From Balneolaceae bacterium (GTDB lineage: Bacteria > Bacteroidota > Rhodothermia > Balneolales > Balneolaceae): DNA of 64,000 bases. Location: contig VEMX01000002.1 in NCBI GenBank assembly GCA_009711805.1, positions 1 through 64,000 of the forward strand. The letters are read 5' to 3'. The notes below the pieces were generated by a model. The model did no database searches and was not told the origin of the DNA. It saw only the letters and a program-made list of their open reading frames with translations. Numbering within the stretch: position 1 is the first letter of the stretch; every line of letters begins with the position of its first letter. Of the stretch, positions 1 to 64,000 are shown one piece after another. The translations under genes and the position numbers were made by a program.

Positions 1-241
1 GTACTGAGCGTCACAATATTAGAGCGTATGACGCTTAAACAGCTATTTTCCGATGATTCACTCACGGAATTCGACCCCCAACCTCGTAACCAATTGGGGC
101 TCTTCGACTTTTAACCGGACACTACTGATGTAGCATTTTAATTCATTAACAGTGGCACTGTGAAAAAATGAAATAGTAACAATGATGCCCTGTAACATAT
201 GATAACCCGGATTTTTATGGGTTGAATTTTGTGCAATAGGG

Positions 242-343
242 TTAAACGTATTTTTCAAAAAGTTTGAGTTCGATCTTGTTACCCGGCTCGGGCTTTCCGC
301 CGATAAAGCCTAAAAATGATATCTTAAATCTGTTCTCTCTCAT
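242..343 (-). other. 33-codon frame inside repeat unit 1, possible gene-end relic
   Basis: On the minus strand ATG at 343 opens a 33-codon frame ending in TAA at 242. It contains GFIGGKPEPGNKIELK and ends FEKYV. Upstream the frame stays open for a few codons (KYLAG before the Met), so it could be the 3' end of a longer gene carried into a repeat. There is no clear ribosome binding site. I do not recognise the protein. It may be a real short peptide, a relic, or chance. Confidence 0.25.
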
Positions 344-643
344 TCCCGCCAAATACTTCTTGTCCTTTTACTTTTAACTGTGATGGCTGTGATTTTTGTG
401 ATGCACTGTGATATCCATTGATCACAAATATCCTGTTCATCACACCCATCCCAGTTAAACCGGGGAAGAAGAAAAATTAACACGCATTCCTAATTGAACC
501 ATTCTTAATTCTTAATTGAATAATTCACTTCGAAATAGTTTTACCTATAAGGGATGGCACTGTGAAAAAATGAAATGGTTACAATGATGCCCTGTAACAT
601 ATGATAACCCGGATTTTTATGGGTTGAATTTTGTACAATATGG

Positions 644-745
644 TTAAACGTATTTTTCAAAAAGTTTGAGTTCGATCTTGTTACCCGGCTCGGGCTTTCC
701 GCCGATAAAGCCTAAAAATGATATCTCAAATCTGTTCTCTCTCAT
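644..745 (-). other. Second copy of the 33-codon frame, in repeat unit 2
   Basis: Same frame as at 242-343, with one visible substitution (Lys7 to Glu). The frame survived duplication without a stop or frameshift, but so little divergence is not proof of selection. Confidence 0.25.
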
Positions 746-1200
746 TCCCGCCAAATACTTCTTGTCCTTTTACTTTTAACTGTGATGACTGTGAGTTTTG
801 TGATGCACTGTGATATCCATTGATCACAAATATCCTGTTCATCACACCCATCCCAGTTAAACCGGGGAAGAAGAAAAATTAACACGCATTCCTAATTGAA
901 CCATTCTTAATTCTTAATTGAATAATTCACTTCGAAATAGTTTTACCCATAAGGGATGCCCACGGCAAAAGCTCCGGCTTCTTCTCACTTCTGCCTTTTC
1001 ATTTCAATAATTAAAACACAGCCCAAAGCATACTTATGGCATAATAACCAATTTTTCTTCTTTACCCGCTGAAGCGCCTTCTGTTAGCCATCTTCTTATA
1101 GCTACATAGAGAAACTCTATCATACCTCATTTTAAATAAGGGTATTTTTGGGGTGTCAAAAAAAGTCAGAACTGACAAAACGATTCATCAGGAAAATAGC

Positions 1201-2400
1201 ATGAGCTATTCCAATTTTGCTGCTGCCATAAAACGGTCCGACTTTCAACGTAAACTGCTTGTAGCCGGTGTCTTATTAATTGCCTTAAATTTAAGGCCCT
1301 CGCTGGCAGCTGTGGGCCCATTAGTCTCTTTCATCAGGGAAGGAACCAATTTATCGAACAGTATGCTTGGTTTGCTCACTACACTTCCCTTATTAGCTTT
1401 TGGGATTGTCTCGACTCTGACCCCATTGTTTACCCGAAATTTCGGTATTGAACGAACATTGTTTGGGGCAATGATTTTGTTAAGTACAGGAATATTGCTG
1501 CGGGTCTTTAAATCGGTAGAATGGTTGTTCTTAGGAACCTTGTTATTGGGTATTGCCATTGCTTTGGGGAACGTGTTGCTGCCCACTATAGTAAAAAGAG
1601 ATTTTCCGCACCGCTCCGGGCTTATAACCAGTCTATATTCAAGTATGATGGGTATTGGTGCAGCTTTTGCGGCTGGTATAAGTGTGCCTTTGGCCCAGCA
1701 AGGGGGATTGGGGTGGCGGTGGTCGATGGCTTCGTGGGCACTTTTGTCCATAGTAGCAATGCTGATCTGGCTTCCTCAGCTAAAACACCGAACATCTGGA
1801 AAAAGTAATCGAAGTTTTCTAAAAGCGATGAAAGGGCTGGGAGGTTCCAGGCTTGCCTGGCAGGTAGCTATTTTTATGGGCTTGCAGTCGTTCGCTTTTT
1901 ATGTGATTCTGGCCTGGCTGCCTGAAATATTACAAAGCCGTGGCCTCGCGGCTTCCCAGGCGGGATGGATGTTGTCGCTCTCACAATGCATGGGGGTGTT
2001 GGGAACATTGTTGATCCCATTATGGGCAGACAAGAAAAAAGACCAGCGTAAGATAGTAGCCATACTTGTTTTGATGGAAGCTATCAGCCTGGCTGGTTTA
2101 ATGCTTCCCGGTACATTTTTGGTATCTGTTTGGGTTTCTCTTATAGGATTTGCCCTTGGAGGGAGTTTTGGGATGGCCTTGCTCTTTATTGTACTGCGTT
2201 CCGGGGATGCAGAAAAAGCAACCGAACTTTCAGGGATGTCACAATCTATTGGATATCTGTTAGCCGCAGGAGGGCCTATGTTGTTTGGCTTTATCTATGA
2301 TGTAACACAAAACTGGCTGTACTCCTTTCTTTTGCTGGCCGGTATCCTGCTGGTCAAGCTGTGGGTGGGCTTAGGTGCCGGACGTCCCCGGCAGTGTTAA
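1201..2400 (+). CDS. MFS transporter, CynX/NimT-like
   Basis: A 399-residue inner-membrane protein with about twelve hydrophobic segments. The N-terminal region carries LNLRPSLAAVGPL, a hallmark of the CynX/NimT (cyanate permease) branch of the major facilitator superfamily. Proteins of this branch move small anions such as cyanate or 2-nitroimidazole, but the substrate here cannot be read from sequence. I chose the ATG at 1201 because AGGAAA lies about 8 bases upstream. An in-frame GTG at 1153 would add 16 residues but has no binding site. The gene converges with the nitroreductase gene, whose end is 47 bp away. Confidence 0.85.
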   Translation: MSYSNFAAAIKRSDFQRKLLVAGVLLIALNLRPSLAAVGPLVSFIREGTNLSNSMLGLLTTLPLLAFGIVSTLTPLFTRNFGIERTLFGAMILLSTGILLRVFKSVEWLFLGTLLLGIAIALGNVLLPTIVKRDFPHRSGLITSLYSSMMGIGAAFAAGISVPLAQQGGLGWRWSMASWALLSIVAMLIWLPQLKHRTSGKSNRSFLKAMKGLGGSRLAWQVAIFMGLQSFAFYVILAWLPEILQSRGLAASQAGWMLSLSQCMGVLGTLLIPLWADKKKDQRKIVAILVLMEAISLAGLMLPGTFLVSVWVSLIGFALGGSFGMALLFIVLRSGDAEKATELSGMSQSIGYLLAAGGPMLFGFIYDVTQNWLYSFLLLAGILLVKLWVGLGAGRPRQC

Positions 2401-2447
2401 ACAAGAGGTGTTGGTTAAACAGTATTTGCAGGAGTTTAAAGAGGGTC

Positions 2448-3053
2448 TCAATTTTTCTGCCAGCTACCTTTAAATGCAATTTCATCGATCTCTTTGCGGG
2501 AGCGTTTCTTTTTTTCGGCATCTTCAAAATCTTCAGGTATATCATCGGGATCTCCTTTATAACCCACGGCGGCCATTGTCCAGGGTTTATAGCCTTTCGG
2601 TATATCAAAGATTTTCCGGGCCCGATCGAGCTTCACACCAGCCATCTGATGTACATATAAGTTGTGTCGGGTAGCTTCAAAGGTGAAGTACGACATGGCA
2701 GCTCCTACATCATATTCTGCTACCCGGTTAGGTTTGTTGTTCTTGCTGAAGTTTTCTTTAACAACAGTAAGGATTAAGACCGGAGCTTCGGATGCCCATT
2801 TCTGATTATACTCTCCCATGCATTGCACCAGCTTGCCATAGCCCTCCGGATCTTGGCGGCGGGCATAGATAAACCGCCAGGGTTGTTCATTAAAGGAGGA
2901 GGGCGCCCACCGGGCAGCATCGAAAAGTTGTTTCAGTGTTTCTGATCGTACTTCCTGCTCAGAGAATGAACGCGGACTCCAGCGTTGTTTAATAATTTCG
3001 TGAACCGGATATTCAGTATCTGCTTTTTTATGGCTGTTGGTTGGTATATCCAT
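2448..3053 (-). CDS. Nitroreductase family FMN oxidoreductase
   Basis: A 201-residue protein of typical nitroreductase length. The N-terminal RWSPRSF and the following ARWAPSSFNEQPWRF are the family's FMN phosphate and isoalloxazine contact motifs. A C-terminal segment (GYKPWTMAAVGYKGDP) closes the flavin site. Such enzymes reduce nitro groups, quinones or other electrophiles with NAD(P)H in the cytoplasm; the natural substrate is unknown. It is transcribed divergently from the DoxX gene across 157 bp, which would place both promoters in that gap. The C-terminus is rich in Lys and Arg. Confidence 0.9.
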   Translation of the reverse strand: MDIPTNSHKKADTEYPVHEIIKQRWSPRSFSEQEVRSETLKQLFDAARWAPSSFNEQPWRFIYARRQDPEGYGKLVQCMGEYNQKWASEAPVLILTVVKENFSKNNKPNRVAEYDVGAAMSYFTFEATRHNLYVHQMAGVKLDRARKIFDIPKGYKPWTMAAVGYKGDPDDIPEDFEDAEKKKRSRKEIDEIAFKGSWQKN

Positions 3054-3210
3054 ACTAACTATTTGCTGTTGAATTTCACTTTAAAGAACAGCTTGTACTG
3101 ACAGCACATTCCAACTTCAAATTTCTAAAAATCATGTAAAATAATTTTATCTCTGCAATATGTCATTTAGAAGACTGTTAAGATCAGCAATTAAAAGAAA
3201 AGGATGTTAG

Positions 3211-3627
3211 ATGTTTAAAAAATTACTATCTAAAAATATAGATACCATAGTACCGATAGATGTTTCATTACTAATTCTCAGGGTAGCTATAGGCGGTTCT
3301 ATGCTTACTCATGGATGGCCCAAGTTAATGAAGGTTTTTTCTGGAAATCTTTCTTTTGGGGATCCTATAGGACTCGGCCCGGAAATTTCATTAGTATTGG
3401 CAGCTTTTGCCGAAGCTATCTGTTCCATATTGGTAATTGCCGGTTTAGGCACTCGCCTGGCTACCATTCCCTTGGTTTTCACCATGGCCGTAGCAGTATT
3501 TGTTGCACATGCAGATGATCCGTTTGGGACCAAGGAAAAGGCATTTATGTTTATGATTGTTTTCCTGTTTCTGTTTTTTGCCGGTGGCGGTAAATATTCT
3601 GCCGATAGCTGGTTTCGCAAAAAATAA
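3211..3627 (+). CDS. DoxX family membrane protein
   Basis: A 138-residue inner-membrane protein with four predicted helices. GGSMLTHGWPKL after the first helix and a conserved-looking ADDPFG before the last match the DoxX family (DoxD/DoxX-like). Members are associated with redox or thiol stress and with quinone-linked oxidations, but most have no fixed biochemical role. Start ATG at 3211 is preceded by AAGGAT about 7 bases upstream. The divergent nitroreductase neighbour suggests a shared redox theme, which is an inference. Confidence 0.88.
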   Translation: MFKKLLSKNIDTIVPIDVSLLILRVAIGGSMLTHGWPKLMKVFSGNLSFGDPIGLGPEISLVLAAFAEAICSILVIAGLGTRLATIPLVFTMAVAVFVAHADDPFGTKEKAFMFMIVFLFLFFAGGGKYSADSWFRKK

Positions 3628-4163
3628 AGCTGTTCTTTTGCTCGCGGCATATGGTTGCTATTTAATCAAAGAATTCCCCACGGGAGATGGGGGCTTTTGT
3701 TAGTTTTACTTTCGTGCCCTCCAAACAAAGAACCAAAGATATATTGAAAACCAAGGCAGCAATGGCACAGATATTAACCCGAATTATTCACGAATGGATG
3801 CAAAATGGCGATCTATATACTTGAATATATTACCATTGAATTGCTTTATGTAATAGCCCAATTTTGAGGTACGGATTAGGCGGCGAAATTTCCCCGTACG
3901 CTGCGTTCAAGTGAAAATTGGGGTACTCAGGGTACCACAGTACCCTTCCGTTCCCATTTCCACTTCGCCTTGCGTACGATTAAATTTCTTGGTGAATAAT
4001 CCGGGTTAACCTGCATAAAGATCAACTGCGGCTTTTTGATTGATAGCCTTGGGGTAGTTCATTGTTATAGTACTTCCGGTTTAGGTGGCTTTTATTGATT
4101 TGTTTCCTTTTTTGTATTTTATTGCAGAAAAATAAATCGCAAGGGGTTATTTTAGTTAAAGTC
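3628..4163. other. Intergenic stretch containing a TIR-bounded element
   Basis: No gene is seen. A possible weak terminator for the DoxX gene lies near 3676-3700 (CCCCA and TGGGG arms, then CTTTT). The main content is the element at 3774-4009. The leader of the giant repeat protein follows it. Confidence 0.5.
3774..4009. mobile_element. MITE-like element with terminal inverted repeats
   Basis: The left end TTAACCCGAATTATTCACG (from 3774) and the right end, read on the minus strand from 4009 as TTAACCCGGATTATTCACC, form an inverted repeat matching at 19 of 21 positions. The element is 236 bp and has no transposase frame. Its right-hand 28 bp (3982-4009) match 25643-25670 at 26 of 28 positions, and an internal stretch around 3859-3880 also resembles that copy. 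A long imperfect hairpin (CGTACG arms at 3895-3900 and 3973-3978) is present only in this copy and may be a nested insertion. I see no clear target-site duplication. Confidence 0.6.
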
Positions 4164-7100
4164 ATGAGGAGTTTTAGAACAATTTTTTTATTGGTTGTAC
4201 TACCTCTTTTTTTCGTCCAGTTACCTGCTGAAGCAGAAGCTACAGGAAGGAACGCAGAAGGTGTCTCAGAGGATGAGCCGGCAGAGAAGGTAACAGGATC
4301 CAAATTAGGTGCCCCCTCTATTACTCCCACCTTTCCAGAAGATGGGGCTGTTGATGTGTCGCTTGATGCCATCATTCAATTGTTTTTTGATCAGGGGATT
4401 ATTGGACAAGCCCTTAGCAATATTGAAGTATCAGAACAGGGCGAAGCTACATTAACCGGTCTTGATATAAGCGTTGAGTCAGGAAGTGCAATCTACATTA
4501 GCCATGCGGGATTAAACCCCGGTCCTACCTATTTTGTAGACGTTCCCACCGGGGTAGTGCATAACGAAAATGAGGATGAAAATTTAGGGTACAATTTCTC
4601 ATTAACTACGGTATCTTCGCCAGTCATTGAATCAACTTCCCCGGAAAATGGCGCACTGGTCTCAGGTGATATCTTTATTAGTGTCACTTTCGATCAGGAG
4701 GTATTGGTGACAGATGCAGGCCTTTCGGGTGTTGAACTGTATGATAATTATGGATACCCGGTTTCAGGAGTATCGGCCTCTCTGATCGATTCTACCATTC
4801 ATGTGGAGCACAATACCTTATCTCCGGGATCATATTCTTTATATATACCGGCTGGTGTGGTTGAGAATAGTAGTGGAGAAACAAATAATGCAGAAACTCT
4901 TTCTTTTACTGTGGATGACCCTCCCTCAGTACAATCTGTAGATCCGGCTAATGAAGAAGTTTCTGCCAGCTTAACAGATCCTCTGTTGGCTAATTTTGAT
5001 GATGAAGTTCGGATCATAGATCATTCTGAAATACTAATAGTTAATTCTTTGGGCGATACCTTAGATAATGTAACGGCCTCCCTGGGACTCTCAAAAGTAG
5101 CAGGGGGTGATGTAACCAGTACAGAGGTTGTAATCAGTCACGATACTTTCGAAAGTAATACGGTCTATAGTGCGATTATTGGAGCAGGGGCGGTTAAAAA
5201 CGATGCCGGAGTTTATAACGAGAGATATACCTGGGTTTTTACTACAGCCAATGCCGAACAGCCACAGATTGTATCTACAAGTCCGGCAAATGGAGGTATG
5301 GATGTAGCTGTAGATTCAACCATATATATAGGAGTTGATCAGGTGATAACAACGGTGAACGCCGGGGGTATCGAAATAGTGGACTCTTCTGAGAACATGG
5401 TATCTGGTATTATACCGGTAATTCTGGGAGTAGGTAAAGTTACGTCTTCAGGTGAGGATGTTAAATCGACTATAGCGGTTATTCATAGTGACTTCGAAAA
5501 AGGAGAAACTTATACGGTAAAAGTAGGAAACAATGGTCTTAAGAATGCGGATGGAACCGGAAATGCTGAATACAGCTGGAGTTTTGCCACCGTGTTGGGA
5601 GAACCCATTCCTGTAACTCATACCCCGGCTGATAATGCAACTGATGTAGCGGTTAATACAGATGTATCGGTAACGTTTGATCAGGATATTTTGCCCAATG
5701 AAACTGTGGTATCAATAACAGAAGTAGGCTCTGAGATCAGCTTGTCGGGAGTAGATTATTCGGTTTCCGGACAAACACTCACCATTACTCATCCCGGTTT
5801 GGAATATGAAACTGAATATGTGGTAGAGGTGTATTCCGGATCAGTAATAAACTCCGATGGAGAAACCAATAGCGCTATCTCATGGACGTTTACTACCGAG
5901 GCGGCTTCTTTGTTGAAAGTGGTGGATATTTTCCCGACTAATAACCAGTCAGGTGTGCACCTGGATAGTGAAATAACCGTGGGCTTTTCACAAAATATAT
6001 TTGCCAGGGAACTGGCCCAGATTTCAATAACTGATTCTTCCGGAGAAGAAATACCTGTGGCTTCCGCTACTATTGAAGATAATAACCTCCATATTACTCA
6101 TGAAGGTCTTGCTCATGGCGAAATCTATACGGTAACCATTCCTGCAAACACCGTAAGAGATGGGGCAGCTACGGCCAATGAAGCATTGTCCTGGTCGTTC
6201 AGGACCATAGTAGCTCCGCCTGCACCACAACTAACGGTACCGGCAGATGCAGAGACAGGGGTGCCTTTGGATAACACAGTTAGCATCGAATTTGATCAAA
6301 CTGTTACAACTGTTGACCTGGCCGGCATCACTATACAAGATGAGAATGGAAATGCAGTTCAGGATATAACAGCTACTTTAACTGATCAGGTCTTAACGAT
6401 TTCGCATCTCGATTTTGACCATGGTACGCTATATACGGTAACCATACCTACGGGTTCAGTCCGCAATAGTGAGGAAACTCACAACGATGCTTTTTCATGG
6501 AGCTTTACAACTATTCAGGATGCTCCGCAGATTACGACTACATTTCCGGAACACCAAGCTACAGCAGTAGCCCCGGATGCCCCCTTAGAAGCAGGCTTTA
6601 ACCAGGAGGTTACTTCGGTTGATCTGACCGGCATCACCATAAAAGATGCAAACGGAAATGAAATGAGCGGTGTGTCTGCTTCACTTGCAGATAACACTAC
6701 ACTGAATATTACTCATCCTGATTTTTCAGATCAAACTACTTATACCATAACCATACCGGCGGGAGCGGTTAAAAATGCCGATGATGTAGCGAATATATCT
6801 CATGCATGGAGCTTCACAACAGTGATGGCAGCTCCTGAAGTAGTATCTACAATGCCGACCAATAATGAAGAAGAAGTGGATATCGCTCAGAACCTGAGTG
6901 TTACTTTTAATCAGGTGCTTACAGCGGCTGATTTAGGCTCAATTCAGCTTATCGATAGTAATGGAACAGCACTAAATGGAGTGATGGCAGCCGTCAATGA
7001 TAAAACAATCAGCATCACTCATAATGGGTTGTCTTATAATGAAACGTATACGGTTAGCATACCCGCCGGAGCTGTAGAGAATAGTGATGGAGAGCCCAAC

Positions 7101-9335
7101 AACGAATATTCGTGGATGTTTAGCACCGTTTTAAATGTACCTGAGGTAGTAGAATTAAGTCCGCAAGCCGACCTTACCGGGGCAGTAGTGGATGCTGAGG
7201 TGTTTGCTGTTTTTGATCAGGAGATTGAAGAACACGATCTGAGTGGAATATCTATCTCCAACTCCGGCGGAAGTGAAATAGGCGGGCTGAGTGTACAGCT
7301 AAGTGGACAAACCGTCACCATAAATCACAATGATTTCGAAAATGGTGAAACCTATGATGTGCTTATACCTGCTAACAGTGTGGTAAATAGCAACCAGGTT
7401 GGCAATGAGAAAATTACCTGGCGGTTCAGAACAATTATGAGTCCGCCGGAAGTAAACAGTGTTAACCCTGAGGATGATGCAACGATAGTAGCTGTAGATG
7501 AATCGGTATTCATAACTTTTACACAGAATATATCACCGGCCGATACCGATGGCATTACCATTCAGGACTCGCAGGGCAATGGAGTAGAGGGTATAAGCAT
7601 ATCGGTAAATGGAAACGTATTAAATATCAGCCATAATGATTTTGTTCACGGAACGGTGTATCGCGTAGAAGTTCCGGCAAATTCCATAGAAAACGCAGAT
7701 GGCTTAGGCAATAATAAGGTTACATGGGCTTTTACCACTATCCTTGCTCCGCCTTCGGTTACCGAAACAGTGCCGATGAACCAATCGCAATCTGCTCCTC
7801 TTGATTCTGAAGTCAGCCTCATTTTTGATCAGGAAGTAACAGCAAATGAATTGGGAAGTATTCGGATTTTAGATGCAGACGATAATGAATTATCTAATGT
7901 GAATGCCGGTATCACAGGGGCTAAGCTCGAAATAACTCACGATGATTTTTTAGGCAATTCAACCTATAAGGTAGAGGTGCCGGCCAATAGTGTGATTAAC
8001 GGTGACGGGGTAGGCAATGTGGAATATACCTGGTCATTCAAAACAATTTTAAATATTTCGGAAGAAGTCACCATCCAGGTAAACCGTACGTTTGGCGAAG
8101 CTGCTTCTTCCAAAGATTACCGCATGGTTGCACTTCCGGGGAATGTAAATGAACCCGTTGGTAATGTGTTTCCCGGAGATCCCGTTTCGGATTGGCAGGC
8201 TTTTTGGGATAATGGGGCAGCGGAAGATTACCTGGTGAAATATGATGGAAGTGAGATCTTTAGGCTAATGCCCGGAAATGGTTTTTGGGTTACCAGCACC
8301 AAAGCCCTGGAGTACAACAAATCCATAGACGCAGTATCACTGAATGAGCAAAATCAGGTTGCTATCCCGCTGCACAACGGCTGGAATATAATTTCCAATC
8401 CATTAGACATTGACGTACGCTGGAGCGATGTAGAACGTGTAAATGAAGCGGACCTCCAACCGGTATGGGGATTTGAATCTGTATTTGAAAGCACAGATAT
8501 CTTTAGATCAGCCAGGGGCGGAGAAGCATTTTATTTCTTAAATGATACGGGACTTCAAAAGCTGTTAGTCCCATATGCTGATGCAAATTCACCCGGTAAA
8601 GAGAATACCGTAATCGGAGAACAGGATATTCGAATTTCTGTAGTGGAGAAAGGAGAAGAATCTTCCATCAGCACTTTAACGTTGATGCAAGCTGAAGATG
8701 AACAGAAAAAAGATGTAATCGCTCCCCCTTTGGGATTTGAGGCTACTTCTCTCCGGTTTGTTGGCACCGGGCAACCAGCTTCGGCCCGTAGCAAGAGCCT
8801 GGCACGTATCTATAAACACATAGATTTTACTGGGCAGAAAGTGGCTATGCAATTATATGCTGAGCCAAAGGAGAAGGTTACTCTAAGGATCGAAGGGTGG
8901 GATGCAACAATAGCAGATGAGTTTGTTGTGATAAATGAGGCCTCAGGTATTGCGTATGATATTTCTGAAAAAGAGACTATCTCTTTTACCCCTCAATCGG
9001 AAGAAAGCACACTCTACCTGGTGCTGGGAAATTCAGAATATGTGCGTAGCGAAGAAAAGAATTATGTACCCGATAAAATTCAACTCTTACAAAACTACCC
9101 GAACCCCTTTAACCCGGTAACCATGATTAGTTTTTCTATTCCGGAGCAAAGCCAGGTACGGCTGCGGGTATTTAATGTACTGGGAAGAGAAGTAGCAAGC
9201 CTGGTAAATAGAGTGATGCCCGCGGGACATCATGCCGTTCAATTTGACGCATCTGGTAAAGCAAGCGGTTTGTATATAGCGGTGATTGAAATAGGCGATA
9301 CGCGGTTGTTGCGGAAAATGATGTTAATGAAATAG
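4164..9335 (+). CDS. Giant secreted protein: 12 Big_5-like repeats plus T9SS sorting domain
   Basis: A 1723-residue protein. The ATG at 4164 gives a clean signal peptide (FRTIFLLVVLPLFFVQL); an earlier in-frame start at 4095 would spoil it. Residues about 51-1297 hold twelve repeats of about 104 residues. Each begins near P-x-V-x-S-x-x-P and contains a [FV]DQ element, ITH, [YV]x[VT]x[IV]PAG[AS]V and ends WSFTT, as in SbsA/Big_5 Ig-like domains. A linker domain with NGFWVTSTKAL and NGWNIISNP follows. The C-terminal 80 residues begin NYPNPFNP and end in a basic tail, the type A sorting signal of type IX secretion. It is probably exported to the cell surface or the medium as a fibre-like or adhesive protein; the ligand is unknown. 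The Fn3 gene starts 2 bp after its stop. Confidence 0.85.
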   Translation: MRSFRTIFLLVVLPLFFVQLPAEAEATGRNAEGVSEDEPAEKVTGSKLGAPSITPTFPEDGAVDVSLDAIIQLFFDQGIIGQALSNIEVSEQGEATLTGLDISVESGSAIYISHAGLNPGPTYFVDVPTGVVHNENEDENLGYNFSLTTVSSPVIESTSPENGALVSGDIFISVTFDQEVLVTDAGLSGVELYDNYGYPVSGVSASLIDSTIHVEHNTLSPGSYSLYIPAGVVENSSGETNNAETLSFTVDDPPSVQSVDPANEEVSASLTDPLLANFDDEVRIIDHSEILIVNSLGDTLDNVTASLGLSKVAGGDVTSTEVVISHDTFESNTVYSAIIGAGAVKNDAGVYNERYTWVFTTANAEQPQIVSTSPANGGMDVAVDSTIYIGVDQVITTVNAGGIEIVDSSENMVSGIIPVILGVGKVTSSGEDVKSTIAVIHSDFEKGETYTVKVGNNGLKNADGTGNAEYSWSFATVLGEPIPVTHTPADNATDVAVNTDVSVTFDQDILPNETVVSITEVGSEISLSGVDYSVSGQTLTITHPGLEYETEYVVEVYSGSVINSDGETNSAISWTFTTEAASLLKVVDIFPTNNQSGVHLDSEITVGFSQNIFARELAQISITDSSGEEIPVASATIEDNNLHITHEGLAHGEIYTVTIPANTVRDGAATANEALSWSFRTIVAPPAPQLTVPADAETGVPLDNTVSIEFDQTVTTVDLAGITIQDENGNAVQDITATLTDQVLTISHLDFDHGTLYTVTIPTGSVRNSEETHNDAFSWSFTTIQDAPQITTTFPEHQATAVAPDAPLEAGFNQEVTSVDLTGITIKDANGNEMSGVSASLADNTTLNITHPDFSDQTTYTITIPAGAVKNADDVANISHAWSFTTVMAAPEVVSTMPTNNEEEVDIAQNLSVTFNQVLTAADLGSIQLIDSNGTALNGVMAAVNDKTISITHNGLSYNETYTVSIPAGAVENSDGEPNNEYSWMFSTVLNVPEVVELSPQADLTGAVVDAEVFAVFDQEIEEHDLSGISISNSGGSEIGGLSVQLSGQTVTINHNDFENGETYDVLIPANSVVNSNQVGNEKITWRFRTIMSPPEVNSVNPEDDATIVAVDESVFITFTQNISPADTDGITIQDSQGNGVEGISISVNGNVLNISHNDFVHGTVYRVEVPANSIENADGLGNNKVTWAFTTILAPPSVTETVPMNQSQSAPLDSEVSLIFDQEVTANELGSIRILDADDNELSNVNAGITGAKLEITHDDFLGNSTYKVEVPANSVINGDGVGNVEYTWSFKTILNISEEVTIQVNRTFGEAASSKDYRMVALPGNVNEPVGNVFPGDPVSDWQAFWDNGAAEDYLVKYDGSEIFRLMPGNGFWVTSTKALEYNKSIDAVSLNEQNQVAIPLHNGWNIISNPLDIDVRWSDVERVNEADLQPVWGFESVFESTDIFRSARGGEAFYFLNDTGLQKLLVPYADANSPGKENTVIGEQDIRISVVEKGEESSISTLTLMQAEDEQKKDVIAPPLGFEATSLRFVGTGQPASARSKSLARIYKHIDFTGQKVAMQLYAEPKEKVTLRIEGWDATIADEFVVINEASGIAYDISEKETISFTPQSEESTLYLVLGNSEYVRSEEKNYVPDKIQLLQNYPNPFNPVTMISFSIPEQSQVRLRVFNVLGREVASLVNRVMPAGHHAVQFDASGKASGLYIAVIEIGDTRLLRKMMLMK

Positions 9336-9337
9336 AA

Positions 9338-9745
9338 ATGACTATGCTTAGCAATCGAATAATATTATTAATTTCAATATTTGGTCTTATTTATTCCACT
9401 ACCGAGTGTACGTTTAATGCAGATCCTACCCCTCCGTCTGCCCCGGTCAATATTGTGACAAGCTCTGGAGATAGTATGATCGAGATGAGCTGGAATCTGA
9501 ATAATGAAGGTGACTTTGAAGGATATAATCTGTACAAATCGGAACAAAATATTACCGATATATCTGTACTAACCCCTGTTCACGGAGATGAGCTGTACTT
9601 CGAATCGAGCTATACCGATGAGCAGGTAGAAAATGGCATTACCTATTACTACCGCATTACTGCTGTAGACTTAAACGGCAACGAAAGTGAACCTTCCCAG
9701 GAAATAAGGGCAACACCTTTTTCGGAACCTCCCATTCGTCCTTAA
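9338..9745 (+). CDS. Small exported protein with one fibronectin type III domain
   Basis: A 135-residue protein with a hydrophobic N-terminus (IILLISIFGLIYS) and a Cys at about position 24 that is a poor lipobox match (TTEC). The remainder is one fibronectin type III fold: PPSAPVN at the start, a WNLN core, GYNLYKS, and ITYYYRITAVD near the end. It starts 2 bp after the giant repeat protein, so the two are almost certainly co-transcribed. It may be a surface partner or anchor for that protein; this is inferred from context only. An alternative start lies 6 bp downstream at 9344. Confidence 0.75.
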   Translation: MTMLSNRIILLISIFGLIYSTTECTFNADPTPPSAPVNIVTSSGDSMIEMSWNLNNEGDFEGYNLYKSEQNITDISVLTPVHGDELYFESSYTDEQVENGITYYYRITAVDLNGNESEPSQEIRATPFSEPPIRP

Positions 9746-9817
9746 AGCAGGCTGTTTGTATCTACGCCGTCTAATGCCTCAGGAAACAATATCAGAGTTA
9801 GCTCTGTTTGTACTACT

Positions 9818-10855
9818 ATGACAGAAGAAAAAAATTCCACAAATATCAGACTGAGAGAAGCATACTCGAGGCCTCCCGTTTTAAAAAATAAAGAAGGCGA
9901 GGAACGTAAAACAGGTTTCGAATTTGAGTTTACAGGACTGGAGCTGAATGAGACCGCACGCCTGCTTCAGTCGTTGTATAGAGGGACGATCGTTGAATTG
10001 AGCACCTATAAGGTACAGGTGAAGGATACCGAGCTGGGGAATTTCAGTATAGAGCTGGATGCCCGGCTTTTCCAGGATAAGAAATACGAAGAGTTCTTGG
10101 ATAAGATAGGAGTGGATGTAGGTAAACTTAAAAACAAGAACAAGTTTGAGGAGAGGTTAAGAACGATGGCCTCTTCGGTCGTTCCCTATGAGATTATTAC
10201 CGCCCCAATTCCATTCTCTTTATTCGATAAGCTGGATGAGCTTATTTTTAAAATGCGGCAGCAAAAAGCAAAAGGTACCGGAAGTTCTTTTCTTCACGCT
10301 TTTGGTTTACACCTGAATCCAGGAATACCAGATGACAGCCCGGAAACAATTTTAAATTTTTTAAAAGCCTATGTTCTGCTGGATCCCTGGATTCGTAAAG
10401 ACGCCGAAATTGACTTAAGCCGCCGATTGAGTCCTTTTATCAATGAATTCCAGAAGGACTATGTAAAACGGATCCTTGACCCTAATTATAATCCGGATCA
10501 GGAGCAACTTATCCGGGATTATATCAATTATGGGAACACTCGAAACCGTCCATTAGACATGCTTCCTTTATTTATGCATCTGGATAAGGAACTGGTTCAA
10601 TCACTCACCAATGATAAACGAATTTCTGCTCGTCCGGCCTTTCACTATCGCTTGCCGGATTTTTCCATAGAAGACTTGAGCTGGACTATAGCCGGGGAAT
10701 GGAATCGATGGGTGCTGGTGGAGGAACTAGCCTCAGATACGAAAGGGCTTCGCCAGTATGCCCGAGAGTATCTGAAGATGAAAGAGGAGATGCTGTTTGG
10801 TTCCGAATCAAAGTGGACGAAATTGATGCAAAGATGGGTGAGTAGCCTTGAGTAA
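9818..10855 (+). CDS. Putative amidoligase (GS-like COOH-NH2 ligase fold)
   Basis: A 345-residue cytoplasmic protein. GFEFEF (about residues 33-38) matches the paired acidic first strand of the amidoligase_2 family, and a later HAFGLHLN (about 160) matches its metal-binding strand. These are glutamine-synthetase-like carboxylate-amine ligases described by comparative genomics; they are expected to make amide or peptide-like bonds using ATP. The next gene, an amidase of the glutamine amidotransferase class, overlaps it by 8 bp, a pairing reported for this family. The substrate is unknown. No strong ribosome binding site precedes the ATG at 9818. Confidence in the fold is good; confidence in any given reaction is low. 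Confidence 0.75.
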   Translation: MTEEKNSTNIRLREAYSRPPVLKNKEGEERKTGFEFEFTGLELNETARLLQSLYRGTIVELSTYKVQVKDTELGNFSIELDARLFQDKKYEEFLDKIGVDVGKLKNKNKFEERLRTMASSVVPYEIITAPIPFSLFDKLDELIFKMRQQKAKGTGSSFLHAFGLHLNPGIPDDSPETILNFLKAYVLLDPWIRKDAEIDLSRRLSPFINEFQKDYVKRILDPNYNPDQEQLIRDYINYGNTRNRPLDMLPLFMHLDKELVQSLTNDKRISARPAFHYRLPDFSIEDLSWTIAGEWNRWVLVEELASDTKGLRQYAREYLKMKEEMLFGSESKWTKLMQRWVSSLE

Positions 10856-11636
10856 ACGACCAGTAATAGGAGTTACAGCTCCCGACAAAGGGGGAGCTGC
10901 GGCTTGGTTTTTTACAGCCATTCAGATTGTTATAGCGGGAGGTAACCCGGTTCGCATACAGCCCCAATCACCTGTAGGCATTGAAGAGTTAGATGCGCTG
11001 GTATTAGGAGGAGGTGCCGATGTGGAACCGATGAAATATGGCCAACAGCAACTTAAAAGGACAATGATTAAAAAGGATAGCAGGTCCGTATTTGAATGGG
11101 TGTTGTCCTTACTGTTTTTCCCCATATATTGGCTTGCCCGGTATCTGCAGCATACCAAAATATCCCCCATAGATCATGAGCGGGATGAACTGGAGTTTAA
11201 ATTACTTGGAGCAGCCTTAGCTGGCAGAAAACCCGTACTTGGAATATGTCGGGGAATGCAATTAATGAACGTATATTTTAAAGGAACTCTGGACCAGGAT
11301 ATCAGCGGCTATTACGGAGAGCAGTCCCAGGTGTCATCTATATTTCCCAAAAAGAGAATCCTTATAAGCCGGGACTCCAAACTGTATAGGCTTCTCAACA
11401 CGCAAAGCTGCAATGTGAATGCCCTGCATAACCAGGCAATTGATAATGCCGGAGAAGGCATCCGGTTGGTTGCCAGGGAAGCAAATACCGAAATATGGCA
11501 GGCTATAGAACATGAAGAGTATCCGTTTGTAATAGGGGTACAGTGGCATCCCGAATACCTGATACAAATTGCCCGGCAGCGGAATATATTCAGGCAGTTG
11601 ATCATCGAATCTTCAAAAGTGAAAAGCGAGCTTTGA
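10848..11636 (+). CDS. Peptidase C26-like gamma-glutamyl hydrolase / class I glutamine amidotransferase
   Basis: A 262-residue protein starting at TTG 10848, eight bases inside the end of the amidoligase gene; GGTGAG lies just upstream. The nucleophile motif is GICRGMQ (Cys134) and the His/Glu pair is in QWHPEY (His234, Glu236), so the class I GATase triad is complete. LVLGGGADV near residue 55 is typical of gamma-glutamyl-gamma-aminobutyrate hydrolases (PuuD-like). An unusual insert at about residues 70-108 contains a hydrophobic stretch (VLSLLFFPIYWLARYL) that could bind a membrane or a partner. It probably hydrolyses, or supplies ammonia for, the product of the paired amidoligase; this is inferred. 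Confidence 0.82.
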   Translation: MSKRPVIGVTAPDKGGAAAWFFTAIQIVIAGGNPVRIQPQSPVGIEELDALVLGGGADVEPMKYGQQQLKRTMIKKDSRSVFEWVLSLLFFPIYWLARYLQHTKISPIDHERDELEFKLLGAALAGRKPVLGICRGMQLMNVYFKGTLDQDISGYYGEQSQVSSIFPKKRILISRDSKLYRLLNTQSCNVNALHNQAIDNAGEGIRLVAREANTEIWQAIEHEEYPFVIGVQWHPEYLIQIARQRNIFRQLIIESSKVKSEL

Positions 11637-11768
11637 AAAACTGAAGATTCCTCCATTGAAAACCCTTGAAGTCTCCGTACCTTTAGAGCCTCTGATCCAT
11701 GTGCTATCGAATAGAAGCATCTGTACAGTGCCACATATTTAATTTCAATTCATCTAATTCAATAAGCT

Positions 11769-13439
11769 GTGAGCGACAATAAGATTATATTTTCTATGGT
11801 TGGGGTTAGCAAAGTATATAAGCCCAACAGAACCGTTTTAAAAGATATATACCTCTCTTTTTTCTATGGCGCCAAAATTGGTGTGCTGGGACTTAACGGA
11901 GCCGGAAAAAGTACCCTGCTTCGCATTATTGCCGGAGAAGAGGATGATTATCTCGGGGAGATCAGCAGGCAAAAGGGGATCTCATTTGGCTACCTGAGGC
12001 AGGAACCGCAATTGGATCCTTCCAAAACCGTCAAGGAGATTGTGGAAGAAGGTGTTCAGGATACTATGGATCTGATTAAAGAATATGAAGCCATCAACGA
12101 ACAATTCAGTGATCCTGATGCCGACTTTGACGCACTCATTAAAAAGCAATCGAAGCTGCAAGAGAAGATTGATCATTTAGATGCCTGGGATATTGATTCC
12201 AAGCTGGAACAGGCGATGGATGCCCTTAGGTGTCCACCGGGTGAGACTAAGGTAGAGGTGCTTTCAGGAGGAGAAGCCCGGCGTGTAGCCCTATGCCGCC
12301 TTTTGCTGAAGAAACCTGATGTATTACTGCTGGATGAGCCTACCAACCACCTGGATGCTGAGTCTGTAGGATGGCTGGAACAGCATCTCGATCGTTATGA
12401 GGGAACCGTAATAGCAGTAACCCACGATCGATACTTTTTGGATAATGTAGCCGGATGGATTCTGGAACTGGATCGTGGAGAGGGCATTCCCTTTGAAGGA
12501 AATTATAGCTCTTGGCTTGAACAAAAATCGAAGCGGCTAAAACAGGAAGAAAAGCAGGAGTCGAAACGCCAGAAAACACTACAACAAGAGCTGGAATGGA
12601 TTCAGCAAAATCCCAAAGGACGCAGAGCAAAGAGCAAGGCGCGGATTAACAAGTACGAAGAACTGCTTAAAGAAGAAAATGAAAAACGCCGGGATGATAT
12701 GGAAATCTATATTCCAGCCGGACCACGCCTGGGCAATAAAGTGATTGTGGCCGACCATGTGGCTAAGGGATATGAAGACCGATTGCTGATTGAGGATATG
12801 AATTTTAGCTTACCTCCCGGGGGCATTGTAGGAGTTATCGGACCAAATGGAGCTGGTAAAACCACACTTTTTAAAATGATTACCGGTCAGGAAAAACCCG
12901 ATAACGGAGAGTTAGTGCTTGGCGATACTGTTGAACTGGGGTATGTTAATCAGAAACGTCCTTTAGATCCTTCCAAAACTATCTGGGAAGAAATATCAGG
13001 AGGCCATGATGTGATTAAGCTCGGGAAACGAGAAGTTAACTCACGTGCTTATGTTGCCCGTTTTAATTTTAGTGGAAGCGATCAGCAAAAGAAAGTAACT
13101 GAACTTTCCGGAGGAGAACGAAACCGGGTGCATATGGCAAAAATGCTCAAAGAAGGAGCGAATGTATTGTTGCTGGATGAGCCGACAAACGATCTGGATG
13201 TAAATACCCTGCGTGCCCTGGAAGAAGCTCTTTTGAATTTTGCAGGATGTGCTGTTGTAATTTCCCACGACAGGTGGTTTCTGGATCGGGTAGCAACTCA
13301 TATTTTGGCTTTTGAAGGAGATAGCCAGGTATATTGGTTTGAAGGGAATTATGAAGAATATGAGGAAAACCGCAAACGCAGACTTGGAATTACGGATGAT
13401 CGTCCTCATCGTATTAGGTATAAAAAACTTATGCGGTGA
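11769..13439 (+). CDS. ettA: Energy-dependent translational throttle protein EttA (ABC-F)
   Basis: A 556-residue soluble protein with two ABC ATPase domains, the length expected for EttA. The first Walker A is GLNGAGKST (about 41-49) with signature SGGEARR and Walker B LLLDEPTNHLD. The second Walker A is GPNGAGKTT (about 357) with SGGERNR and LLLDEPTNDLD. Between them is a charged helical linker (about 245-310) of the ABC-F type, which inserts at the ribosomal E site. EttA gates entry into the elongation cycle according to the ATP/ADP ratio. The start is GTG at 11769. There are no transmembrane segments, so it is not a transporter. Confidence 0.93.
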   Translation: MSDNKIIFSMVGVSKVYKPNRTVLKDIYLSFFYGAKIGVLGLNGAGKSTLLRIIAGEEDDYLGEISRQKGISFGYLRQEPQLDPSKTVKEIVEEGVQDTMDLIKEYEAINEQFSDPDADFDALIKKQSKLQEKIDHLDAWDIDSKLEQAMDALRCPPGETKVEVLSGGEARRVALCRLLLKKPDVLLLDEPTNHLDAESVGWLEQHLDRYEGTVIAVTHDRYFLDNVAGWILELDRGEGIPFEGNYSSWLEQKSKRLKQEEKQESKRQKTLQQELEWIQQNPKGRRAKSKARINKYEELLKEENEKRRDDMEIYIPAGPRLGNKVIVADHVAKGYEDRLLIEDMNFSLPPGGIVGVIGPNGAGKTTLFKMITGQEKPDNGELVLGDTVELGYVNQKRPLDPSKTIWEEISGGHDVIKLGKREVNSRAYVARFNFSGSDQQKKVTELSGGERNRVHMAKMLKEGANVLLLDEPTNDLDVNTLRALEEALLNFAGCAVVISHDRWFLDRVATHILAFEGDSQVYWFEGNYEEYEENRKRRLGITDDRPHRIRYKKLMR

Positions 13440-13627
13440 TAGCGTACCTCTTTCGCTAAAAAAATCAGGCTAAGAAAAGCGGCTTTATTTACTTAAAATT
13501 AGGTTCTTAGGTTAAAGAAGTAATTATTTTTTGTACAGATTAAGTTTTGACTTAAGTTTATTATATTTATAGACGAAAAATAAGTAAGGTTACTCAGGAA
13601 TAGGCTGTTTCTGTGTGAGGCATAGGT

Positions 13628-15382
13628 GTGGAGGGCATTATAGAAAAACAAAAAGAGAATAATATAAATCAGAAAATACTTGCGTTGGCCATATTTGGGG
13701 TCGTAAGTGCAGTTGTGTTGATTGTATTGGCGAATCTTTCAATCAGTACATCCAGTGGTATACGCTCATATGTAGCGGCAGAAGCGGTATGGGCAAAAGC
13801 CCAAAAGGAATCTATTATACACCTAACCAACTATGTGTACACGGAGGAAGAAGAAGATTATCAAAATTTTCTGAAGGTACTTCGTATTGTTAACGGATAT
13901 AAACAGGCTCGTCTGGAATTCCAATCAAACGAAATTGATCATACAAAGGCTGCCAAAAGCTTAGAGAAAGGATTAACCCATGAGGATGATATACCTCAGA
14001 TGATATTCTTGATGCAATATTTTTCATGGATGGAGGGTATTCAAAATGCACTACATACCTGGGAGAAAGCGGATCAAAAGATAGAAGAAGTAAAACACTT
14101 TGCTGCAGAACTTCGGGATTCCATCAATGCAGCAAATACCAAGGCCAACAAAGTACAGCGTGATAACTGGTCGGAAGAGCTGGAACGCTTAGATCATGAA
14201 CTGACTGATTTGGAGCTCGATTTCTCAGGAACAATGGGCAGTTTATCCCGTGATGTAGCAGTTTTCCTAAGATGGGTATCTGTGATATTAAGTCTGCTGA
14301 TATTGATGATAGGTATCTTTCTGGCTATTTGGTTTTTGCGAAGCACCGAAAAATGGGCCCTTTCCCTGGAAAAAACAGAAACCAAGTTCCGTAATGTACT
14401 CGATAATTCACGGGATCTTATTTATAAACTGAATTTACAAGATCGCAGTTATGAATTTATTAGTACAGCAGCCAAAAACTTATTCGGATATGAACCTGAA
14501 GAGGTAATGAAGGAAGGTATTAAATTTGTAGAGGCAAGGACTCATCCCGATGATATGGAGAATATCAAAGAAATACTGGCTGAGTATGATTCTGAGACGG
14601 GAGAAAATTTCCGAAACAAAATTGAATTCCGATTTAAAACAAAATCCGGAGAATACCGCTGGTTTAGTAATACCAGAACTTTATTGAGAGACGAACAGGG
14701 TAAACCCGTTGGGTTGGTAGGGAATGCCAGAGATATTACAGAAAAGAAACAGCAAGAGACTGAATTACAGAAATCTCTGGAAGAAAAAGAGTTATTATTA
14801 CAGGAAATCCACCACCGGGTGAAAAACAACCTGGCTATCATTTCCAGTCTGCTTGAATTGCAAAAATATTCGGTAGATGAAAATGTGCAGAAAATCCTCA
14901 GTAATAGTCAAAGTCGAATCAAATCGATAGCCAAAGTTCACGAAAAATTATATGAATCTTCTACTCTTTCTCAGGTAAACCTGGGAGAATATATAGAGGA
15001 GCTGGTGGATGAAATCAGGATGGCTTATGAATCGGAAGAAAAAGATATTGAAATTATAATAGAGACCGATCACATAACTATGGAAGTAAATCAGGCCATT
15101 TATTGCGGGCTGGTATTCAATGAATTGATTAATAATGCATATAAGCACGCCTTTACGGATAGAAAAAAAGGGATTATAAAAATATCAGCAAGAGAAAATA
15201 ATGAGGAAACACAAATTGAGGTGGCTAACAACGGAGTTGAACTGCCCAAGGATTATGATCCCACAACAACCAATTCCCTGGGGATGACATTGGTGGAGGT
15301 TTTATCGCAGAAGTATAATGGTACCCTCAATATAGAAAGCGGAGAATGGACCCGTTTCACCATTACCTTTGAAAAAGAATAA
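13628..15382 (+). CDS. Membrane sensor histidine kinase, PAS plus HisKA_2
   Basis: A 584-residue protein starting at GTG 13628. One helix at about 17-38 and another at about 213-237 enclose a helical periplasmic sensor region of about 170 residues, rich in charged heptads. A PAS/PAC domain follows (about 255-372, with [10 protein letters not shown] and [11 protein letters not shown]). The dimerisation domain is HisKA_2, with [20 protein letters not shown] near residue 394; the first His of HHRVKNN is the likely phosphate acceptor. The HATPase has [13 protein letters not shown] and NSLGMTL. HisKA_2 kinases often signal to unlinked regulators, and none is adjacent here. The next gene encodes a small outer-membrane barrel protein. 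Confidence 0.9.
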
Positions 15383-15462
15383 TACTTGTTTTTTTACAGA
15401 TGATTGCAAAATAATCAGTACTATAGTACGTAATCTGAAGTAACTAAAATAAGTAAAGATCT

Positions 15463-15990
15463 ATGAAAAAAAGTTTTCTGCTAATTCTGTTATTAATCCT
15501 GTGTGTAAGTTTTAATTCGTTAGCACAATCAAGTGCTGCAACAAGTGAAAAAGCAGCAAAACAACTGGGTGTAACTGCTTCCATGCTCGGGGGTACCGGT
15601 TTGTATTATTTGGCTCCATTAACTGCTACTGATCATCTTAAATTAACAGGTATCCTGTTCTATTCTGAAGATGATACAGACAAGGATACGTATTTTTCGT
15701 TGGGGGCAGAGTATCAACACGATGTATATACCAGCCGTATTCGCAGGGCATATTTTACCGCTGGGGGATATGTGTATAACGAGACCTTTGGCAGAAGTTA
15801 TGGTATAGATTCCAAGGAACGATACAGCGATTTTACAGCCGGATTAGGTTTAGGTGTCGACCTCGGAAACTCCGATAAAGGGTTGCTTCTGAATTTAGTT
15901 GTGTCATATCAACTGAAGTCAAGATTTGAAGGCGATGATGACCTGACTATTGGACTGGGAGTTGGTATCGGTTTGGGTTTCAACTTTTAG
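15463..15990 (+). CDS. Small outer-membrane beta-barrel protein
   Basis: A 175-residue protein with a signal peptide (KSFLLILLLILCVSF, cleavage after about SLAQ). The mature part alternates polar and hydrophobic residues in about eight strands and ends GIGLGFNF with a terminal Phe, the outer-membrane insertion signal. Its size suits an eight-stranded OmpX/OmpW-like barrel. Function unknown. It follows the PAS kinase gene by 80 bp. A 12-bp perfect palindrome GTACTATAGTAC at 15418-15429 lies in the gap and could be part of its promoter region. Confidence 0.7.
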   Translation: MKKSFLLILLLILCVSFNSLAQSSAATSEKAAKQLGVTASMLGGTGLYYLAPLTATDHLKLTGILFYSEDDTDKDTYFSLGAEYQHDVYTSRIRRAYFTAGGYVYNETFGRSYGIDSKERYSDFTAGLGLGVDLGNSDKGLLLNLVVSYQLKSRFEGDDDLTIGLGVGIGLGFNF

Positions 15991-16305
15991 CAAAACGCAT
16001 GGCCATTTGTTTATGTGCCGCAGGTATGTTTTAGCTGTATATTGGTTATTGGATAATAAGGAGCCAAGTGATCAACTAAGAAATGAAAGGGCAGAAGGGA
16101 GTAGTTAAAAGAGGGAAAAATAAAGGTATGGGTGTACTAATAGGTTTGCTCCGCACCATTGGGGGAAACATCAAAAGCCCGGAATAACCCACGACTTCAG
16201 TCGTGGGACACAAGTGGAAACAATTGATCATTGTAATATTGAGCTTCCATCTCTTTCAACGAACCGGATCCCGTCATTCCTTTACAGACGCTATCTTAGT
16301 CTATA
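15991..16305. other. Intergenic stretch with a REP-like palindrome
   Basis: No gene is supported here. It lies between two converging genes and contains the palindrome at 16188-16207 and a short minus-strand frame ending inside it. No clear terminator is seen. Confidence 0.4.
16188..16207. repeat. REP-like perfect palindrome
   Basis: CCCACGACT and AGTCGTGGG arms of 9 bp flank a 2-base centre, so it can form a tight hairpin. Short G+C-rich palindromes of this kind in intergenic DNA resemble REP elements or the ends of IS200/RAYT-type elements. On the minus strand a 31-codon open frame (SLKEMEAQYY...LFPLVSHD) stops in the palindrome at 16197, possibly a decayed element end. No transposase gene is nearby. 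Confidence 0.5.
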
Positions 16306-17772
16306 TTAACGCATATCATAGCGAATGAAAGCAACGAAAGTCCCCCCAAAACAAATCACGATAAATATGGACAGCAAGCCAAAGTCTATAATACTTCGCC
16401 CAAAGGCTGCTGCTACCGACACATCAGGTGCAGTATATTGGGGCACCCCACTTACATCCAGTTTTTGATCATCACGCCCAAAATCGATGCTCACACCTTC
16501 ATCCGAGTCGATACTGATTTGAAAGCCGCCCTGAGTGTCTGTCTCTTCTTTTTTCTGTTCTACATATTCTGTGAAAATATCACGATAGGTTCTCATGCTT
16601 TCTTCATACCTGCTTTTCAGGGTGATGTCGGTAGTAGCCAGGTTCATAGCAGCCAGCCTAAACGAGGAAGCCGGAGATATTCTGGAAACATTGAAAGCAA
16701 GTTGTTGTTGATGGTTCTTTCTATTCTGTGTTTCTTCCAACAACAGGCGATTATTCTTGGTGATATTTTCTCTAACCTGTCTGCGCAGGGCATCGTCTTC
16801 TTCCATCCAGTTCCATTCATGTTCATCGCGGTATGCCTGGCGTTCTTCCTCCGTCATACCCTCCATTTCCTGCATCCGCTGTTTCCAGCTGTTGCTGAGG
16901 GATTCGGAATACTCATCCCATTGTTGTTGTTCATAAGCTTGTTGTAAAGCTTCTATCTGGGCTACCGAACGCACGGGTACTAATTGTCCGGCAGTCATCA
17001 CGCCAATACGAGGTAAAATAAGTACGCTTCCAATCCATATTACCAACAACAACAGAAATGACAGGGAGGACTTTTGAGTAAGAGCCGATATCAACAAACC
17101 CAGGCCAATAAAAAAGGTAACATACAGCATGGACAGTCCAAAGAATGCTGCGATGGTATTCCAGTCGGCACCACTTAGGGGAACCTTATAAACCATAAGT
17201 AGCAACAGGGTTACCAGCAGGGGAATTAACAGGGGAATAATGAGCCCCAGCCAGATGCCCGAAAATTTGGCCAGAAGATACTTTGCCCGCGATACTGAAT
17301 TGGAGAAAGCCAATTTCAAGGTTCCGTTTTCCCGCTCTCCATTAATGGCATTGTACGTAAACAGGATGGCAAATAAAGAAAGCACAACTTGTACGATAAA
17401 AGCGAGGTCGATAAACCGAAAGATGGCAAAAATGGTTTCATCGGAATAGGGACTGCGGCTAAGTTTAACATCATCCCGGGATGATATATTTGAGAGACGC
17501 CCTACATCAAAGTGAAGTCCGGATACAAATATCTGGAGAGGATTCGGTTTTCGGTGGGCGATATTTCGTACCCGGTCCCAGCCATTGGCTTCTTCTATAT
17601 TCTGGCTGGCTATTTGTTGATTAATATCATACTGACTTACCGCATTGTTGTATTCCTGAATGCCAATGAAGACACTCAGTATAATGAGGATGGAGCACAC
17701 TATAAATGTGGCAGTAAACTTGGAACTCAATAAAATATTCTTTAATTCTTTTTGGACGAGTAATGTATACAT
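16306..17772 (-). CDS. ABC-2 type transporter permease (DUF3526-like), second of a pair
   Basis: A 488-residue inner-membrane protein. An N-terminal helix after MYTLLVQKELKNIL is followed by a periplasmic segment, then helices at about 130-270, a long charged soluble loop (about 290-400), and a final helix at the C-terminus. NGERENGTLKLAFSNSVSRAKYLLAKF is the ABC-2 permease coupling motif. It is a paralogue of the upstream permease (similar N-terminus, the same coupling motif and the same final FIRYDMR-type end). The pair probably forms a heterodimer with the ATPase encoded at 19293-20084. It is the last gene of the export operon; 30 bp separate it from the previous gene. Confidence 0.88.
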   Translation of the reverse strand: MYTLLVQKELKNILLSSKFTATFIVCSILIILSVFIGIQEYNNAVSQYDINQQIASQNIEEANGWDRVRNIAHRKPNPLQIFVSGLHFDVGRLSNISSRDDVKLSRSPYSDETIFAIFRFIDLAFIVQVVLSLFAILFTYNAINGERENGTLKLAFSNSVSRAKYLLAKFSGIWLGLIIPLLIPLLVTLLLLMVYKVPLSGADWNTIAAFFGLSMLYVTFFIGLGLLISALTQKSSLSFLLLLVIWIGSVLILPRIGVMTAGQLVPVRSVAQIEALQQAYEQQQWDEYSESLSNSWKQRMQEMEGMTEEERQAYRDEHEWNWMEEDDALRRQVRENITKNNRLLLEETQNRKNHQQQLAFNVSRISPASSFRLAAMNLATTDITLKSRYEESMRTYRDIFTEYVEQKKEETDTQGGFQISIDSDEGVSIDFGRDDQKLDVSGVPQYTAPDVSVAAAFGRSIIDFGLLSIFIVICFGGTFVAFIRYDMR

Positions 17773-17802
17773 GGCTCTGACAGTTTAGGTGATATATGTT
17801 GG

Positions 17803-19212
17803 TTAGCGGAGGTCGTACCGAAGGAATGAGGCAAAAGCTCCTCCGAAAAAGACCAGGTTAAACAGCAGGAGTAAGCCAATGTCGGTAAAAGAGCTATTGG
17901 CTGTTTCCTTAAAGGAGGTTTCACTGAAGTTGAAAGCAGGCATTTCATCGGGATCAAGATTCTTTTTTTCCTCCTGTTCATCAGAATCCGAAACAATAAT
18001 TCTGATACCGCCACTGGATTTCCCGGTTTTTTCCTCCATAAAATTGCTATAGAGTTTTTGATACTCTTTGGCACTGTCATTAAACCGGTGTTGCAAATCC
18101 AACGAGGTGCCGGCTAACCGGCTAACGGCAAAAGTAAACACGGCTGCCGGGGAGATACGCGCTATGGAAAACGCCAGTTTTTGCTGCTCTCTTTTTTTGT
18201 TTTCAAGCTCTTCGTTTAAGCGCTCTTCAAGGGCTTCTATTTTGTCCTGTCGTTTTTCACTTAATTCTCCCATAAACTTTGAGAACAAGGGAAATGCTTT
18301 GGCAGGAGGAGTACCTTTAGGTATGGAAAAGTTTTGCAGTTTAGGGCGGTCTTCGTCAAATAACTGTATCCGGTAGTTATTTTTTTGGGAAGCTATTTCA
18401 TCCAGATTGGGTACATCTACCATACGCCCGGCTATCATTACGGAGCTTCGGGGAATGATAAGAACAGCAAAGATCCATACCACCAGACTGAGTAAAAAAG
18501 AAGTAGAAGGCCGTCGGGTGATGGAGGAAATGCCAATGGCCAGGGTTAGGAACACTCCAAAATAGGCAAGTCCGCTAAATACAATGAAGGTAAGCCTGAG
18601 CCATTCATCAGAGGTAAGTTCAATACCAAGTACCGGCAGGAGAGCCGCTCCAATTAAAATAGGAATCAGCAAGGCCGCACTAAGCCCCAGGAAGGAACCG
18701 GTAAATTTGCCGGCAATGAACGAAGCTCTTGAGATAGAATTGGAGAAACACAGCTTTAAGGTTCCACTGGTTCGTTCTCCATTAATGGCGTCATAAGCAA
18801 AAATGATGGCAAAAAGGGAAAGTACAATCCCAAAAATAAATTCAAGATCCAGGAAGCGGAAAATGGCGAAGAGGGGTTCATCATTAAAACGGGTGTTTTC
18901 GGCAATAAGCTCGCCTCGACTCCGCATTTCAATATTTCGGCCAATATCGCTGGATACGCCATTAACTAAGGCCATTAACGGTTGGGGAGGCAGGGTAATG
19001 GTATGATTGATATTGTACCACTCCGTATTAGCGGCTATCTGGGCACGGTTTTCCTGAATGGTTGCTTCATATTGAGCCTGACTGGCCAGGTAGTTTTGTG
19101 CCCCCATTAAAAAGGCGAGTATGATTAACACCGAACATACCGCAAAACTAATCACAAACCGGTTCGATTGTATGATTTCCTTGAGTTCCTTGAGAAGTAT
19201 AAGTTTGAACAT
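17803..19212 (-). CDS. ABC-2 type transporter permease (DUF3526-like), first of a pair
   Basis: A 469-residue membrane protein if started at ATG 19212, where MFKLILLKELKEIIQ aligns with the start of its paralogue at 16306-17772. An in-frame start at 19287 would add 25 hydrophobic residues with no counterpart. It has the same layout: first helix, periplasmic segment, NGERTSGTLKLCFSNSISRASFIAGKF coupling motif near residue 150, four or five helices, long soluble loop, last helix, and FLRYDLR at the end. Permeases of this type work with a cytoplasmic ATPase to export or reorganise envelope substrates. The cargo is unknown. Confidence 0.87.
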   Translation of the reverse strand: MFKLILLKELKEIIQSNRFVISFAVCSVLIILAFLMGAQNYLASQAQYEATIQENRAQIAANTEWYNINHTITLPPQPLMALVNGVSSDIGRNIEMRSRGELIAENTRFNDEPLFAIFRFLDLEFIFGIVLSLFAIIFAYDAINGERTSGTLKLCFSNSISRASFIAGKFTGSFLGLSAALLIPILIGAALLPVLGIELTSDEWLRLTFIVFSGLAYFGVFLTLAIGISSITRRPSTSFLLSLVVWIFAVLIIPRSSVMIAGRMVDVPNLDEIASQKNNYRIQLFDEDRPKLQNFSIPKGTPPAKAFPLFSKFMGELSEKRQDKIEALEERLNEELENKKREQQKLAFSIARISPAAVFTFAVSRLAGTSLDLQHRFNDSAKEYQKLYSNFMEEKTGKSSGGIRIIVSDSDEQEEKKNLDPDEMPAFNFSETSFKETANSSFTDIGLLLLFNLVFFGGAFASFLRYDLR

Positions 19213-19292
19213 AGTAATAGAATTAAAAAGTAGGTTAAGAAATAATAAGTTGAACACCAGAGGCACCGCCCGGTTGTTCATCCTCACTTACA

Positions 19293-20084
19293 TCACGATG
19301 GTTTTAGAGCATTGGCAATGGGAGATTCGGTATGTTCCATATATCCAGCCATGTATTCCACGTAGAGGTTTTCGAGGTCTACTCCCCGTAGATCATCACT
19401 GGAGTGTTCTGCCATTAAAATTCCATTGTTGAGAATACCTACATGATCTGATATTTCCTTTGCACGGAAAATGTCATGGGTCGACATCAGGATGGCTTTT
19501 CCTTCGTTCCGCAGTTCTCCGATAAGCCGGATAAACTCAATGCCTGCTTTTGGATCCAAACCGGAGGTGGGCTCGTCAAGCAATATGGCCGGGGCATCTT
19601 TCAGGATAGCAATGGCAATACCTGTTTTTTGCCGCATTCCCTTCGAAAAATCCTTGAGCTTTTTATCGAAGGCTGATGACTGAAGCCCTACCCGGTGCAA
19701 GGCTGCCTCATATTGTTCTCTGGAATAATGGGTTTTTCCTCCCAATCGCACAAAGAAATCAACATTTTGCATAGCTGTGAAATTAGGATATAACTGCACA
19801 TTCTCGGAAACAAAGGCTACATGCTTTTTAGCTTCCAGCGGTTCTTTATTGGCATTTATTCCATTGATTAGGGCCATACCTTCGGTGGGCTGGATAAAAT
19901 CCAGAAACAGATTGATGGCAGTGGTTTTACCTGCTCCGTTACCGCCAAGCATAGCAAATATTTTGCCCGGCTCAACTTTGAGGTTAAGGTTGTCGAGTGC
20001 TTTAATGCCGTCTTCATATACCTTGGTCAGGTTGCGGGCTTCAAGCATGGGGGCAGGAGTGATGTTGGATTCTGTGTGTTCCAT
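19293..20084 (-). CDS. ABC transporter ATP-binding protein
   Basis: A 263-residue ATPase with Walker A GGNGAGKTT (47-55), signature FSKGMRQK, Walker B AILLDEPTSGLDP and a switch His in MSTHD. This is the CcmA/NatA-like class that drives ABC-2 permeases. I favour ATG 20084; a TTG start at 20147 would fall inside a perfect 10-bp stem-loop (20119-20154), and an internal Met at 20048 is also possible. It is the third gene of the operon, after the NEW3 protein gene, and precedes the two permease genes. Confidence 0.9.
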   Translation of the reverse strand: MEHTESNITPAPMLEARNLTKVYEDGIKALDNLNLKVEPGKIFAMLGGNGAGKTTAINLFLDFIQPTEGMALINGINANKEPLEAKKHVAFVSENVQLYPNFTAMQNVDFFVRLGGKTHYSREQYEAALHRVGLQSSAFDKKLKDFSKGMRQKTGIAIAILKDAPAILLDEPTSGLDPKAGIEFIRLIGELRNEGKAILMSTHDIFRAKEISDHVGILNNGILMAEHSSDDLRGVDLENLYVEYMAGYMEHTESPIANALKPS

Positions 20085-20118
20085 AAGAGCAGAGATGTTG
20101 GTTAGTGTTAGATTTTTT

Positions 20119-20154
20119 GAGTGCTTTGCAAAATCCTGGTTTTTCAAAGCACTC
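20119..20154 (-). repeat. Perfect stem-loop ahead of the ABC ATPase gene
   Basis: GAGTGCTTTG (20119-20128) and CAAAGCACTC (20145-20154) form a 10-bp stem with a 16-base loop. Neither strand has a T-run after the stem, so it is not a classical terminator. It could stabilise the mRNA or change expression between the NEW3 gene and the ATPase gene. The minus-strand loop region, GCTTTGAAAAACCAGGATTT, recurs with one extra base at 32841-32863, so it may be a dispersed repeat. Confidence 0.6.
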
Positions 20155-20166
20155 CTCTATAAGTGA

Positions 20167-21666
20167 TTATTTCCTGGATAACTTTATTCCGAAGTACACA
20201 ATACCGCTTACCAGTCCCAGGATGATCAGCAGGATGAGGGAAGTGCCCAGCATACTGGCTTCGGCATCAACCTGTACAGTAAAGGTTTTGTCTTCGGCAT
20301 TAACCGGCTGGTTGTCGGAGAGAGCCGTAGAACGCATGCGGGTTTCATAACGCCCAACCGACAGCCCCTCTGGAGGAGTCAGGTAGAGTTTTACCGTTTG
20401 TTCTTCCCGAATACCGAGGCTGGAGATGATGTTAGGTTCTATGGTCTTTTCCCATTCAAAAGGAGGATCCAGTTCAAACTCAATATTGTGGAGCCGGCGA
20501 GAGCCTTCATTCACCACTGTAAAAGTGAATTCCACGGTTTGTCCTTCTTTATAATTGTTGAATAGCTGAGGGGCTTTCACCACCAGCCGGCCTGCTCCGC
20601 GGGGTATCATTTCCAGTTGGACAAAGCCTACGCCAAGGTCTTCAAGCTCCTGACGGCTCCAGATTTCCCCCCGGCCTTCGTTGAATGTATCCGATTTATC
20701 CCGGGGTACAGCCACTACGTAAAAGTTAATGGGCTCATCCATAGGTACGTCATCCGTTGGGCGGTCGGGGAGACTCACCTGCAGGGTGGCATTGCGGGTA
20801 TTGGTGCTTTCGGTAAACTTAATCTGGCTGACACGTGCAGATCCTCCGTTTTCATTAAAATAGCGGGTCGCAGATTTTGGGAGATTCACAGCCTCAAGCT
20901 TGTAAATGTTATCCGAACCGCTAAACAGTTCCAGGCTTAGTCCATATGAAGCCGTAGTGCCCAATTCCACCTCTTGGGAAAATTGCTCTGACTGAATTAA
21001 CACTTTGTTAGCCGAGGCATCTTTACTGAGAAATACTTTGGGATTGCGGGATGCCCCGTTGCCGTAGATGATATTGACGGTCACTTCATCCAGGTCTTGA
21101 AGCAACTCAAATTCGGCTACTTCTGGTTTTCCGGATCGTATTTCATCAATCTTGATTTCATACGGGCTGCTGATGATGGCTCCGTCATCATTACTGAGCG
21201 ATACATACACATTGTGGATGACATCGGGCTGCAGGGAACGGAAGAGTTCATCTTCCATATTAATAATTTGTGCAAATTCGGAGGTGGCCGATGTGGTATT
21301 TGCCAGGCTTACTGTTACTTTTTTGCTGCCATTTTCGGCCTGGGATTTCACCGCACTTTTGATGCTCACAAACTGCTGCTCAAATAATAGTACCAACAGC
21401 GATTGCTGGTAATTTACTTCGGCATTGGAAAAGGCATTGCGGGCAGTTTCATATTCCTTTAGAGAAATCAGATCTTTGTTGAACAACTTTTGTTTACGTT
21501 GAAATTCGCTTTGAGCTTGTTGGTAAGCACTTTTGGCACGCTTCAGTCCCAACAGCGGATAGCTGTCGTCCCGGGCATTGGGGAAGGGGCTTTGAGCCAC
21601 CCCCGCTACAGGAAGGGTGGCAATCAAAGCTACAATTACAAAACACAGGGTTAGATATTTTTTCAT
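20167..21666 (-). CDS. NEW3-domain exported membrane protein of the ABC export operon
   Basis: A 499-residue protein. A signal peptide (residues 1-24, ending VAGVAQ) is followed by a helical coiled-coil-like region (about 40-110, AKSAYQQAQSEFQRKQKLFNK) that resembles TolC or membrane-fusion hairpins. Several beta-rich domains come next. The last (about 370-465, VEFTFTVVNEGSRRLHNIEF) is the NEW3/COG1470 Ig-like type, and a single helix (about 471-493) anchors the C-terminus. Its bulk should be periplasmic. Its ATG overlaps the PDZ gene's stop by one base (TAATG), suggesting translational coupling. I infer it is the periplasmic adaptor or substrate handler for the ABC-2 permeases. Confidence 0.75.
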   Translation of the reverse strand: MKKYLTLCFVIVALIATLPVAGVAQSPFPNARDDSYPLLGLKRAKSAYQQAQSEFQRKQKLFNKDLISLKEYETARNAFSNAEVNYQQSLLVLLFEQQFVSIKSAVKSQAENGSKKVTVSLANTTSATSEFAQIINMEDELFRSLQPDVIHNVYVSLSNDDGAIISSPYEIKIDEIRSGKPEVAEFELLQDLDEVTVNIIYGNGASRNPKVFLSKDASANKVLIQSEQFSQEVELGTTASYGLSLELFSGSDNIYKLEAVNLPKSATRYFNENGGSARVSQIKFTESTNTRNATLQVSLPDRPTDDVPMDEPINFYVVAVPRDKSDTFNEGRGEIWSRQELEDLGVGFVQLEMIPRGAGRLVVKAPQLFNNYKEGQTVEFTFTVVNEGSRRLHNIEFELDPPFEWEKTIEPNIISSLGIREEQTVKLYLTPPEGLSVGRYETRMRSTALSDNQPVNAEDKTFTVQVDAEASMLGTSLILLIILGLVSGIVYFGIKLSRK

Positions 21667-22394
21667 TAGTATTCTTCTTTAATGAGAACTTTACCTTTCG
21701 ATTTGGGCTTTTCCAGAGTGACGGTTTGTTTTTTCCCTTTTTTGTTGAATACCAGTTCCATATCCTGACCAATCTTTATTTCACCCAGTATCTTTTTGAA
21801 ATCCTCCACAGAAGTGGGTTTTTTCCCGGAAATACTAACTATGTTGGCACCCTGAAGATCTAAAACCTTCAATTCTTCTGGTAGCAGCGGGGATAAAATG
21901 TTGGATATTTTGACCTGCCCGCCTGATTCAGTCACCATAAATCCCAGTTCTGGTATGGGAGAACTGTTTTCTCCGATATTGAAACTCATACTTTGGCTGC
22001 CTCCCGCAGTGGTAGCCTCGAGATCTTTCTTAGTTCGTCTCAGGATAAAACGCTGTTCACCGCGACGAACTCCGATTTTTACTGTCTCACCGGTTTCAAT
22101 AGCCTGGTATGCTTTTTTGAGATCGCCAATAGATGAAAGGCGGTTTCCATTTATCATTAAGATGACATCCCCTGATTGAAGACGATCCCGTTGTTGCCCG
22201 GAATCTTTCTTATCAGGAAGTATAATCCTTACGGTGATATCATCATTTTGCTGGGTGATGACTGCCCCAAATTCTTTCATGATAAGAGAAGATTCAGAAC
22301 TTAAGGTAAATGAGTTACCATCTACCTTAATTTGTGCTGAGGCTGTGAGTGGAACAACAGCTATCAACAATAAAAGTAGTACATAGGATTTCAT
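21666..22394 (-). CDS. Exported protein with two PDZ-like domains
   Basis: A 242-residue protein from ATG 22394, which gives a good signal peptide (MKSYVLLLLLIAVVPLTASAQ). A TTG at 22436 is in frame but would put 14 polar residues ahead of it. Two PDZ-like units are visible: the first has LQSGDVILMINGNRLSSIGDL (about residues 75-95), the second VLDLQGANIVSISGKKPTSV (about 175-195). PDZ domains bind C-terminal peptides. There is no protease domain. It is the first gene of the five-gene export operon, divergent from the histidine kinase. It probably binds substrate or partner tails in the periplasm. Confidence 0.8.
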   Translation of the reverse strand: MKSYVLLLLLIAVVPLTASAQIKVDGNSFTLSSESSLIMKEFGAVITQQNDDITVRIILPDKKDSGQQRDRLQSGDVILMINGNRLSSIGDLKKAYQAIETGETVKIGVRRGEQRFILRRTKKDLEATTAGGSQSMSFNIGENSSPIPELGFMVTESGGQVKISNILSPLLPEELKVLDLQGANIVSISGKKPTSVEDFKKILGEIKIGQDMELVFNKKGKKQTVTLEKPKSKGKVLIKEEY

Positions 22395-22547
22395 GGTGTT
22401 TGAGTTTATTTGTTTTGTATTATGCGACGGGAGCAATATTCGAAAAGTGGAGGTGCACTTTGTTAAGGACTCGCAAAACCTTTGTTAAGAATGTAAAGTT
22501 GAGGCAAAGTCTTTTTAAAAAGCCACAAAACGCCCTAATTTCAATGT
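22395..22547. promoter_or_regulatory. Divergent control region with a two-fold direct repeat
   Basis: This 153-bp gap separates the start of the export operon (minus) from the start of the kinase-regulator pair (plus). TTTGTTAAG occurs exactly at 22459-22467 and again at 22481-22489, a spacing of 22 bp or about two helical turns. OmpR-family regulators usually bind such direct repeats, and the adjacent regulator at 24442-25149 is of that family. It is a good candidate operator for coordinate control of both transcripts. No confident promoter boxes are seen. Confidence 0.55.
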
Positions 22548-24440
22548 GTGAAAAACAAATGGCTTACATATGGATTTTTAGTATTACTGGTAACAGCGCT
22601 GGGTAGCCTGGCAGTGTTGCAGTACTACTGGTTGGGCAGCGTGAGCGAGGCAGAAAAATCCCGGCTTAAGGAAAACCTTGGGGCATCGATGGAAAACCTG
22701 GTTGTTGATTACAATGAAGTATTTCAGACGCTATACCAATCTTTCAAAATCCAGGTAAATAAACAGGATGTTCCTTACGACACGCTCATCCATAAATCGT
22801 ACCGACAGTGGCTCTCGGTAACCGGCTACCCCGCACTTATTGATTCTGTGTACCTGGTTGATAGTGAGGCAGAACCTTCCAGCGTATATTTTTTCGACCG
22901 GGATTCCGGAAAACTTCAGGAATATGCTCCCTCGGAGAAGGTTAGCAAATGGATAGCAGAGCATCAGGATAGTACCGGAAGCGGCAGCAACCGCTTGTCG
23001 TTAATGGGGGAGCCGGAATTTGGGGCTCCCACGTTTTTGTCGGTTCCCATTCAGTTATTGGATATGATTACATTGAGTAAAGATCTCACCTCAGCTAGTA
23101 CAACTGTGAATCTGAGTATCGACCAGCTTGATACTTATGTATTGCTTCAACTCAATGATGTGGTTATTAAGGAAAAGATATTGCCGGTTTTTGCAAGCCG
23201 CTACTTGTCAGAAACATACCGTGACCAGTACCACCTAAGCATTGTAAGCGACAACCGTGCCGACTCAGTTTACTTTACTACGGTGGAGGAGGGAGAGATC
23301 CCAGAAGCGGATTTTAAGCAGCCCTTAAGTAGTTTTAGCTTCAGCAGTTTGATGATCTTAAGAGAGAATTCTTTTATTGATCATACTATACTTGATTCAG
23401 AAAGAGATACACTGATTACGACAGCCGAAAGTATTCAATTTAAGAGTACCTATTCTGAGAGTGATACCTCCGGTAAGTATGTGATTCAAGCCGGTGACAG
23501 TAAAAAATCTACCCTGCAAATAGGAGGTCCCGCCAAACTGGATACAAGCGTAAATGCTTCTTTTAGGGGAAGTATGGCATCTCTTGACTGGGAATTGTGG
23601 CTCAGCTTTAAACTGGGTTCTCTGGATGCTTTTGTAACTCAAACCAAAAACAGAAATCTGCTTATCAGCTTCGGTATCCTGCTAATATTGGGGATTAGTG
23701 GTGTGCTCATTGTGATATTCTCAAATCGATCGAAGCAACTCGCCGATCAACAAATGTTGTTTGTGGCAGGGGTATCTCATGAGTTGAGGACTCCCATTAC
23801 GGTGATTCGTTCGGCTGCAGAAAATCTTGCAGAGGGATTGGTAAAAAATGATCAGCGAAGAGAAGAATATGCACAATTAATGCTTCGGGAAGGGCGCAGG
23901 CTGAGCGATATGGTAGACCAGATTATGGAGTTTTCGGGAATTCAATCGGGAAAGAAAAGCTATCAATACCAGGAAATAGAGATAGCAGGTTTTGTGGACC
24001 AGCTGAATAAGGAATGCGCTCCATTACTGGAAGAGAAAAAGATGAAATTGGAGTATTCCCTTACAATACAGAGAAATTATTTTACCGGAGATGCGGAAAG
24101 TCTTTCAGTAGCTATCATGAATCTTATTCAGAATGCCATCAAGTTTAGTTTCCCGGAAAGCGACATACAGCTGCGGGTAACCGATACCGTTTGGAAGGGA
24201 AAACCGTGTGTGCAGTTTGTTGTTCAGGATATGGGCGTTGGAATTCCCGAAGCCGAACAGAGTAAAATATTCAAACCATTTTACAGGGGAGAGCAAGCCG
24301 TGGAAAATCAGGTTAAAGGAAATGGTATAGGATTAAGTTTAGTGACTAAGATAGCCGAAGCCCATAACGGAAAAATTACCATTGAAAGTAGTGAAGAAAC
24401 CGGCTCAATCTTTAAACTGATAATACCCGCGGGGCAATAG
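22548..24440 (+). CDS. Transmembrane sensor histidine kinase
   Basis: A 630-residue protein starting at GTG 22548. Helix 1 (about 7-29) and helix 2 (about 367-388) enclose a large periplasmic sensor of about 335 residues with no recognised fold. The HisKA motif is VSHELRTPITVIRSAAENL with His411. The HATPase shows NLIQNAIKF (N box), DMGVGIP (G1), FKPFYRG (F box) and GNGIGLSL (G2). There is no HAMP domain between helix 2 and HisKA. The response regulator gene starts 1 bp after its stop. The divergent PDZ-NEW3-ABC operon is the likely target, so the sensor probably monitors an envelope signal connected with that exporter. Confidence 0.92.
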   Translation: MKNKWLTYGFLVLLVTALGSLAVLQYYWLGSVSEAEKSRLKENLGASMENLVVDYNEVFQTLYQSFKIQVNKQDVPYDTLIHKSYRQWLSVTGYPALIDSVYLVDSEAEPSSVYFFDRDSGKLQEYAPSEKVSKWIAEHQDSTGSGSNRLSLMGEPEFGAPTFLSVPIQLLDMITLSKDLTSASTTVNLSIDQLDTYVLLQLNDVVIKEKILPVFASRYLSETYRDQYHLSIVSDNRADSVYFTTVEEGEIPEADFKQPLSSFSFSSLMILRENSFIDHTILDSERDTLITTAESIQFKSTYSESDTSGKYVIQAGDSKKSTLQIGGPAKLDTSVNASFRGSMASLDWELWLSFKLGSLDAFVTQTKNRNLLISFGILLILGISGVLIVIFSNRSKQLADQQMLFVAGVSHELRTPITVIRSAAENLAEGLVKNDQRREEYAQLMLREGRRLSDMVDQIMEFSGIQSGKKSYQYQEIEIAGFVDQLNKECAPLLEEKKMKLEYSLTIQRNYFTGDAESLSVAIMNLIQNAIKFSFPESDIQLRVTDTVWKGKPCVQFVVQDMGVGIPEAEQSKIFKPFYRGEQAVENQVKGNGIGLSLVTKIAEAHNGKITIESSEETGSIFKLIIPAGQ

Positions 24441-24441
24441 C

Positions 24442-25149
24442 ATGGAAGCAAAAGCACAGATACTGGTGGTTGAGGATGAACAAGGCCTGGTGATGACTTT
24501 GCAGGATCGCCTTACAGAAGAAAGCTATGCTGTGGATTTTGCCACTGATGGGCTCAGCGGTTTCGAGAAAGCCCGGTCTCAGTCCTATGATGTCATCATC
24601 CTGGATTTGATGCTTCCCAAAAAGGGAGGGCTGGATATATGCCGGGATTTACGCCAGGATGGCATCCACACTCCAATTATAATGCTTACCGCCAAAGGGC
24701 AGGTGGTAGATAAAGTACTGGGCCTGAAACTTGGGGCCGACGATTACATGCAAAAACCATTTGAGATGATGGAACTGATGGCACGGATTGAGGTTCAGCT
24801 TCGTAAACAAGAACGAACCTCACGCCAGGTAGAAAAAGGAACAGTACAGTTTGGGGATGTGACGGTCAACTTCAGCAAGGGGGATATCATGAAAGGAGGG
24901 GAGAAGGTAAGCCTTTCGGCCAAGGAATTTCAGCTGCTGCGTTTTATGATTGAACATGAAGGTATCATTTTAAGCAGAGACCAGTTACTGAATGAAGTGT
25001 GGGGCTACGATGCCTTACCATCGACCCGAACGGTAGATGTTCATATATCCTGGCTACGCCAAAAGCTTGAAGACGATAAACGCTATCCCGAATACATAAC
25101 TACGGTGCATGGGCTGGGATATAAATTTGTGAAATCCCACCTTACCTAA
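24442..25149 (+). CDS. OmpR-family response regulator
   Basis: A 235-residue protein. The receiver domain (about 6-120) has the acidic pair in VVEDE, the phosphorylation site Asp55 in IILDLMLP, the Thr in LTAK and the Lys in KPF. The C-terminal winged helix (about 135-232) contains LSAKEFQLLRFM, the recognition helix region TRTVDVHISWLRQKL, and the wing VHGLGYKF. All switch residues are present. It lies 1 bp after the kinase gene. The TTTGTTAAG repeats in the divergent gap upstream are the obvious place to look for its binding. Confidence 0.94.
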   Translation: MEAKAQILVVEDEQGLVMTLQDRLTEESYAVDFATDGLSGFEKARSQSYDVIILDLMLPKKGGLDICRDLRQDGIHTPIIMLTAKGQVVDKVLGLKLGADDYMQKPFEMMELMARIEVQLRKQERTSRQVEKGTVQFGDVTVNFSKGDIMKGGEKVSLSAKEFQLLRFMIEHEGIILSRDQLLNEVWGYDALPSTRTVDVHISWLRQKLEDDKRYPEYITTVHGLGYKFVKSHLT

Positions 25150-25541
25150 ATCCTCTCCTTGTGGAAGGAGAGGGGCCCTCTAAGGGATGCTTTTCTGCCC
25201 TTCCACCACCTTTATTTGGTGGAATATTCACCAACTCACATTCTTTACCAAGCATAGGATGACACCTTGCTGGGAGAGGCAGCCCAGATTTATATTAAAG
25301 GCTCACGCAGAGGCTATTGCCTCTTGAAGGGTCTGGTTTAAACCAATTTTTTGGGGACCTTATTTCGTTCATATCCTCATAAAAAGTGTGAATAAAAATT
25401 CACTAATGACAGCAACCCTCAATGAATGAGGGATCTAACCCTTACACAAATCAACATAGAGCCAGATTTATTGCAAGTCCAGAGTTAAAAGCTTTGAGTG
25501 ATGAATAGTTTTAATCTTGATTTCTGACAAGCATAAGATAC
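25150..25541. repeat. Palindrome-rich intergenic stretch
   Basis: No gene is seen. Hairpins are dense. CCTCTCCTT/AAGGAGAGG (25152-25173, 9-bp stem, 4-base loop) sits just after the response regulator stop and may help end that transcript, although no T-run follows. TTCCACCA/TGGTGGAA is at 25201-25224. GTGAAT/ATTCAC is near 25388-25403, and CCCTCA/TGAGGG is at 25416-25432. The rest is unremarkable. Confidence 0.55.
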
Positions 25542-25670
25542 CCAAGCCGAATTATTGACGAAGATTATGTGAGAGTGATCTTATCCATTCGATTTTGCTT
25601 TAGGAACTACAGGGCTCAATTTTGGGCTACGAATAAAACAGTAAATTTCTTGGATAATAATCCGGGTTAA
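25542..25670. mobile_element. Degenerate second copy of the TIR-bounded element
   Basis: The right end (25643-25670) matches 3982-4009 at 26 of 28 positions. The left end, AAGCCGAATTATTGACGAA (25544-25562), resembles the left end of the other copy (ACCCGAATTATTCACGAA). An internal block near 25600-25620 also matches, but the 84-bp hairpin of the other copy is missing. The outer edge of the right end overlaps the stop codon of the PepSY gene. No transposase frame is present. Confidence 0.5.
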
Positions 25671-26209
25671 TTATCCCGCTGTTTTAATTTTTCAAGACGT
25701 TTTCGGTTAGTCCGTTTAGCATAGAGGGGCAGGAAGAAGAGATAAATGCCGGTAATCCACAATACAGTTACCACTATAGCTGAGGGAAGGAAGATCCAGA
25801 GCTTGGCGGAATCGTGGAACCAGGAACCATCGTGCATGGCTTCAATAATATCAGACCGGCGGTAGGCTATCTGAAGTACTTCACCGGTTTTTGTGTCTAC
25901 CTGTACTTCATATTGATTGTTTGAACGAACTTTAACGATACCCTTAGAAGGACGGACATCCAAGCGGTCTACATCATCCCAGGTTTTGATTTCGGCTTTG
26001 GGGACCTCCTTCACTACATCCAGTATATGCCCAAAAGAGATTTCGGGAATGGTAGAAACGCCCCGTTGAGAAGGAGGCTGCACCCAGTTTATCTCCTTTT
26101 TAACCTGCAGGATCACCCCGGTAATTAAAACAATAAGAAAAGGCAGGGCAATTAGGATTGCTCCCCACCGGTGTATTTTTCGTAAATCTCTCCGTGCGTA
26201 CCAACTCAT
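25667..26209 (-). CDS. PepSY-associated transmembrane protein
   Basis: A 180-residue protein. LRKIHRWGAILIALPFLIVLITGV (about 8-32) is the first PepSY_TM-type helix with its characteristic KIHRW start. The middle (about 45-125) is a PepSY-like periplasmic domain with VQVDTKTGEVL. HDGSWFHD precedes the second helix (about 136-160), and the end is basic. Related proteins accompany iron or haem uptake, or flavin-based electron transfer. No such partner is adjacent, so its role is open. Its last codon lies within the TIR of the neighbouring element, so that element may have reshaped the 3' end. Confidence 0.85.
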   Translation of the reverse strand: MSWYARRDLRKIHRWGAILIALPFLIVLITGVILQVKKEINWVQPPSQRGVSTIPEISFGHILDVVKEVPKAEIKTWDDVDRLDVRPSKGIVKVRSNNQYEVQVDTKTGEVLQIAYRRSDIIEAMHDGSWFHDSAKLWIFLPSAIVVTVLWITGIYLFFLPLYAKRTNRKRLEKLKQRDN

Positions 26210-26526
26210 AAATGAATAATCTAATACTGCTGATAATGTTAATGATTACAAACTCTGTTCAAATCAGGCCGCTGAATATAACAGAAATTCTATAAGGTAT
26301 AATTGTGTGTTATGCAGCCTTCTTACAAAAGATAAAGAAGAATCCTAAGGTGTCATTGCAATACGGATAGAAAATAAAGCAATTGATTGCCGAATGCGGT
26401 ACAAAATAAGAGTTCTAAATCTTTTTACATGTTGAAGCCGGTTTATCATTCGTCACATAATTGAAAAGGCATTCCCGATTCGGGAATGCCTTTACGGAAT
26501 ATGTTATAAGCCAATGCCGACCGGAA
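26210..26526. other. Intergenic stretch with a terminator
   Basis: This gap precedes the PepSY gene (minus) and follows the amidohydrolase gene (minus). It holds the terminator at 26465-26493. The remainder is AT-rich and presumably contains the PepSY promoter; nothing else is recognised. Confidence 0.5.
26465..26493 (-). terminator. Strong hairpin downstream of the amidohydrolase gene
   Basis: AAAGGCATTCCCG and CGGGAATGCCTTT form a perfect 13-bp stem with a 3-base loop. Read on the minus strand the stem is followed by TTTTC, which fits a rho-independent terminator 34 bp after the amidohydrolase stop. Confidence 0.75.
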
Positions 26527-28113
26527 TTACCAATCCAGGCCGGGTTGGGTAATTTCGATATCACTTTCAGTTTTGGCTTGTTCTACCATTTCTTCTATAT
26601 CTTTGAGCAATGCTTTGGCATCGTATACAATACCGTCTTTGATGGTATAGCGAATGCCGCCTTTGCGAACAGGTTTATTTTCGCTGTTCACATAAATAGC
26701 CCCCGTGCCATAGAGTACTTTCAGGTTTTCCTGCGGATTGGCATCAACAATAACCATATCGGCAAGTTTACCTACCTCAATGGTGCCGAGTTCGTGATCT
26801 GTCCCCAGCACTTCCGCGCCTTTCAACGAAGCGGACTGAAATATTTCAAGGGGATGGAATCCAGCTTCCCGCATCAGTTCCATTTCCTGTATGTAGGCAA
26901 AACCATATAGTTTAAAGATATACCCGGCATCGGATCCCAGTGTAACTCGTCCGCCCCGGTTTTTATATTCGTTTATGAACTCCATCCACAAGCGGTAATT
27001 TTCTTTCCAGGCAATTTCCTGTTCGGTTCCCCACTCCAACCAGTAGGAGCCATGAGAAATGCGGCTGGGCTGGTAAAACTTCCAAAGGGAGGGTAGGGTA
27101 TATTTGTCATGCCATTCGGCTCTGCGCTGGGCACTTAAATCCCGGTTAGCTTCATAAATTGTGAAGGTAGGGTTGATAGAGAAGTCCAGCTCAATGAGTT
27201 CATTCATTACCGAATTCCATTTTTCTGAATAGGGTTCGGCAGCTTGTGTCCATAGCTTTCCTGCTTCCTCGAAACGGTGCTGTTCATTATTGTAATTATA
27301 GTCGAGAGGATAGTCCTGAATGATACGGTCTTCGAAAAGAGATTCCGGGAGGCCATACCAGTGCGTCATGGAGGTGAGTCCGTAGCGGGCCGATTGAAGC
27401 ACATCATTATATACCACTCGTGTTTGTGCATGATGAGTCATGGTTCCCAAACCCAGTTTGTTGGCTTCATCGATAGCTGCAGCGTACACTTTGGGAGAAG
27501 CTCCAAAGAACTTGATTCCATCTGCTCCCGCTTTATGGATCATCTGCACCCAATCCCGGGCTTGTTTTGCTGTAGTGATTTGTTCATCAGCCCCCATGCC
27601 AAATCCAATCCAGGCCGATATTCGGGGTGCAGTAATCTTATTTTCTGCACTTAGTTTTTTATGGCGAAGCGTCCAATCCATTCCGTTAAAAGAGCCCGGT
27701 TCACGAATGGAGGTTATACCATGGGCAAGCCAGAGTTTATAAACATATTCGGGAGTAGTTCCTTGTGCGCCGCCTCCGGTATGAGCATGCATATCAAAAA
27801 AGCCGGGCAACATATACATGCCTTCCGCATCCAGTACTTTATCGTTAGCACCGGCTTTAGGCCTTCGGTTTTCGTTGATAGGTAATTCTGGATAGCCTAC
27901 TGTTTGTATACTCGCAATACGGTTACCTTCAACCACAATATCAACAGGTCCGCTCATGGGAGAACCGGTGCCATCAATAAGGTTTACTCCGCGAATAATG
28001 AGTCGCTCATAAGGACCATCACCTTCAGAGCGTTCCGGGGCGTCTGGCATTTGAGCAAAAGCTGCCGTGCAACTTATTAGCAGAAACAGGATATAGAGTA
28101 GCGGTTTCTTCAT
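26527..28113 (-). CDS. Exported metal-dependent amidohydrolase
   Basis: A 528-residue protein from ATG 28113, which yields a signal peptide (KPLLYILFLLISCTAAFAQ); an upstream start at 28212 would bury it. The amidohydrolase fold is clear: an N-terminal beta element (LIDGTGSPMSGPVDIVVEGNRI), MLPGFFDMHAHTG with the HxH metal ligands (109 and 111), a possible carboxylated Lys in DGIKFFG, the His motifs MTHHAQ and MTHWYG, and GSDAGY with the catalytic Asp. GTIEVGKLADMVIVD closes the barrel. These proteins resemble imidazolonepropionase or Xaa-Pro dipeptidase-like secreted hydrolases; the substrate is unknown. It lies 76 bp downstream of ogt on the same strand. Confidence 0.88.
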   Translation of the reverse strand: MKKPLLYILFLLISCTAAFAQMPDAPERSEGDGPYERLIIRGVNLIDGTGSPMSGPVDIVVEGNRIASIQTVGYPELPINENRRPKAGANDKVLDAEGMYMLPGFFDMHAHTGGGAQGTTPEYVYKLWLAHGITSIREPGSFNGMDWTLRHKKLSAENKITAPRISAWIGFGMGADEQITTAKQARDWVQMIHKAGADGIKFFGASPKVYAAAIDEANKLGLGTMTHHAQTRVVYNDVLQSARYGLTSMTHWYGLPESLFEDRIIQDYPLDYNYNNEQHRFEEAGKLWTQAAEPYSEKWNSVMNELIELDFSINPTFTIYEANRDLSAQRRAEWHDKYTLPSLWKFYQPSRISHGSYWLEWGTEQEIAWKENYRLWMEFINEYKNRGGRVTLGSDAGYIFKLYGFAYIQEMELMREAGFHPLEIFQSASLKGAEVLGTDHELGTIEVGKLADMVIVDANPQENLKVLYGTGAIYVNSENKPVRKGGIRYTIKDGIVYDAKALLKDIEEMVEQAKTESDIEITQPGLDW

Positions 28114-28189
28114 AATATATAATTGAAATAGTGCAAATTTAAGTTTGTGGAATGTAATAGTCGTGAAGGAAAGGGGAAGTAAAAAAAAG

Positions 28190-28648
28190 TTAGAGCAGAA
28201 GAGCTCCTTCATGTTTCAATAACCATTCCTTACGATGTGTACCTGCAGCATAGCCCGTAAGTTTGTGATCCGCCCCAATAACTCTGTGGCACGGCACTAC
28301 AACAGCTATAGGATTTTTGCCATTGGCTTTTCCTACTGCCTGTGATGCTTTTGGATCTCCGATCTTAGCGGCTATGGTTCCATAGTTTGTAGTTGTGCCT
28401 TCAGGTATTTTTTGGAGTTCCTGCCAAACAAGATGTTCGAATTTTGTTCCTTCGGGTAACAGTTTAAGGGTAAAAGAGGAACGCTTACCCGCAAAATACT
28501 CCCGAAGCTGAGTTTTAGCAGATTCAGTATGAGGGTCAGGATCGTCGGGCCCTTCAAATTCAACAAACTTAATTTCAGTAATACCCTTTCCATTCGAAAG
28601 AATACGGAGCCAGCCAATAGGGCTTTCAAGAAAACTTACATGTACCAC
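28190..28648 (-). CDS. ogt: Methylated-DNA--protein-cysteine methyltransferase
   Basis: A 152-residue suicide repair protein that takes alkyl groups from O6-alkylguanine. PCHRVIG carries the acceptor Cys120. QELQKIPEGTTTNYGTIA is the DNA-binding helix region and KANGKNPIAVVV leads into the active site. The N-terminal RNase-H-like half is short, as in Ogt proteins. It is probably co-transcribed with the downstream amidohydrolase, although the two have no obvious functional connection. Confidence 0.93.
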   Translation of the reverse strand: MVHVSFLESPIGWLRILSNGKGITEIKFVEFEGPDDPDPHTESAKTQLREYFAGKRSSFTLKLLPEGTKFEHLVWQELQKIPEGTTTNYGTIAAKIGDPKASQAVGKANGKNPIAVVVPCHRVIGADHKLTGYAAGTHRKEWLLKHEGALLL

Positions 28649-28994
28649 AATAATGAGTTAGGTGAATTTTGCTTAAGAATATCGACTGCAGGGGATTTAT
28701 CAAAGTTAAATATTGAAGCATTTTACCAGGAAGTTCCCTGGGGGGGATTCTTGATCCCAAAAAAATTCAATACCCCCTGATATTGATGGTTAAGAATGAG
28801 CATTATGTAGTCAAAAAATGATGTGTTAACCGGATTTTTGAATGGCAGAAAGCACCTTTAAAATAATGACGAACACGAGGGTGACAAAAAAGAAAAGAAA
28901 GATAAAAAGAAGAGCTGAAATTTATAGTTTTTTGATATTGTAAATAACTGTTATTAATAGGATTAAAAAGGTAAATAAAAAAAGTGTAATAAAA

Positions 28995-29135
28995 GTGTAA
29001 CGAATGGGTGTGGCTGTACTCTTGTATACAGCAAGTGATTTTAACACTGTAGCCTTATTGCAGTTAGATTAGTCACTCCTTAAGCTGAAACCTAAAGTGA
29101 TGACTCCGAACTTGAAATTTCGGAGTCTTTTTTTT
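28995..29135 (+). ncRNA. Candidate small RNA or leader-like transcript
   Basis: The 3' end is defined by the terminator at 29102-29135. Upstream, GCTGTA and TACAGC (about 29012-29031) can pair as a hairpin, and ACTCC at 29075-29079 could pair with GGAGT of the terminator as an alternative fold. A 22-codon frame (29004-29072, MGVAVLLYTAS... ending LQLD) lies inside. There is no downstream plus-strand gene to regulate in cis. The 5' end is a guess and no promoter was recognised. Confidence 0.3.
29102..29135 (+). terminator. Rho-independent terminator with no gene before it
   Basis: GACTCCGAA and TTCGGAGTC form a 9-bp stem with an 8-base loop, followed directly by eight Ts on the plus strand. 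On the minus strand the stem has no T-run, so it is not an obvious terminator for the TonB-dependent receptor gene. Confidence 0.8.
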
Positions 29136-29147
29136 GTCCGTACTTTT

Positions 29148-31385
29148 CTAAAAATAGAGCCTATATAATAAATTGAAATTACGTCCGGCTTCCAGTTTCA
29201 GGTCTTTAATGCGTGAGAGATGATTCCGGTATTCTTCATTCAGAAGATTGGACACATTGAATGAAAATGTATGCAAGAGGTTCCCCTTGCTTAAGGTGTA
29301 TTGCGCAAAGAAATCAAGCAAAGTGTAACTATTGGTAGGAGTTTCAAACTCACCGGTTCGGTTTTGTTTGGCTACCCAACGCCCCCGGCTTCCAATTTCA
29401 AAATTATTATTAGTGTATTTAGCCGATAAAGCAGTTTTGAGAGGAGGAATTTGTGGCAGAGGTCTGGTGTCATCAGTATAATTGGAGATGTTCTGTTCAT
29501 ATTCTGACACAGAACGTTCCGCAATAGTATAGCTTGCAGAACCATTTAGCACGAGATACTCCAGCGCCTGTATTTCGGCCGAAAGCTCTGCTCCATATAA
29601 AGCAGCTTCAGTTCCCACAAACTGATAATTGTTTAAATCGGGGCGGCTATTGTTTTGTTGGCCTGTATTTCTGGCATAAAGATAATTACTGAAATTATTG
29701 TGGTATACAGCTGCATCAAGACTTGCCCGGTTAGACTGGTAACGCACAAAAAATTCTTTGGCCAGCGCCCGTTCCGGTTTTAGTTCAGGATTTCCTAATT
29801 CATAAGAATATGATGCCAGGTGAGGGCCTTGGGAATAGAGTTCTTCAAGGGAGGGGGCTCTGAATGAATGAAGCACAGTAATACCTGATGAAAATCCAGA
29901 ACCAAGATTATAACTTGCCGCCAGAGAGGAAGAAAGAGCTTTATATTCTTTTTCTGTAATATTACCAATACTTGAATTGGAATCTTTTTCTTTGGGTTTA
30001 TTTAAAATCCAGTCGAAGCGTAATCCCGCCTCCAGGTGGAGGGCTTCAAAATCGACCTCCTCAATAATATATGCTCCTACTTTGTAACTATTTGCATCCG
30101 GAGTATTAGCCCCTATTATGGCATAATCTTCTATTTCTGACCAGAGACCAAATGATCCCTTTTTAAATATGCCAAGGGCATTGTGTTTGGCTTTTACCGA
30201 AGTATTGGTGGTTACCAATCCAAATTGGGTACCCAAATCACCTGTAGACTCAATCTCACGGTGCATATAGTTTTTTAGGGAAAAATCAGCTTCTATAAGC
30301 TGTAGGAAATTCTGATTGATGACAATTTCTGATTTCAGATCATACTGATACTTTTCCATTTCGATGTCCACTCCATTGGGATGGCCGTTTGGGTCGGGTG
30401 GTATTCCGTAGGAATTAAAATATGTACTGAATGCCCCTCCGACATACCCCCAGTCTTTAACCCAGCTGAGTCCTGCAGCGCTGTTAGTGGAATTAAAATA
30501 GGTGTTTTCGATATCACCTTCAGGGGTTTGGGTATTCAAGGCGGTGCGGCCGTTTAAATTGAAACTGAGAGCCAGGTTCTTATAGGGGATAGTAGCATCG
30601 AGTGCACCGGAGAAGCCGGTATTAACAGTTTCGCCATCTAAAGTAAGGCTGCCACGTATTCGGTTTGGTACCGTTGTTTTAATTTGATTGCGAACCACAT
30701 TAATAACTCCCCCAATGGCATTAGCACCATATGCCAGGGCAGAAGGTCCCCGTGCAATTTGTACTTCCTGGGCAGAAATAGGGTCAACCGTAACCGCATG
30801 ATCAGCTGATTGGTCGGATACATCTCCCGAACGCATTCCGTCTTGTAAAATAAGGACCCGTTCATCCCCTAATCCCCGGATTACAGGTCTGCCCGGGGCA
30901 CTGCCCATTTTGCGCTCGTCAAAACCCGGCAGGTTTGCCAGTGTCTCAGATAGCGTAGCTCCAAGATTCCTTCTCAGGTCGTTGCCTAACACTTTTCGGG
31001 AGGCGTCTTCAAGGCTCGATCCCTCCAGGCGCCCGGTTTCACCAACTATTTCTATCGACTGTGAACCCAGGACCGTTGGGTGAAGCCGTATCTGAAGTTC
31101 AATATCTTTGTCAACAATGGTTATTTCCTGCGACTGCGTTAAATAGCCGATACGATGCACCGTAAGGGTATAACTGCCAATAGGGATATTTTTAAGTTCA
31201 AAGTAGCCATTGGATTCGGCCACAACGGTACGGTTTAGTTCTTCAAGATGAACGTAGGCAAATGAGATAGGCTCTTCTGATTCACTATCCGTAATAGTAC
31301 CTTTTATTATAAAACTGTCTTCTCCCGGAGTAACATCAGATAGATGTACCCCGAGAAGAAGCAGTATTAATGCTAAGTAATTCAA
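29148..31385 (-). CDS. TonB-dependent outer-membrane receptor, ZnuD-like
   Basis: A 745-residue receptor starting at TTG 31385, immediately after the lipoprotein stop. After a signal peptide comes a carboxypeptidase regulatory-like domain (about 26-110, IKGTITDSESEEPISFAYV). The plug follows (about 125-230, GRPVIRGLGDERVLILQDGMR and GPSALAYGANAIGGVINVV). The rest is a 22-strand barrel ending with Phe. In the barrel, NSYGIPPDP, a run of acidic and Lys residues, YDLKSE and HREIE recall the ZnuD class of zinc receptors. It probably imports a metal or metal complex. The two genes upstream encode small His- or Cys-containing proteins that fit the same role. Confidence 0.85.
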   Translation of the reverse strand: MNYLALILLLLGVHLSDVTPGEDSFIIKGTITDSESEEPISFAYVHLEELNRTVVAESNGYFELKNIPIGSYTLTVHRIGYLTQSQEITIVDKDIELQIRLHPTVLGSQSIEIVGETGRLEGSSLEDASRKVLGNDLRRNLGATLSETLANLPGFDERKMGSAPGRPVIRGLGDERVLILQDGMRSGDVSDQSADHAVTVDPISAQEVQIARGPSALAYGANAIGGVINVVRNQIKTTVPNRIRGSLTLDGETVNTGFSGALDATIPYKNLALSFNLNGRTALNTQTPEGDIENTYFNSTNSAAGLSWVKDWGYVGGAFSTYFNSYGIPPDPNGHPNGVDIEMEKYQYDLKSEIVINQNFLQLIEADFSLKNYMHREIESTGDLGTQFGLVTTNTSVKAKHNALGIFKKGSFGLWSEIEDYAIIGANTPDANSYKVGAYIIEEVDFEALHLEAGLRFDWILNKPKEKDSNSSIGNITEKEYKALSSSLAASYNLGSGFSSGITVLHSFRAPSLEELYSQGPHLASYSYELGNPELKPERALAKEFFVRYQSNRASLDAAVYHNNFSNYLYARNTGQQNNSRPDLNNYQFVGTEAALYGAELSAEIQALEYLVLNGSASYTIAERSVSEYEQNISNYTDDTRPLPQIPPLKTALSAKYTNNNFEIGSRGRWVAKQNRTGEFETPTNSYTLLDFFAQYTLSKGNLLHTFSFNVSNLLNEEYRNHLSRIKDLKLEAGRNFNLLYRLYF

Positions 31386-31862
31386 TTAGTTACTCTGGTC
31401 TTCTACATTAATGGGAATTGGCTTAGTTGTAAAATCAGAGTGATCGCCATGGAGCAGCTTGAGGGTTAGCTGCGTGCTTCCGCCGGATTCACCGTGTAAA
31501 TGGAAACTCCAGGTTCCGTCTTCAGCATGTTGCTCAAACTCTGCCACTCCAGAGGTGGAGAATTGAGAACTGAGGCTGACTTCATCTTCTTCAGGCTGAA
31601 ATTGATCTCCTTCATCATCAATAAAATAAATGGTGATAAGATCGGTTTCCTGTCCAACGGTAAGATTGAACTGTCCACTTATTTCCTGGCCGGGAAGCTG
31701 TTCAATTACATTTTGACCATTCATTTTCAGAACAAAACCTTCTGCATGAATTTCTTCTTCCTCCTCATTAGCCGTTGAATTGGAGCATGAAGAGATAGTA
31801 AATAATACGAACGACAATACGAAAGCAGTTTTTACCGCTGAAAAAAGGGTATAATTTTTCAT
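31386..31862 (-). CDS. His-rich lipoprotein of unknown function
   Basis: A 158-residue protein with a signal peptide and lipobox (FVLFTISSCSN, Cys at about 26), so probably an outer-membrane or periplasmic lipoprotein. An acidic stretch EEEEEIHAEG follows. The mature protein is beta-rich and has two His clusters near the C-terminus, FHLHGESGG and LLHGDHSDF, that could bind divalent metal. It directly precedes the TonB-dependent receptor gene with no gap. I do not recognise a named family. Role as a surface metal-binding partner of the receptor is inferred from context. Confidence 0.7.
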   Translation of the reverse strand: MKNYTLFSAVKTAFVLSFVLFTISSCSNSTANEEEEEIHAEGFVLKMNGQNVIEQLPGQEISGQFNLTVGQETDLITIYFIDDEGDQFQPEEDEVSLSSQFSTSGVAEFEQHAEDGTWSFHLHGESGGSTQLTLKLLHGDHSDFTTKPIPINVEDQSN

Positions 31863-31922
31863 TTAGTTATAATGACTTTGTTACAATTAAAAATAAAATA
31901 ATAGGTAAGAATGAGTGGGTAA

Positions 31923-32234
31923 CTAAGTCAATAACGGAGGTGCTCGTCCAAAATTGGAGGAAGGTAGTTCCTTAAATAGGATTAACTCCGTTTCATCAAT
32001 CAAATATTCAACAAAGGACAGGTTTGCAGTAGTAACAATTGGACTATTGAAAGAATAGCCAGATGTTAGGATACAAACAGGACATACTGTTGAATTGACT
32101 CTATAATGTTGCTCAGTAGGGCTGTGATCGAGGCACTCCATAGACTCGTTATGGTAGTGGGAGAGCGACAGTAGTAAGCCAACTACCGAAGCGGTAAAAA
32201 GCAAAACCGATAAAAATGAGTTTACTTTCCTCAA
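31923..32234 (-). CDS. Small membrane or exported protein with HYHNE and CPVC motifs
   Basis: A 103-residue protein with one N-terminal helix (FLSVLLFTASVVGLLLSL) followed by SHYHNE, ECLDHSP, HYRVN and VCPVCIL. The spaced His and Cys residues, including a CxxC pair, suggest metal binding in the periplasm. It is first in a three-gene minus-strand run, 60 bp before the His-rich lipoprotein. It resembles small DUF2946-like metal-associated proteins only in general layout, so I give no family name. Confidence 0.65.
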   Translation of the reverse strand: MRKVNSFLSVLLFTASVVGLLLSLSHYHNESMECLDHSPTEQHYRVNSTVCPVCILTSGYSFNSPIVTTANLSFVEYLIDETELILFKELPSSNFGRAPPLLT

Positions 32235-32344
32235 GATGAAACGAATAGGTTAACAGATTTTTGGCTGTGAATGATATCAAAAACTAAAGTAAGAATATAC
32301 CGCTTTTCTGCATCTATTACAGAATTTAAAGAATTAAAGGACAT

Positions 32345-32683
32345 ATGACAGAATTAATACAGACCCTACAGGAATGGTTTTTTGGTTTAGGAAAACAATA
32401 TGGGGTAAATCCGATTGTTTTCGGAAGTATATATGTGGGGGCCATTCCTTTTTTTACACTCAGTATTGCATGGCTAATTCGGAATTACCGGAAGAATAAA
32501 TCAATCATATTACCCACTCTTTCCGCTTCCTTCTTCTTTATTTCAGCCTATCTGTATTTAATTATAGTTGGCCATAATGTTCCCTGGTGGGTATATGGCG
32601 TAGTGGTACTAATGATTGTTTACGGAGGATACACCACGACAAAAAAAGTACGAAGAAGAATTCATAAGGTAGACAAAGGCTGA
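32345..32683 (+). CDS. Small integral membrane protein
   Basis: A 112-residue protein with three hydrophobic helices (about 23-46, 53-73 and 78-95) and a basic C-terminus (KKVRRRIHK). AAAGGA lies 5 bases before the ATG. It is divergent from the metal module across 110 bp. I do not recognise the family; GVNPIVFGSIYVGAIPFF near the N-terminus is its most distinctive segment. Confidence 0.7.
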   Translation: MTELIQTLQEWFFGLGKQYGVNPIVFGSIYVGAIPFFTLSIAWLIRNYRKNKSIILPTLSASFFFISAYLYLIIVGHNVPWWVYGVVVLMIVYGGYTTTKKVRRRIHKVDKG

Positions 32684-33054
32684 TTGTCTTTGATAAAAAC
32701 CGGTATTGATATCTTTTCGACTTGTAAATGAAGTGAGGAAAATAAAAAAACCGTTTTAATACACATATACTTCATATTTCTTTTCGATAATGCTTGTGTT
32801 CAGATTCGCTTGCGGTATTTATAAAATCAACTGTCAAGGGGCTTTGAAAAACCAAGGATTTTGTTCAATGTCAAGGCCAGAAGGAGGCTGGAACCGTAGC
32901 ATATAACCCGTATTCGAGGATTTCAACCGACGGATAACGCAGATATTGGGTAAAAGACCGGTTTTATAGAGCTTTCTGTCATTACGAGAGTTAGGAGTAC
33001 AAACCCGGAAAGAACAGGTACAATTTCCCTTTAACTAATCGAGAAAGAATAGTC
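32684..33054. other. Intergenic stretch upstream of ppdK
   Basis: No intact gene is seen. A minus-strand frame stays open from 33034 to a stop at 32834 (66 codons) without a usable start; it includes RNDRKLYKTG, ICVIRRLKSSNTGYMLRF and ends NPWFFKAP. It looks like a decayed gene end or part of a dispersed repeat. The segment GCTTTGAAAAACC (from 32841) also occurs in the stem-loop at 20119-20154. The ppdK promoter must lie in or near this stretch. Confidence 0.4.
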
Positions 33055-35733
33055 ATGGAAACTCAAAGCAAATATGTTTATCGATTTGGTTTTTTAAATA
33101 CCGATGGAAATAAGACAATGAAAGAATTATTGGGCGGAAAAGGAGCTAATCTGGCTGAGATGAGCACAATAGGCATTCCGGTACCTCCTGGTTTTACAAT
33201 TTCAACCAAAGCTTGTCGGGAGGTTATCTCCAACCAAATGAGTTGGCCCGCCTCTTTAAACAAACAAGTTGTAAAGGGGATACAGCATATTGAGGAAGAA
33301 ATGGACAGCTACTTCGGAAACGAGAAGAATCCATTGCTGGTGTCGGTACGGTCGGGAGCTGCGGTATCAATGCCGGGAATGATGGATACTATCCTGAATT
33401 TGGGAATGAACGATAAAGTAGCTGAAGGATTGATTAAAATAACCGGGAATGAGCGTTTTGTATATGACAGCTACCGCCGGTTTATAGATATGTTTGGTGA
33501 TGTTGTAATGGGAGTAAGCCATGAACATTTTGAGGAAGCAATGGAAAAGCTTAAACAAGAAGTGGGTGTTACAAGAGATTTGGAGTTGACGACCAGTCAC
33601 TTGCGGGAGCTTACCGACCGGTATAAGGCCATATACAGAAAAAACACAGGGCATATGTTCCCCGAAGATCCTATTGAACAATTGAAGTATGCAATTAATG
33701 CTGTATTCGATTCATGGAACAGTAGCCGGGCGGTCAAGTATCGCGAGATTAGCGGGATCTATGGATTGATAGGTACTGCGGTGAATGTGCAGGCTATGGT
33801 ATTTGGAAATATGGGAGAGAAAAGTGGCACGGGTGTGTGCTTCAGCCGAAATCCCGCTACGGGAACTCCCGAATTGTATGGAGAGTTCTTACTGGATGCC
33901 CAGGGTGAAGATGTGGTTGCCGGAATACGGACACCCCGCCCTATAGCTGAGCTCGAAACACAAAACCCTGTGATATATAAAGAGCTGGAAGGCTACATCA
34001 GGGACCTGGAGGTACATTATAAAAATATGCAGGATATTGAGTTTACGATACAGGCAGGTACGCTTTATATACTGCAAACAAGGAATGGAAAAAGAACAGG
34101 GAATGCAGCTATAAAGATTGCGGTGGATTTAGTTGAAGAAGGAGTGCTGGAAAAAAAAGAAGCAATTCTGGATTTGGTAGACCCAGGACATATAGAACAG
34201 TTGCTGCACCCTCAGTTTAAAGACGATACCTTAAATGGCTATAAGCTGCTGGGTAAAGGTTTGCCCGCTTCTCCGGGAGCAGCAGTAGGTAAAGTGGTGT
34301 TCGATTCTGAAAAAGCTGAAGAAGCCGCTGAAAATGGTGAAAAGGTGATATTGGTACGCATAGAAACCAGTCCCGAAGATGTAGGTGGAATGTCTGCCTC
34401 TCAGGGTATACTAACCTCCAGAGGAGGAATGACAAGCCATGCAGCCGTAGTTGCCCGGGGGTGGGGGAAGCCTTGTGTGGCAGGGTGTAATGATATCGTG
34501 ATAAATTATAAATCAGCATCTTTTACCAACGGTGAGTATACCGTTAAAGAAGGAGACTGGATTTCACTAAATGGAAATTCAGGTAAAGTGATATTGGGCA
34601 AGAAAGAACTTGCTCAGCCCAGCTTTAGCAAGGAATATCATACCTTTATGAAGTGGGTGAATTCTGTTGAATTAATGCAGGTAAGAGCCAATGCAGAAAC
34701 ACCAGAAGATGCCAAAATCGCTCGCGATTATGGGGCCAGGGGTATTGGCCTTGCACGAACCGAGCATATGTTTTTTAAACCCGGAAGGATAAAATATATG
34801 CGGAAAATGATTATAGCCGAAACAGAAAAGGAACGGAGGGCAGCGTTGCGCTATTTGTTGCCGTTTCAAAAGCAGGATTTTATTGACATCTTTGAAGTCA
34901 TGGAGGGACTTCCTGTTACCATTCGGTTGTTAGATCCTCCCCTGCATGAATTTCTTCCACAAAAAAAAGAAGAAATAGCAGAGACCGCAGCACAGCTGGG
35001 AGTAAGCAGTAAGTTTCTGAATGAGAAGATACAGCAACTTAAAGAGTTTAACCCCATGCTGGGACATAGAGGATGCCGCCTGGGTATCAGCTATCCCGAA
35101 ATTACCGAAGTACAGGCACAGGCTATTATTGAAGCCGCTTTAGAGCTGAAGAAAAAGGGAATGGAAGTACTGCCCGAAATAATGGTGCCGCTGGTAGGGA
35201 GCCTGGAGGAATTCAGAGATCAGCGTAGAATTATAGATGAAGTTGCTGCCCATATATTTAAAGTAAAAGGGGAGCGGGTTGATTACCTCGTGGGAACTAT
35301 GATTGAGATTCCACGAGCTGCTATAATGGCAGATCAAATAGCTGATGAGGCTGATTTCTTTTCCTTTGGAACCAACGATCTCACCCAACTTACCTATGGC
35401 TTCAGTCGGGATGATGTAGCCAAGTTTCTTCCTGTATATCTGGAGAAAGGGATTCTCAGAGAAGATCCTTTTCAGGTCTTGGATAAAGAGGGTGTAGGCC
35501 AGTTTGTGCAGGCAGGAACCCGGTTGGGGCGTATGGAGAACACCTCCCTGAAGATTGGAATATGTGGCGAACATGGTGGAGAGCCTAAGAGCATAGATTT
35601 TGCCTATAACACGGGCTTGGATTATGTATCCTGCTCTCCATACCGTGTGCCGGTAGCTCATTTGGCATCAGCTCAGGCGGTATTAAGAAGAAAAAAGGAT
35701 GAGAATCAAGAGGAGAAGGTCTATTTGCCATAA
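33055..35733 (+). CDS. ppdK: Pyruvate, phosphate dikinase
   Basis: An 892-residue cytoplasmic enzyme that interconverts pyruvate, ATP and phosphate with phosphoenolpyruvate, AMP and pyrophosphate. The N-terminal ATP-grasp region includes KELLGGKGANLAEM, SVRSGAAVSMPGMMDT and GTGVCFSRNPATG. The phosphohistidine swivel domain has GGMTSHAAVVARG with His462. The C-terminal barrel has GIGLARTEHMF, GTMIEIPRAA, FFSFGTNDLTQ and the catalytic Cys837 in GICGEHGG. All expected catalytic residues are present and the length is normal. It allows gluconeogenic PEP synthesis or pyrophosphate-linked glycolysis. Confidence 0.96.
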   Translation: METQSKYVYRFGFLNTDGNKTMKELLGGKGANLAEMSTIGIPVPPGFTISTKACREVISNQMSWPASLNKQVVKGIQHIEEEMDSYFGNEKNPLLVSVRSGAAVSMPGMMDTILNLGMNDKVAEGLIKITGNERFVYDSYRRFIDMFGDVVMGVSHEHFEEAMEKLKQEVGVTRDLELTTSHLRELTDRYKAIYRKNTGHMFPEDPIEQLKYAINAVFDSWNSSRAVKYREISGIYGLIGTAVNVQAMVFGNMGEKSGTGVCFSRNPATGTPELYGEFLLDAQGEDVVAGIRTPRPIAELETQNPVIYKELEGYIRDLEVHYKNMQDIEFTIQAGTLYILQTRNGKRTGNAAIKIAVDLVEEGVLEKKEAILDLVDPGHIEQLLHPQFKDDTLNGYKLLGKGLPASPGAAVGKVVFDSEKAEEAAENGEKVILVRIETSPEDVGGMSASQGILTSRGGMTSHAAVVARGWGKPCVAGCNDIVINYKSASFTNGEYTVKEGDWISLNGNSGKVILGKKELAQPSFSKEYHTFMKWVNSVELMQVRANAETPEDAKIARDYGARGIGLARTEHMFFKPGRIKYMRKMIIAETEKERRAALRYLLPFQKQDFIDIFEVMEGLPVTIRLLDPPLHEFLPQKKEEIAETAAQLGVSSKFLNEKIQQLKEFNPMLGHRGCRLGISYPEITEVQAQAIIEAALELKKKGMEVLPEIMVPLVGSLEEFRDQRRIIDEVAAHIFKVKGERVDYLVGTMIEIPRAAIMADQIADEADFFSFGTNDLTQLTYGFSRDDVAKFLPVYLEKGILREDPFQVLDKEGVGQFVQAGTRLGRMENTSLKIGICGEHGGEPKSIDFAYNTGLDYVSCSPYRVPVAHLASAQAVLRRKKDENQEEKVYLP

Positions 35734-35817
35734 AACAGATGAAGCAGTATGTATCAACAAAAAGGGGAAAAAATGGTATCATCCAGCCATAGATGAAAAT
35801 CCAATATCAAGGATCTT

Positions 35818-37302
35818 ATGGCAGGATATGATTTTGACATGGTTGTAATTGGTGGCGGAGCTGCCGGGCTAACTGCATCGGGTATAGCTGCGAATTTTGG
35901 TGCTAAAACTATGATGATTGAAGCAGAAAGGCTGGGTGGAGATTGTACCTGGACGGGGTGTATTCCCAGTAAAGCATTGCTTAAAGCAGGAAAGGTAGCC
36001 CGCCAAATGAGGAATGCAAGCCAATACGGGCTGATTGAGAAAGAAGCCGAAATCAACTTCAAAAAAATTATACAGCACGTGGATGAAGTTCGCAGAAAGG
36101 TATACCATGATGCCGACCGCCCGGAGATTTTTGAAGAAATGGGCATTGAGGTAGTTAAAGGTACAGCCTCATTTAAAGATGATCATACAATTTCCATTGC
36201 TGGAAGTGAAGAGGGAGAGCGGATGGTAACCTCTAAGTATTTTATTATAGCTACCGGCGCTAAAGCCTGGGTGCCTTCAATTCCGGGGCTTGATCAGGTT
36301 GACTATTTAACTAATGAATCTCTTTTTGAGACCGAAACATTTCCCAGCAAACTTATCATTATTGGGGGAGGGCCGATCGGGACAGAAATGTCGCAGGCAT
36401 TTGCTCATCTCGGAAGTAAGGTGACTGTAATTGATGTGGCAGATCGTATTTTAGCCAAGGATGATGCAGACTTAGCACAGATTTTGCAAAAAGAATTACA
36501 GAAAGACGGAGTAGGCTATGAACTTGGTTCGGATGTAAAAAAAGTAGAAAAGAAAGGGGAACAGCTTCTGGTACATATAGAAAAGGATGGAGCTGAGAAA
36601 GTAATAACCGGCGATCAGCTGCTGATGGCCACGGGAAGACGTGCCAATATACATACGCTGGAGCTTGATAAAGCAGGTGTAAAAACCGAAAAGGGAAGTA
36701 TTGCCGTGGATAATGCATGCCGCACTAATGTCAGGCATATATATGCTGCGGGAGATGTTACCGGTAGATACCAGTTTACCCACATGAGTGAACATATGGC
36801 GAAAGTGGCTGCTACCAAAGCTCTTCTTAAAGTGGTTCCAATGAAGATAGATCACAAACATGTACCATGGGTAACATTTACAAGCCCTGAACTGGCACAT
36901 GTTGGAGCTACTGAACAGGAGCTAAAGAGCAAGAACGAAAACTATGAAGTGTATCGTTTTCCGTATTCAAAAATTGACCGTGCTATATCTGAAAGTGAAG
37001 ATGCAGGGATGATAAAAATATTTGCCAAAAAAATGTCAGGAAAAATATTAGGAGCATCTGTGGTAGGCGCCCATGCCGGAGAGTTTATTTCGGAGTATGC
37101 CCTTGCGATGAAAAATGGTGTTTCGATGAAGGGAATAGCTGATACCATTCATCCCTATCCCAGTTGGGGATTGGGAGCCCGCCGGGCCGCTGATCAATGG
37201 TATATTAAAAATCAGCGTGAATGGGTTGTGAAACTCATTCAAAAAATATTTGGCTATAATGGCCAGGTTCCTGACTACAGTGACAAAAACCGTGTGGTAT
37301 AA
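35818..37302 (+). CDS. FAD-dependent pyridine nucleotide-disulfide oxidoreductase
   Basis: A 494-residue enzyme. VIGGGAAGL (about 10-18) binds FAD, and GGDCTWTGCIPSKAL carries the redox-active disulfide Cys43-Cys48. IIGGGPIGTEMSQAF is the NAD(P) site and IYAAGDVTG the second FAD contact. The dimerisation domain (about 345-455) ends in HPYPS with the catalytic His. It resembles mercuric reductase/dihydrolipoyl dehydrogenase homologues but lacks a C-terminal vicinal Cys pair, so mercuric ion reduction is unlikely. The C-terminal 35 residues (YIKNQREWVVKLIQKIFGYNG) are an extra amphipathic tail. It follows ppdK by 84 bp. The substrate is unknown. Confidence 0.9.
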   Translation: MAGYDFDMVVIGGGAAGLTASGIAANFGAKTMMIEAERLGGDCTWTGCIPSKALLKAGKVARQMRNASQYGLIEKEAEINFKKIIQHVDEVRRKVYHDADRPEIFEEMGIEVVKGTASFKDDHTISIAGSEEGERMVTSKYFIIATGAKAWVPSIPGLDQVDYLTNESLFETETFPSKLIIIGGGPIGTEMSQAFAHLGSKVTVIDVADRILAKDDADLAQILQKELQKDGVGYELGSDVKKVEKKGEQLLVHIEKDGAEKVITGDQLLMATGRRANIHTLELDKAGVKTEKGSIAVDNACRTNVRHIYAAGDVTGRYQFTHMSEHMAKVAATKALLKVVPMKIDHKHVPWVTFTSPELAHVGATEQELKSKNENYEVYRFPYSKIDRAISESEDAGMIKIFAKKMSGKILGASVVGAHAGEFISEYALAMKNGVSMKGIADTIHPYPSWGLGARRAADQWYIKNQREWVVKLIQKIFGYNGQVPDYSDKNRVV

Positions 37303-37319
37303 GCTGAGGGATACAGAAG

Positions 37320-38930
37320 TTAGTTCAATATTTCAGTCATAGTCCATTTTCCTGCCTCGGGTTTGGAAGAGACAACTTTTGCAGCATTGTTTCCATCCGG
37401 ATTTGGAATTGTATAGGTGACTTCATTGCTGGTAATATCGTTATCATCAACCAGAGAAATAACGACTTCCAAATCTTGTTGACTGCCATAGGAGAAGCAG
37501 CCTTGTATTTCAATCTTTCCGGAGAGTTGAGCATTTGAGTTATTTACATCTGTGATCCAAAACCCAGAAGATCCCGCAGGTAAAAAAGACCAGTCCACTT
37601 TAGCTTGTACGCCTTCTGGCAATCCCAGGGGGGCCGAAAACTGAGTATACATTTTGATCTTGTGATCATAGGAGACGCACTGATCTTCCATAAAGCTGTA
37701 GCTGGAAGCTGTAAGCTGAGTACTGCATTCAGAGGAAGTTTCACCATTACTGCACACAAAGGTAGTGAGAGATGAAGAATCTATCGTTTTTAAATCTTGA
37801 TAAAAATAATCAGTCGAATATAGCAGCGGGCTCATGTTTGTATTGGCCAAAAGGCTGACAAGGGCAGGTATAACTACATTACTTTCCGATTTCCGAATTC
37901 CTTTTTCCCTTAACTCCTGGATTAAAACATCAGAAATAACAGATTTTTGGGACACATATTTAGATCGAATCGTATTAAAAATTTCACTAAAAGGGATGCT
38001 TTGTTTCTGGCTGTTGTCTGCTAAAAGTTTACTTTTTATGGAGTTGATTCCCCGGGCTTCGGTAGGAGATAATCCTATAGATTTAAAGAGGATAAATAAA
38101 GCATCTTCAATTACGCGTTCTTTTCTCTGCAGAGATACTTCTGGGCTGATCCCAATTTCAAATTTAACATAGTTATTTTGCAAGGGGATATTTTGTACTA
38201 CATCAGTATTAAACTCTCCATGCAATTTTGAAAATAGTTTGCCAGAGATTTTTTCTTCATAGAAAATCTCTCCGGTCGATACATTTTTACCCCTAATGTG
38301 GTAGGGTATGTACGATTTGTTGCTGAGTTTAATAGCCTGTTCACCGGTCGACTCAATTTCAATATCAGGTTTGCTGAACGATCGCTCGGAGGTAAAAGGG
38401 GAGAGGTCGTCAGAGATTGTAGCTAATAGTGTATTCAGCAGCTCAAAAGTCTGGGAATCTGTAGCAAAGGATGTGTTGTTATCCGCGAGGAAACGAATGC
38501 GGTTAGCCAGGAGCTGGAACTCATCCCGCTTAGCTACTACTTGTCTGAATTCCGTTTTTGATACATCTGTAAGAGGGGTTGAAAAAAAGTAAGAGAGTGT
38601 TATGGCTGTTTCATGAGCACCAATTTTAAGAGACTCTTCCTCATTAGGCATTGCAATAAAAAGAAGGTGATCCTGATCATTCAAAGCGGCTACTATTTTC
38701 GAAAGTGAATTGGCGGGAACTCTAAGGGAATTCTGTTCTATAGCCACTCTTTCGGTGAGACTTATCAGGTCAGTTAAATGGGAAGTCGCTTTTGTAGTGA
38801 TATTCTTTTCAAATTCAACGGCTACTTCTTTGGTGGGAATTTGAGTTTCGGATTCACTTTGTATGATGGTTGATTCTTCGCATCCGATAAATGCAATTAA
38901 AACAAATAAAGGGAAGATGAGCTTTTTCAT
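37320..38930 (-). CDS. Large lipoprotein of unknown function
   Basis: A 536-residue protein. ATG 38930 gives a lipoprotein signal (KKLIFPLFVLIAFIGC, Cys at about 17); an in-frame start 36 bp upstream would add polar residues. The mature protein has a long helical region (about 40-400) and a C-terminal beta-rich domain (about 400-536) with several Cys residues (VCSNGETSSEC, EDQCVSYDHK, GCFSYG) that could form disulfides. I recognise no family. It converges with the oxidoreductase gene 17 bp away. Confidence 0.75.
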   Translation of the reverse strand: MKKLIFPLFVLIAFIGCEESTIIQSESETQIPTKEVAVEFEKNITTKATSHLTDLISLTERVAIEQNSLRVPANSLSKIVAALNDQDHLLFIAMPNEEESLKIGAHETAITLSYFFSTPLTDVSKTEFRQVVAKRDEFQLLANRIRFLADNNTSFATDSQTFELLNTLLATISDDLSPFTSERSFSKPDIEIESTGEQAIKLSNKSYIPYHIRGKNVSTGEIFYEEKISGKLFSKLHGEFNTDVVQNIPLQNNYVKFEIGISPEVSLQRKERVIEDALFILFKSIGLSPTEARGINSIKSKLLADNSQKQSIPFSEIFNTIRSKYVSQKSVISDVLIQELREKGIRKSESNVVIPALVSLLANTNMSPLLYSTDYFYQDLKTIDSSSLTTFVCSNGETSSECSTQLTASSYSFMEDQCVSYDHKIKMYTQFSAPLGLPEGVQAKVDWSFLPAGSSGFWITDVNNSNAQLSGKIEIQGCFSYGSQQDLEVVISLVDDNDITSNEVTYTIPNPDGNNAAKVVSSKPEAGKWTMTEILN

Positions 38931-39119
38931 TTGAGTCGTCTTGATTTTGGTATTCTCTCTGCTCATTAAAATATTAAAAAAATTTAATATTAAAAATTAT
39001 TAATATAAAAAATAAAAGAAATTACTCCTGAATTGATAAAAGGCTAAAGAAAGGTCTAAGCTAAGAAGGAGTTAGCTGATAGGCTGGCAGGGATATCCCC
39101 GGGAATTAGGGAGGGAGAG

Positions 39120-39851
39120 TTACTGGTCAGACTGAAGGTTTTCAGGGACTTCCTGAATCTCTTTCAATTTACCCATGGCCCGATCTTTTAGATTATTGAA
39201 CTGATCCTGGGGAATGCTGCCTACGGTAAACTGGTGATATAACCATACAATATAGGTTGCCATGACATCTTCATAGCAGTAATGTTCAATGAGATCCAGG
39301 TCACCTGCCCGGTACATAATGAGTACTTGGTTTCCCTCTCCGGTTTGTTTAAAGGGAATCCCTATCAGTTGCCCCAAGTGTTTTAGTTTGGGCCATGAAC
39401 TGGCACCATAGTTACTGAACTCGTCTACCAAATCCACATTATGGCGACTGTACCGGTAGCGGATATCATAATCATTCATACGAACCGGCATTTGCAGGCC
39501 GTGTTTCATGGCTCGGTAAACAAGCACGGGAATATCGAATCCTTTACCGTTGTGATGGATGAGCCCAAAATCTTTATATGTACCAATAGCATCAAAAATT
39601 TGAATCAGACCTTCTTTTTCATCTTCTCCATGCCAAGATACTTTTTGCCGGGGTTGTCCGGTATTTTCAATCCAGAGTCCCACCCAGGATACAACCTGAT
39701 GATACATGGGAGGCAGGAATCCAGCTTTGTTGCGGGCTAATTCTTCGCTGGCTTTTTCAAGCAATAAGTCTTCATCCGATTCTTGATCTTTCAACACACT
39801 GCGAATAAAACCAAGGTCAGGAACGGTTTCCAAATCAAAAATAAAAAACAT
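39120..39851 (-). CDS. PolB-like 3'-5' exonuclease (DNA_pol_B_exo2 family)
   Basis: A 243-residue DEDD-type nuclease. FDLETVPD at residues 4-11 holds the first two metal-binding acidic residues, HHNGKGFDIPVL (about 99-110) the third, and YCYEDVMATY (about 193) the Tyr-xxx-Asp motif. Proteins of this family are stand-alone exonucleases related to the proofreading domain of family B polymerases. Substrate and pathway are not established. It lies 51 bp downstream of the asparaginase gene on the same strand and may be co-transcribed with it. Confidence 0.88.
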   Translation of the reverse strand: MFFIFDLETVPDLGFIRSVLKDQESDEDLLLEKASEELARNKAGFLPPMYHQVVSWVGLWIENTGQPRQKVSWHGEDEKEGLIQIFDAIGTYKDFGLIHHNGKGFDIPVLVYRAMKHGLQMPVRMNDYDIRYRYSRHNVDLVDEFSNYGASSWPKLKHLGQLIGIPFKQTGEGNQVLIMYRAGDLDLIEHYCYEDVMATYIVWLYHQFTVGSIPQDQFNNLKDRAMGKLKEIQEVPENLQSDQ

Positions 39852-39902
39852 AAGACTGTATATTTTGTTCGTTGGTGATGGATGAAGAGGGTGTAAGTTG
39901 GA

Positions 39903-40898
39903 TTATCCAGTGAGTTCACCTGCCAACGATTGTTGAAATAATTCTTCAATATCGGATTTGGATTCATTATGTGCCAATAAAAACATCATTTTGGTGAGAG
40001 CAGCTTCTAAGGTCATATCTCCGCCGCTGATAGCTCCGTGTTCCAAGGCTGCCCGACCGGCAGGATACTGGCTAAGGTCGGCTGAATCGAAGGCAGCCTG
40101 AGATACAATAGCTACCGAAACACCAGCTTGTTGGCACTTTTCCAGGAATGGCAACAAACTGAAGGTCCCTTTTATGGGAAAATTACCACTGCCATATGCA
40201 CGAATTATAACAGCCCTTAGCATACCCAGGTCAAGGCAATCGAGAAAGCGGGGGTTGAGATTTGGATAAGCTGTGATAACAAAAACATCGTTGGTAAACT
40301 GTGCCTGGTTATGGAATCCCCCCTTCCCATAGTGGTGTTGTTCCTTCATGTTAATACGAATTCCGAATTCGGCAAGGGAGGGGAAATTGGGGGAGCCAAA
40401 GGCTTTAAAATCCCCAATACTCATCTTAGTAGAGCGATTTCCCCGGTACAGTGCATCATTAAAGCAGATGCCTACTTCGTGGACTGGATGGGTCGCAATT
40501 TCAATGGCATTAACAAGGTTTCGCCGGGCGTCGCTGCGTATACTGCTCATAGGGAGCTGACTTCCGGTAAAGATGACCGGTTTTTCCAAATTCTTTAATG
40601 CAAAACTGAGGGCAGAAGCAGAATAAGCCATGGTATCGGTGCCGTGCAAAATCACAAAACCATCATAGGCTGTATAATTTTGTTCAATACAGGTTGCCAA
40701 TTCAATCCAGTGTGAGGCATTGAGGTCAGAACTATCTTCAAAAAAGAGAGGCAGTGTAGAGATTTCCGCAATCTCATTAAGCTCTGGTATTTCTTTATAT
40801 AATACACTTGCCCACGCTTCCGGATCCAATTCTACTCCGGCGCCTTTAGCGCTCATTGCAATGGTTCCGCCAGTCTGTATAAGTAATATTTTTTTCAT
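39903..40898 (-). CDS. ansA: Type I L-asparaginase
   Basis: A 331-residue cytoplasmic enzyme converting asparagine to aspartate and ammonia. LLIQTGGTIAMS has the nucleophilic Thr, and VILHGTDTMAYSA the second Thr-Asp pair. IFTGSQLPMSSIRSDARRNL follows as in AnsA. No signal peptide is visible, so it is the cytoplasmic type. It is divergent from the EF-G-like gene across 151 bp. Confidence 0.93.
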   Translation of the reverse strand: MKKILLIQTGGTIAMSAKGAGVELDPEAWASVLYKEIPELNEIAEISTLPLFFEDSSDLNASHWIELATCIEQNYTAYDGFVILHGTDTMAYSASALSFALKNLEKPVIFTGSQLPMSSIRSDARRNLVNAIEIATHPVHEVGICFNDALYRGNRSTKMSIGDFKAFGSPNFPSLAEFGIRINMKEQHHYGKGGFHNQAQFTNDVFVITAYPNLNPRFLDCLDLGMLRAVIIRAYGSGNFPIKGTFSLLPFLEKCQQAGVSVAIVSQAAFDSADLSQYPAGRAALEHGAISGGDMTLEAALTKMMFLLAHNESKSDIEELFQQSLAGELTG

Positions 40899-41049
40899 GT
40901 TGATTCTTTCGTTCTGTGCATTAAATTAGTTCTTCACACTGTATTCATTTTTTTAACCCATCATTCAGAGAAAATTGGAGCCTAATATATGTAAGTCCAA
41001 TAATGAATAAAAAGGAACAGATGTTCCTATTCAAAAACAGGAGGAATCC

Positions 41050-43176
41050 ATGAAAGTTTATAATCCTACTCGTATTCGCAACGTTGTGTTGTTGGGCCAT
41101 TCCGGCTCCGGTAAGACAACGTTGGCTGAAACCATGCTATTCGAAGCCGGAGCCATTAACCGAAGAGGAACTGTAGAGGAGGGGACTACCATATCTGACT
41201 ATCATTCCCTTGAAAAAGAAAAACAGAAATCAATTTTTTCCTCCTTTATGAATCTTGACTGGAGAGGTAACAAGATCAATCTTATTGACACTCCCGGTAC
41301 AGCCGATTATATAGGAGAAGTTGTTGGGGCCCTTCGAGTTGCAGATACGGCATTATTCACATTGAGTTCTGAACAAGGGGTGGAAACAGCAACTGATTCG
41401 CTGTGGAAGTATGCCCGTAAGTATAATGTGCCCTCAATGTTTGTAGTGAATAAACTGGACAACGAACAGTCGAATTTTTGGAAATGTGTAGACGAGTCGA
41501 AAGAGCATTTTGGGCGAGAGGTGACAGTTGTTCAATATCCCTATAGTGAAGGAAGTGATTTCCATGCTATTATAGACGTGTTACGGATGACGATGTATGA
41601 GTTTCCTGAAAAAGGAGGCAAGCCTGATAAACTACCTATTCCAGATTCCGAACGCGCCCGGGTCGATAAATTGCACCAGGAGTTAGTGGAAACCATTGCC
41701 GAGAATGACGAAACACTCATGGATATTTACTTCGAACATGGGGAGCTTGATGAAGAACAAATGCAGAAAGGATTACATCTTTCTCTGGTGAAGGGACAGA
41801 TCTATCCTCTGTTTTGTGCATGTGCTTCCTTAAACATGGGAACCGGCCGTATTATGGGTTTCATGAATGATGTTGCTCCTAATCCAATGGAAGGCAATCC
41901 TCCCAAAGATCAGAACGAAGAGAACTTTGATTTGGACCCGGATGGCAAACCCGTGATATTTCTTTTTAAAACTCATTCAGAATCTCATGTAGGAGATCTG
42001 ATTTACTTCAAAGTATATGGTGGCTCGGTTCAGCCGGGGTTGGACCTGGTGAACAGTTCTAACCTGAATACGGCGAGGCTGGGAAACCTGTTTTTAACCG
42101 AAGGACACAAGCGAATTGAAATACCGGAAATTAAAACCGGGGACATAGGTGCTGTAGTAAAACTAAAAGACAGCGAAGTAAATGATACCCTTCATGAGAA
42201 AGGGCATGATGTAAAACTCCAGCCAATTGTATTTCCTCCTACAACTATTCGGACGGCTGTAAAATTAAAACAGGAAGGAGAAGAAGATAAATTGGGCCAT
42301 GCCCTCAATCAAATACATCGCGAAGACCCTTCGGTAGTTATTGAACACAGCCAGGAGCTTCGTCAAATCATCATTCACGGACAGGGAGAGGAACACCTTG
42401 CAGTGATAGAAGATCAGCTCAAAAACAGGTTTAACCTGGATGTTGAGTTTATTACTCCAAAAATTCCATACCGGGAAACGATTACAAAATCGTACCGGGC
42501 GCAGTATAAGCATAAGAAACAGTCGGGGGGTGCCGGCCAGTTTGCTGAAGTATATTTGCTGATTGAACCCTACAAAGAAGGCATGTCAACTCCCGGCGAT
42601 CTTAAAGTTCGTGATGTTGAAGAGCATGAACTTCCATGGGGAGGTAAACTGGTATTTCAAAATTGCATTGTAGGCGGAGTGATAGACAATCGTTTTATGC
42701 CGGCTATTCTGAAAGGAATCATGGAAAAAATGGAGAATGGACCGATGAGCGGTTGTCGTGTGAGGGATGTTCGCATATCAGTGTATGATGGTTCTATGCA
42801 CTCGGTGGATTCTAACGAAGCTGCTTTTAAAACAGCAGCCCGTATGGCCTTTCGAGATGGGTTTATGAAAGCCGGGCCTCAACTAATGGAGCCTGTATAT
42901 GAAATCGAGGTTACCGTTCCTACCGATTATATGGGGGATGTAATGAGTGATTTGGGAACCCGACGTGGACAAATCCAGGGTATGCAGGCTGAAGGATCAC
43001 TTCAGAAAATAAAAGCCCATGTTCCTCTCGAGGAGCTGGATCATTATTCCACCCGGCTTAAATCGATGACTCAGGGCAGTGCAACTTATCTTCGTGAGTT
43101 CTCTCATTATGCCTCTGCACCCTTCGAAGTTCAGGAAAAAGTGGTGCAGGCCAATACTGAGCTTGAAGAAGCTTGA
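41050..43176 (+). CDS. Elongation factor G-like GTPase
   Basis: A 708-residue protein with the domain order of EF-G. G1 is GHSGSGKTT (16-24) rather than the AHIDAGKTT of canonical EF-G. G3 is DTPGT and G4 NKLD. Switch I lacks the RGITI signature (here KQKSIFSSF). This matches the EF-G-like (EF-G2/TTHA1498 type) subfamily, which has GTPase activity but no settled translation role. A strong AGGAGG Shine-Dalgarno site (41039-41045) precedes the ATG, better than almost any other in the window, suggesting high expression. A terminator follows at 43201-43234. Confidence 0.9.
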   Translation: MKVYNPTRIRNVVLLGHSGSGKTTLAETMLFEAGAINRRGTVEEGTTISDYHSLEKEKQKSIFSSFMNLDWRGNKINLIDTPGTADYIGEVVGALRVADTALFTLSSEQGVETATDSLWKYARKYNVPSMFVVNKLDNEQSNFWKCVDESKEHFGREVTVVQYPYSEGSDFHAIIDVLRMTMYEFPEKGGKPDKLPIPDSERARVDKLHQELVETIAENDETLMDIYFEHGELDEEQMQKGLHLSLVKGQIYPLFCACASLNMGTGRIMGFMNDVAPNPMEGNPPKDQNEENFDLDPDGKPVIFLFKTHSESHVGDLIYFKVYGGSVQPGLDLVNSSNLNTARLGNLFLTEGHKRIEIPEIKTGDIGAVVKLKDSEVNDTLHEKGHDVKLQPIVFPPTTIRTAVKLKQEGEEDKLGHALNQIHREDPSVVIEHSQELRQIIIHGQGEEHLAVIEDQLKNRFNLDVEFITPKIPYRETITKSYRAQYKHKKQSGGAGQFAEVYLLIEPYKEGMSTPGDLKVRDVEEHELPWGGKLVFQNCIVGGVIDNRFMPAILKGIMEKMENGPMSGCRVRDVRISVYDGSMHSVDSNEAAFKTAARMAFRDGFMKAGPQLMEPVYEIEVTVPTDYMGDVMSDLGTRRGQIQGMQAEGSLQKIKAHVPLEELDHYSTRLKSMTQGSATYLREFSHYASAPFEVQEKVVQANTELEEA

Positions 43177-43200
43177 TTATTTAATCTGAATAAATAACAA

Positions 43201-43234
43201 AAAGGAGTATGCTCATAAGGTATACCCCTTTTTT
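43201..43234. terminator. Bidirectional terminator between converging genes
   Basis: AAAGGAGTAT and ATACCCCTTT-type arms (43201-43210, 43222-43231) pair with one mismatch, followed by Ts on the plus strand. On the minus strand the stem ends in CTTTTTG. It serves the EF-G-like gene and probably the OstA-like gene. Confidence 0.7.
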
Positions 43235-43263
43235 ATTCGTTTCGGATTACCCTCAGACAAGAT

Positions 43264-44673
43264 CTATTCTTTTTTACCCAACAGGAACTCGAGGTATCTT
43301 CGGGGAAGCTCAAAAGGAGGCTCTTTGGGAACCTGAGGAAAGCGGGGACGGGCTTTGGTAATTGGTTTTTGAGGTCTGATTTGAGGATCCCAGGTAAAAC
43401 CTTCCAGCGTACGATCGGCTAATTTTTCGTTTTCCGGAATATAATAGCCCTTATTTTGACCCGCTTTTACCCTCGCCAGCGATCCGTTTCCAAAAGTCAT
43501 GGTGGTTTTTGGGGAAGTGTATTCAACGGCACCGTCGGCTTTGTCATTTTCATCTGCCAGGTGATATAAGACGTGGCTGTTAGGGAAAATTTGGATGCTG
43601 GAAATCTCACCTTCAGTAAAGTATGCCGTTAATGTATCTCCCTTTATTTGGTGAAATCGTTCTGTGAGAGAATCTTTTTCTACGGCGATGGCTCCCTGGT
43701 AAGATTTTAGCTGTTTAATGTCGCTGCTGTCTAACTGAACAGAGATATATGGGCCGGTGAGCTGGATGTCTTTATGCCAGGCTTTAGGTTCCTGAATCAA
43801 CTGAAATTGTTCTGTGGTAGAATTATACAGGAGTGTATCAGAGACAGAGGAGAATTTGGTTGACCATACCCGAACATTGCCATACCCACGGATGTAATCG
43901 GTAGAGTCGGTTTCAAGCATTAAGAGTTCTTTGGAGTTGATATGGGTAGTATCCGTAGTGTCTGAGCTTATTTTTCTTAAATAAGCATTTCCATCCACAT
44001 ATCGGCGGCCGGTACTGTCTGCCTCCAGGTAATCGCCTGTGAGGATAGCGTTGTTGGTAGAGTCTGCCACAAACATATTGCTATGCATTTGCAGCAATTC
44101 TTTTTTCCGGTTTATAAACAGGCTATCGCCCTCGGCATACTGGGCCGAATCAGAGAGTTGAACCTGTTGGCGAAAGATAGCGCTGTCTTGTTGCTGAAAG
44201 TAGATGCCTTGTAAAGCTACTAAGGTGCCGTCCTGATCTTCCAGGCGGATGCCACTATTGAATGTGGCTATTTTTGTTAAAAAACTATAGTCCACCGATT
44301 CTCCAAACAGGGTGGTACTATCCTGAACTATGACCACTCTTCCCCGAAGATAACTCAATTCCTGGTTCTTAAAGTAGTAAAGGGTATCAGCCCAAATAGT
44401 TTCTTCATCGGTGTCTATTTGAATATTACCGAAAGCACGGGTTTCTCCTCTGTTTAAGAATCTCCATACACTATCGGAAACCATGGCCATGCCATCAATA
44501 AACAGGCGTACATCATACAGTTTTTGTACTTCTTCCCCTTCAATAGTATCCATGTTAACTACCCCTGCCGTATCAATTTGTATCACATTTTGAGCAGATA
44601 CAGAAGCAAAGTAAAGCAAACTTATTGCAAGCGTGAGCAAGTACAGGCGAGATATAAGGTTTGGTTTCTTCAA
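43264..44673 (-). CDS. OstA-like protein (LPS transport)
   Basis: A 469-residue protein with a signal peptide (LLTLAISLLYFASVSAQ). The mature region has repeated short strands of the OstA/LptA beta-jellyroll type (ADTLYYFKNQELSYLRGRVVI, LFGESVDYSFLTKIATFNSG, LTGDYLEADSTGRRYVDGNAYL), then a proline-rich tail (KARPRFPQVPKEPPF). It should bind lipid A-linked LPS in the periplasm on its way to LptD. Its ATG overlaps the lptC stop (ATGA type). This long OstA-like form replaces the short LptA of proteobacteria in many Bacteroidota. Confidence 0.85.
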   Translation of the reverse strand: MKKPNLISRLYLLTLAISLLYFASVSAQNVIQIDTAGVVNMDTIEGEEVQKLYDVRLFIDGMAMVSDSVWRFLNRGETRAFGNIQIDTDEETIWADTLYYFKNQELSYLRGRVVIVQDSTTLFGESVDYSFLTKIATFNSGIRLEDQDGTLVALQGIYFQQQDSAIFRQQVQLSDSAQYAEGDSLFINRKKELLQMHSNMFVADSTNNAILTGDYLEADSTGRRYVDGNAYLRKISSDTTDTTHINSKELLMLETDSTDYIRGYGNVRVWSTKFSSVSDTLLYNSTTEQFQLIQEPKAWHKDIQLTGPYISVQLDSSDIKQLKSYQGAIAVEKDSLTERFHQIKGDTLTAYFTEGEISSIQIFPNSHVLYHLADENDKADGAVEYTSPKTTMTFGNGSLARVKAGQNKGYYIPENEKLADRTLEGFTWDPQIRPQKPITKARPRFPQVPKEPPFELPRRYLEFLLGKKE

Positions 44674-45239
44674 TCTACAATTATTTCCCCGGTAACTTCT
44701 TTAAGATTGTAGTTGGTCAGATCAGTATTCCCTGAAAAACCTTTGGCATTAATACTGTCCGTGGGGGTAATAATGAGTACATAGCCGGGAGTACTTACAC
44801 GGTCAATGTTACGTTCCCATTGCAGATAATTGGACCGTAGTGTTTTGTTGTCGGCCGTTTCCACGAATACATTTCCATAGAGCTCGAACACCGATCTTTC
44901 CGGATAATGAACGGCACTATCGGATTCCACAGAGGTATTAAGCCTTCCTGATTCATCGAAGATCTCAATAAAAACAGGACCGCTTATTTTAGTGATATTT
45001 CGGGTTTCATGGTTAATGGAAGATGTTTTACTCCCTTTAAGCCTGAGGCTCAGTAATCCATCTTCCACTATTTCCAATTCTACCTCCAGGCTTTCTGTGG
45101 TAGTAAGCAGAGAATCACTTAATTCCCGTTGTATCTGTTGATTATCACTTTCTGATAATTGGGTACACCCGGAAAAGGCGTAACACAAAAAGGCAATCAG
45201 CAGTACATTAAAGGGTGCCAAAATAGCGGTCTCCGGCAT
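44670..45239 (-). CDS. lptC: LptC-like LPS export lipoprotein
   Basis: A 189-residue protein from ATG 45239, giving a lipobox (FLCYAFSGC). An upstream in-frame start at 45287 would lie further inside upp. The rest is a beta-jellyroll (LRLKGSKTSSINHETRNITKISGPVF, SVFELYGNVFVETADNKTLRS) of the LptC type, which receives LPS from LptFG and passes it to the OstA-like protein. The gene overlaps upp by 32 bp and the OstA-like gene by 4 bp. Most Bacteroidota LptC are membrane-anchored; here the anchor is probably a lipid. Confidence 0.82.
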   Translation of the reverse strand: MPETAILAPFNVLLIAFLCYAFSGCTQLSESDNQQIQRELSDSLLTTTESLEVELEIVEDGLLSLRLKGSKTSSINHETRNITKISGPVFIEIFDESGRLNTSVESDSAVHYPERSVFELYGNVFVETADNKTLRSNYLQWERNIDRVSTPGYVLIITPTDSINAKGFSGNTDLTNYNLKEVTGEIIVD

Positions 45240-45834
45240 CACCGAGTCCGGGAACAATAAATGCCTGTTCGTTAAGCTTTTCATCAATAGCTGCCGTTAT
45301 TATGGGTACATCGGGATGGTCGTCCTGGAGTCGTTCAACTCCTTCGGGAGCTGAAATCAAAGAAACAAAACGGATATTTTTAGCCCCCGATTCTTTCAGG
45401 AAGTTTAACGCATGAGAAGCGCTGCCCCCTGTGGCCAGCATGGGATCTACCAGCAGGCAGTAAGCTTCTTCAATGCCGTTGGGCAGATTGTGGTAGTAGT
45501 TAACCGGCTCGTGAGTTTCTTCATCGCGGTATACTCCTACATGGCCTACCTTGGCATCGGGCATAAAACTGATGATTCCGTCTACCAGGCTCAGGCCGGC
45601 TCTCAAAATAGGTATAACAACTACTTCGGATGCCGGTTGATACCCTTTTGCGGGCTGAATGGGAGTCTCTATTTGCGTTTCTTCCAGCGGCAAATGATCC
45701 AACGCATGGTACGCCAGAATGGTGCCGATGGTCCCCATTGCCCGTCGGAATGGGGCCGTTTCGGCAGTCTTGTCTCGCAGTATGGTTAAGTAACGTTTAA
45801 CTACCGGATGATCGACTACCGTGACTTCACTCAT
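45208..45834 (-). CDS. upp: Uracil phosphoribosyltransferase
   Basis: A 208-residue enzyme that makes UMP from uracil and PRPP. LRDKTAETAPFRRAMG is the N-terminal family motif. VVIPILRAGLSLVDG and the PRPP loop LLVDPMLATGGSASHAL follow, with VPGLGDAGDRYFGT at the C-terminus. Its length is normal. It sits 1 bp after the symporter gene and overlaps lptC, so the four genes form one transcription unit despite unlike functions. Confidence 0.96.
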   Translation of the reverse strand: MSEVTVVDHPVVKRYLTILRDKTAETAPFRRAMGTIGTILAYHALDHLPLEETQIETPIQPAKGYQPASEVVVIPILRAGLSLVDGIISFMPDAKVGHVGVYRDEETHEPVNYYHNLPNGIEEAYCLLVDPMLATGGSASHALNFLKESGAKNIRFVSLISAPEGVERLQDDHPDVPIITAAIDEKLNEQAFIVPGLGDAGDRYFGTL

Positions 45835-45835
45835 T

Positions 45836-47473
45836 TCAGGCTCCTTCTATTTCTTTCATTTTATTAAAGTACTTGGTACTTGCAGCTGCAACGCCTCCAG
45901 AGAGTGCAAACAGAGCAATGATGTTAGGGAAGGTCATTAGTCCCAGGGCAATATCTCCAATAGCCCAGACCGTAGCCAGCGGAAAGATGGCACCAATAAA
46001 ATGCATGATCAGGTACACCACTTTGTAGTACAAGATCGATTTATCCCCGGCAAGGTATTGTATAGAACGGTCTCCGTAATAACTCCAGCTTATAGCTGTG
46101 GATATACCAAACAGGAGTACACATATAGTTACAATATATTTACCGCCGGCAAAGAGGGGGGCGAGACCTTTTTCGAATGCCAGGGAAGTAAGAGGAGCTC
46201 CGTTTTCTATAATGCTGGTATACAAGTACTCAACTTCATTTCCTTCTTCATCAACAATGACGGCATTTTTCTGATCGTTAATATTAAGTTCGCCAGAGAA
46301 TAAGTCGGTGCGGGCTTCGTCCAGGTACAGTAGTCCGGTTTCGTGGTCGTTACGAATAATGGCACCTTCAACCGTTTCACCTTCTTCAATAATGATGGTA
46401 TTGGTGTTTTCCTGCATTTCAAAAGTGTTTTCTTTGCTGATGGGGTCAAACACAACATCATGGTGCTGTTCCCATACTCCGGTACTTACAATTACAAGTC
46501 CGGTAAAGGTACATACTACAATCGTATCGATAAACGGTTCAAGCAACGCTACAACCCCTTCTCTTACCGGTTCTTCAGTTTTAGCAGCACCGTGAGCAAT
46601 AGGGGCAGAACCCTGTCCCGCTTCGTTGGAGAATAAACCACGTTTAATTCCCCAAACCAATGTAGTTAGGAAAGCACCTGAACCTACACCAAACAATCCC
46701 GCTTCGGGAGTAAAAGCGGATGTATAAATAGTTTTAAATGCTGGAATAATATTTCCTGCATTCAGCGTCAGAATAATTAAAGCTCCCAATACATAGATCA
46801 GGGCCATCAGCGGCATGAGACGTGCGGTTACCTGTCCAATTCGCTTAATACCGCCAATAATTACAATACCGACAAGAGAAGCTGTAACCAGTCCGGTAAT
46901 CCATCCCGGAATAAGAAATGTACTGTACATAGTGTCAGAAACGGTGTTAGCTTGCACCGCATTCCCGGTTAGGAACGAACAAATTACTGCCATTGCAGCA
47001 AAAAATACGGCCAGCCATTTCCAGTTAGCCCCCAGTCCGCGTTCAATATAGTACATTGGGCCACCGGATACCGATCCATCGGTATTCTGAACACGATACT
47101 TCACAGCAAGGGTACATTCGGTATATTTTATGGCCATACCAAAAAAGGCCGTCACCCACATCCAAAACAAGGCGCCCGGACCTCCATAATGGATAGCAAT
47201 GGCCACCCCGGCAATGTTACCAATACCTACGGTTGCCGAAAGTGCAGTGGTTAAAGCCTGGAAGTGATTAACGTCTCCGGTATCATCGGGGTTGTCGTAA
47301 GTACCCATTACTGTTTTTACACCATGTGTAAATCTTCGAAGCTGTACAAACCCAAGACGAAGCGTTATAAAAATTCCAAACCCGAGTAGGACAACAATCA
47401 TAATCGGGAATTGTTCCGGTGTAGACCAAACCACATTGTTTAGCCAGTCTACTGCGCTTTCAAATAATTCCAT
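45836..47473 (-). CDS. Sodium:alanine (AGCS family) symporter with a large insertion
   Basis: A 545-residue inner-membrane protein with about eleven helices. GIGNIAGVAIAIHYGGPGALFWMW, KYTECTLAVKYR, GGPMYYIERGLG and GLFSNEAGQGSAPIAHGAAKT are AGCS family signatures for Na+-coupled alanine or glycine uptake. Unusually, about 90 hydrophilic residues (about 335-425, WEQHHDVVFDP through LYLDEARTDLF to YTSIIENGAP) interrupt the family core between two helices and probably form an extracytoplasmic domain. Normal members have about 450-480 residues. The function of the insert is unknown. It is the first gene of the upp-lptC operon. Confidence 0.88.
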   Translation of the reverse strand: MELFESAVDWLNNVVWSTPEQFPIMIVVLLGFGIFITLRLGFVQLRRFTHGVKTVMGTYDNPDDTGDVNHFQALTTALSATVGIGNIAGVAIAIHYGGPGALFWMWVTAFFGMAIKYTECTLAVKYRVQNTDGSVSGGPMYYIERGLGANWKWLAVFFAAMAVICSFLTGNAVQANTVSDTMYSTFLIPGWITGLVTASLVGIVIIGGIKRIGQVTARLMPLMALIYVLGALIILTLNAGNIIPAFKTIYTSAFTPEAGLFGVGSGAFLTTLVWGIKRGLFSNEAGQGSAPIAHGAAKTEEPVREGVVALLEPFIDTIVVCTFTGLVIVSTGVWEQHHDVVFDPISKENTFEMQENTNTIIIEEGETVEGAIIRNDHETGLLYLDEARTDLFSGELNINDQKNAVIVDEEGNEVEYLYTSIIENGAPLTSLAFEKGLAPLFAGGKYIVTICVLLFGISTAISWSYYGDRSIQYLAGDKSILYYKVVYLIMHFIGAIFPLATVWAIGDIALGLMTFPNIIALFALSGGVAAASTKYFNKMKEIEGA

Positions 47474-47660
47474 GTATATAAATTTAATGTTAAATATTCT
47501 CTACGTTAAGCAGTGAGAAAGTAAAAAAGATTTCGGAATATTTAAGGAGAACATTAATTCTGGCTAAATATTAATTTTTGTGAACGATTTTGCTTTATCT
47601 TTGATTGACGATGTAGCATTCATAGAGCAGGTATTATTAACAGAAAAAATATTTTAGATT

Positions 47661-47954
47661 ATGACTAAAGCAGACATTGTAGATGTAATATCAACCTCTG
47701 TAGGCCTTACAAAAGTAGAAACGGAAGCAGTGGTAAACGGATTTATGGAAACAGTTATAGACGCAATGAAGAGAGGAGATAATATTGAATTGCGTGGTTT
47801 CGGTAGTTTCAAAGTTGTGAAAAGAGCACAGAGAGTAGCACGTAATCCCAAAACAAATGAGGAAGTAATTGTGCCCGAACAGTTCGTTCCTGTGCTTAAA
47901 GTGTCAAAAGATTTCAAAGAAGAAGTGAATGAAGCTCATATGGTTGAAAATTGA
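47661..47954 (+). CDS. HU/IHF-family DNA-binding protein
   Basis: A 97-residue histone-like protein. MTKADIVDVIS starts the helical dimerisation core. The LRGFGSFKVVKRAQRVARNPKT segment is the beta-arm base with the conserved GFGSF and RxxRNPxT. It bends DNA as a dimer in the nucleoid. Upstream TATCTTTG (47596-47603) matches the TAnnTTTG -7 box of Bacteroidota promoters, but the TTTG nearest to the expected -33 position is only 15 bp away rather than about 19, so the promoter is tentative. It is divergent from the symporter gene. Confidence 0.93.
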   Translation: MTKADIVDVISTSVGLTKVETEAVVNGFMETVIDAMKRGDNIELRGFGSFKVVKRAQRVARNPKTNEEVIVPEQFVPVLKVSKDFKEEVNEAHMVEN

Positions 47955-48038
47955 TTTAGAAAAGGATCAAAATCTTCTTACTTTTATACATAACAAATCG
48001 AACATACACTCATACATAAAGATATTAGGTGATTCCGT

Positions 48039-48131
48039 ATGCCAAGTGGTAAAAAAAGAAAGCGCTCAAAGATTGCAAAACATAAGCGAAAAAAGCGTTT
48101 GAGAAAAAACCGACACAAGAAGAAAAAGTAA
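48039..48131 (+). CDS. AURKAIP1/COX24-domain (bS22-like) 30-residue ribosomal protein
   Basis: A 30-codon gene, shorter than most ORF callers keep. The product begins MPSGKKRKRSKIAKHKRKKR and ends NRHKKKK, which matches the COX24_C/AURKAIP1 family of tiny basic ribosomal proteins in Bacteroidota. It is nearly all Lys and Arg and should bind rRNA in the small subunit. It starts 84 bp after the HU gene and is followed by a terminator at 48141-48165, so the unit is well bounded. Confidence 0.88.
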   Translation: MPSGKKRKRSKIAKHKRKKRLRKNRHKKKK

Positions 48132-48140
48132 TTTTGTATT

Positions 48141-48165
48141 AAAGGCTCCGTTTTCGGAGCCTTTT
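48141..48165 (+). terminator. Terminator after the bS22-like gene
   Basis: AAAGGCTCCG and CGGAGCCTTT form a perfect 10-bp stem with a 4-base loop, followed by TTTTC-type sequence on the plus strand. Confidence 0.8.
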
Positions 48166-48224
48166 CAGTTTAAAAGAAATGGGAAGTTTTTCTTAAAGCC
48201 GTAAACCGAATAAATACGTTTTAG

Positions 48225-48878
48225 TCAGGCTGCAATAGATTCAGCCAGGGTTTCATTAGAAATAGAAATGACTTTATTGGCCTTCAGCAAAAGGTCTTGC
48301 ATCTTTTTGGTTACCAGGGTTTGTACTTCAGAAAGGTTCTTTGGTGCCGAAAGCTGATATTGAAAATAGGAGATAAGATTAATGGCTGAGAGGTACCGAC
48401 CATTTAAATCCCCGTCAATTTCGATATGCCACCGGGTAATAATATCATCTTCAGCCAAAAGGGTATTTACTTTTTTGCTGATAGATTCCATCCACCTGCT
48501 GGCTTTTTCAATGCGATAGTTCCCATTTTCCTCATTCACTTCAGGTTGACATTTTTCTACATTAAACAGCCATGACATTTCAACATCTATTGTTGGGTTG
48601 ATGGAAGATTGTGTAAGGGTTTCCACTGTTAGGAAGGGATGGGATTCCATTCCGGAAAGGTTTTGGGCCAGACTGGTTTCCCTAAAACTATCCCAGTCAA
48701 AATTGATAGATAAAGCATCCATATAATCAGAGGCTTGATCCAGGCCTGTAATTAATTCTAAACCTACAGCATGAATCTTATTATCTTGCCACTTTTTGAA
48801 TTCCTGAGTGTTTATATCTCTTTTGTCGAGTTGATTTTGAACAGAATCAACAATAGCGTTGAAAATAGGATAGTGCAT
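48225..48878 (-). CDS. Conserved-looking protein of unknown function
   Basis: A 217-residue soluble protein with no signal peptide. It is mainly helical at both ends; the middle has WLFNVEKCQPEV and WHIEIDGDLNGRYLSAINLISYF. I recognise no family. Only 32 bp separate its start from the start of rqcH on the opposite strand, so promoters must overlap or lie within the coding regions. Confidence 0.65.
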   Translation of the reverse strand: MHYPIFNAIVDSVQNQLDKRDINTQEFKKWQDNKIHAVGLELITGLDQASDYMDALSINFDWDSFRETSLAQNLSGMESHPFLTVETLTQSSINPTIDVEMSWLFNVEKCQPEVNEENGNYRIEKASRWMESISKKVNTLLAEDDIITRWHIEIDGDLNGRYLSAINLISYFQYQLSAPKNLSEVQTLVTKKMQDLLLKANKVISISNETLAESIAA

Positions 48879-48910
48879 TAATCTAAAGCTTCCTCTCTGA
48901 ACTTGATTGA

Positions 48911-50491
48911 ATGAATTATTACGAACTAATATATCTAAAGCGAGAGCTTAAATACAAATTAACAGGCCGGAAATTTGAACAAGCGATCACGCCATACAAG
49001 AATTTATTGGAGATTTTCCTGACGGGGGGAGATAAAAATCACCGGCTTATATTTAGTTCTGCCCCAGGGAACACGGCTCTCTTCGCTGATACTTATCGTG
49101 GAGCAAAAAAGGGGAATACCATCCGCTTTTTTGAAGATGTATATGGACTAACGATACAAGACATCGAAATTGCAGAAACCGACCGGTGGCTGGCTTTGGT
49201 TCTTGAAAATGATCAGAGAATTCGGTTTCGCCTGTTCAGTAATCAGGCCAATGCCTTCCTTACCCAGAAGGATGAAATAATTGAAGTGTTTAAGGAGTAT
49301 GATTCGGAAGGGGAAAGGGCTCCTGAATCTAAGGAACTGGATTTATTTGAGGGTAAAATCAGTGAAAAGAATACCAAGAATAAACTGACCACTCTAAATC
49401 TGATGCTCCCCCGTAAGCATCTTTCTGATTTGATTGAAATTCATAATCTGGAAGAGGCTTCAGACGAGGAGATTGTCGCCTTCGTTAAGAAAATCAGCCG
49501 GCAAATGGAAGAAGACGCTGTGTTTCGTTTATTGAAAAACGGGAATACCACTCTGTTTAATGAAGAGGTTTTACCGCTACCCACCGAGCGACATTTTGAA
49601 AACGTTAATGATCTGATCTCCTATCGATATAAGACCTATTCAAAGAATCAGCGGCTCAAACAAAAAAAAACTAAGTATAAAAAAGGCCTGGAACGTAAAA
49701 TCGGGGGGCTCGAAACCGGACTTCGCAATCTCGCTAATGCAGATAAGGGGCTGGAGAGAGCCGAGAAATATGAAAAATGGGGACATTTACTGATGGCCCA
49801 TGCCCATGAAGATACCAATCAACGTGATTCGATTACAGTTGATGATTTATATGAGGCTGGTAAAAAGGTTGAAATTCCTTTAAAGAAAAAACTCAGCATA
49901 GCTGGTAATGCCAAGCGATATTATGAGAAAGCGAAATCTTCGGAGGCGTCCTATAAAGAGTCCGTAAATAAAATTCCCAAACTGGAAAAGGAAAAAAAAG
50001 AAATGGAGGCGTTATATGAAAGTTTAATGAGCATAGAAAGTCTTTGGGATTTGCAGGATTGGGAAAAAGACAACAAAAAAGCATTGGAACAATTCCAAAA
50101 ACCCAAAGGGGGAGATGAGGATTCGGCTGAACTTCCTTTTTATACCACCGAGGTTGACGGTTATGCCGTTTGGATTGGGAAAAACGCACGCAGTAACGAT
50201 AAATTAGTACAGAAGGCGCACAAAGAGGATGTATGGATGCACGCCCGCGGAGTGCCGGGATCGCACCTGGTAATAAGAATGGGGAATCAAAAAGAGATGC
50301 CTCCAAAAAATGTTGTATTGGAAGCCGCATCCTATGCCGCCTATAACTCGAAACTGAAAGGCTCCAACTTGGTACCTGTCATTGTCACTAAAAAGAAATA
50401 TGTACGGAAACCCAAAGGATCAAATCCCGGGGCAGTGCTGGTGGATAAAGAAGATGTTGAAATGGTAACGCCCAAAAAACCTGCCAAATGA
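48911..50491 (+). CDS. rqcH: Ribosome quality control protein RqcH (NFACT family)
   Basis: A 526-residue protein. The N-terminal NFACT-N region (about 1-190) is followed by a helical coiled-coil middle (about 240-375) and a C-terminal NFACT-R domain (about 400-515) with VDGYAVWIGKNARSNDKLV and VWMHARGVPGSHLVIR. RqcH binds stalled 50S-peptidyl-tRNA and directs alanine tailing of the nascent chain. The family was formerly annotated as fibronectin-binding protein. It is the first gene of a six-gene operon; the aroK gene overlaps its stop by 4 bp. Confidence 0.9.
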   Translation: MNYYELIYLKRELKYKLTGRKFEQAITPYKNLLEIFLTGGDKNHRLIFSSAPGNTALFADTYRGAKKGNTIRFFEDVYGLTIQDIEIAETDRWLALVLENDQRIRFRLFSNQANAFLTQKDEIIEVFKEYDSEGERAPESKELDLFEGKISEKNTKNKLTTLNLMLPRKHLSDLIEIHNLEEASDEEIVAFVKKISRQMEEDAVFRLLKNGNTTLFNEEVLPLPTERHFENVNDLISYRYKTYSKNQRLKQKKTKYKKGLERKIGGLETGLRNLANADKGLERAEKYEKWGHLLMAHAHEDTNQRDSITVDDLYEAGKKVEIPLKKKLSIAGNAKRYYEKAKSSEASYKESVNKIPKLEKEKKEMEALYESLMSIESLWDLQDWEKDNKKALEQFQKPKGGDEDSAELPFYTTEVDGYAVWIGKNARSNDKLVQKAHKEDVWMHARGVPGSHLVIRMGNQKEMPPKNVVLEAASYAAYNSKLKGSNLVPVIVTKKKYVRKPKGSNPGAVLVDKEDVEMVTPKKPAK

Positions 50492-51051
50492 ATGATGATC
50501 GCTTAAAAAGATATAATGATAGCATATATCTGACCGGTTTTATGGCCACAGGTAAAAGTACGACCGGCAAGGAATTGTCAAAAAGATTAGAGATGCCTTT
50601 CAGGGACCTGGATCAGATTATTGTAAATGGAGCGGGTAAATCCATACATAAGGTTTTTGAAGAAGATGGGGAACCTCATTTTAGAAAGCTGGAAAGAGAG
50701 TACCTGATGGAGCTTTCCCGGGTTTTTACCGGTGTTGTGGCTTTGGGGGGCGGAGCATTGCAAAACCAACAAATTATAGACCACCTGAAACTAAATGGTT
50801 TACTTATTTACATCAGTACCCCTTTTGAGATTATTGCAGACCGGGTATATAAAGACACAGAACGCCCTATTGTTTTTGATAAGCAGGGAAAAAGAAAAGA
50901 CAAAGATACTCTGTTCAAAGAGTTGAAAACCTTATATTCAGGGCGTAAAAAATTCTATGAACAGGCTCAAATTACGATCCATGCAGATCGGTATTCCTCC
51001 AATGAAAAGTTGATGGAAGCATTGCTGCTAAAAATAAAACAACATGTCTGA
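50488..51051 (+). CDS. aroK: Shikimate kinase
   Basis: A 187-residue P-loop kinase that phosphorylates shikimate in the chorismate pathway. Walker A is GFMATGKST (about 17-25), with FRDLDQ (shikimate-binding Asp), VVALGGGALQ and the lid region ERPI. The start ATG 50488 overlaps the rqcH stop by 4 bp, and aroB starts 8 bp before its own stop. It is slightly longer than usual (about 170) owing to an N-terminal extension. Confidence 0.93.
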   Translation: MNDDRLKRYNDSIYLTGFMATGKSTTGKELSKRLEMPFRDLDQIIVNGAGKSIHKVFEEDGEPHFRKLEREYLMELSRVFTGVVALGGGALQNQQIIDHLKLNGLLIYISTPFEIIADRVYKDTERPIVFDKQGKRKDKDTLFKELKTLYSGRKKFYEQAQITIHADRYSSNEKLMEALLLKIKQHV

Positions 51052-52138
51052 ATCTATACAGGTACAAACCTCAACTCAGGATAACTACTCTATTCATATT
51101 TCTGATAACCTGAGTAATGAATTTGCAAAATGTATGCAGCAGTATAGTTCCGACAAAGTATTTGTGATTATTGATGAGCTGGTCTTTGAGTATCATTACT
51201 CCAAACTGAAACCACTGCTTGAAGCAGCATTTTCACACATTCATGTATACAAAGTACCCCGTGGCGAAAGCAGCAAGAGCACTGCTGTGTATAATGAAAT
51301 TGTCAATTTTGTGTTAGAACAGGGGGTAGAACGTACTACTCCGCTGGTAGCAGCAGGGGGAGGGGTAACCGGAGACCTGGCAGGTTTTGTAGCTGCAACC
51401 GTTATGCGCGGTATTCCGCTCATTCATCTCCCCACTACCTTGCTGGCTATGGTGGATAGTTCTATTGGAGGAAAAACAGGCATCAATCACACAACAGGAA
51501 AAAACCTGATTGGAAGTTTCTATCAGCCGGATGCGGTATTTGCTGATGTTCGTTTTCTTGAAACCCTGGAAAGAAAAGAATGGGTGAACGGACTTAGCGA
51601 AGTACTTAAATACGGTATGATTGACAGTCCCGAAATTATCACCGAAGTAGGCACAATACTGGAGAACGGGGCTTTTGAAGAAGGGAACAAATGGCTGCCG
51701 CTGATCTATAAAAGTGCACAGATAAAAGTGGATATTGTGAAGCAGGATGTGCTGGAAGCCGGAAGCCGGGCCTACCTGAATTTCGGACATACCTTTGCTC
51801 ATGTAATTGAGCTTGAAGGAGGATACCAGACCTATTCTCATGGGGAGGCAGTTTTTGCCGGAATGTTTGGTGCTATACATTCGTCTAATACCTTAGGTGC
51901 AAATATAGATCCAGCCAATTTAAAGCAGTTTCTGTCGTTGTATAATTTACAGCTGAACTCTGTTAGCTCAGATACTAAAAAACTTGTACAGCTCATGCGG
52001 CGAGATAAAAAAGTGAAGGACCAACAAATCAAATTAGTTTTACTCCGGGAAATGGGGACGCCATTTGTATATGGTGTTGAAAATCCCGAAATGGTAGAAG
52101 CGTCCTGGAACTACATTTTAAATAGCTTTTCATCGTGA
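51044..52138 (+). CDS. aroB: 3-dehydroquinate synthase
   Basis: A 364-residue enzyme converting DAHP to 3-dehydroquinate with NAD+ and a divalent metal. VPRGESSKS, AAGGGVTGDLAGFVAAT, RGIPLIHLPTTLLAMVDSS and GGKTGINH are signature motifs. Metal ligands lie in EVLKYG and NFGHTFAHVIE, with HGEAV near residue 265. It overlaps aroK by 8 bp and tamB by 4 bp, placing two aromatic-amino-acid genes inside an envelope/RNA operon. Confidence 0.95.
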   Translation: MSESIQVQTSTQDNYSIHISDNLSNEFAKCMQQYSSDKVFVIIDELVFEYHYSKLKPLLEAAFSHIHVYKVPRGESSKSTAVYNEIVNFVLEQGVERTTPLVAAGGGVTGDLAGFVAATVMRGIPLIHLPTTLLAMVDSSIGGKTGINHTTGKNLIGSFYQPDAVFADVRFLETLERKEWVNGLSEVLKYGMIDSPEIITEVGTILENGAFEEGNKWLPLIYKSAQIKVDIVKQDVLEAGSRAYLNFGHTFAHVIELEGGYQTYSHGEAVFAGMFGAIHSSNTLGANIDPANLKQFLSLYNLQLNSVSSDTKKLVQLMRRDKKVKDQQIKLVLLREMGTPFVYGVENPEMVEASWNYILNSFSS

Positions 52139-55100
52139 CATACCTGCGTTGGATACATAAAAGTTGGTCTTTTTTCTGGAACTTTATAGGAGTCCTGGTA
52201 GTGACTTTGGTTTTGGTTTCTGGGATTTGCCTGGGGATACTACAGCTACAGCCCGTGAAAGACCGAATTGCCAACCGGCTTGTTGAGGGGTTTAATGAAA
52301 ACTACGACGGTACGCTAACCATTGGGGAGTTGGATGGATTTTTACCGTTGAATATTACTCTGAAGGATATAAAACTCTATTCAAACTCTACAGATCAGCT
52401 CCCGGTATTTAAAGCCGAGAGGATAGCTGCAAGGCTAAACGCACGCTCTTTTTTGTCAAAAAGGTATGAAGTAGAGACTTTGAATATTTTAGAACCAAAT
52501 TTTGTGATAGGTTCGGATTCTGCCGGGGCATTTAAAAAAGCGGTCACCAAAACAGATCAAACAGATTCAACCGGCTCCCCGGTACTCATAGAGGTTTTAG
52601 CCCCCTCTGTGCTTATACAAGAGGGATATGTACTGGTGCGGAATGTTAAACCGAATAGATTCAAAAAAGCCGAGACCGACAGTATATCCATCCGGAATAT
52701 TAACCTGAATATGTACCTGGAGTACACGCAGGCTCAACGGTTTTTGGATATAAATAATATAAGTTTTAACAGTCCGGAACTGGAAGTTGAAAACGCTACA
52801 ATGTTTGGACAGGTCTATAACGATAACCAGTTTCTGGAATTTAATGCCTTTAATGCCCGTATCGGGAATTCAGGTTTACAATTCAATGCCGAGGCAAAAG
52901 GAGTAGATATGTCGAAGCCTGAAATTTGGGAACAGATTAAGGCATCGCAGTTGGAAGTGAATCTTGAAGAACTTTTTGTTGAACCCAGACATATGGAAAA
53001 ACTGTATCCGGAACTCCCCCCCTTGAAGAAGTCTGTTTACGCTTCGTTGAAATCGGAGGGAACCCTTGATTCATTATGGTTCGATAAGCTACAGCTTTCT
53101 ATGGGAGAAAGTGCGATGATCAGTTATGGATATATAACCAATATGGAAACCCCCGAAAAGCTTGGTTACGGCCTGGAGCTTGAAACCCTGGTCATTACAG
53201 AAGATGAAGTACAGACATTTTCCAATCAACTAAACCCCAAACAGCTGGATGCCATTACACAGACTCGCGTGGAAGGCTTGGTTTCGGGAACACTGAACCA
53301 TATTAAAGGTAGAGTAGCACTTATAGGAGAACGGGGCAAACTGAGGCTGGATGGAGAAGTGGACTTTGGAGAACATAAAAGGTTTGACTTAAACATAGAG
53401 TCGGATTCTCTGGACATCGGGAAACTGTTGGTTGAAAATATAGCCTCTACTAATTTAAGTTTGAAAGGTTCTGCTTCGGGTGAAGGACTTACATTCACGG
53501 AAGGCGTTGGCAATGCCGAACTGAAAGCCAGTAGCGGAAATATCCAAAACAGGGATTTCGAAGAATTTCAGATCTCTGCTGATTGGGAAGGCGGTTACAT
53601 CAACCCGGTTTACAGTATTACCGTTGATAGTTCAAAACTTGAGGGAGATGGATATATAGACTTGCGAAAATCTCTTAAAGAAATATCTCTCACAGGCTCT
53701 GCTGAAGAATTTAATATGAATACACTGCTGGTGCTGGAAGGCATGCGGCCTTCACTGGTAGATCTTAAGTACGAAATATCGTTGAAAGGCCGCACATTGT
53801 ATGACTTATTTGGACAGCTGAGCCTGGATATTCCCCGGGCCTATGTAGGAGGAGATACGCTTAGCAGGCATCAGTTCTATCTCGACTTTAACGCACCCAA
53901 TGCACCAACCCGAAGCCTGAGACTCACCAGTACCGCCCTGGATGCAACTATTGAAGGAGATTACGACCCCGTTGATTTGTGGACGCTAAGCAAATACTGG
54001 GGAGGATATTTTAAAGAGAGGATCAATAAAGAAATTCTTTTTAATGATTCGGTGAAGGTGCAAACCCCCGTTTTGAATATAGAAGATCAATCTCTGACGT
54101 TAAGCGGCCGGTTTAAAAATCCATCGCTGCTTAAAGCATATTATCCAGCGTTTCCATCTATACAGACTGCTGCCCGTATTAACTCTTCTATAAATATAAG
54201 CCCGGAACGGATGCTGTTTAACGGCTCGGTTTCGGATCAGGAATTCAGGTATAATCAGTACAGTGCGGATACACTCTTAGCTCAGATAACAGGTAGCTTT
54301 CGATATCAAAATACGTTAAAGGAATTTTCGGGGCTGCAAGTTCAGGCTACGGCCGCTCGTTTTGAGCAGGGTATGGTAGAAGCCCGTGATTTTGAATTTT
54401 ACACTGAGTTAGACCGGGATTCCGTGACAATACGAACGGATATAGAGCAACTGGGAGAGGAAGCGTTTTTTGATATACGGGGAGAGGGTGAACTCAGGGA
54501 CAGTTTGATAGCTTTTAGAATTGATGAGTTTAACTTTGGAACAGAATACTATGCCTGGGAAAACAATGGTGCTCCTCTGTTTACATATGGGGAGGATCAG
54601 CGCTTTACATTGAAGAACTTTTCTTTTGAAAGCGGCAGCCAGTTTGTAGAGATGAAAGGTACCTTTAGCAGAAATGTGGAAGATTCGGTGGATTACATAA
54701 TCCGTGACCTGGATCTTTCCAGGATATCAGCAATGATCAATAAGCGTATCGAATTTGGAGGATTATTAAACGGAAGATTTACCACTCGTACGCTCACATC
54801 AGTACCCACTATACAGGGAAATATAGATGTAAAAAGACTTAGCCTGGATCAGAATATAGTTGGAGATGTCATCGTGAACAGCCGGTATAATTCGGAGTTG
54901 AATAGGTTTGATACTGAAATTGATATCAGCACGGATTCACTCAAGTATCCCAATTATTATGCCAATAATGAACGAAAAGGACAAGAGTTTGATATAAAAG
55001 GGTACATACAGGCACCGGAAGACGGATCATTTCCTGATTCGGATTCATTGTATTCTTTTGATTTGAATTTCGAAAATATTGATATGTGGATATTGCCTCT

Positions 55101-56820
55101 TATAGGCCCAAAAGTATTTCAGGAAGCTTCGGGGAGGTCGAATGGTAAGGGCGTATTCTGGGGTAATCTGGATACCTATGATTTTAATGTAGACTTTAAG
55201 GTTGGGGTAACCGATGCGGTCTATTTCCAGCCCAGGTTTTTGGATACCTACTACTACGGACAGGGGGAAATTACATTTAGCAGACACCAGGGATTAGATT
55301 TTAAAGACATCTACCTGATAGATCCTACAGGAGGGGAAGCTATACTCAGCGGGAATTTTGATTTTAATGATTTTGAGCCGCTCAGTTATATGGATATCCG
55401 CCTGGAGATGGATGATTTTCAATTTCTGAATAGTGAATTTGACCCTTCGCTTCCATTTTTCGGAAAAGCGTTTGGTTCGAGTATAGTAACCATAACCGGC
55501 AGTAACTTTGCTCCGGTTCTGACAACCGAAACTCCGCTGATTATATCTGATTTTTCAACCATCGGTATTCCACTGCTCGAAGAAACAGAATTGACTAAAG
55601 ACAGTAAATTCATCCGTTTTGTAAATTCTTTTGACCTGGCAGACCTCGATGGCGATGAGGAAAGAGAAGGGAAACCTCAAAATTTTGCAGGCCTGGAAGA
55701 TCTGAATCCCGAAGACCTTACCTTTGCCGAACGGTTTACCCTGGATCTCAGGTTCCTGGCCAGAAATCCTATGACGGTAGAGCTTATTTTTGATCCCGTT
55801 ACCGGAGATGTTATAACGGCCAATGGAACCGGCCGCCTGCGTATCCGGCTCGAAGATCAGGAAGTAAGCATGTTTGGGCAATTCGATATAACGGATGGTT
55901 CCTACCAATTTGTAAGTGGAGATATTTTTACCCGCCGGTTTGAACTACAGCCCGGGGGATCTATTATCTGGGAGGGAAGCCCGGGGAATGCGCGGTTGAA
56001 TTTGAATGCAGTATACAGGGCCCGGCCGGATATTAATACCCTTACTACGGCCAAGGCAGAGTTGAATGCCGAAAATTCACAACGGGTACCTGTAGAGTTG
56101 GTGTTGAATATAGGAGGAACACTAAGCAGTATTGAAAATGAATTCTTTTTCAGGCTCCCCAATACCTTTGAATCACGCCAAAACTCAACCCTGGCCACCC
56201 AGTTGAATGCTTTGAACAGAAATGAAGATGAAAAACTGATCCAGGCCACCAGCTTTCTACTGATGGATAATTTTATACCGGTTTCAAATTCAGGAACCGC
56301 TCAAACCAACACCCTGAGTGAGAATATTTCAGGGAGCAGGGCGGTCCTAAATCCGCTGATCTCCAACCAGGTAATCAGTCCATTACTGTCAAATCAGATA
56401 AATTCGTTATTGAACAGTGATTTAAGTAGCTTTGATGTAGATTTTAACCTCAATACATACAATCAGGTAGATCTTGGGGTAGCTTTGAGACTTTATAACG
56501 ATAAGCTTATTCTAAGGAGAGAAGGACAAATAACTGGAAGACAGTCGAATATTGGAGATCTTGGTGCTACATATCGAATTAATAAAACATTTTCAGTAAC
56601 AGCATTTCACAGGCAAGATCCAACATTTGGCACGCTAACCTCTACCGAAGAATCCCAACAGTCACAGGATATTAATGGAGTTGGGGTAGAAGCCACATTT
56701 AGCTTTAACAGATGGAATGAATTTTTTAAACGAATTAGTTCTCCATTTAAAAAGCTATTTGGAATTAAAAAGAAAAAAGAAGAAATAACAGAAAATAAGG
56801 AAGGGAATAACCCCTCTTAA
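52135..56820 (+). CDS. tamB: TamB-like translocation and assembly module protein
   Basis: A 1561-residue protein starting at GTG 52135 (GTGA overlap with the aroB stop). A single N-terminal helix (about 12-35, WNFIGVLVVTLVLVSGICLGIL) anchors it in the inner membrane. The rest is a very long beta-rich region of the AsmA/TamB groove type, and the C-terminal DUF490 domain (about 1150-1500, MTVELIFDPVTGDV, GQFDITDGSYQFVSGDIFTRRF, PVELVLNIGGTLSSIENEFFF) identifies TamB. Such proteins bridge the periplasm and are implicated in outer-membrane protein assembly or phospholipid transport. The last 40 residues are basic. No tamA gene with POTRA domains is adjacent, but a barrel protein is encoded two genes downstream. 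Confidence 0.9.
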   Translation: MTYLRWIHKSWSFFWNFIGVLVVTLVLVSGICLGILQLQPVKDRIANRLVEGFNENYDGTLTIGELDGFLPLNITLKDIKLYSNSTDQLPVFKAERIAARLNARSFLSKRYEVETLNILEPNFVIGSDSAGAFKKAVTKTDQTDSTGSPVLIEVLAPSVLIQEGYVLVRNVKPNRFKKAETDSISIRNINLNMYLEYTQAQRFLDINNISFNSPELEVENATMFGQVYNDNQFLEFNAFNARIGNSGLQFNAEAKGVDMSKPEIWEQIKASQLEVNLEELFVEPRHMEKLYPELPPLKKSVYASLKSEGTLDSLWFDKLQLSMGESAMISYGYITNMETPEKLGYGLELETLVITEDEVQTFSNQLNPKQLDAITQTRVEGLVSGTLNHIKGRVALIGERGKLRLDGEVDFGEHKRFDLNIESDSLDIGKLLVENIASTNLSLKGSASGEGLTFTEGVGNAELKASSGNIQNRDFEEFQISADWEGGYINPVYSITVDSSKLEGDGYIDLRKSLKEISLTGSAEEFNMNTLLVLEGMRPSLVDLKYEISLKGRTLYDLFGQLSLDIPRAYVGGDTLSRHQFYLDFNAPNAPTRSLRLTSTALDATIEGDYDPVDLWTLSKYWGGYFKERINKEILFNDSVKVQTPVLNIEDQSLTLSGRFKNPSLLKAYYPAFPSIQTAARINSSINISPERMLFNGSVSDQEFRYNQYSADTLLAQITGSFRYQNTLKEFSGLQVQATAARFEQGMVEARDFEFYTELDRDSVTIRTDIEQLGEEAFFDIRGEGELRDSLIAFRIDEFNFGTEYYAWENNGAPLFTYGEDQRFTLKNFSFESGSQFVEMKGTFSRNVEDSVDYIIRDLDLSRISAMINKRIEFGGLLNGRFTTRTLTSVPTIQGNIDVKRLSLDQNIVGDVIVNSRYNSELNRFDTEIDISTDSLKYPNYYANNERKGQEFDIKGYIQAPEDGSFPDSDSLYSFDLNFENIDMWILPLIGPKVFQEASGRSNGKGVFWGNLDTYDFNVDFKVGVTDAVYFQPRFLDTYYYGQGEITFSRHQGLDFKDIYLIDPTGGEAILSGNFDFNDFEPLSYMDIRLEMDDFQFLNSEFDPSLPFFGKAFGSSIVTITGSNFAPVLTTETPLIISDFSTIGIPLLEETELTKDSKFIRFVNSFDLADLDGDEEREGKPQNFAGLEDLNPEDLTFAERFTLDLRFLARNPMTVELIFDPVTGDVITANGTGRLRIRLEDQEVSMFGQFDITDGSYQFVSGDIFTRRFELQPGGSIIWEGSPGNARLNLNAVYRARPDINTLTTAKAELNAENSQRVPVELVLNIGGTLSSIENEFFFRLPNTFESRQNSTLATQLNALNRNEDEKLIQATSFLLMDNFIPVSNSGTAQTNTLSENISGSRAVLNPLISNQVISPLLSNQINSLLNSDLSSFDVDFNLNTYNQVDLGVALRLYNDKLILRREGQITGRQSNIGDLGATYRINKTFSVTAFHRQDPTFGTLTSTEESQQSQDINGVGVEATFSFNRWNEFFKRISSPFKKLFGIKKKKEEITENKEGNNPS

Positions 56821-56828
56821 GGTCATAA

Positions 56829-58991
56829 ATGAGCAAAAAGAAACGCTTGAATAATTTTGAAGAACTAATTGTAGATTTAATTACAAATAGTCCGGATTAC
56901 TCATTGACGCGCAATCAAATATCGAGTGCGTTGCAGTTGAAAAGTAAATCGGACAGAAAAAAACTAGATACAGCCATAAATCGTTTGGCTGGCAAAAACA
57001 TGGTTACAAAAAAAGGAAACCGTGTAGTATTAAGTATAGATGGCGAAAAAGATAAGGAGGATCGATCGGGCCGTCAGTTGAAAGGCCGCCTGGACATATC
57101 ACCCCGTGGAACCGGCTACGTAGATGTAGAAAAGTATGATCAGGATGTGCGGATTTCCAGAAAAGGAGTGGGAATGGCACTGAACGATGATATCGTAGAA
57201 ATTGAAGTATTTGGCCGTGATAAAAGAAGTGGCCAGCCTACCGGTAGAATTTTGGATGTCGTAAAACGAGGTAAACAAAATTATGTAGGAACACTCAAAA
57301 AAATAGGAAAGAATAATTACATCATTGAGTCGGATGCCAAATCGGTATATACCAACTTTTTTGTGCTGCCGGAATCTTTGAATGGAGCCAAGCCTGATGA
57401 CAAAGTGATGTTTAAACTGGAAAGCTGGGTGAGTCCCAAGGCTCTTCCTGAAGCTAAAATCACTTCAGTATTAGGTAAATCGGGAACCAATGAAGCAAAT
57501 GTGTTATCCATACTTGCTGAAAATGATTTGATAGCGGAGTTTCCACCTCAGGTTGAAGGATATGCAGAAAAAATCCCGGTTAAAATTCCAGATGACGAGT
57601 TCAGTCGCCGGCGGGATATACGAAATGAAACAGTATTCACCATTGATCCGGAAGATGCCAAAGACTTTGATGATGCATTAAGCATTAAGATGCTGGATAA
57701 TGGTAATTTCTATTTAGGTGTACATATTGCTGATGTAACACACTATGTAAAACCCGCTTCTATTTTAGATGATGAAGCCTATGAAAGAGGAACCAGTGTA
57801 TACCTGGTAGATCGTGTAATTCCCATGCTTCCTGAACGGCTCAGTAATGGAGTATGCAGCCTCCGCCCACATGAGGATAAGTTGACCTACAGCTGCTTTA
57901 TGGAAATTGATCCTAAAGGCAACTTAGTAGATTATTCGATAGATGAAACTGCTATTCACTCCGATCAACGCTTTACCTACGAAGAAGCTCAGAAAATTAT
58001 TAAAGGCAAAAAGCATAAGCTAAGTACAGAAGTGCAGATGGTAGCCGGGCTGGCAAAGACATTGATGGATAAACGCTTTAAAGAAGGAGCCATCGATTTT
58101 GATACTCCGGAGCCTAAGTTTGTACTGGATAAGAAAGGAAAACCAATTAAAGTTATCTTAAAAGAGCGGCTGTTTACTCATCGCCTGGTTGAAGAATGTA
58201 TGTTAATGGCGAACAAGACTGTAGCTACACATATCGAAAATTTAAGAAAACGATCAGGCAAGAAACGATCTAAAGATCTTTTTCCTTTCTTTTATCGTGT
58301 GCACGATAAGCCCGACAATGAAAAGCTGGCCGGAATTGCCGAGCAAGTTAAGCCCGTTGGGATAAAATTTGAGGTGCAAAATAAGGTCACCCCAAAGAAA
58401 ATAAACAACCTGTTGAAAAAAGTGGAAAATACAAACCTGGAATACATCGTTAACGGTCTGATGTTGCGAGCAATGTCGAAGGCAGAATATTCTCCGGATA
58501 ACATAGGACACTTTGGACTCGGATTTCCGCATTATGCACATTTTACCAGTCCTATCCGGCGTTACCCGGATGTAATTGTTCATCGTATCTTAAAAGGATA
58601 TTCGGCAGGTGTACCGGCTTACGACCACAACACCCTTAAGAAAGATGGAAAGCATTGCAGTGAACGAGAAAAAGTAGCTGTTGATGCTGAAAGAGACTCA
58701 GTAAAATTAAAGCAGGTTGAGTTTCTTAGCTCCAGAATAGGAGAAACTTTTAAAGGGGTTATCAGTGGAGTAATGGAACGGGGAATCTTTATTAACCTCA
58801 ACGACATTCATTGTGAAGGCATGATTCGAGTTAGTGATTTGAAAGGCGATTATTTTGTGTATGACCAAAAAAGCCACTCATTAGTAGGGCGAAAAAGTGG
58901 TAAAAAATATCAGCTTGGAAATGAAATTCGGGTTCGTGTTAAAAGCACAAACATTCAAAAAAGACAAATAGACTTTGCTTTAGTAAAATAA
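56829..58991 (+). CDS. rnr: Ribonuclease R
   Basis: A 720-residue 3'-5' exoribonuclease that degrades structured RNA. An N-terminal winged helix (about 5-66) precedes two cold-shock domains (about 80-230). The RNB domain follows, with TIDPEDAKDFDDALS (near 271) holding the catalytic Asp residues and HFTSPIRRYPDVIVHR near 585. A C-terminal S1 domain (about 635-718) has GVISGVMERGIFINL. The gene begins 8 bp after tamB. Confidence 0.95.
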   Translation: MSKKKRLNNFEELIVDLITNSPDYSLTRNQISSALQLKSKSDRKKLDTAINRLAGKNMVTKKGNRVVLSIDGEKDKEDRSGRQLKGRLDISPRGTGYVDVEKYDQDVRISRKGVGMALNDDIVEIEVFGRDKRSGQPTGRILDVVKRGKQNYVGTLKKIGKNNYIIESDAKSVYTNFFVLPESLNGAKPDDKVMFKLESWVSPKALPEAKITSVLGKSGTNEANVLSILAENDLIAEFPPQVEGYAEKIPVKIPDDEFSRRRDIRNETVFTIDPEDAKDFDDALSIKMLDNGNFYLGVHIADVTHYVKPASILDDEAYERGTSVYLVDRVIPMLPERLSNGVCSLRPHEDKLTYSCFMEIDPKGNLVDYSIDETAIHSDQRFTYEEAQKIIKGKKHKLSTEVQMVAGLAKTLMDKRFKEGAIDFDTPEPKFVLDKKGKPIKVILKERLFTHRLVEECMLMANKTVATHIENLRKRSGKKRSKDLFPFFYRVHDKPDNEKLAGIAEQVKPVGIKFEVQNKVTPKKINNLLKKVENTNLEYIVNGLMLRAMSKAEYSPDNIGHFGLGFPHYAHFTSPIRRYPDVIVHRILKGYSAGVPAYDHNTLKKDGKHCSEREKVAVDAERDSVKLKQVEFLSSRIGETFKGVISGVMERGIFINLNDIHCEGMIRVSDLKGDYFVYDQKSHSLVGRKSGKKYQLGNEIRVRVKSTNIQKRQIDFALVK

Positions 58992-59011
58992 CATATGAAG
59001 GGTATCGAATT

Positions 59012-62000
59012 ATGAAAACCAAGCTCTTATCCGTTGTATCATTTTTAGTTGTATTTTTAATTGTCGGTGCACAAGTAGCTGAGGCACAATATTTCTCATT
59101 CGGGAAAAACAGGGTGCAATATCAGGAATTTGAATGGCGGTATATAGAATCCCAGCACTTTGATGTATACTACTATGGGAAAAAGAACTACGAGCTTGCC
59201 GAGTTTTCAGCAAAAAGTGTAGAATCTGCCTATCAACAGCTCAAGAATGATTTTAACCACGAGATATCGAGCCGCTTAACACTTATTATCTATGATTCGC
59301 ACAACGATTTCTCCCAAACTAATGTGGTTAACCTGCCTACAAGTGCAGAGGGAATAGGAGGGGTAACCGATAAATTAAAAAACAGGATGACAGTTCCTTT
59401 TAACGGAGATTATGCCGATTTCCGCCGGACGTTGCATCATGAGCTGGTACATGCTGTTTTTAATGATATGTTTTATGGCGGATCGTTGAATTCTATTATT
59501 CAAAATAACATTCAATTGGTATTTCCCCTCTGGTTTGAGGAAGGTTTGGCAGAGTATATGGCCCTTGGGTGGGATACCAACACAGATATGTTTATTCGTG
59601 ATGCCGTCATCAATAACTTCCTGCCTGATATTCAGTTTCTCGGAGGCTACTTTGCTTACAGAGGCGGTCAATCGGTTTGGAATTATATTGAAGAAGAATA
59701 CGGCCGGCCGAAAATTGCAGAAATTCTTGGACGTATTAAAAATTCCCGAAGTATAGAAGTAGGCTTTTCTCAATCACTGGGGCTCACCATAGAGGAACTA
59801 TCCGAAAACTGGGAAAATGCACTACAGGAACGCTACTACCCCGAAGTTGCAGAACGAGAACGTACCGACGCCATCGCAACTTTACTGACCGAACGCGGAG
59901 CATTTGGAACCTATAATACCAGTCCGTCTATTTCTCCTCAGGGCGATAAAATTGCATTTATAACCAACAGCCGTGGATACTTTGATGTGATAGTGATTAG
60001 CGCTCTGAATGGTAAAAAGCTGAAAACATTGGTTGAGGGAGAAGATAACCCCGACTTTGAAGAGCTTAATATTTTAAATCCAAATATCGCATGGTCGCCA
60101 GATGGGACAAAGTTATCAATGTCAACCAAGTCGAAAGGAAGAGACGAGCTGGCTTTTATCGATTACTCCACCAAGAAAATTACCAAAGTACAACTTCCAG
60201 ATCTTGATGCCATTAGTTCTGTGGCATGGTCACCCGATGGTGATAAGGTTGCCTTTGACGGAAATATTGGGCCTTACCAGGATATTTTTGTGTATGATAT
60301 TTCTAAGAAGAAATTAACGAACCTGACCCGTGATCTCTTTTCGGATACACAGCCCGCATGGAGCGCAGATTCCAAAAGTGTGTATTTCACCTCCGATCGC
60401 GGAGATAAAATCCAGTTGGGTAAATATGGATCCGGTTATGATTTGCTTTCAGAGCTCTCCATGTATCAAACTGATATTTATAAAGTGGATATTGAATCCA
60501 AAAAAGCTACCCGATTAACCAATACTCCGGGATGGAATGAAAAAGGAGTTCAATCAACACTGGATGATCGCCTGGTTTTTATATCTGACCAAAATGGAAT
60601 ACAGAATATTTATGAATTTGATGTAGCAACCAGAACCATCACTCCGCTTACAAATCTCCAGACCGGTGCTATTCAAATATCGATGAGTGCTGATGGTTCC
60701 CGGTTGGCACTCAATTCTTATAATGAAGGCTACCTGGATGTATTTCTATTGAAATCACCCCTGCAGCGAGCCAAAACAAAAGAGCCTTCACTGAGCTATT
60801 GGGCTAAACGGCGAAATACTGAGACCCCGGCTCAACGAGTTCCTGCAACCTTATATGCCCGGCAAATGTTTGATGAAGGTCTTGCCATGTCGGAAGAAAT
60901 TGAAACGGTAGAGGACGATGTAGAACAGGAAGAAGCCGAAGAGAATGCCGATGAAGTAGACTTCAGAAATTATGTGTTTTCAACCGAAGTTATTGAAGAC
61001 TCTACCATAGAGCTCAAAGATATTGACAGCTTTAATCCCGAAAATAATATAACTGAGGATGGGAAGTATCAGCCGAAAGAATACAGGCTCCGGTTTTCAA
61101 CTGATATTGCCTACAGCCCTTCAATAATGGCTTCCACCTATGGTACAAATGCCTTAACACAGTTTATTATCAGTGATCTGTTGGGAGATCACAAGATCTC
61201 GATAGGAACAAACTTTGTATTTGATTTAAGAAACAGTGATTACTCCTTTCAGTACGGTTATCTCAAAAATCGAATGAATTATTTTGTTTCTTACTCTCAC
61301 CGCTCCAGACGATATCAGACTTTTTATGGGGAAGTACTCCGATACAGAAATTTTGGAGGAAGTTTCAACCTGCAGTATCCCATAAATAAATTTAAACGGC
61401 TTGATTTTGGTTTTTCAATAATTGGAATCACACAAGATTATAGTTCTGTCACCGAAAGGTACCGTGGGGCTACGGTTTCACAGAATCGTTTGGAAAACGA
61501 TAAAAGTCTTTTACTGTATCCCGAGTTCATATTTACAAGCGATAACACCTTGCCCGGTTTCCTAACCCCTCGTGGAGGAAGGAGATATTCGATAGGGGTA
61601 TCATCAAGCCCTGGTGTGGGGGATAATGCCCCTCTGTTTGCTTCGGTATTGGGAGATTTCAGGCAGTATGTAAATCTTGGCAGCAATTATTCGCTGGCTT
61701 TTAGAGGCTCCGGTGCTGTCTCAGTGGGTAAAGATTCACAAACGTATTTTATGGGAGGGCGCCTGGGATGGATCAACCAGGAGTTTAGTAATAATGGTCT
61801 TAGTTTCGATCAACTCACAGACAATCTCTTTACCCTTCCTGCACTGCCTGTTCGGGGATACGCCTATAACTCCATCTATGGAAATAAGTTTTCACTGATA
61901 AATGCAGAATTCCGATTTCCTCTTTTTGCTGCGGTTGTACCCGGTGCTATACCCATTCTGCCCTTCTACAACATGACCGGGGTTGCTTTTTTAGATGTAG

Positions 62001-62317
62001 GAACTGCCTGGGGACAACGGATAAATTATGGCTTAAAGGAAGCTCCGGATCCTAATAGTGCAAATGTTGTAAATGAGAAAGGGCTCGACTTTCTGGTGGC
62101 TGAACAGAAAACAGGTTATTTTGAAATACCTACAGAGGCTGGAAGTGAATTCTTTGAAGCTTCCTATATAGAAGGCGATATACTTATAGGGGCCGGCTTT
62201 GGTTTAAGAACCATCCTATTGGGTTTACCCTTTAGGTATGATGTAGGATGGCCCTACGATCGCACCGGTTTCCTGGATGAACCTGTTCACTACTTTTCTA
62301 TTGGTATAGATTTCTAA
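59012..62317 (+). CDS. Fusion of metallopeptidase, TolB-like propeller and outer-membrane barrel
   Basis: An 1101-residue protein with a signal peptide (SVVSFLVVFLIVGAQVAEAQ). Residues about 30-290 hold a gluzincin-like peptidase domain: HHELVHAVF supplies HExxH (His143, Glu144, His147) and WFEEGLAEY the third ligand (Glu177). About 300-590 is a PD40/TolB-like propeller with repeated IAWSPDGTKL, VAWSPDGDKVAF and PAWSADSKSVYF blades. An acidic linker (about 625-660) follows. About 690-1101 is an Omp85/BamA-like barrel ending GIDF with a terminal Phe, including GFLTPRGGRRYSI and PVRGYAYNSIYGN. There are no POTRA domains. It lies 20 bp after rnr and closes the tamB operon. It may assemble or process outer-membrane or surface proteins; this is inferred. 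Confidence 0.82.
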   Translation: MKTKLLSVVSFLVVFLIVGAQVAEAQYFSFGKNRVQYQEFEWRYIESQHFDVYYYGKKNYELAEFSAKSVESAYQQLKNDFNHEISSRLTLIIYDSHNDFSQTNVVNLPTSAEGIGGVTDKLKNRMTVPFNGDYADFRRTLHHELVHAVFNDMFYGGSLNSIIQNNIQLVFPLWFEEGLAEYMALGWDTNTDMFIRDAVINNFLPDIQFLGGYFAYRGGQSVWNYIEEEYGRPKIAEILGRIKNSRSIEVGFSQSLGLTIEELSENWENALQERYYPEVAERERTDAIATLLTERGAFGTYNTSPSISPQGDKIAFITNSRGYFDVIVISALNGKKLKTLVEGEDNPDFEELNILNPNIAWSPDGTKLSMSTKSKGRDELAFIDYSTKKITKVQLPDLDAISSVAWSPDGDKVAFDGNIGPYQDIFVYDISKKKLTNLTRDLFSDTQPAWSADSKSVYFTSDRGDKIQLGKYGSGYDLLSELSMYQTDIYKVDIESKKATRLTNTPGWNEKGVQSTLDDRLVFISDQNGIQNIYEFDVATRTITPLTNLQTGAIQISMSADGSRLALNSYNEGYLDVFLLKSPLQRAKTKEPSLSYWAKRRNTETPAQRVPATLYARQMFDEGLAMSEEIETVEDDVEQEEAEENADEVDFRNYVFSTEVIEDSTIELKDIDSFNPENNITEDGKYQPKEYRLRFSTDIAYSPSIMASTYGTNALTQFIISDLLGDHKISIGTNFVFDLRNSDYSFQYGYLKNRMNYFVSYSHRSRRYQTFYGEVLRYRNFGGSFNLQYPINKFKRLDFGFSIIGITQDYSSVTERYRGATVSQNRLENDKSLLLYPEFIFTSDNTLPGFLTPRGGRRYSIGVSSSPGVGDNAPLFASVLGDFRQYVNLGSNYSLAFRGSGAVSVGKDSQTYFMGGRLGWINQEFSNNGLSFDQLTDNLFTLPALPVRGYAYNSIYGNKFSLINAEFRFPLFAAVVPGAIPILPFYNMTGVAFLDVGTAWGQRINYGLKEAPDPNSANVVNEKGLDFLVAEQKTGYFEIPTEAGSEFFEASYIEGDILIGAGFGLRTILLGLPFRYDVGWPYDRTGFLDEPVHYFSIGIDF

Positions 62318-62343
62318 ATAAAAGAAATAACAAACTATAGCAT

Positions 62344-62375
62344 AAATGGGATGTTTTATCGACATCCCATTTTTT
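62344..62375 (+). terminator. Terminator of the rqcH-tamB operon
   Basis: ATGGGATGT and ACATCCCAT form a 9-bp stem (extendable by AA/TT) with a 7-base loop, followed by six Ts. It lies 26 bp after the fusion gene's stop and just before the converging methyltransferase gene. Confidence 0.85.
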
Positions 62376-62388
62376 ATATAGGTGTTTT

Positions 62389-63105
62389 TTAGTGGCCGTA
62401 AAGAATAAAAATTGTAGGCCGTTTTTGCAGATCAGGCTTCCGGGTTGTATGCCAGTCACTAATTTGTTTAGATATAATTTGTTCGTTCGGCAGGGTTATG
62501 TCAGTAGCTGTACATAACCAGCTGGCCGGATTACAGGTCTTCAGCAAATCCTTTAGAAGTGCATTATTACGATGAGGGGTTTCCATAAAAATCTGGGTGC
62601 GGTTGTGCCGCTTCGAAGCTCCTTCCAGCTGTATGATCATCTGCTTTCTTTTTTTCTGATCGATGGGAAGGTAGCCGTGAAAGGCAAACTGTTGCCCATT
62701 AAAACCAGAAGCCATTAATGCAAGCAGTATAGAAGAGGGGCCTGTCAGGGGCATTACCCTGATATTATTTTGGTGAGCCATTCTTACAAGTGTGGAACCA
62801 GGATCTGCAACTGCAGGCGCTCCTGCTTCAGATAACAATCCTACATCTTTGCCCTTTTTAAGGGGTTTAAGAAATGAAAAAACCTCATGATCGGGCGTTC
62901 TTTTATTGAGTTGATAGAAATCAATTTCATATTCAGGAATAGTATCGCCTACCCACTGGAGAAATCGTGAGGTTGTCTGGATGTTTTCTACTACCAGGAC
63001 GTCCAGCTTACGCAAGATTTCCAGAGTGTACTCCGGCAATGTATTGTTTCCCGAGGTTTTTCCCAGCGTAGTAGGAATAAGATATAATGTTCCGGTGTTG
63101 CTCAT
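62389..63105 (-). CDS. Tetrapyrrole methylase-family SAM methyltransferase (RsmI-like)
   Basis: A 238-residue protein of the SAM-dependent tetrapyrrole methylase fold. GTLYLIPTTLG opens it, LLSEAGAPAVADPGS matches the RsmI motif (usually SDAGTPxISDPG), PLTGPSSILLALMASGF is the second cofactor loop and FMETPHRN the third. RsmI 2'-O-methylates C1402 of 16S rRNA; the Ser-Asp to Ser-Glu and Thr to Ala changes show it is a divergent paralogue, so its target is uncertain. It overlaps the next gene by 4 bp. Confidence 0.85.
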   Translation of the reverse strand: MSNTGTLYLIPTTLGKTSGNNTLPEYTLEILRKLDVLVVENIQTTSRFLQWVGDTIPEYEIDFYQLNKRTPDHEVFSFLKPLKKGKDVGLLSEAGAPAVADPGSTLVRMAHQNNIRVMPLTGPSSILLALMASGFNGQQFAFHGYLPIDQKKRKQMIIQLEGASKRHNRTQIFMETPHRNNALLKDLLKTCNPASWLCTATDITLPNEQIISKQISDWHTTRKPDLQKRPTIFILYGH

Positions 63106-63584
63106 GAATCTACCCGTTCAATGACAAAGGTATCTTGATTGTTATTTAATTTCTTTGTGGTATACCGATGAACCAGTAAGGCCGCCAGCAGGGTGGTAAT
63201 TAAGCCGATAATGGCAATAGATATATTAAAAAGAGAGGTGCTTTTTTGAAGAGAATAAGTAGGCACCAACACAATTTCCTGGAAAGCCCCTTTTTGAAAC
63301 TTTACGGCTATGGTTGGGCTTTCCATAATCTGTTGGGCCATCTGTATGGAAAGGGTGTGCCGGCGATTAATGATTTCATTGTCTGTTTCAAATCGAATGC
63401 TCACATAGGCGTTACTCTGCGAGGCGATCTGTTTTACATCAAAATCAGTAACTTCAGCTACATAATCCTCTCCGTGGTTGAAGGTGTCAACCGCTCCTTG
63501 ATATACCAGCCCTTGCTGTACAGTAATAAACAGCATATAGGCTGGTAGCAGCCAGATCAGGTAAAGAAGGTAATACTTATTCAT
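63102..63584 (-). CDS. Small membrane protein of unknown function
   Basis: A 160-residue protein with helices at about 5-24 and 122-143 enclosing a periplasmic beta-rich domain (DYVAEVTDFDVKQ, YVSIRFETDNEIINRRHTL). This layout resembles DUF3592-type proteins, but I do not make a firm assignment. Its stop overlaps the methyltransferase start by 4 bp and its start overlaps the preceding hydrolase gene by 8 bp. Confidence 0.65.
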   Translation of the reverse strand: MNKYYLLYLIWLLPAYMLFITVQQGLVYQGAVDTFNHGEDYVAEVTDFDVKQIASQSNAYVSIRFETDNEIINRRHTLSIQMAQQIMESPTIAVKFQKGAFQEIVLVPTYSLQKSTSLFNISIAIIGLITTLLAALLVHRYTTKKLNNNQDTFVIERVDS

Positions 63585-64000
63585 GGTTTGCCTTGCTGAT
63601 GTCTTTCTGTGTAGTTCCGTACAGGGCGGGATCCCAGATCAAACGTTGTTGATAATCTTCTTGCATGTGATTCGCCGACATATGTACCCAAAAGGCTACA
63701 GGCAGGCGATCAAAGAAAACGGCTTGTACGGAGGTATGGTCATCATAAACGGAGGTGCCAAAATCCAGACCAGCCAGCAGTCCCATACGGTTGTCATAAA
63801 TAGCCCCGTAATCTTTAAAGCTGCGTGCTATAGGTTCAGATCCCATAGGCCATCGTAATTTCTTCTTCACATTTTGAGAAATAAGTGGAGAGAACACCTG
63901 ATCGTTGTAGAGTCTAAACATTAAGTCAGCCATAAATTTTGTACTGGCTTGGGGGAAATAACTCAGGGCATCTCTTTCCTGCATAAAGGTGAGTGAAAGC
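63577..64000 (-). CDS. Serine hydrolase (beta-lactamase-like), partial
   Basis: The frame is open to the edge of the window, so the N-terminus and its catalytic SxxK motif are missing. The 141 visible residues contain DYGAIYDNRMGLLAGLDFGTSVYDDHTS and VAFWVHMSANHMQEDYQQRL, a C-terminal region of the serine hydrolase type seen in Bacteroidota. The assignment rests on overall resemblance and is moderate. The Met encoded at 63984 is probably internal. Confidence 0.6.
   Translation of the reverse strand, partial: LSLTFMQERDALSYFPQASTKFMADLMFRLYNDQVFSPLISQNVKKKLRWPMGSEPIARSFKDYGAIYDNRMGLLAGLDFGTSVYDDHTSVQAVFFDRLPVAFWVHMSANHMQEDYQQRLIWDPALYGTTQKDISKANHE

Follow-up and report, generated by a model that had tools for sequence, protein, structure and literature searches.

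The window, which is the whole 64,000-nucleotide stretch of Balneolaceae bacterium DNA analysed here (contig VEMX01000002.1), encodes a 1101-aa protein in which a gluzincin-type peptidase domain, a TolB-like propeller and an Omp85 barrel are joined, with an active site that is conserved among its orthologues and a gene position, behind tamB and rnr, that recurs in distant lineages. For this peptidase–propeller–Omp85 protein (hereafter MPO) we tentatively favour, at somewhat less than an even chance, a role as a periplasm-facing assembly and quality-control station for outer-membrane proteins, which would unite counterparts of BepA, BamB/TolB and BamA in one chain. The features on which the argument draws are as follows.

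51044–52138, + strand: aroB-like gene, overlapping the tamB start (ORF list)
52135–56820, + strand: TamB/AsmA-like protein, 1561 aa, second TamB relative of the genome (profile searches)
56829–58991, + strand: rnr, RNase R, between tamB and MPO (Pfam)
59012–62317, + strand: MPO, Peptidase_MA–TolB-like propeller–Omp85 barrel protein, ATG start (ORF, Pfam, AlphaFold model)
59012–59089, + strand: putative Sec-type signal peptide, residues ~1–26 (judged by eye; low-confidence N-terminus in the model)
59090–59848, + strand: gluzincin-type peptidase domain, residues 27–279 (Peptidase_MA_2; isolated-domain fold search)
59438–59452, + strand: HELVH (HExxH), residues 143–147 (alignments of homologues)
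59540–59542, + strand: E177 in EEGLAEY, presumed third zinc ligand (alignments of homologues)
59864–60775, + strand: six-bladed TolB-type beta-propeller, residues 285–588 (AlphaFold model, fold search)
60776–61096, + strand: variable acidic linker, residues 589–695 (alignment; pLDDT <50 at 625–672)
61097–62314, + strand: Omp85/BamA-type barrel, residues 696–1101, with invariant R948-G949 (PF01103, alignment, model)
62344–62372, + strand: terminator-like hairpin of 12 pairs followed by a T run, 3' of MPO, closing the gene run

The preliminary description, made from the sequence alone, had read a metallopeptidase, a propeller and a C-terminal barrel lacking POTRA domains in this single frame, and profile searches, AlphaFold modelling and superposition bear it out. 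Pfam places Peptidase_MA_2 at residues 73–271 (45.1 bits; cut-off 32.4) and recognises PD40 repeats (50.7 bits; cut-off 20.9). Omp85 was unlisted in the whole-protein Pfam scan, but the genome search with PF01103 passed its cut-off at 61268–62314 (45.8 bits against 24), and the structural model settled the matter. Three stretches match the NCBIfam propeller_TolB model under its equivalog cut-off, and the TolB equivalog TIGR02800 is not reached (139.5 bits against 343). The Pfam scan found no POTRA domain (PF07244) in MPO, and there is no NCBIfam match to the BamA equivalog OM_YaeT.

The AlphaFold model (pLDDT 85.5, pTM 0.84, from a 68-sequence alignment) shows a mixed helical domain that leads into a propeller, then a disordered acidic segment and finally, at the C-terminus, a barrel. 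Residues 312–588 superpose on TolB (VIA-align, Z 28.3, 2.3 Å, 243 aligned, 26% identity). Structure prediction of the barrel, a check proposed at the outset, identifies residues 696–1101 as BamA-type: they superpose on BamA barrels at Z ~22, including that of Flavobacterium johnsoniae (9n2e_A; Z 21.8, 3.8 Å, 293 aligned). For the peptidase domain, a profile of MPO homologues (A6) retrieved nothing from PDB sequences up to E = 1, and a fold search was needed instead. Modelled alone (pLDDT 88.9), the domain resembles M9 collagenase (Z 17.3, 3.9 Å, 231 aligned) and M1 aminopeptidase (Z ~14). Both of these families are gluzincins with an HExxH motif and a downstream glutamate, and the model thus predicts a gluzincin fold for MPO; all 68 homologous peptidase domains match PF13485.

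The HExxH motif and its downstream glutamate correspond to H143-E144-H147 and E177. All four residues are identical in the 31 sequences of the order-level alignment (A1), which comprises the window protein and 30 of 35 order-level frames, with three full-length near-duplicates (L057, L070, L075) and two truncated frames (L078, L081) omitted. In an alignment reaching across order, class and phylum (A3), the two glutamates are kept in 27/27 sequences and both HExxH histidines in 26/27, so that the free variation among homologues that would have spoken against the preliminary description is not seen. A larger alignment (A4; 68 sequences, drawing on the 67 complete enough among the best 80 of at least 460 confirmed places) retains all four residues in every member, although its homologues, like those of A6, were partly gathered with a pattern containing the EG motif, which biases E177 there; A1 and A3 were chosen otherwise. 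Mean pairwise identity is highest in the peptidase domain (0.51), followed by the propeller (0.415) and the barrel (0.41), and lowest in the linker (0.17). A catalytically dead fusion can be dismissed for the order, judging from the invariant active site, and a chance motif is ruled out by full-length orthologues at 50–72% identity. One distant homologue (L120:8115-11405, – strand) keeps the glutamates, has lost both HExxH histidines, the only such case, and is presumably inactive; because of this loss, catalysis appears not to be indispensable everywhere.

MPO stands last in a head-to-tail series of genes with tiny gaps or overlaps (rqcH-like, aroK-like, aroB-like, tamB, rnr, MPO), the first three names being our presumptive assignments. 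The aroB-like gene shares 4 bases with the start of tamB, 8 bases separate tamB from rnr, and 20 bases separate rnr from MPO. The preliminary description had MPO closing a tamB operon and lying beside tamB; the first part agrees with its place at the end of a tight run with a hairpin after it, and the second is inexact, as rnr intervenes. The TamB-like protein of the window does not itself reach the PF04357 cut-off. We nevertheless class it as a TamB relative, because 20 of the 38 genomes examined do have a PF04357 hit at their MPO locus and because profile comparison aligns it with the other TamB of the genome (beside C18) at 98% probability over approximately the first 590 columns.

MPO appears from these searches to be near-universal in its order and to reach other lineages of the FCB group. 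A single-protein search recovered it, full-length or split over adjacent pieces or contigs, in 36 of 38 order genomes (own genome included), small ones of 1.5–2.2 Mb among them. The exceptions are a genome with a broken set of matches (G037) and one, 78% complete, with no strong match (G009). The closest named relatives among the matches listed are from Gracilimonas sp. (70%) and other Balneolaceae. Across the phylum the MPO model A1 matches 174 of 296 genomes; this tally, like that of 145/145, includes paralogue-like matches, with a best E of only ~1e-77 to 1e-113 in 26/174 and 35/145 genomes, respectively, and with listed matches near 1e-110 spanning the peptidase and propeller only.

The gene order is similarly persistent. 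Of 36 MPO loci in related genomes, 35 have rnr as the gene immediately preceding MPO, 33 have tamB ahead of rnr, and 31 have an aroB-like gene further upstream; the contig ends wherever one of these is missing. Beyond the order, among the matches listed for 104 MPO-bearing genomes of the class and phylum, the best TamB match falls on the same strand 2.0–2.6 kb upstream of MPO in 38, a count in which 11 of the 104 have no TamB match listed and contig ends hide some pairs. All 38 are among the 86 genomes outside the class and represent seven families, whereas adjacency was seen in 0/18 genomes of other orders of the same class, again among the matches listed. Both tamB and rnr precede MPO on the same strand at 32 of the best 80 of at least 460 places, including in Ignavibacteria. 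G004 and G022, which are small, belong to a single genus and have no PF04357 match, also retain the trio (loci L053 and L052). The tamB–MPO link is real as gene order and is not obligatory; given the recurrence of the trio in seven families of other classes, MPO may plausibly be linked to TamB in function as well.

One way to read this linkage is that MPO is co-transcribed by inheritance alone and is functionally unrelated to TamB, its propeller serving in envelope tethering in the manner of TolB–Pal. We consider this unlikely. It would accord with the TolB-like propeller (Z 28), with the finding that no protein of the own genome passes the TolB equivalog cut-off, and with a wider occurrence of the tamB–rnr pair than of the trio: of 19 loci chosen because tamB is not beside MPO there, 7 (L202, L203, L204, L208, L211, L215, L219) have rnr directly after tamB and no MPO. 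Against it, the trio is kept where the other flanks differ: in loci L109–L113 two other genes precede tamB in place of the aroK–aroB pair of the window's order, and the trio is therefore not merely part of one longer frozen block.

The opposite reading gives the solitary TamB, encoded two genes before MPO, a dedicated partner in the outer membrane, namely MPO: the C-terminal strands of TamB would pair with the barrel, and the peptidase–propeller portion would replace POTRA domains. The attraction of this reading lies in the trio being present within the order at 33 of 36 loci (the remaining three reach contig edges) and in at least 38 of the 86 genomes from outside the class, in hybrid barrels having been modelled for TamB–BamA and TamB–TamL (parts of PMC13382580 and PMC12045153), and in an Omp85 neighbour being recognised at only one of the 19 loci with tamB apart from MPO, in a search from four own-genome sequences that may miss weak neighbours. 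TamB nevertheless occurs without MPO (the TamB model A5 matches 281 of the 296 phylum genomes, against 174 for A1), adjacency is absent in the other orders of the class, rnr alone adjoins tamB in the seven loci above, and the own genome offers other candidate partners; this makes a dedicated partnership quite unlikely. Equally doubtful to us is its extension to a proofreading TAM, in which the solitary TamB of Balneolaceae and Ignavibacteria-type bacteria would work with MPO as barrel, client-holding propeller and proteolytic editor in place of POTRA.

Those candidate partners are found among the seven Omp85 places of the genome (PF01103 search). A 649-aa POTRA-bearing Omp85 protein (C18) is TamA-like, and the gene directly after it encodes a TamB above the PF04357 cut-off; an 815-aa Omp85 protein with POTRA domains (C10; PF07244) stands alone and has TamL as its best NCBIfam match (332 bits, cut-off 400); and BamA (C51) exceeds the OM_YaeT cut-off at 369 bits. 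Three further Omp85 proteins are encoded (C1, C12, C19). One of them, of 1244 aa, joins a calcineurin-like phosphoesterase to an Omp85 barrel (C12; L013:3239-6973, – strand). The phosphoesterase family, PF00149, is called a metalloprotease in the accessible part of PMC4104836, and is described by Pfam as a phosphoesterase. The earlier suggestion that MPO substitutes for a missing TamA consequently falls, as the genome has TamA-like, TamL-like and BamA proteins, the first beside a second tamB. MPO resembles TamA and TamL in its Omp85 barrel and in having tamB in its neighbourhood, but it is neither, because POTRA domains were absent on testing. By eye, its first 30 residues contain no Cys and no lipobox, and hence the N-terminal lipidated Cys typical of TamL is lacking. 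In the own and related genomes taken together, PF04357 is matched in 36/38, and lies within 4.5 kb of an Omp85 protein other than MPO in 29/38.

By architecture, MPO is probably a member of the WD40-Omp85 subfamily with an added, conserved peptidase. That subfamily was described as having a TolB-like propeller, reminiscent of a BamA–BamB fusion (Heinz and Lithgow, 2014; PMC4104836, available text), and its POTRA-less Omp85 barrel and N-terminal TolB-like propeller are both present in MPO. The word 'peptidase' has no occurrence in the portion of PMC4104836 at hand, which names no peptidase domain for WD40-Omp85; the same portion gives the additional Omp85 subfamilies a genus-level distribution only, in contrast to the order-wide architecture of MPO. 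Both the WD40 and the metalloprotease subfamilies were still 'not well characterised' in 2024 (PMC11116518, in part), and our literature searches returned no account of a peptidase–propeller–Omp85 protein.

PlpD, a patatin–Omp85 protein, likewise carries an enzyme domain N-terminal to its barrel, but combines patatin with one POTRA and no propeller, where MPO has a peptidase, a propeller and no POTRA. The early PlpD model suggests that MPO might display or release its peptidase at the cell surface. The preliminary description had similarly envisaged a surface-processing machine, coupling protease and barrel and linked to tamB; protease, barrel and linkage are supported by the 31/31 active-site residues and the conserved trio, while secretion would be conjectural. 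The enzyme–Omp85 fusion fits surface display, but the PlpD enzyme domain was shown to stay periplasmic (PMC11116518, as available), and in MPO two large folded domains precede a barrel without POTRA; we regard display as very unlikely.

A substrate-specific maturation protease, trimming proteins that cross or enter the outer membrane and using the barrel as anchor or exit, seems to us rather unlikely. The M9/M1-type fold and invariant catalytic residues would suit such an enzyme, and the genome encodes a second protein of the peptidase–propeller type, which has a barrel-like tail and suggests different clients. The neighbours of MPO, however, look like housekeeping genes, with no conserved candidate substrate gene adjoining it. 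The second protein (C47; L228:2203-5565, + strand) has 1120 aa, with Peptidase_MA_2, a propeller and a barrel-like C-terminus unlisted by PF01103, and its profile comparison with MPO covers the peptidase and propeller only.

We return to the quality-control role, which we prefer because the enzyme domain of PlpD is periplasmic, because BepA probably acts at BAM and because the propellers of BamB and TolB provide docking for partners in the periplasm (PMC4104836, in part). It is further supported by the domain models, the kept active site, the peptidase being the best-conserved region, the BamA-like barrel, the tamB linkage and the near-universal occurrence in the order. BepA, the M48 metallopeptidase of Escherichia coli, acts on LptD, probably while LptD is at the BAM complex (PMC8423444, accessible text). 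Like BepA, MPO would be a zinc peptidase, its proposed targets being outer-membrane proteins engaged with a BamA-type barrel; BepA is a separate soluble protein, whereas the peptidase of MPO is of the Peptidase_MA_2 family and covalently fused, and the two are analogous in job only. The likeness to TolB lies in the six-bladed propeller, and the difference in the unreached equivalog score and the fusion to peptidase and barrel.

A Sec signal would send MPO to the periplasm, its C-terminal BamA-type barrel residing in the outer membrane while a flexible acidic linker lets the presumed zinc peptidase and the TolB-like propeller hang into the periplasm. Like BamB or TolB, the propeller would capture a client or partner, and the barrel would engage or insert the client, although without POTRA domains it may be only an anchor. 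Clients that stall or misassemble would be removed by the gluzincin, a task that on the E. coli BAM falls to a separate protein, BepA.

In the Balneolaceae lineage, the lack of a tamA next to tamB is thus no sign that TamA is missing. The conserved catalytic residues of MPO and its linkage to tamB give the WD40-type Omp85 proteins, one of ten published bacterial subfamilies and without an established function (PMC11116518, in part), a testable hypothesis: that they may act in outer-membrane protein assembly with a built-in protease.
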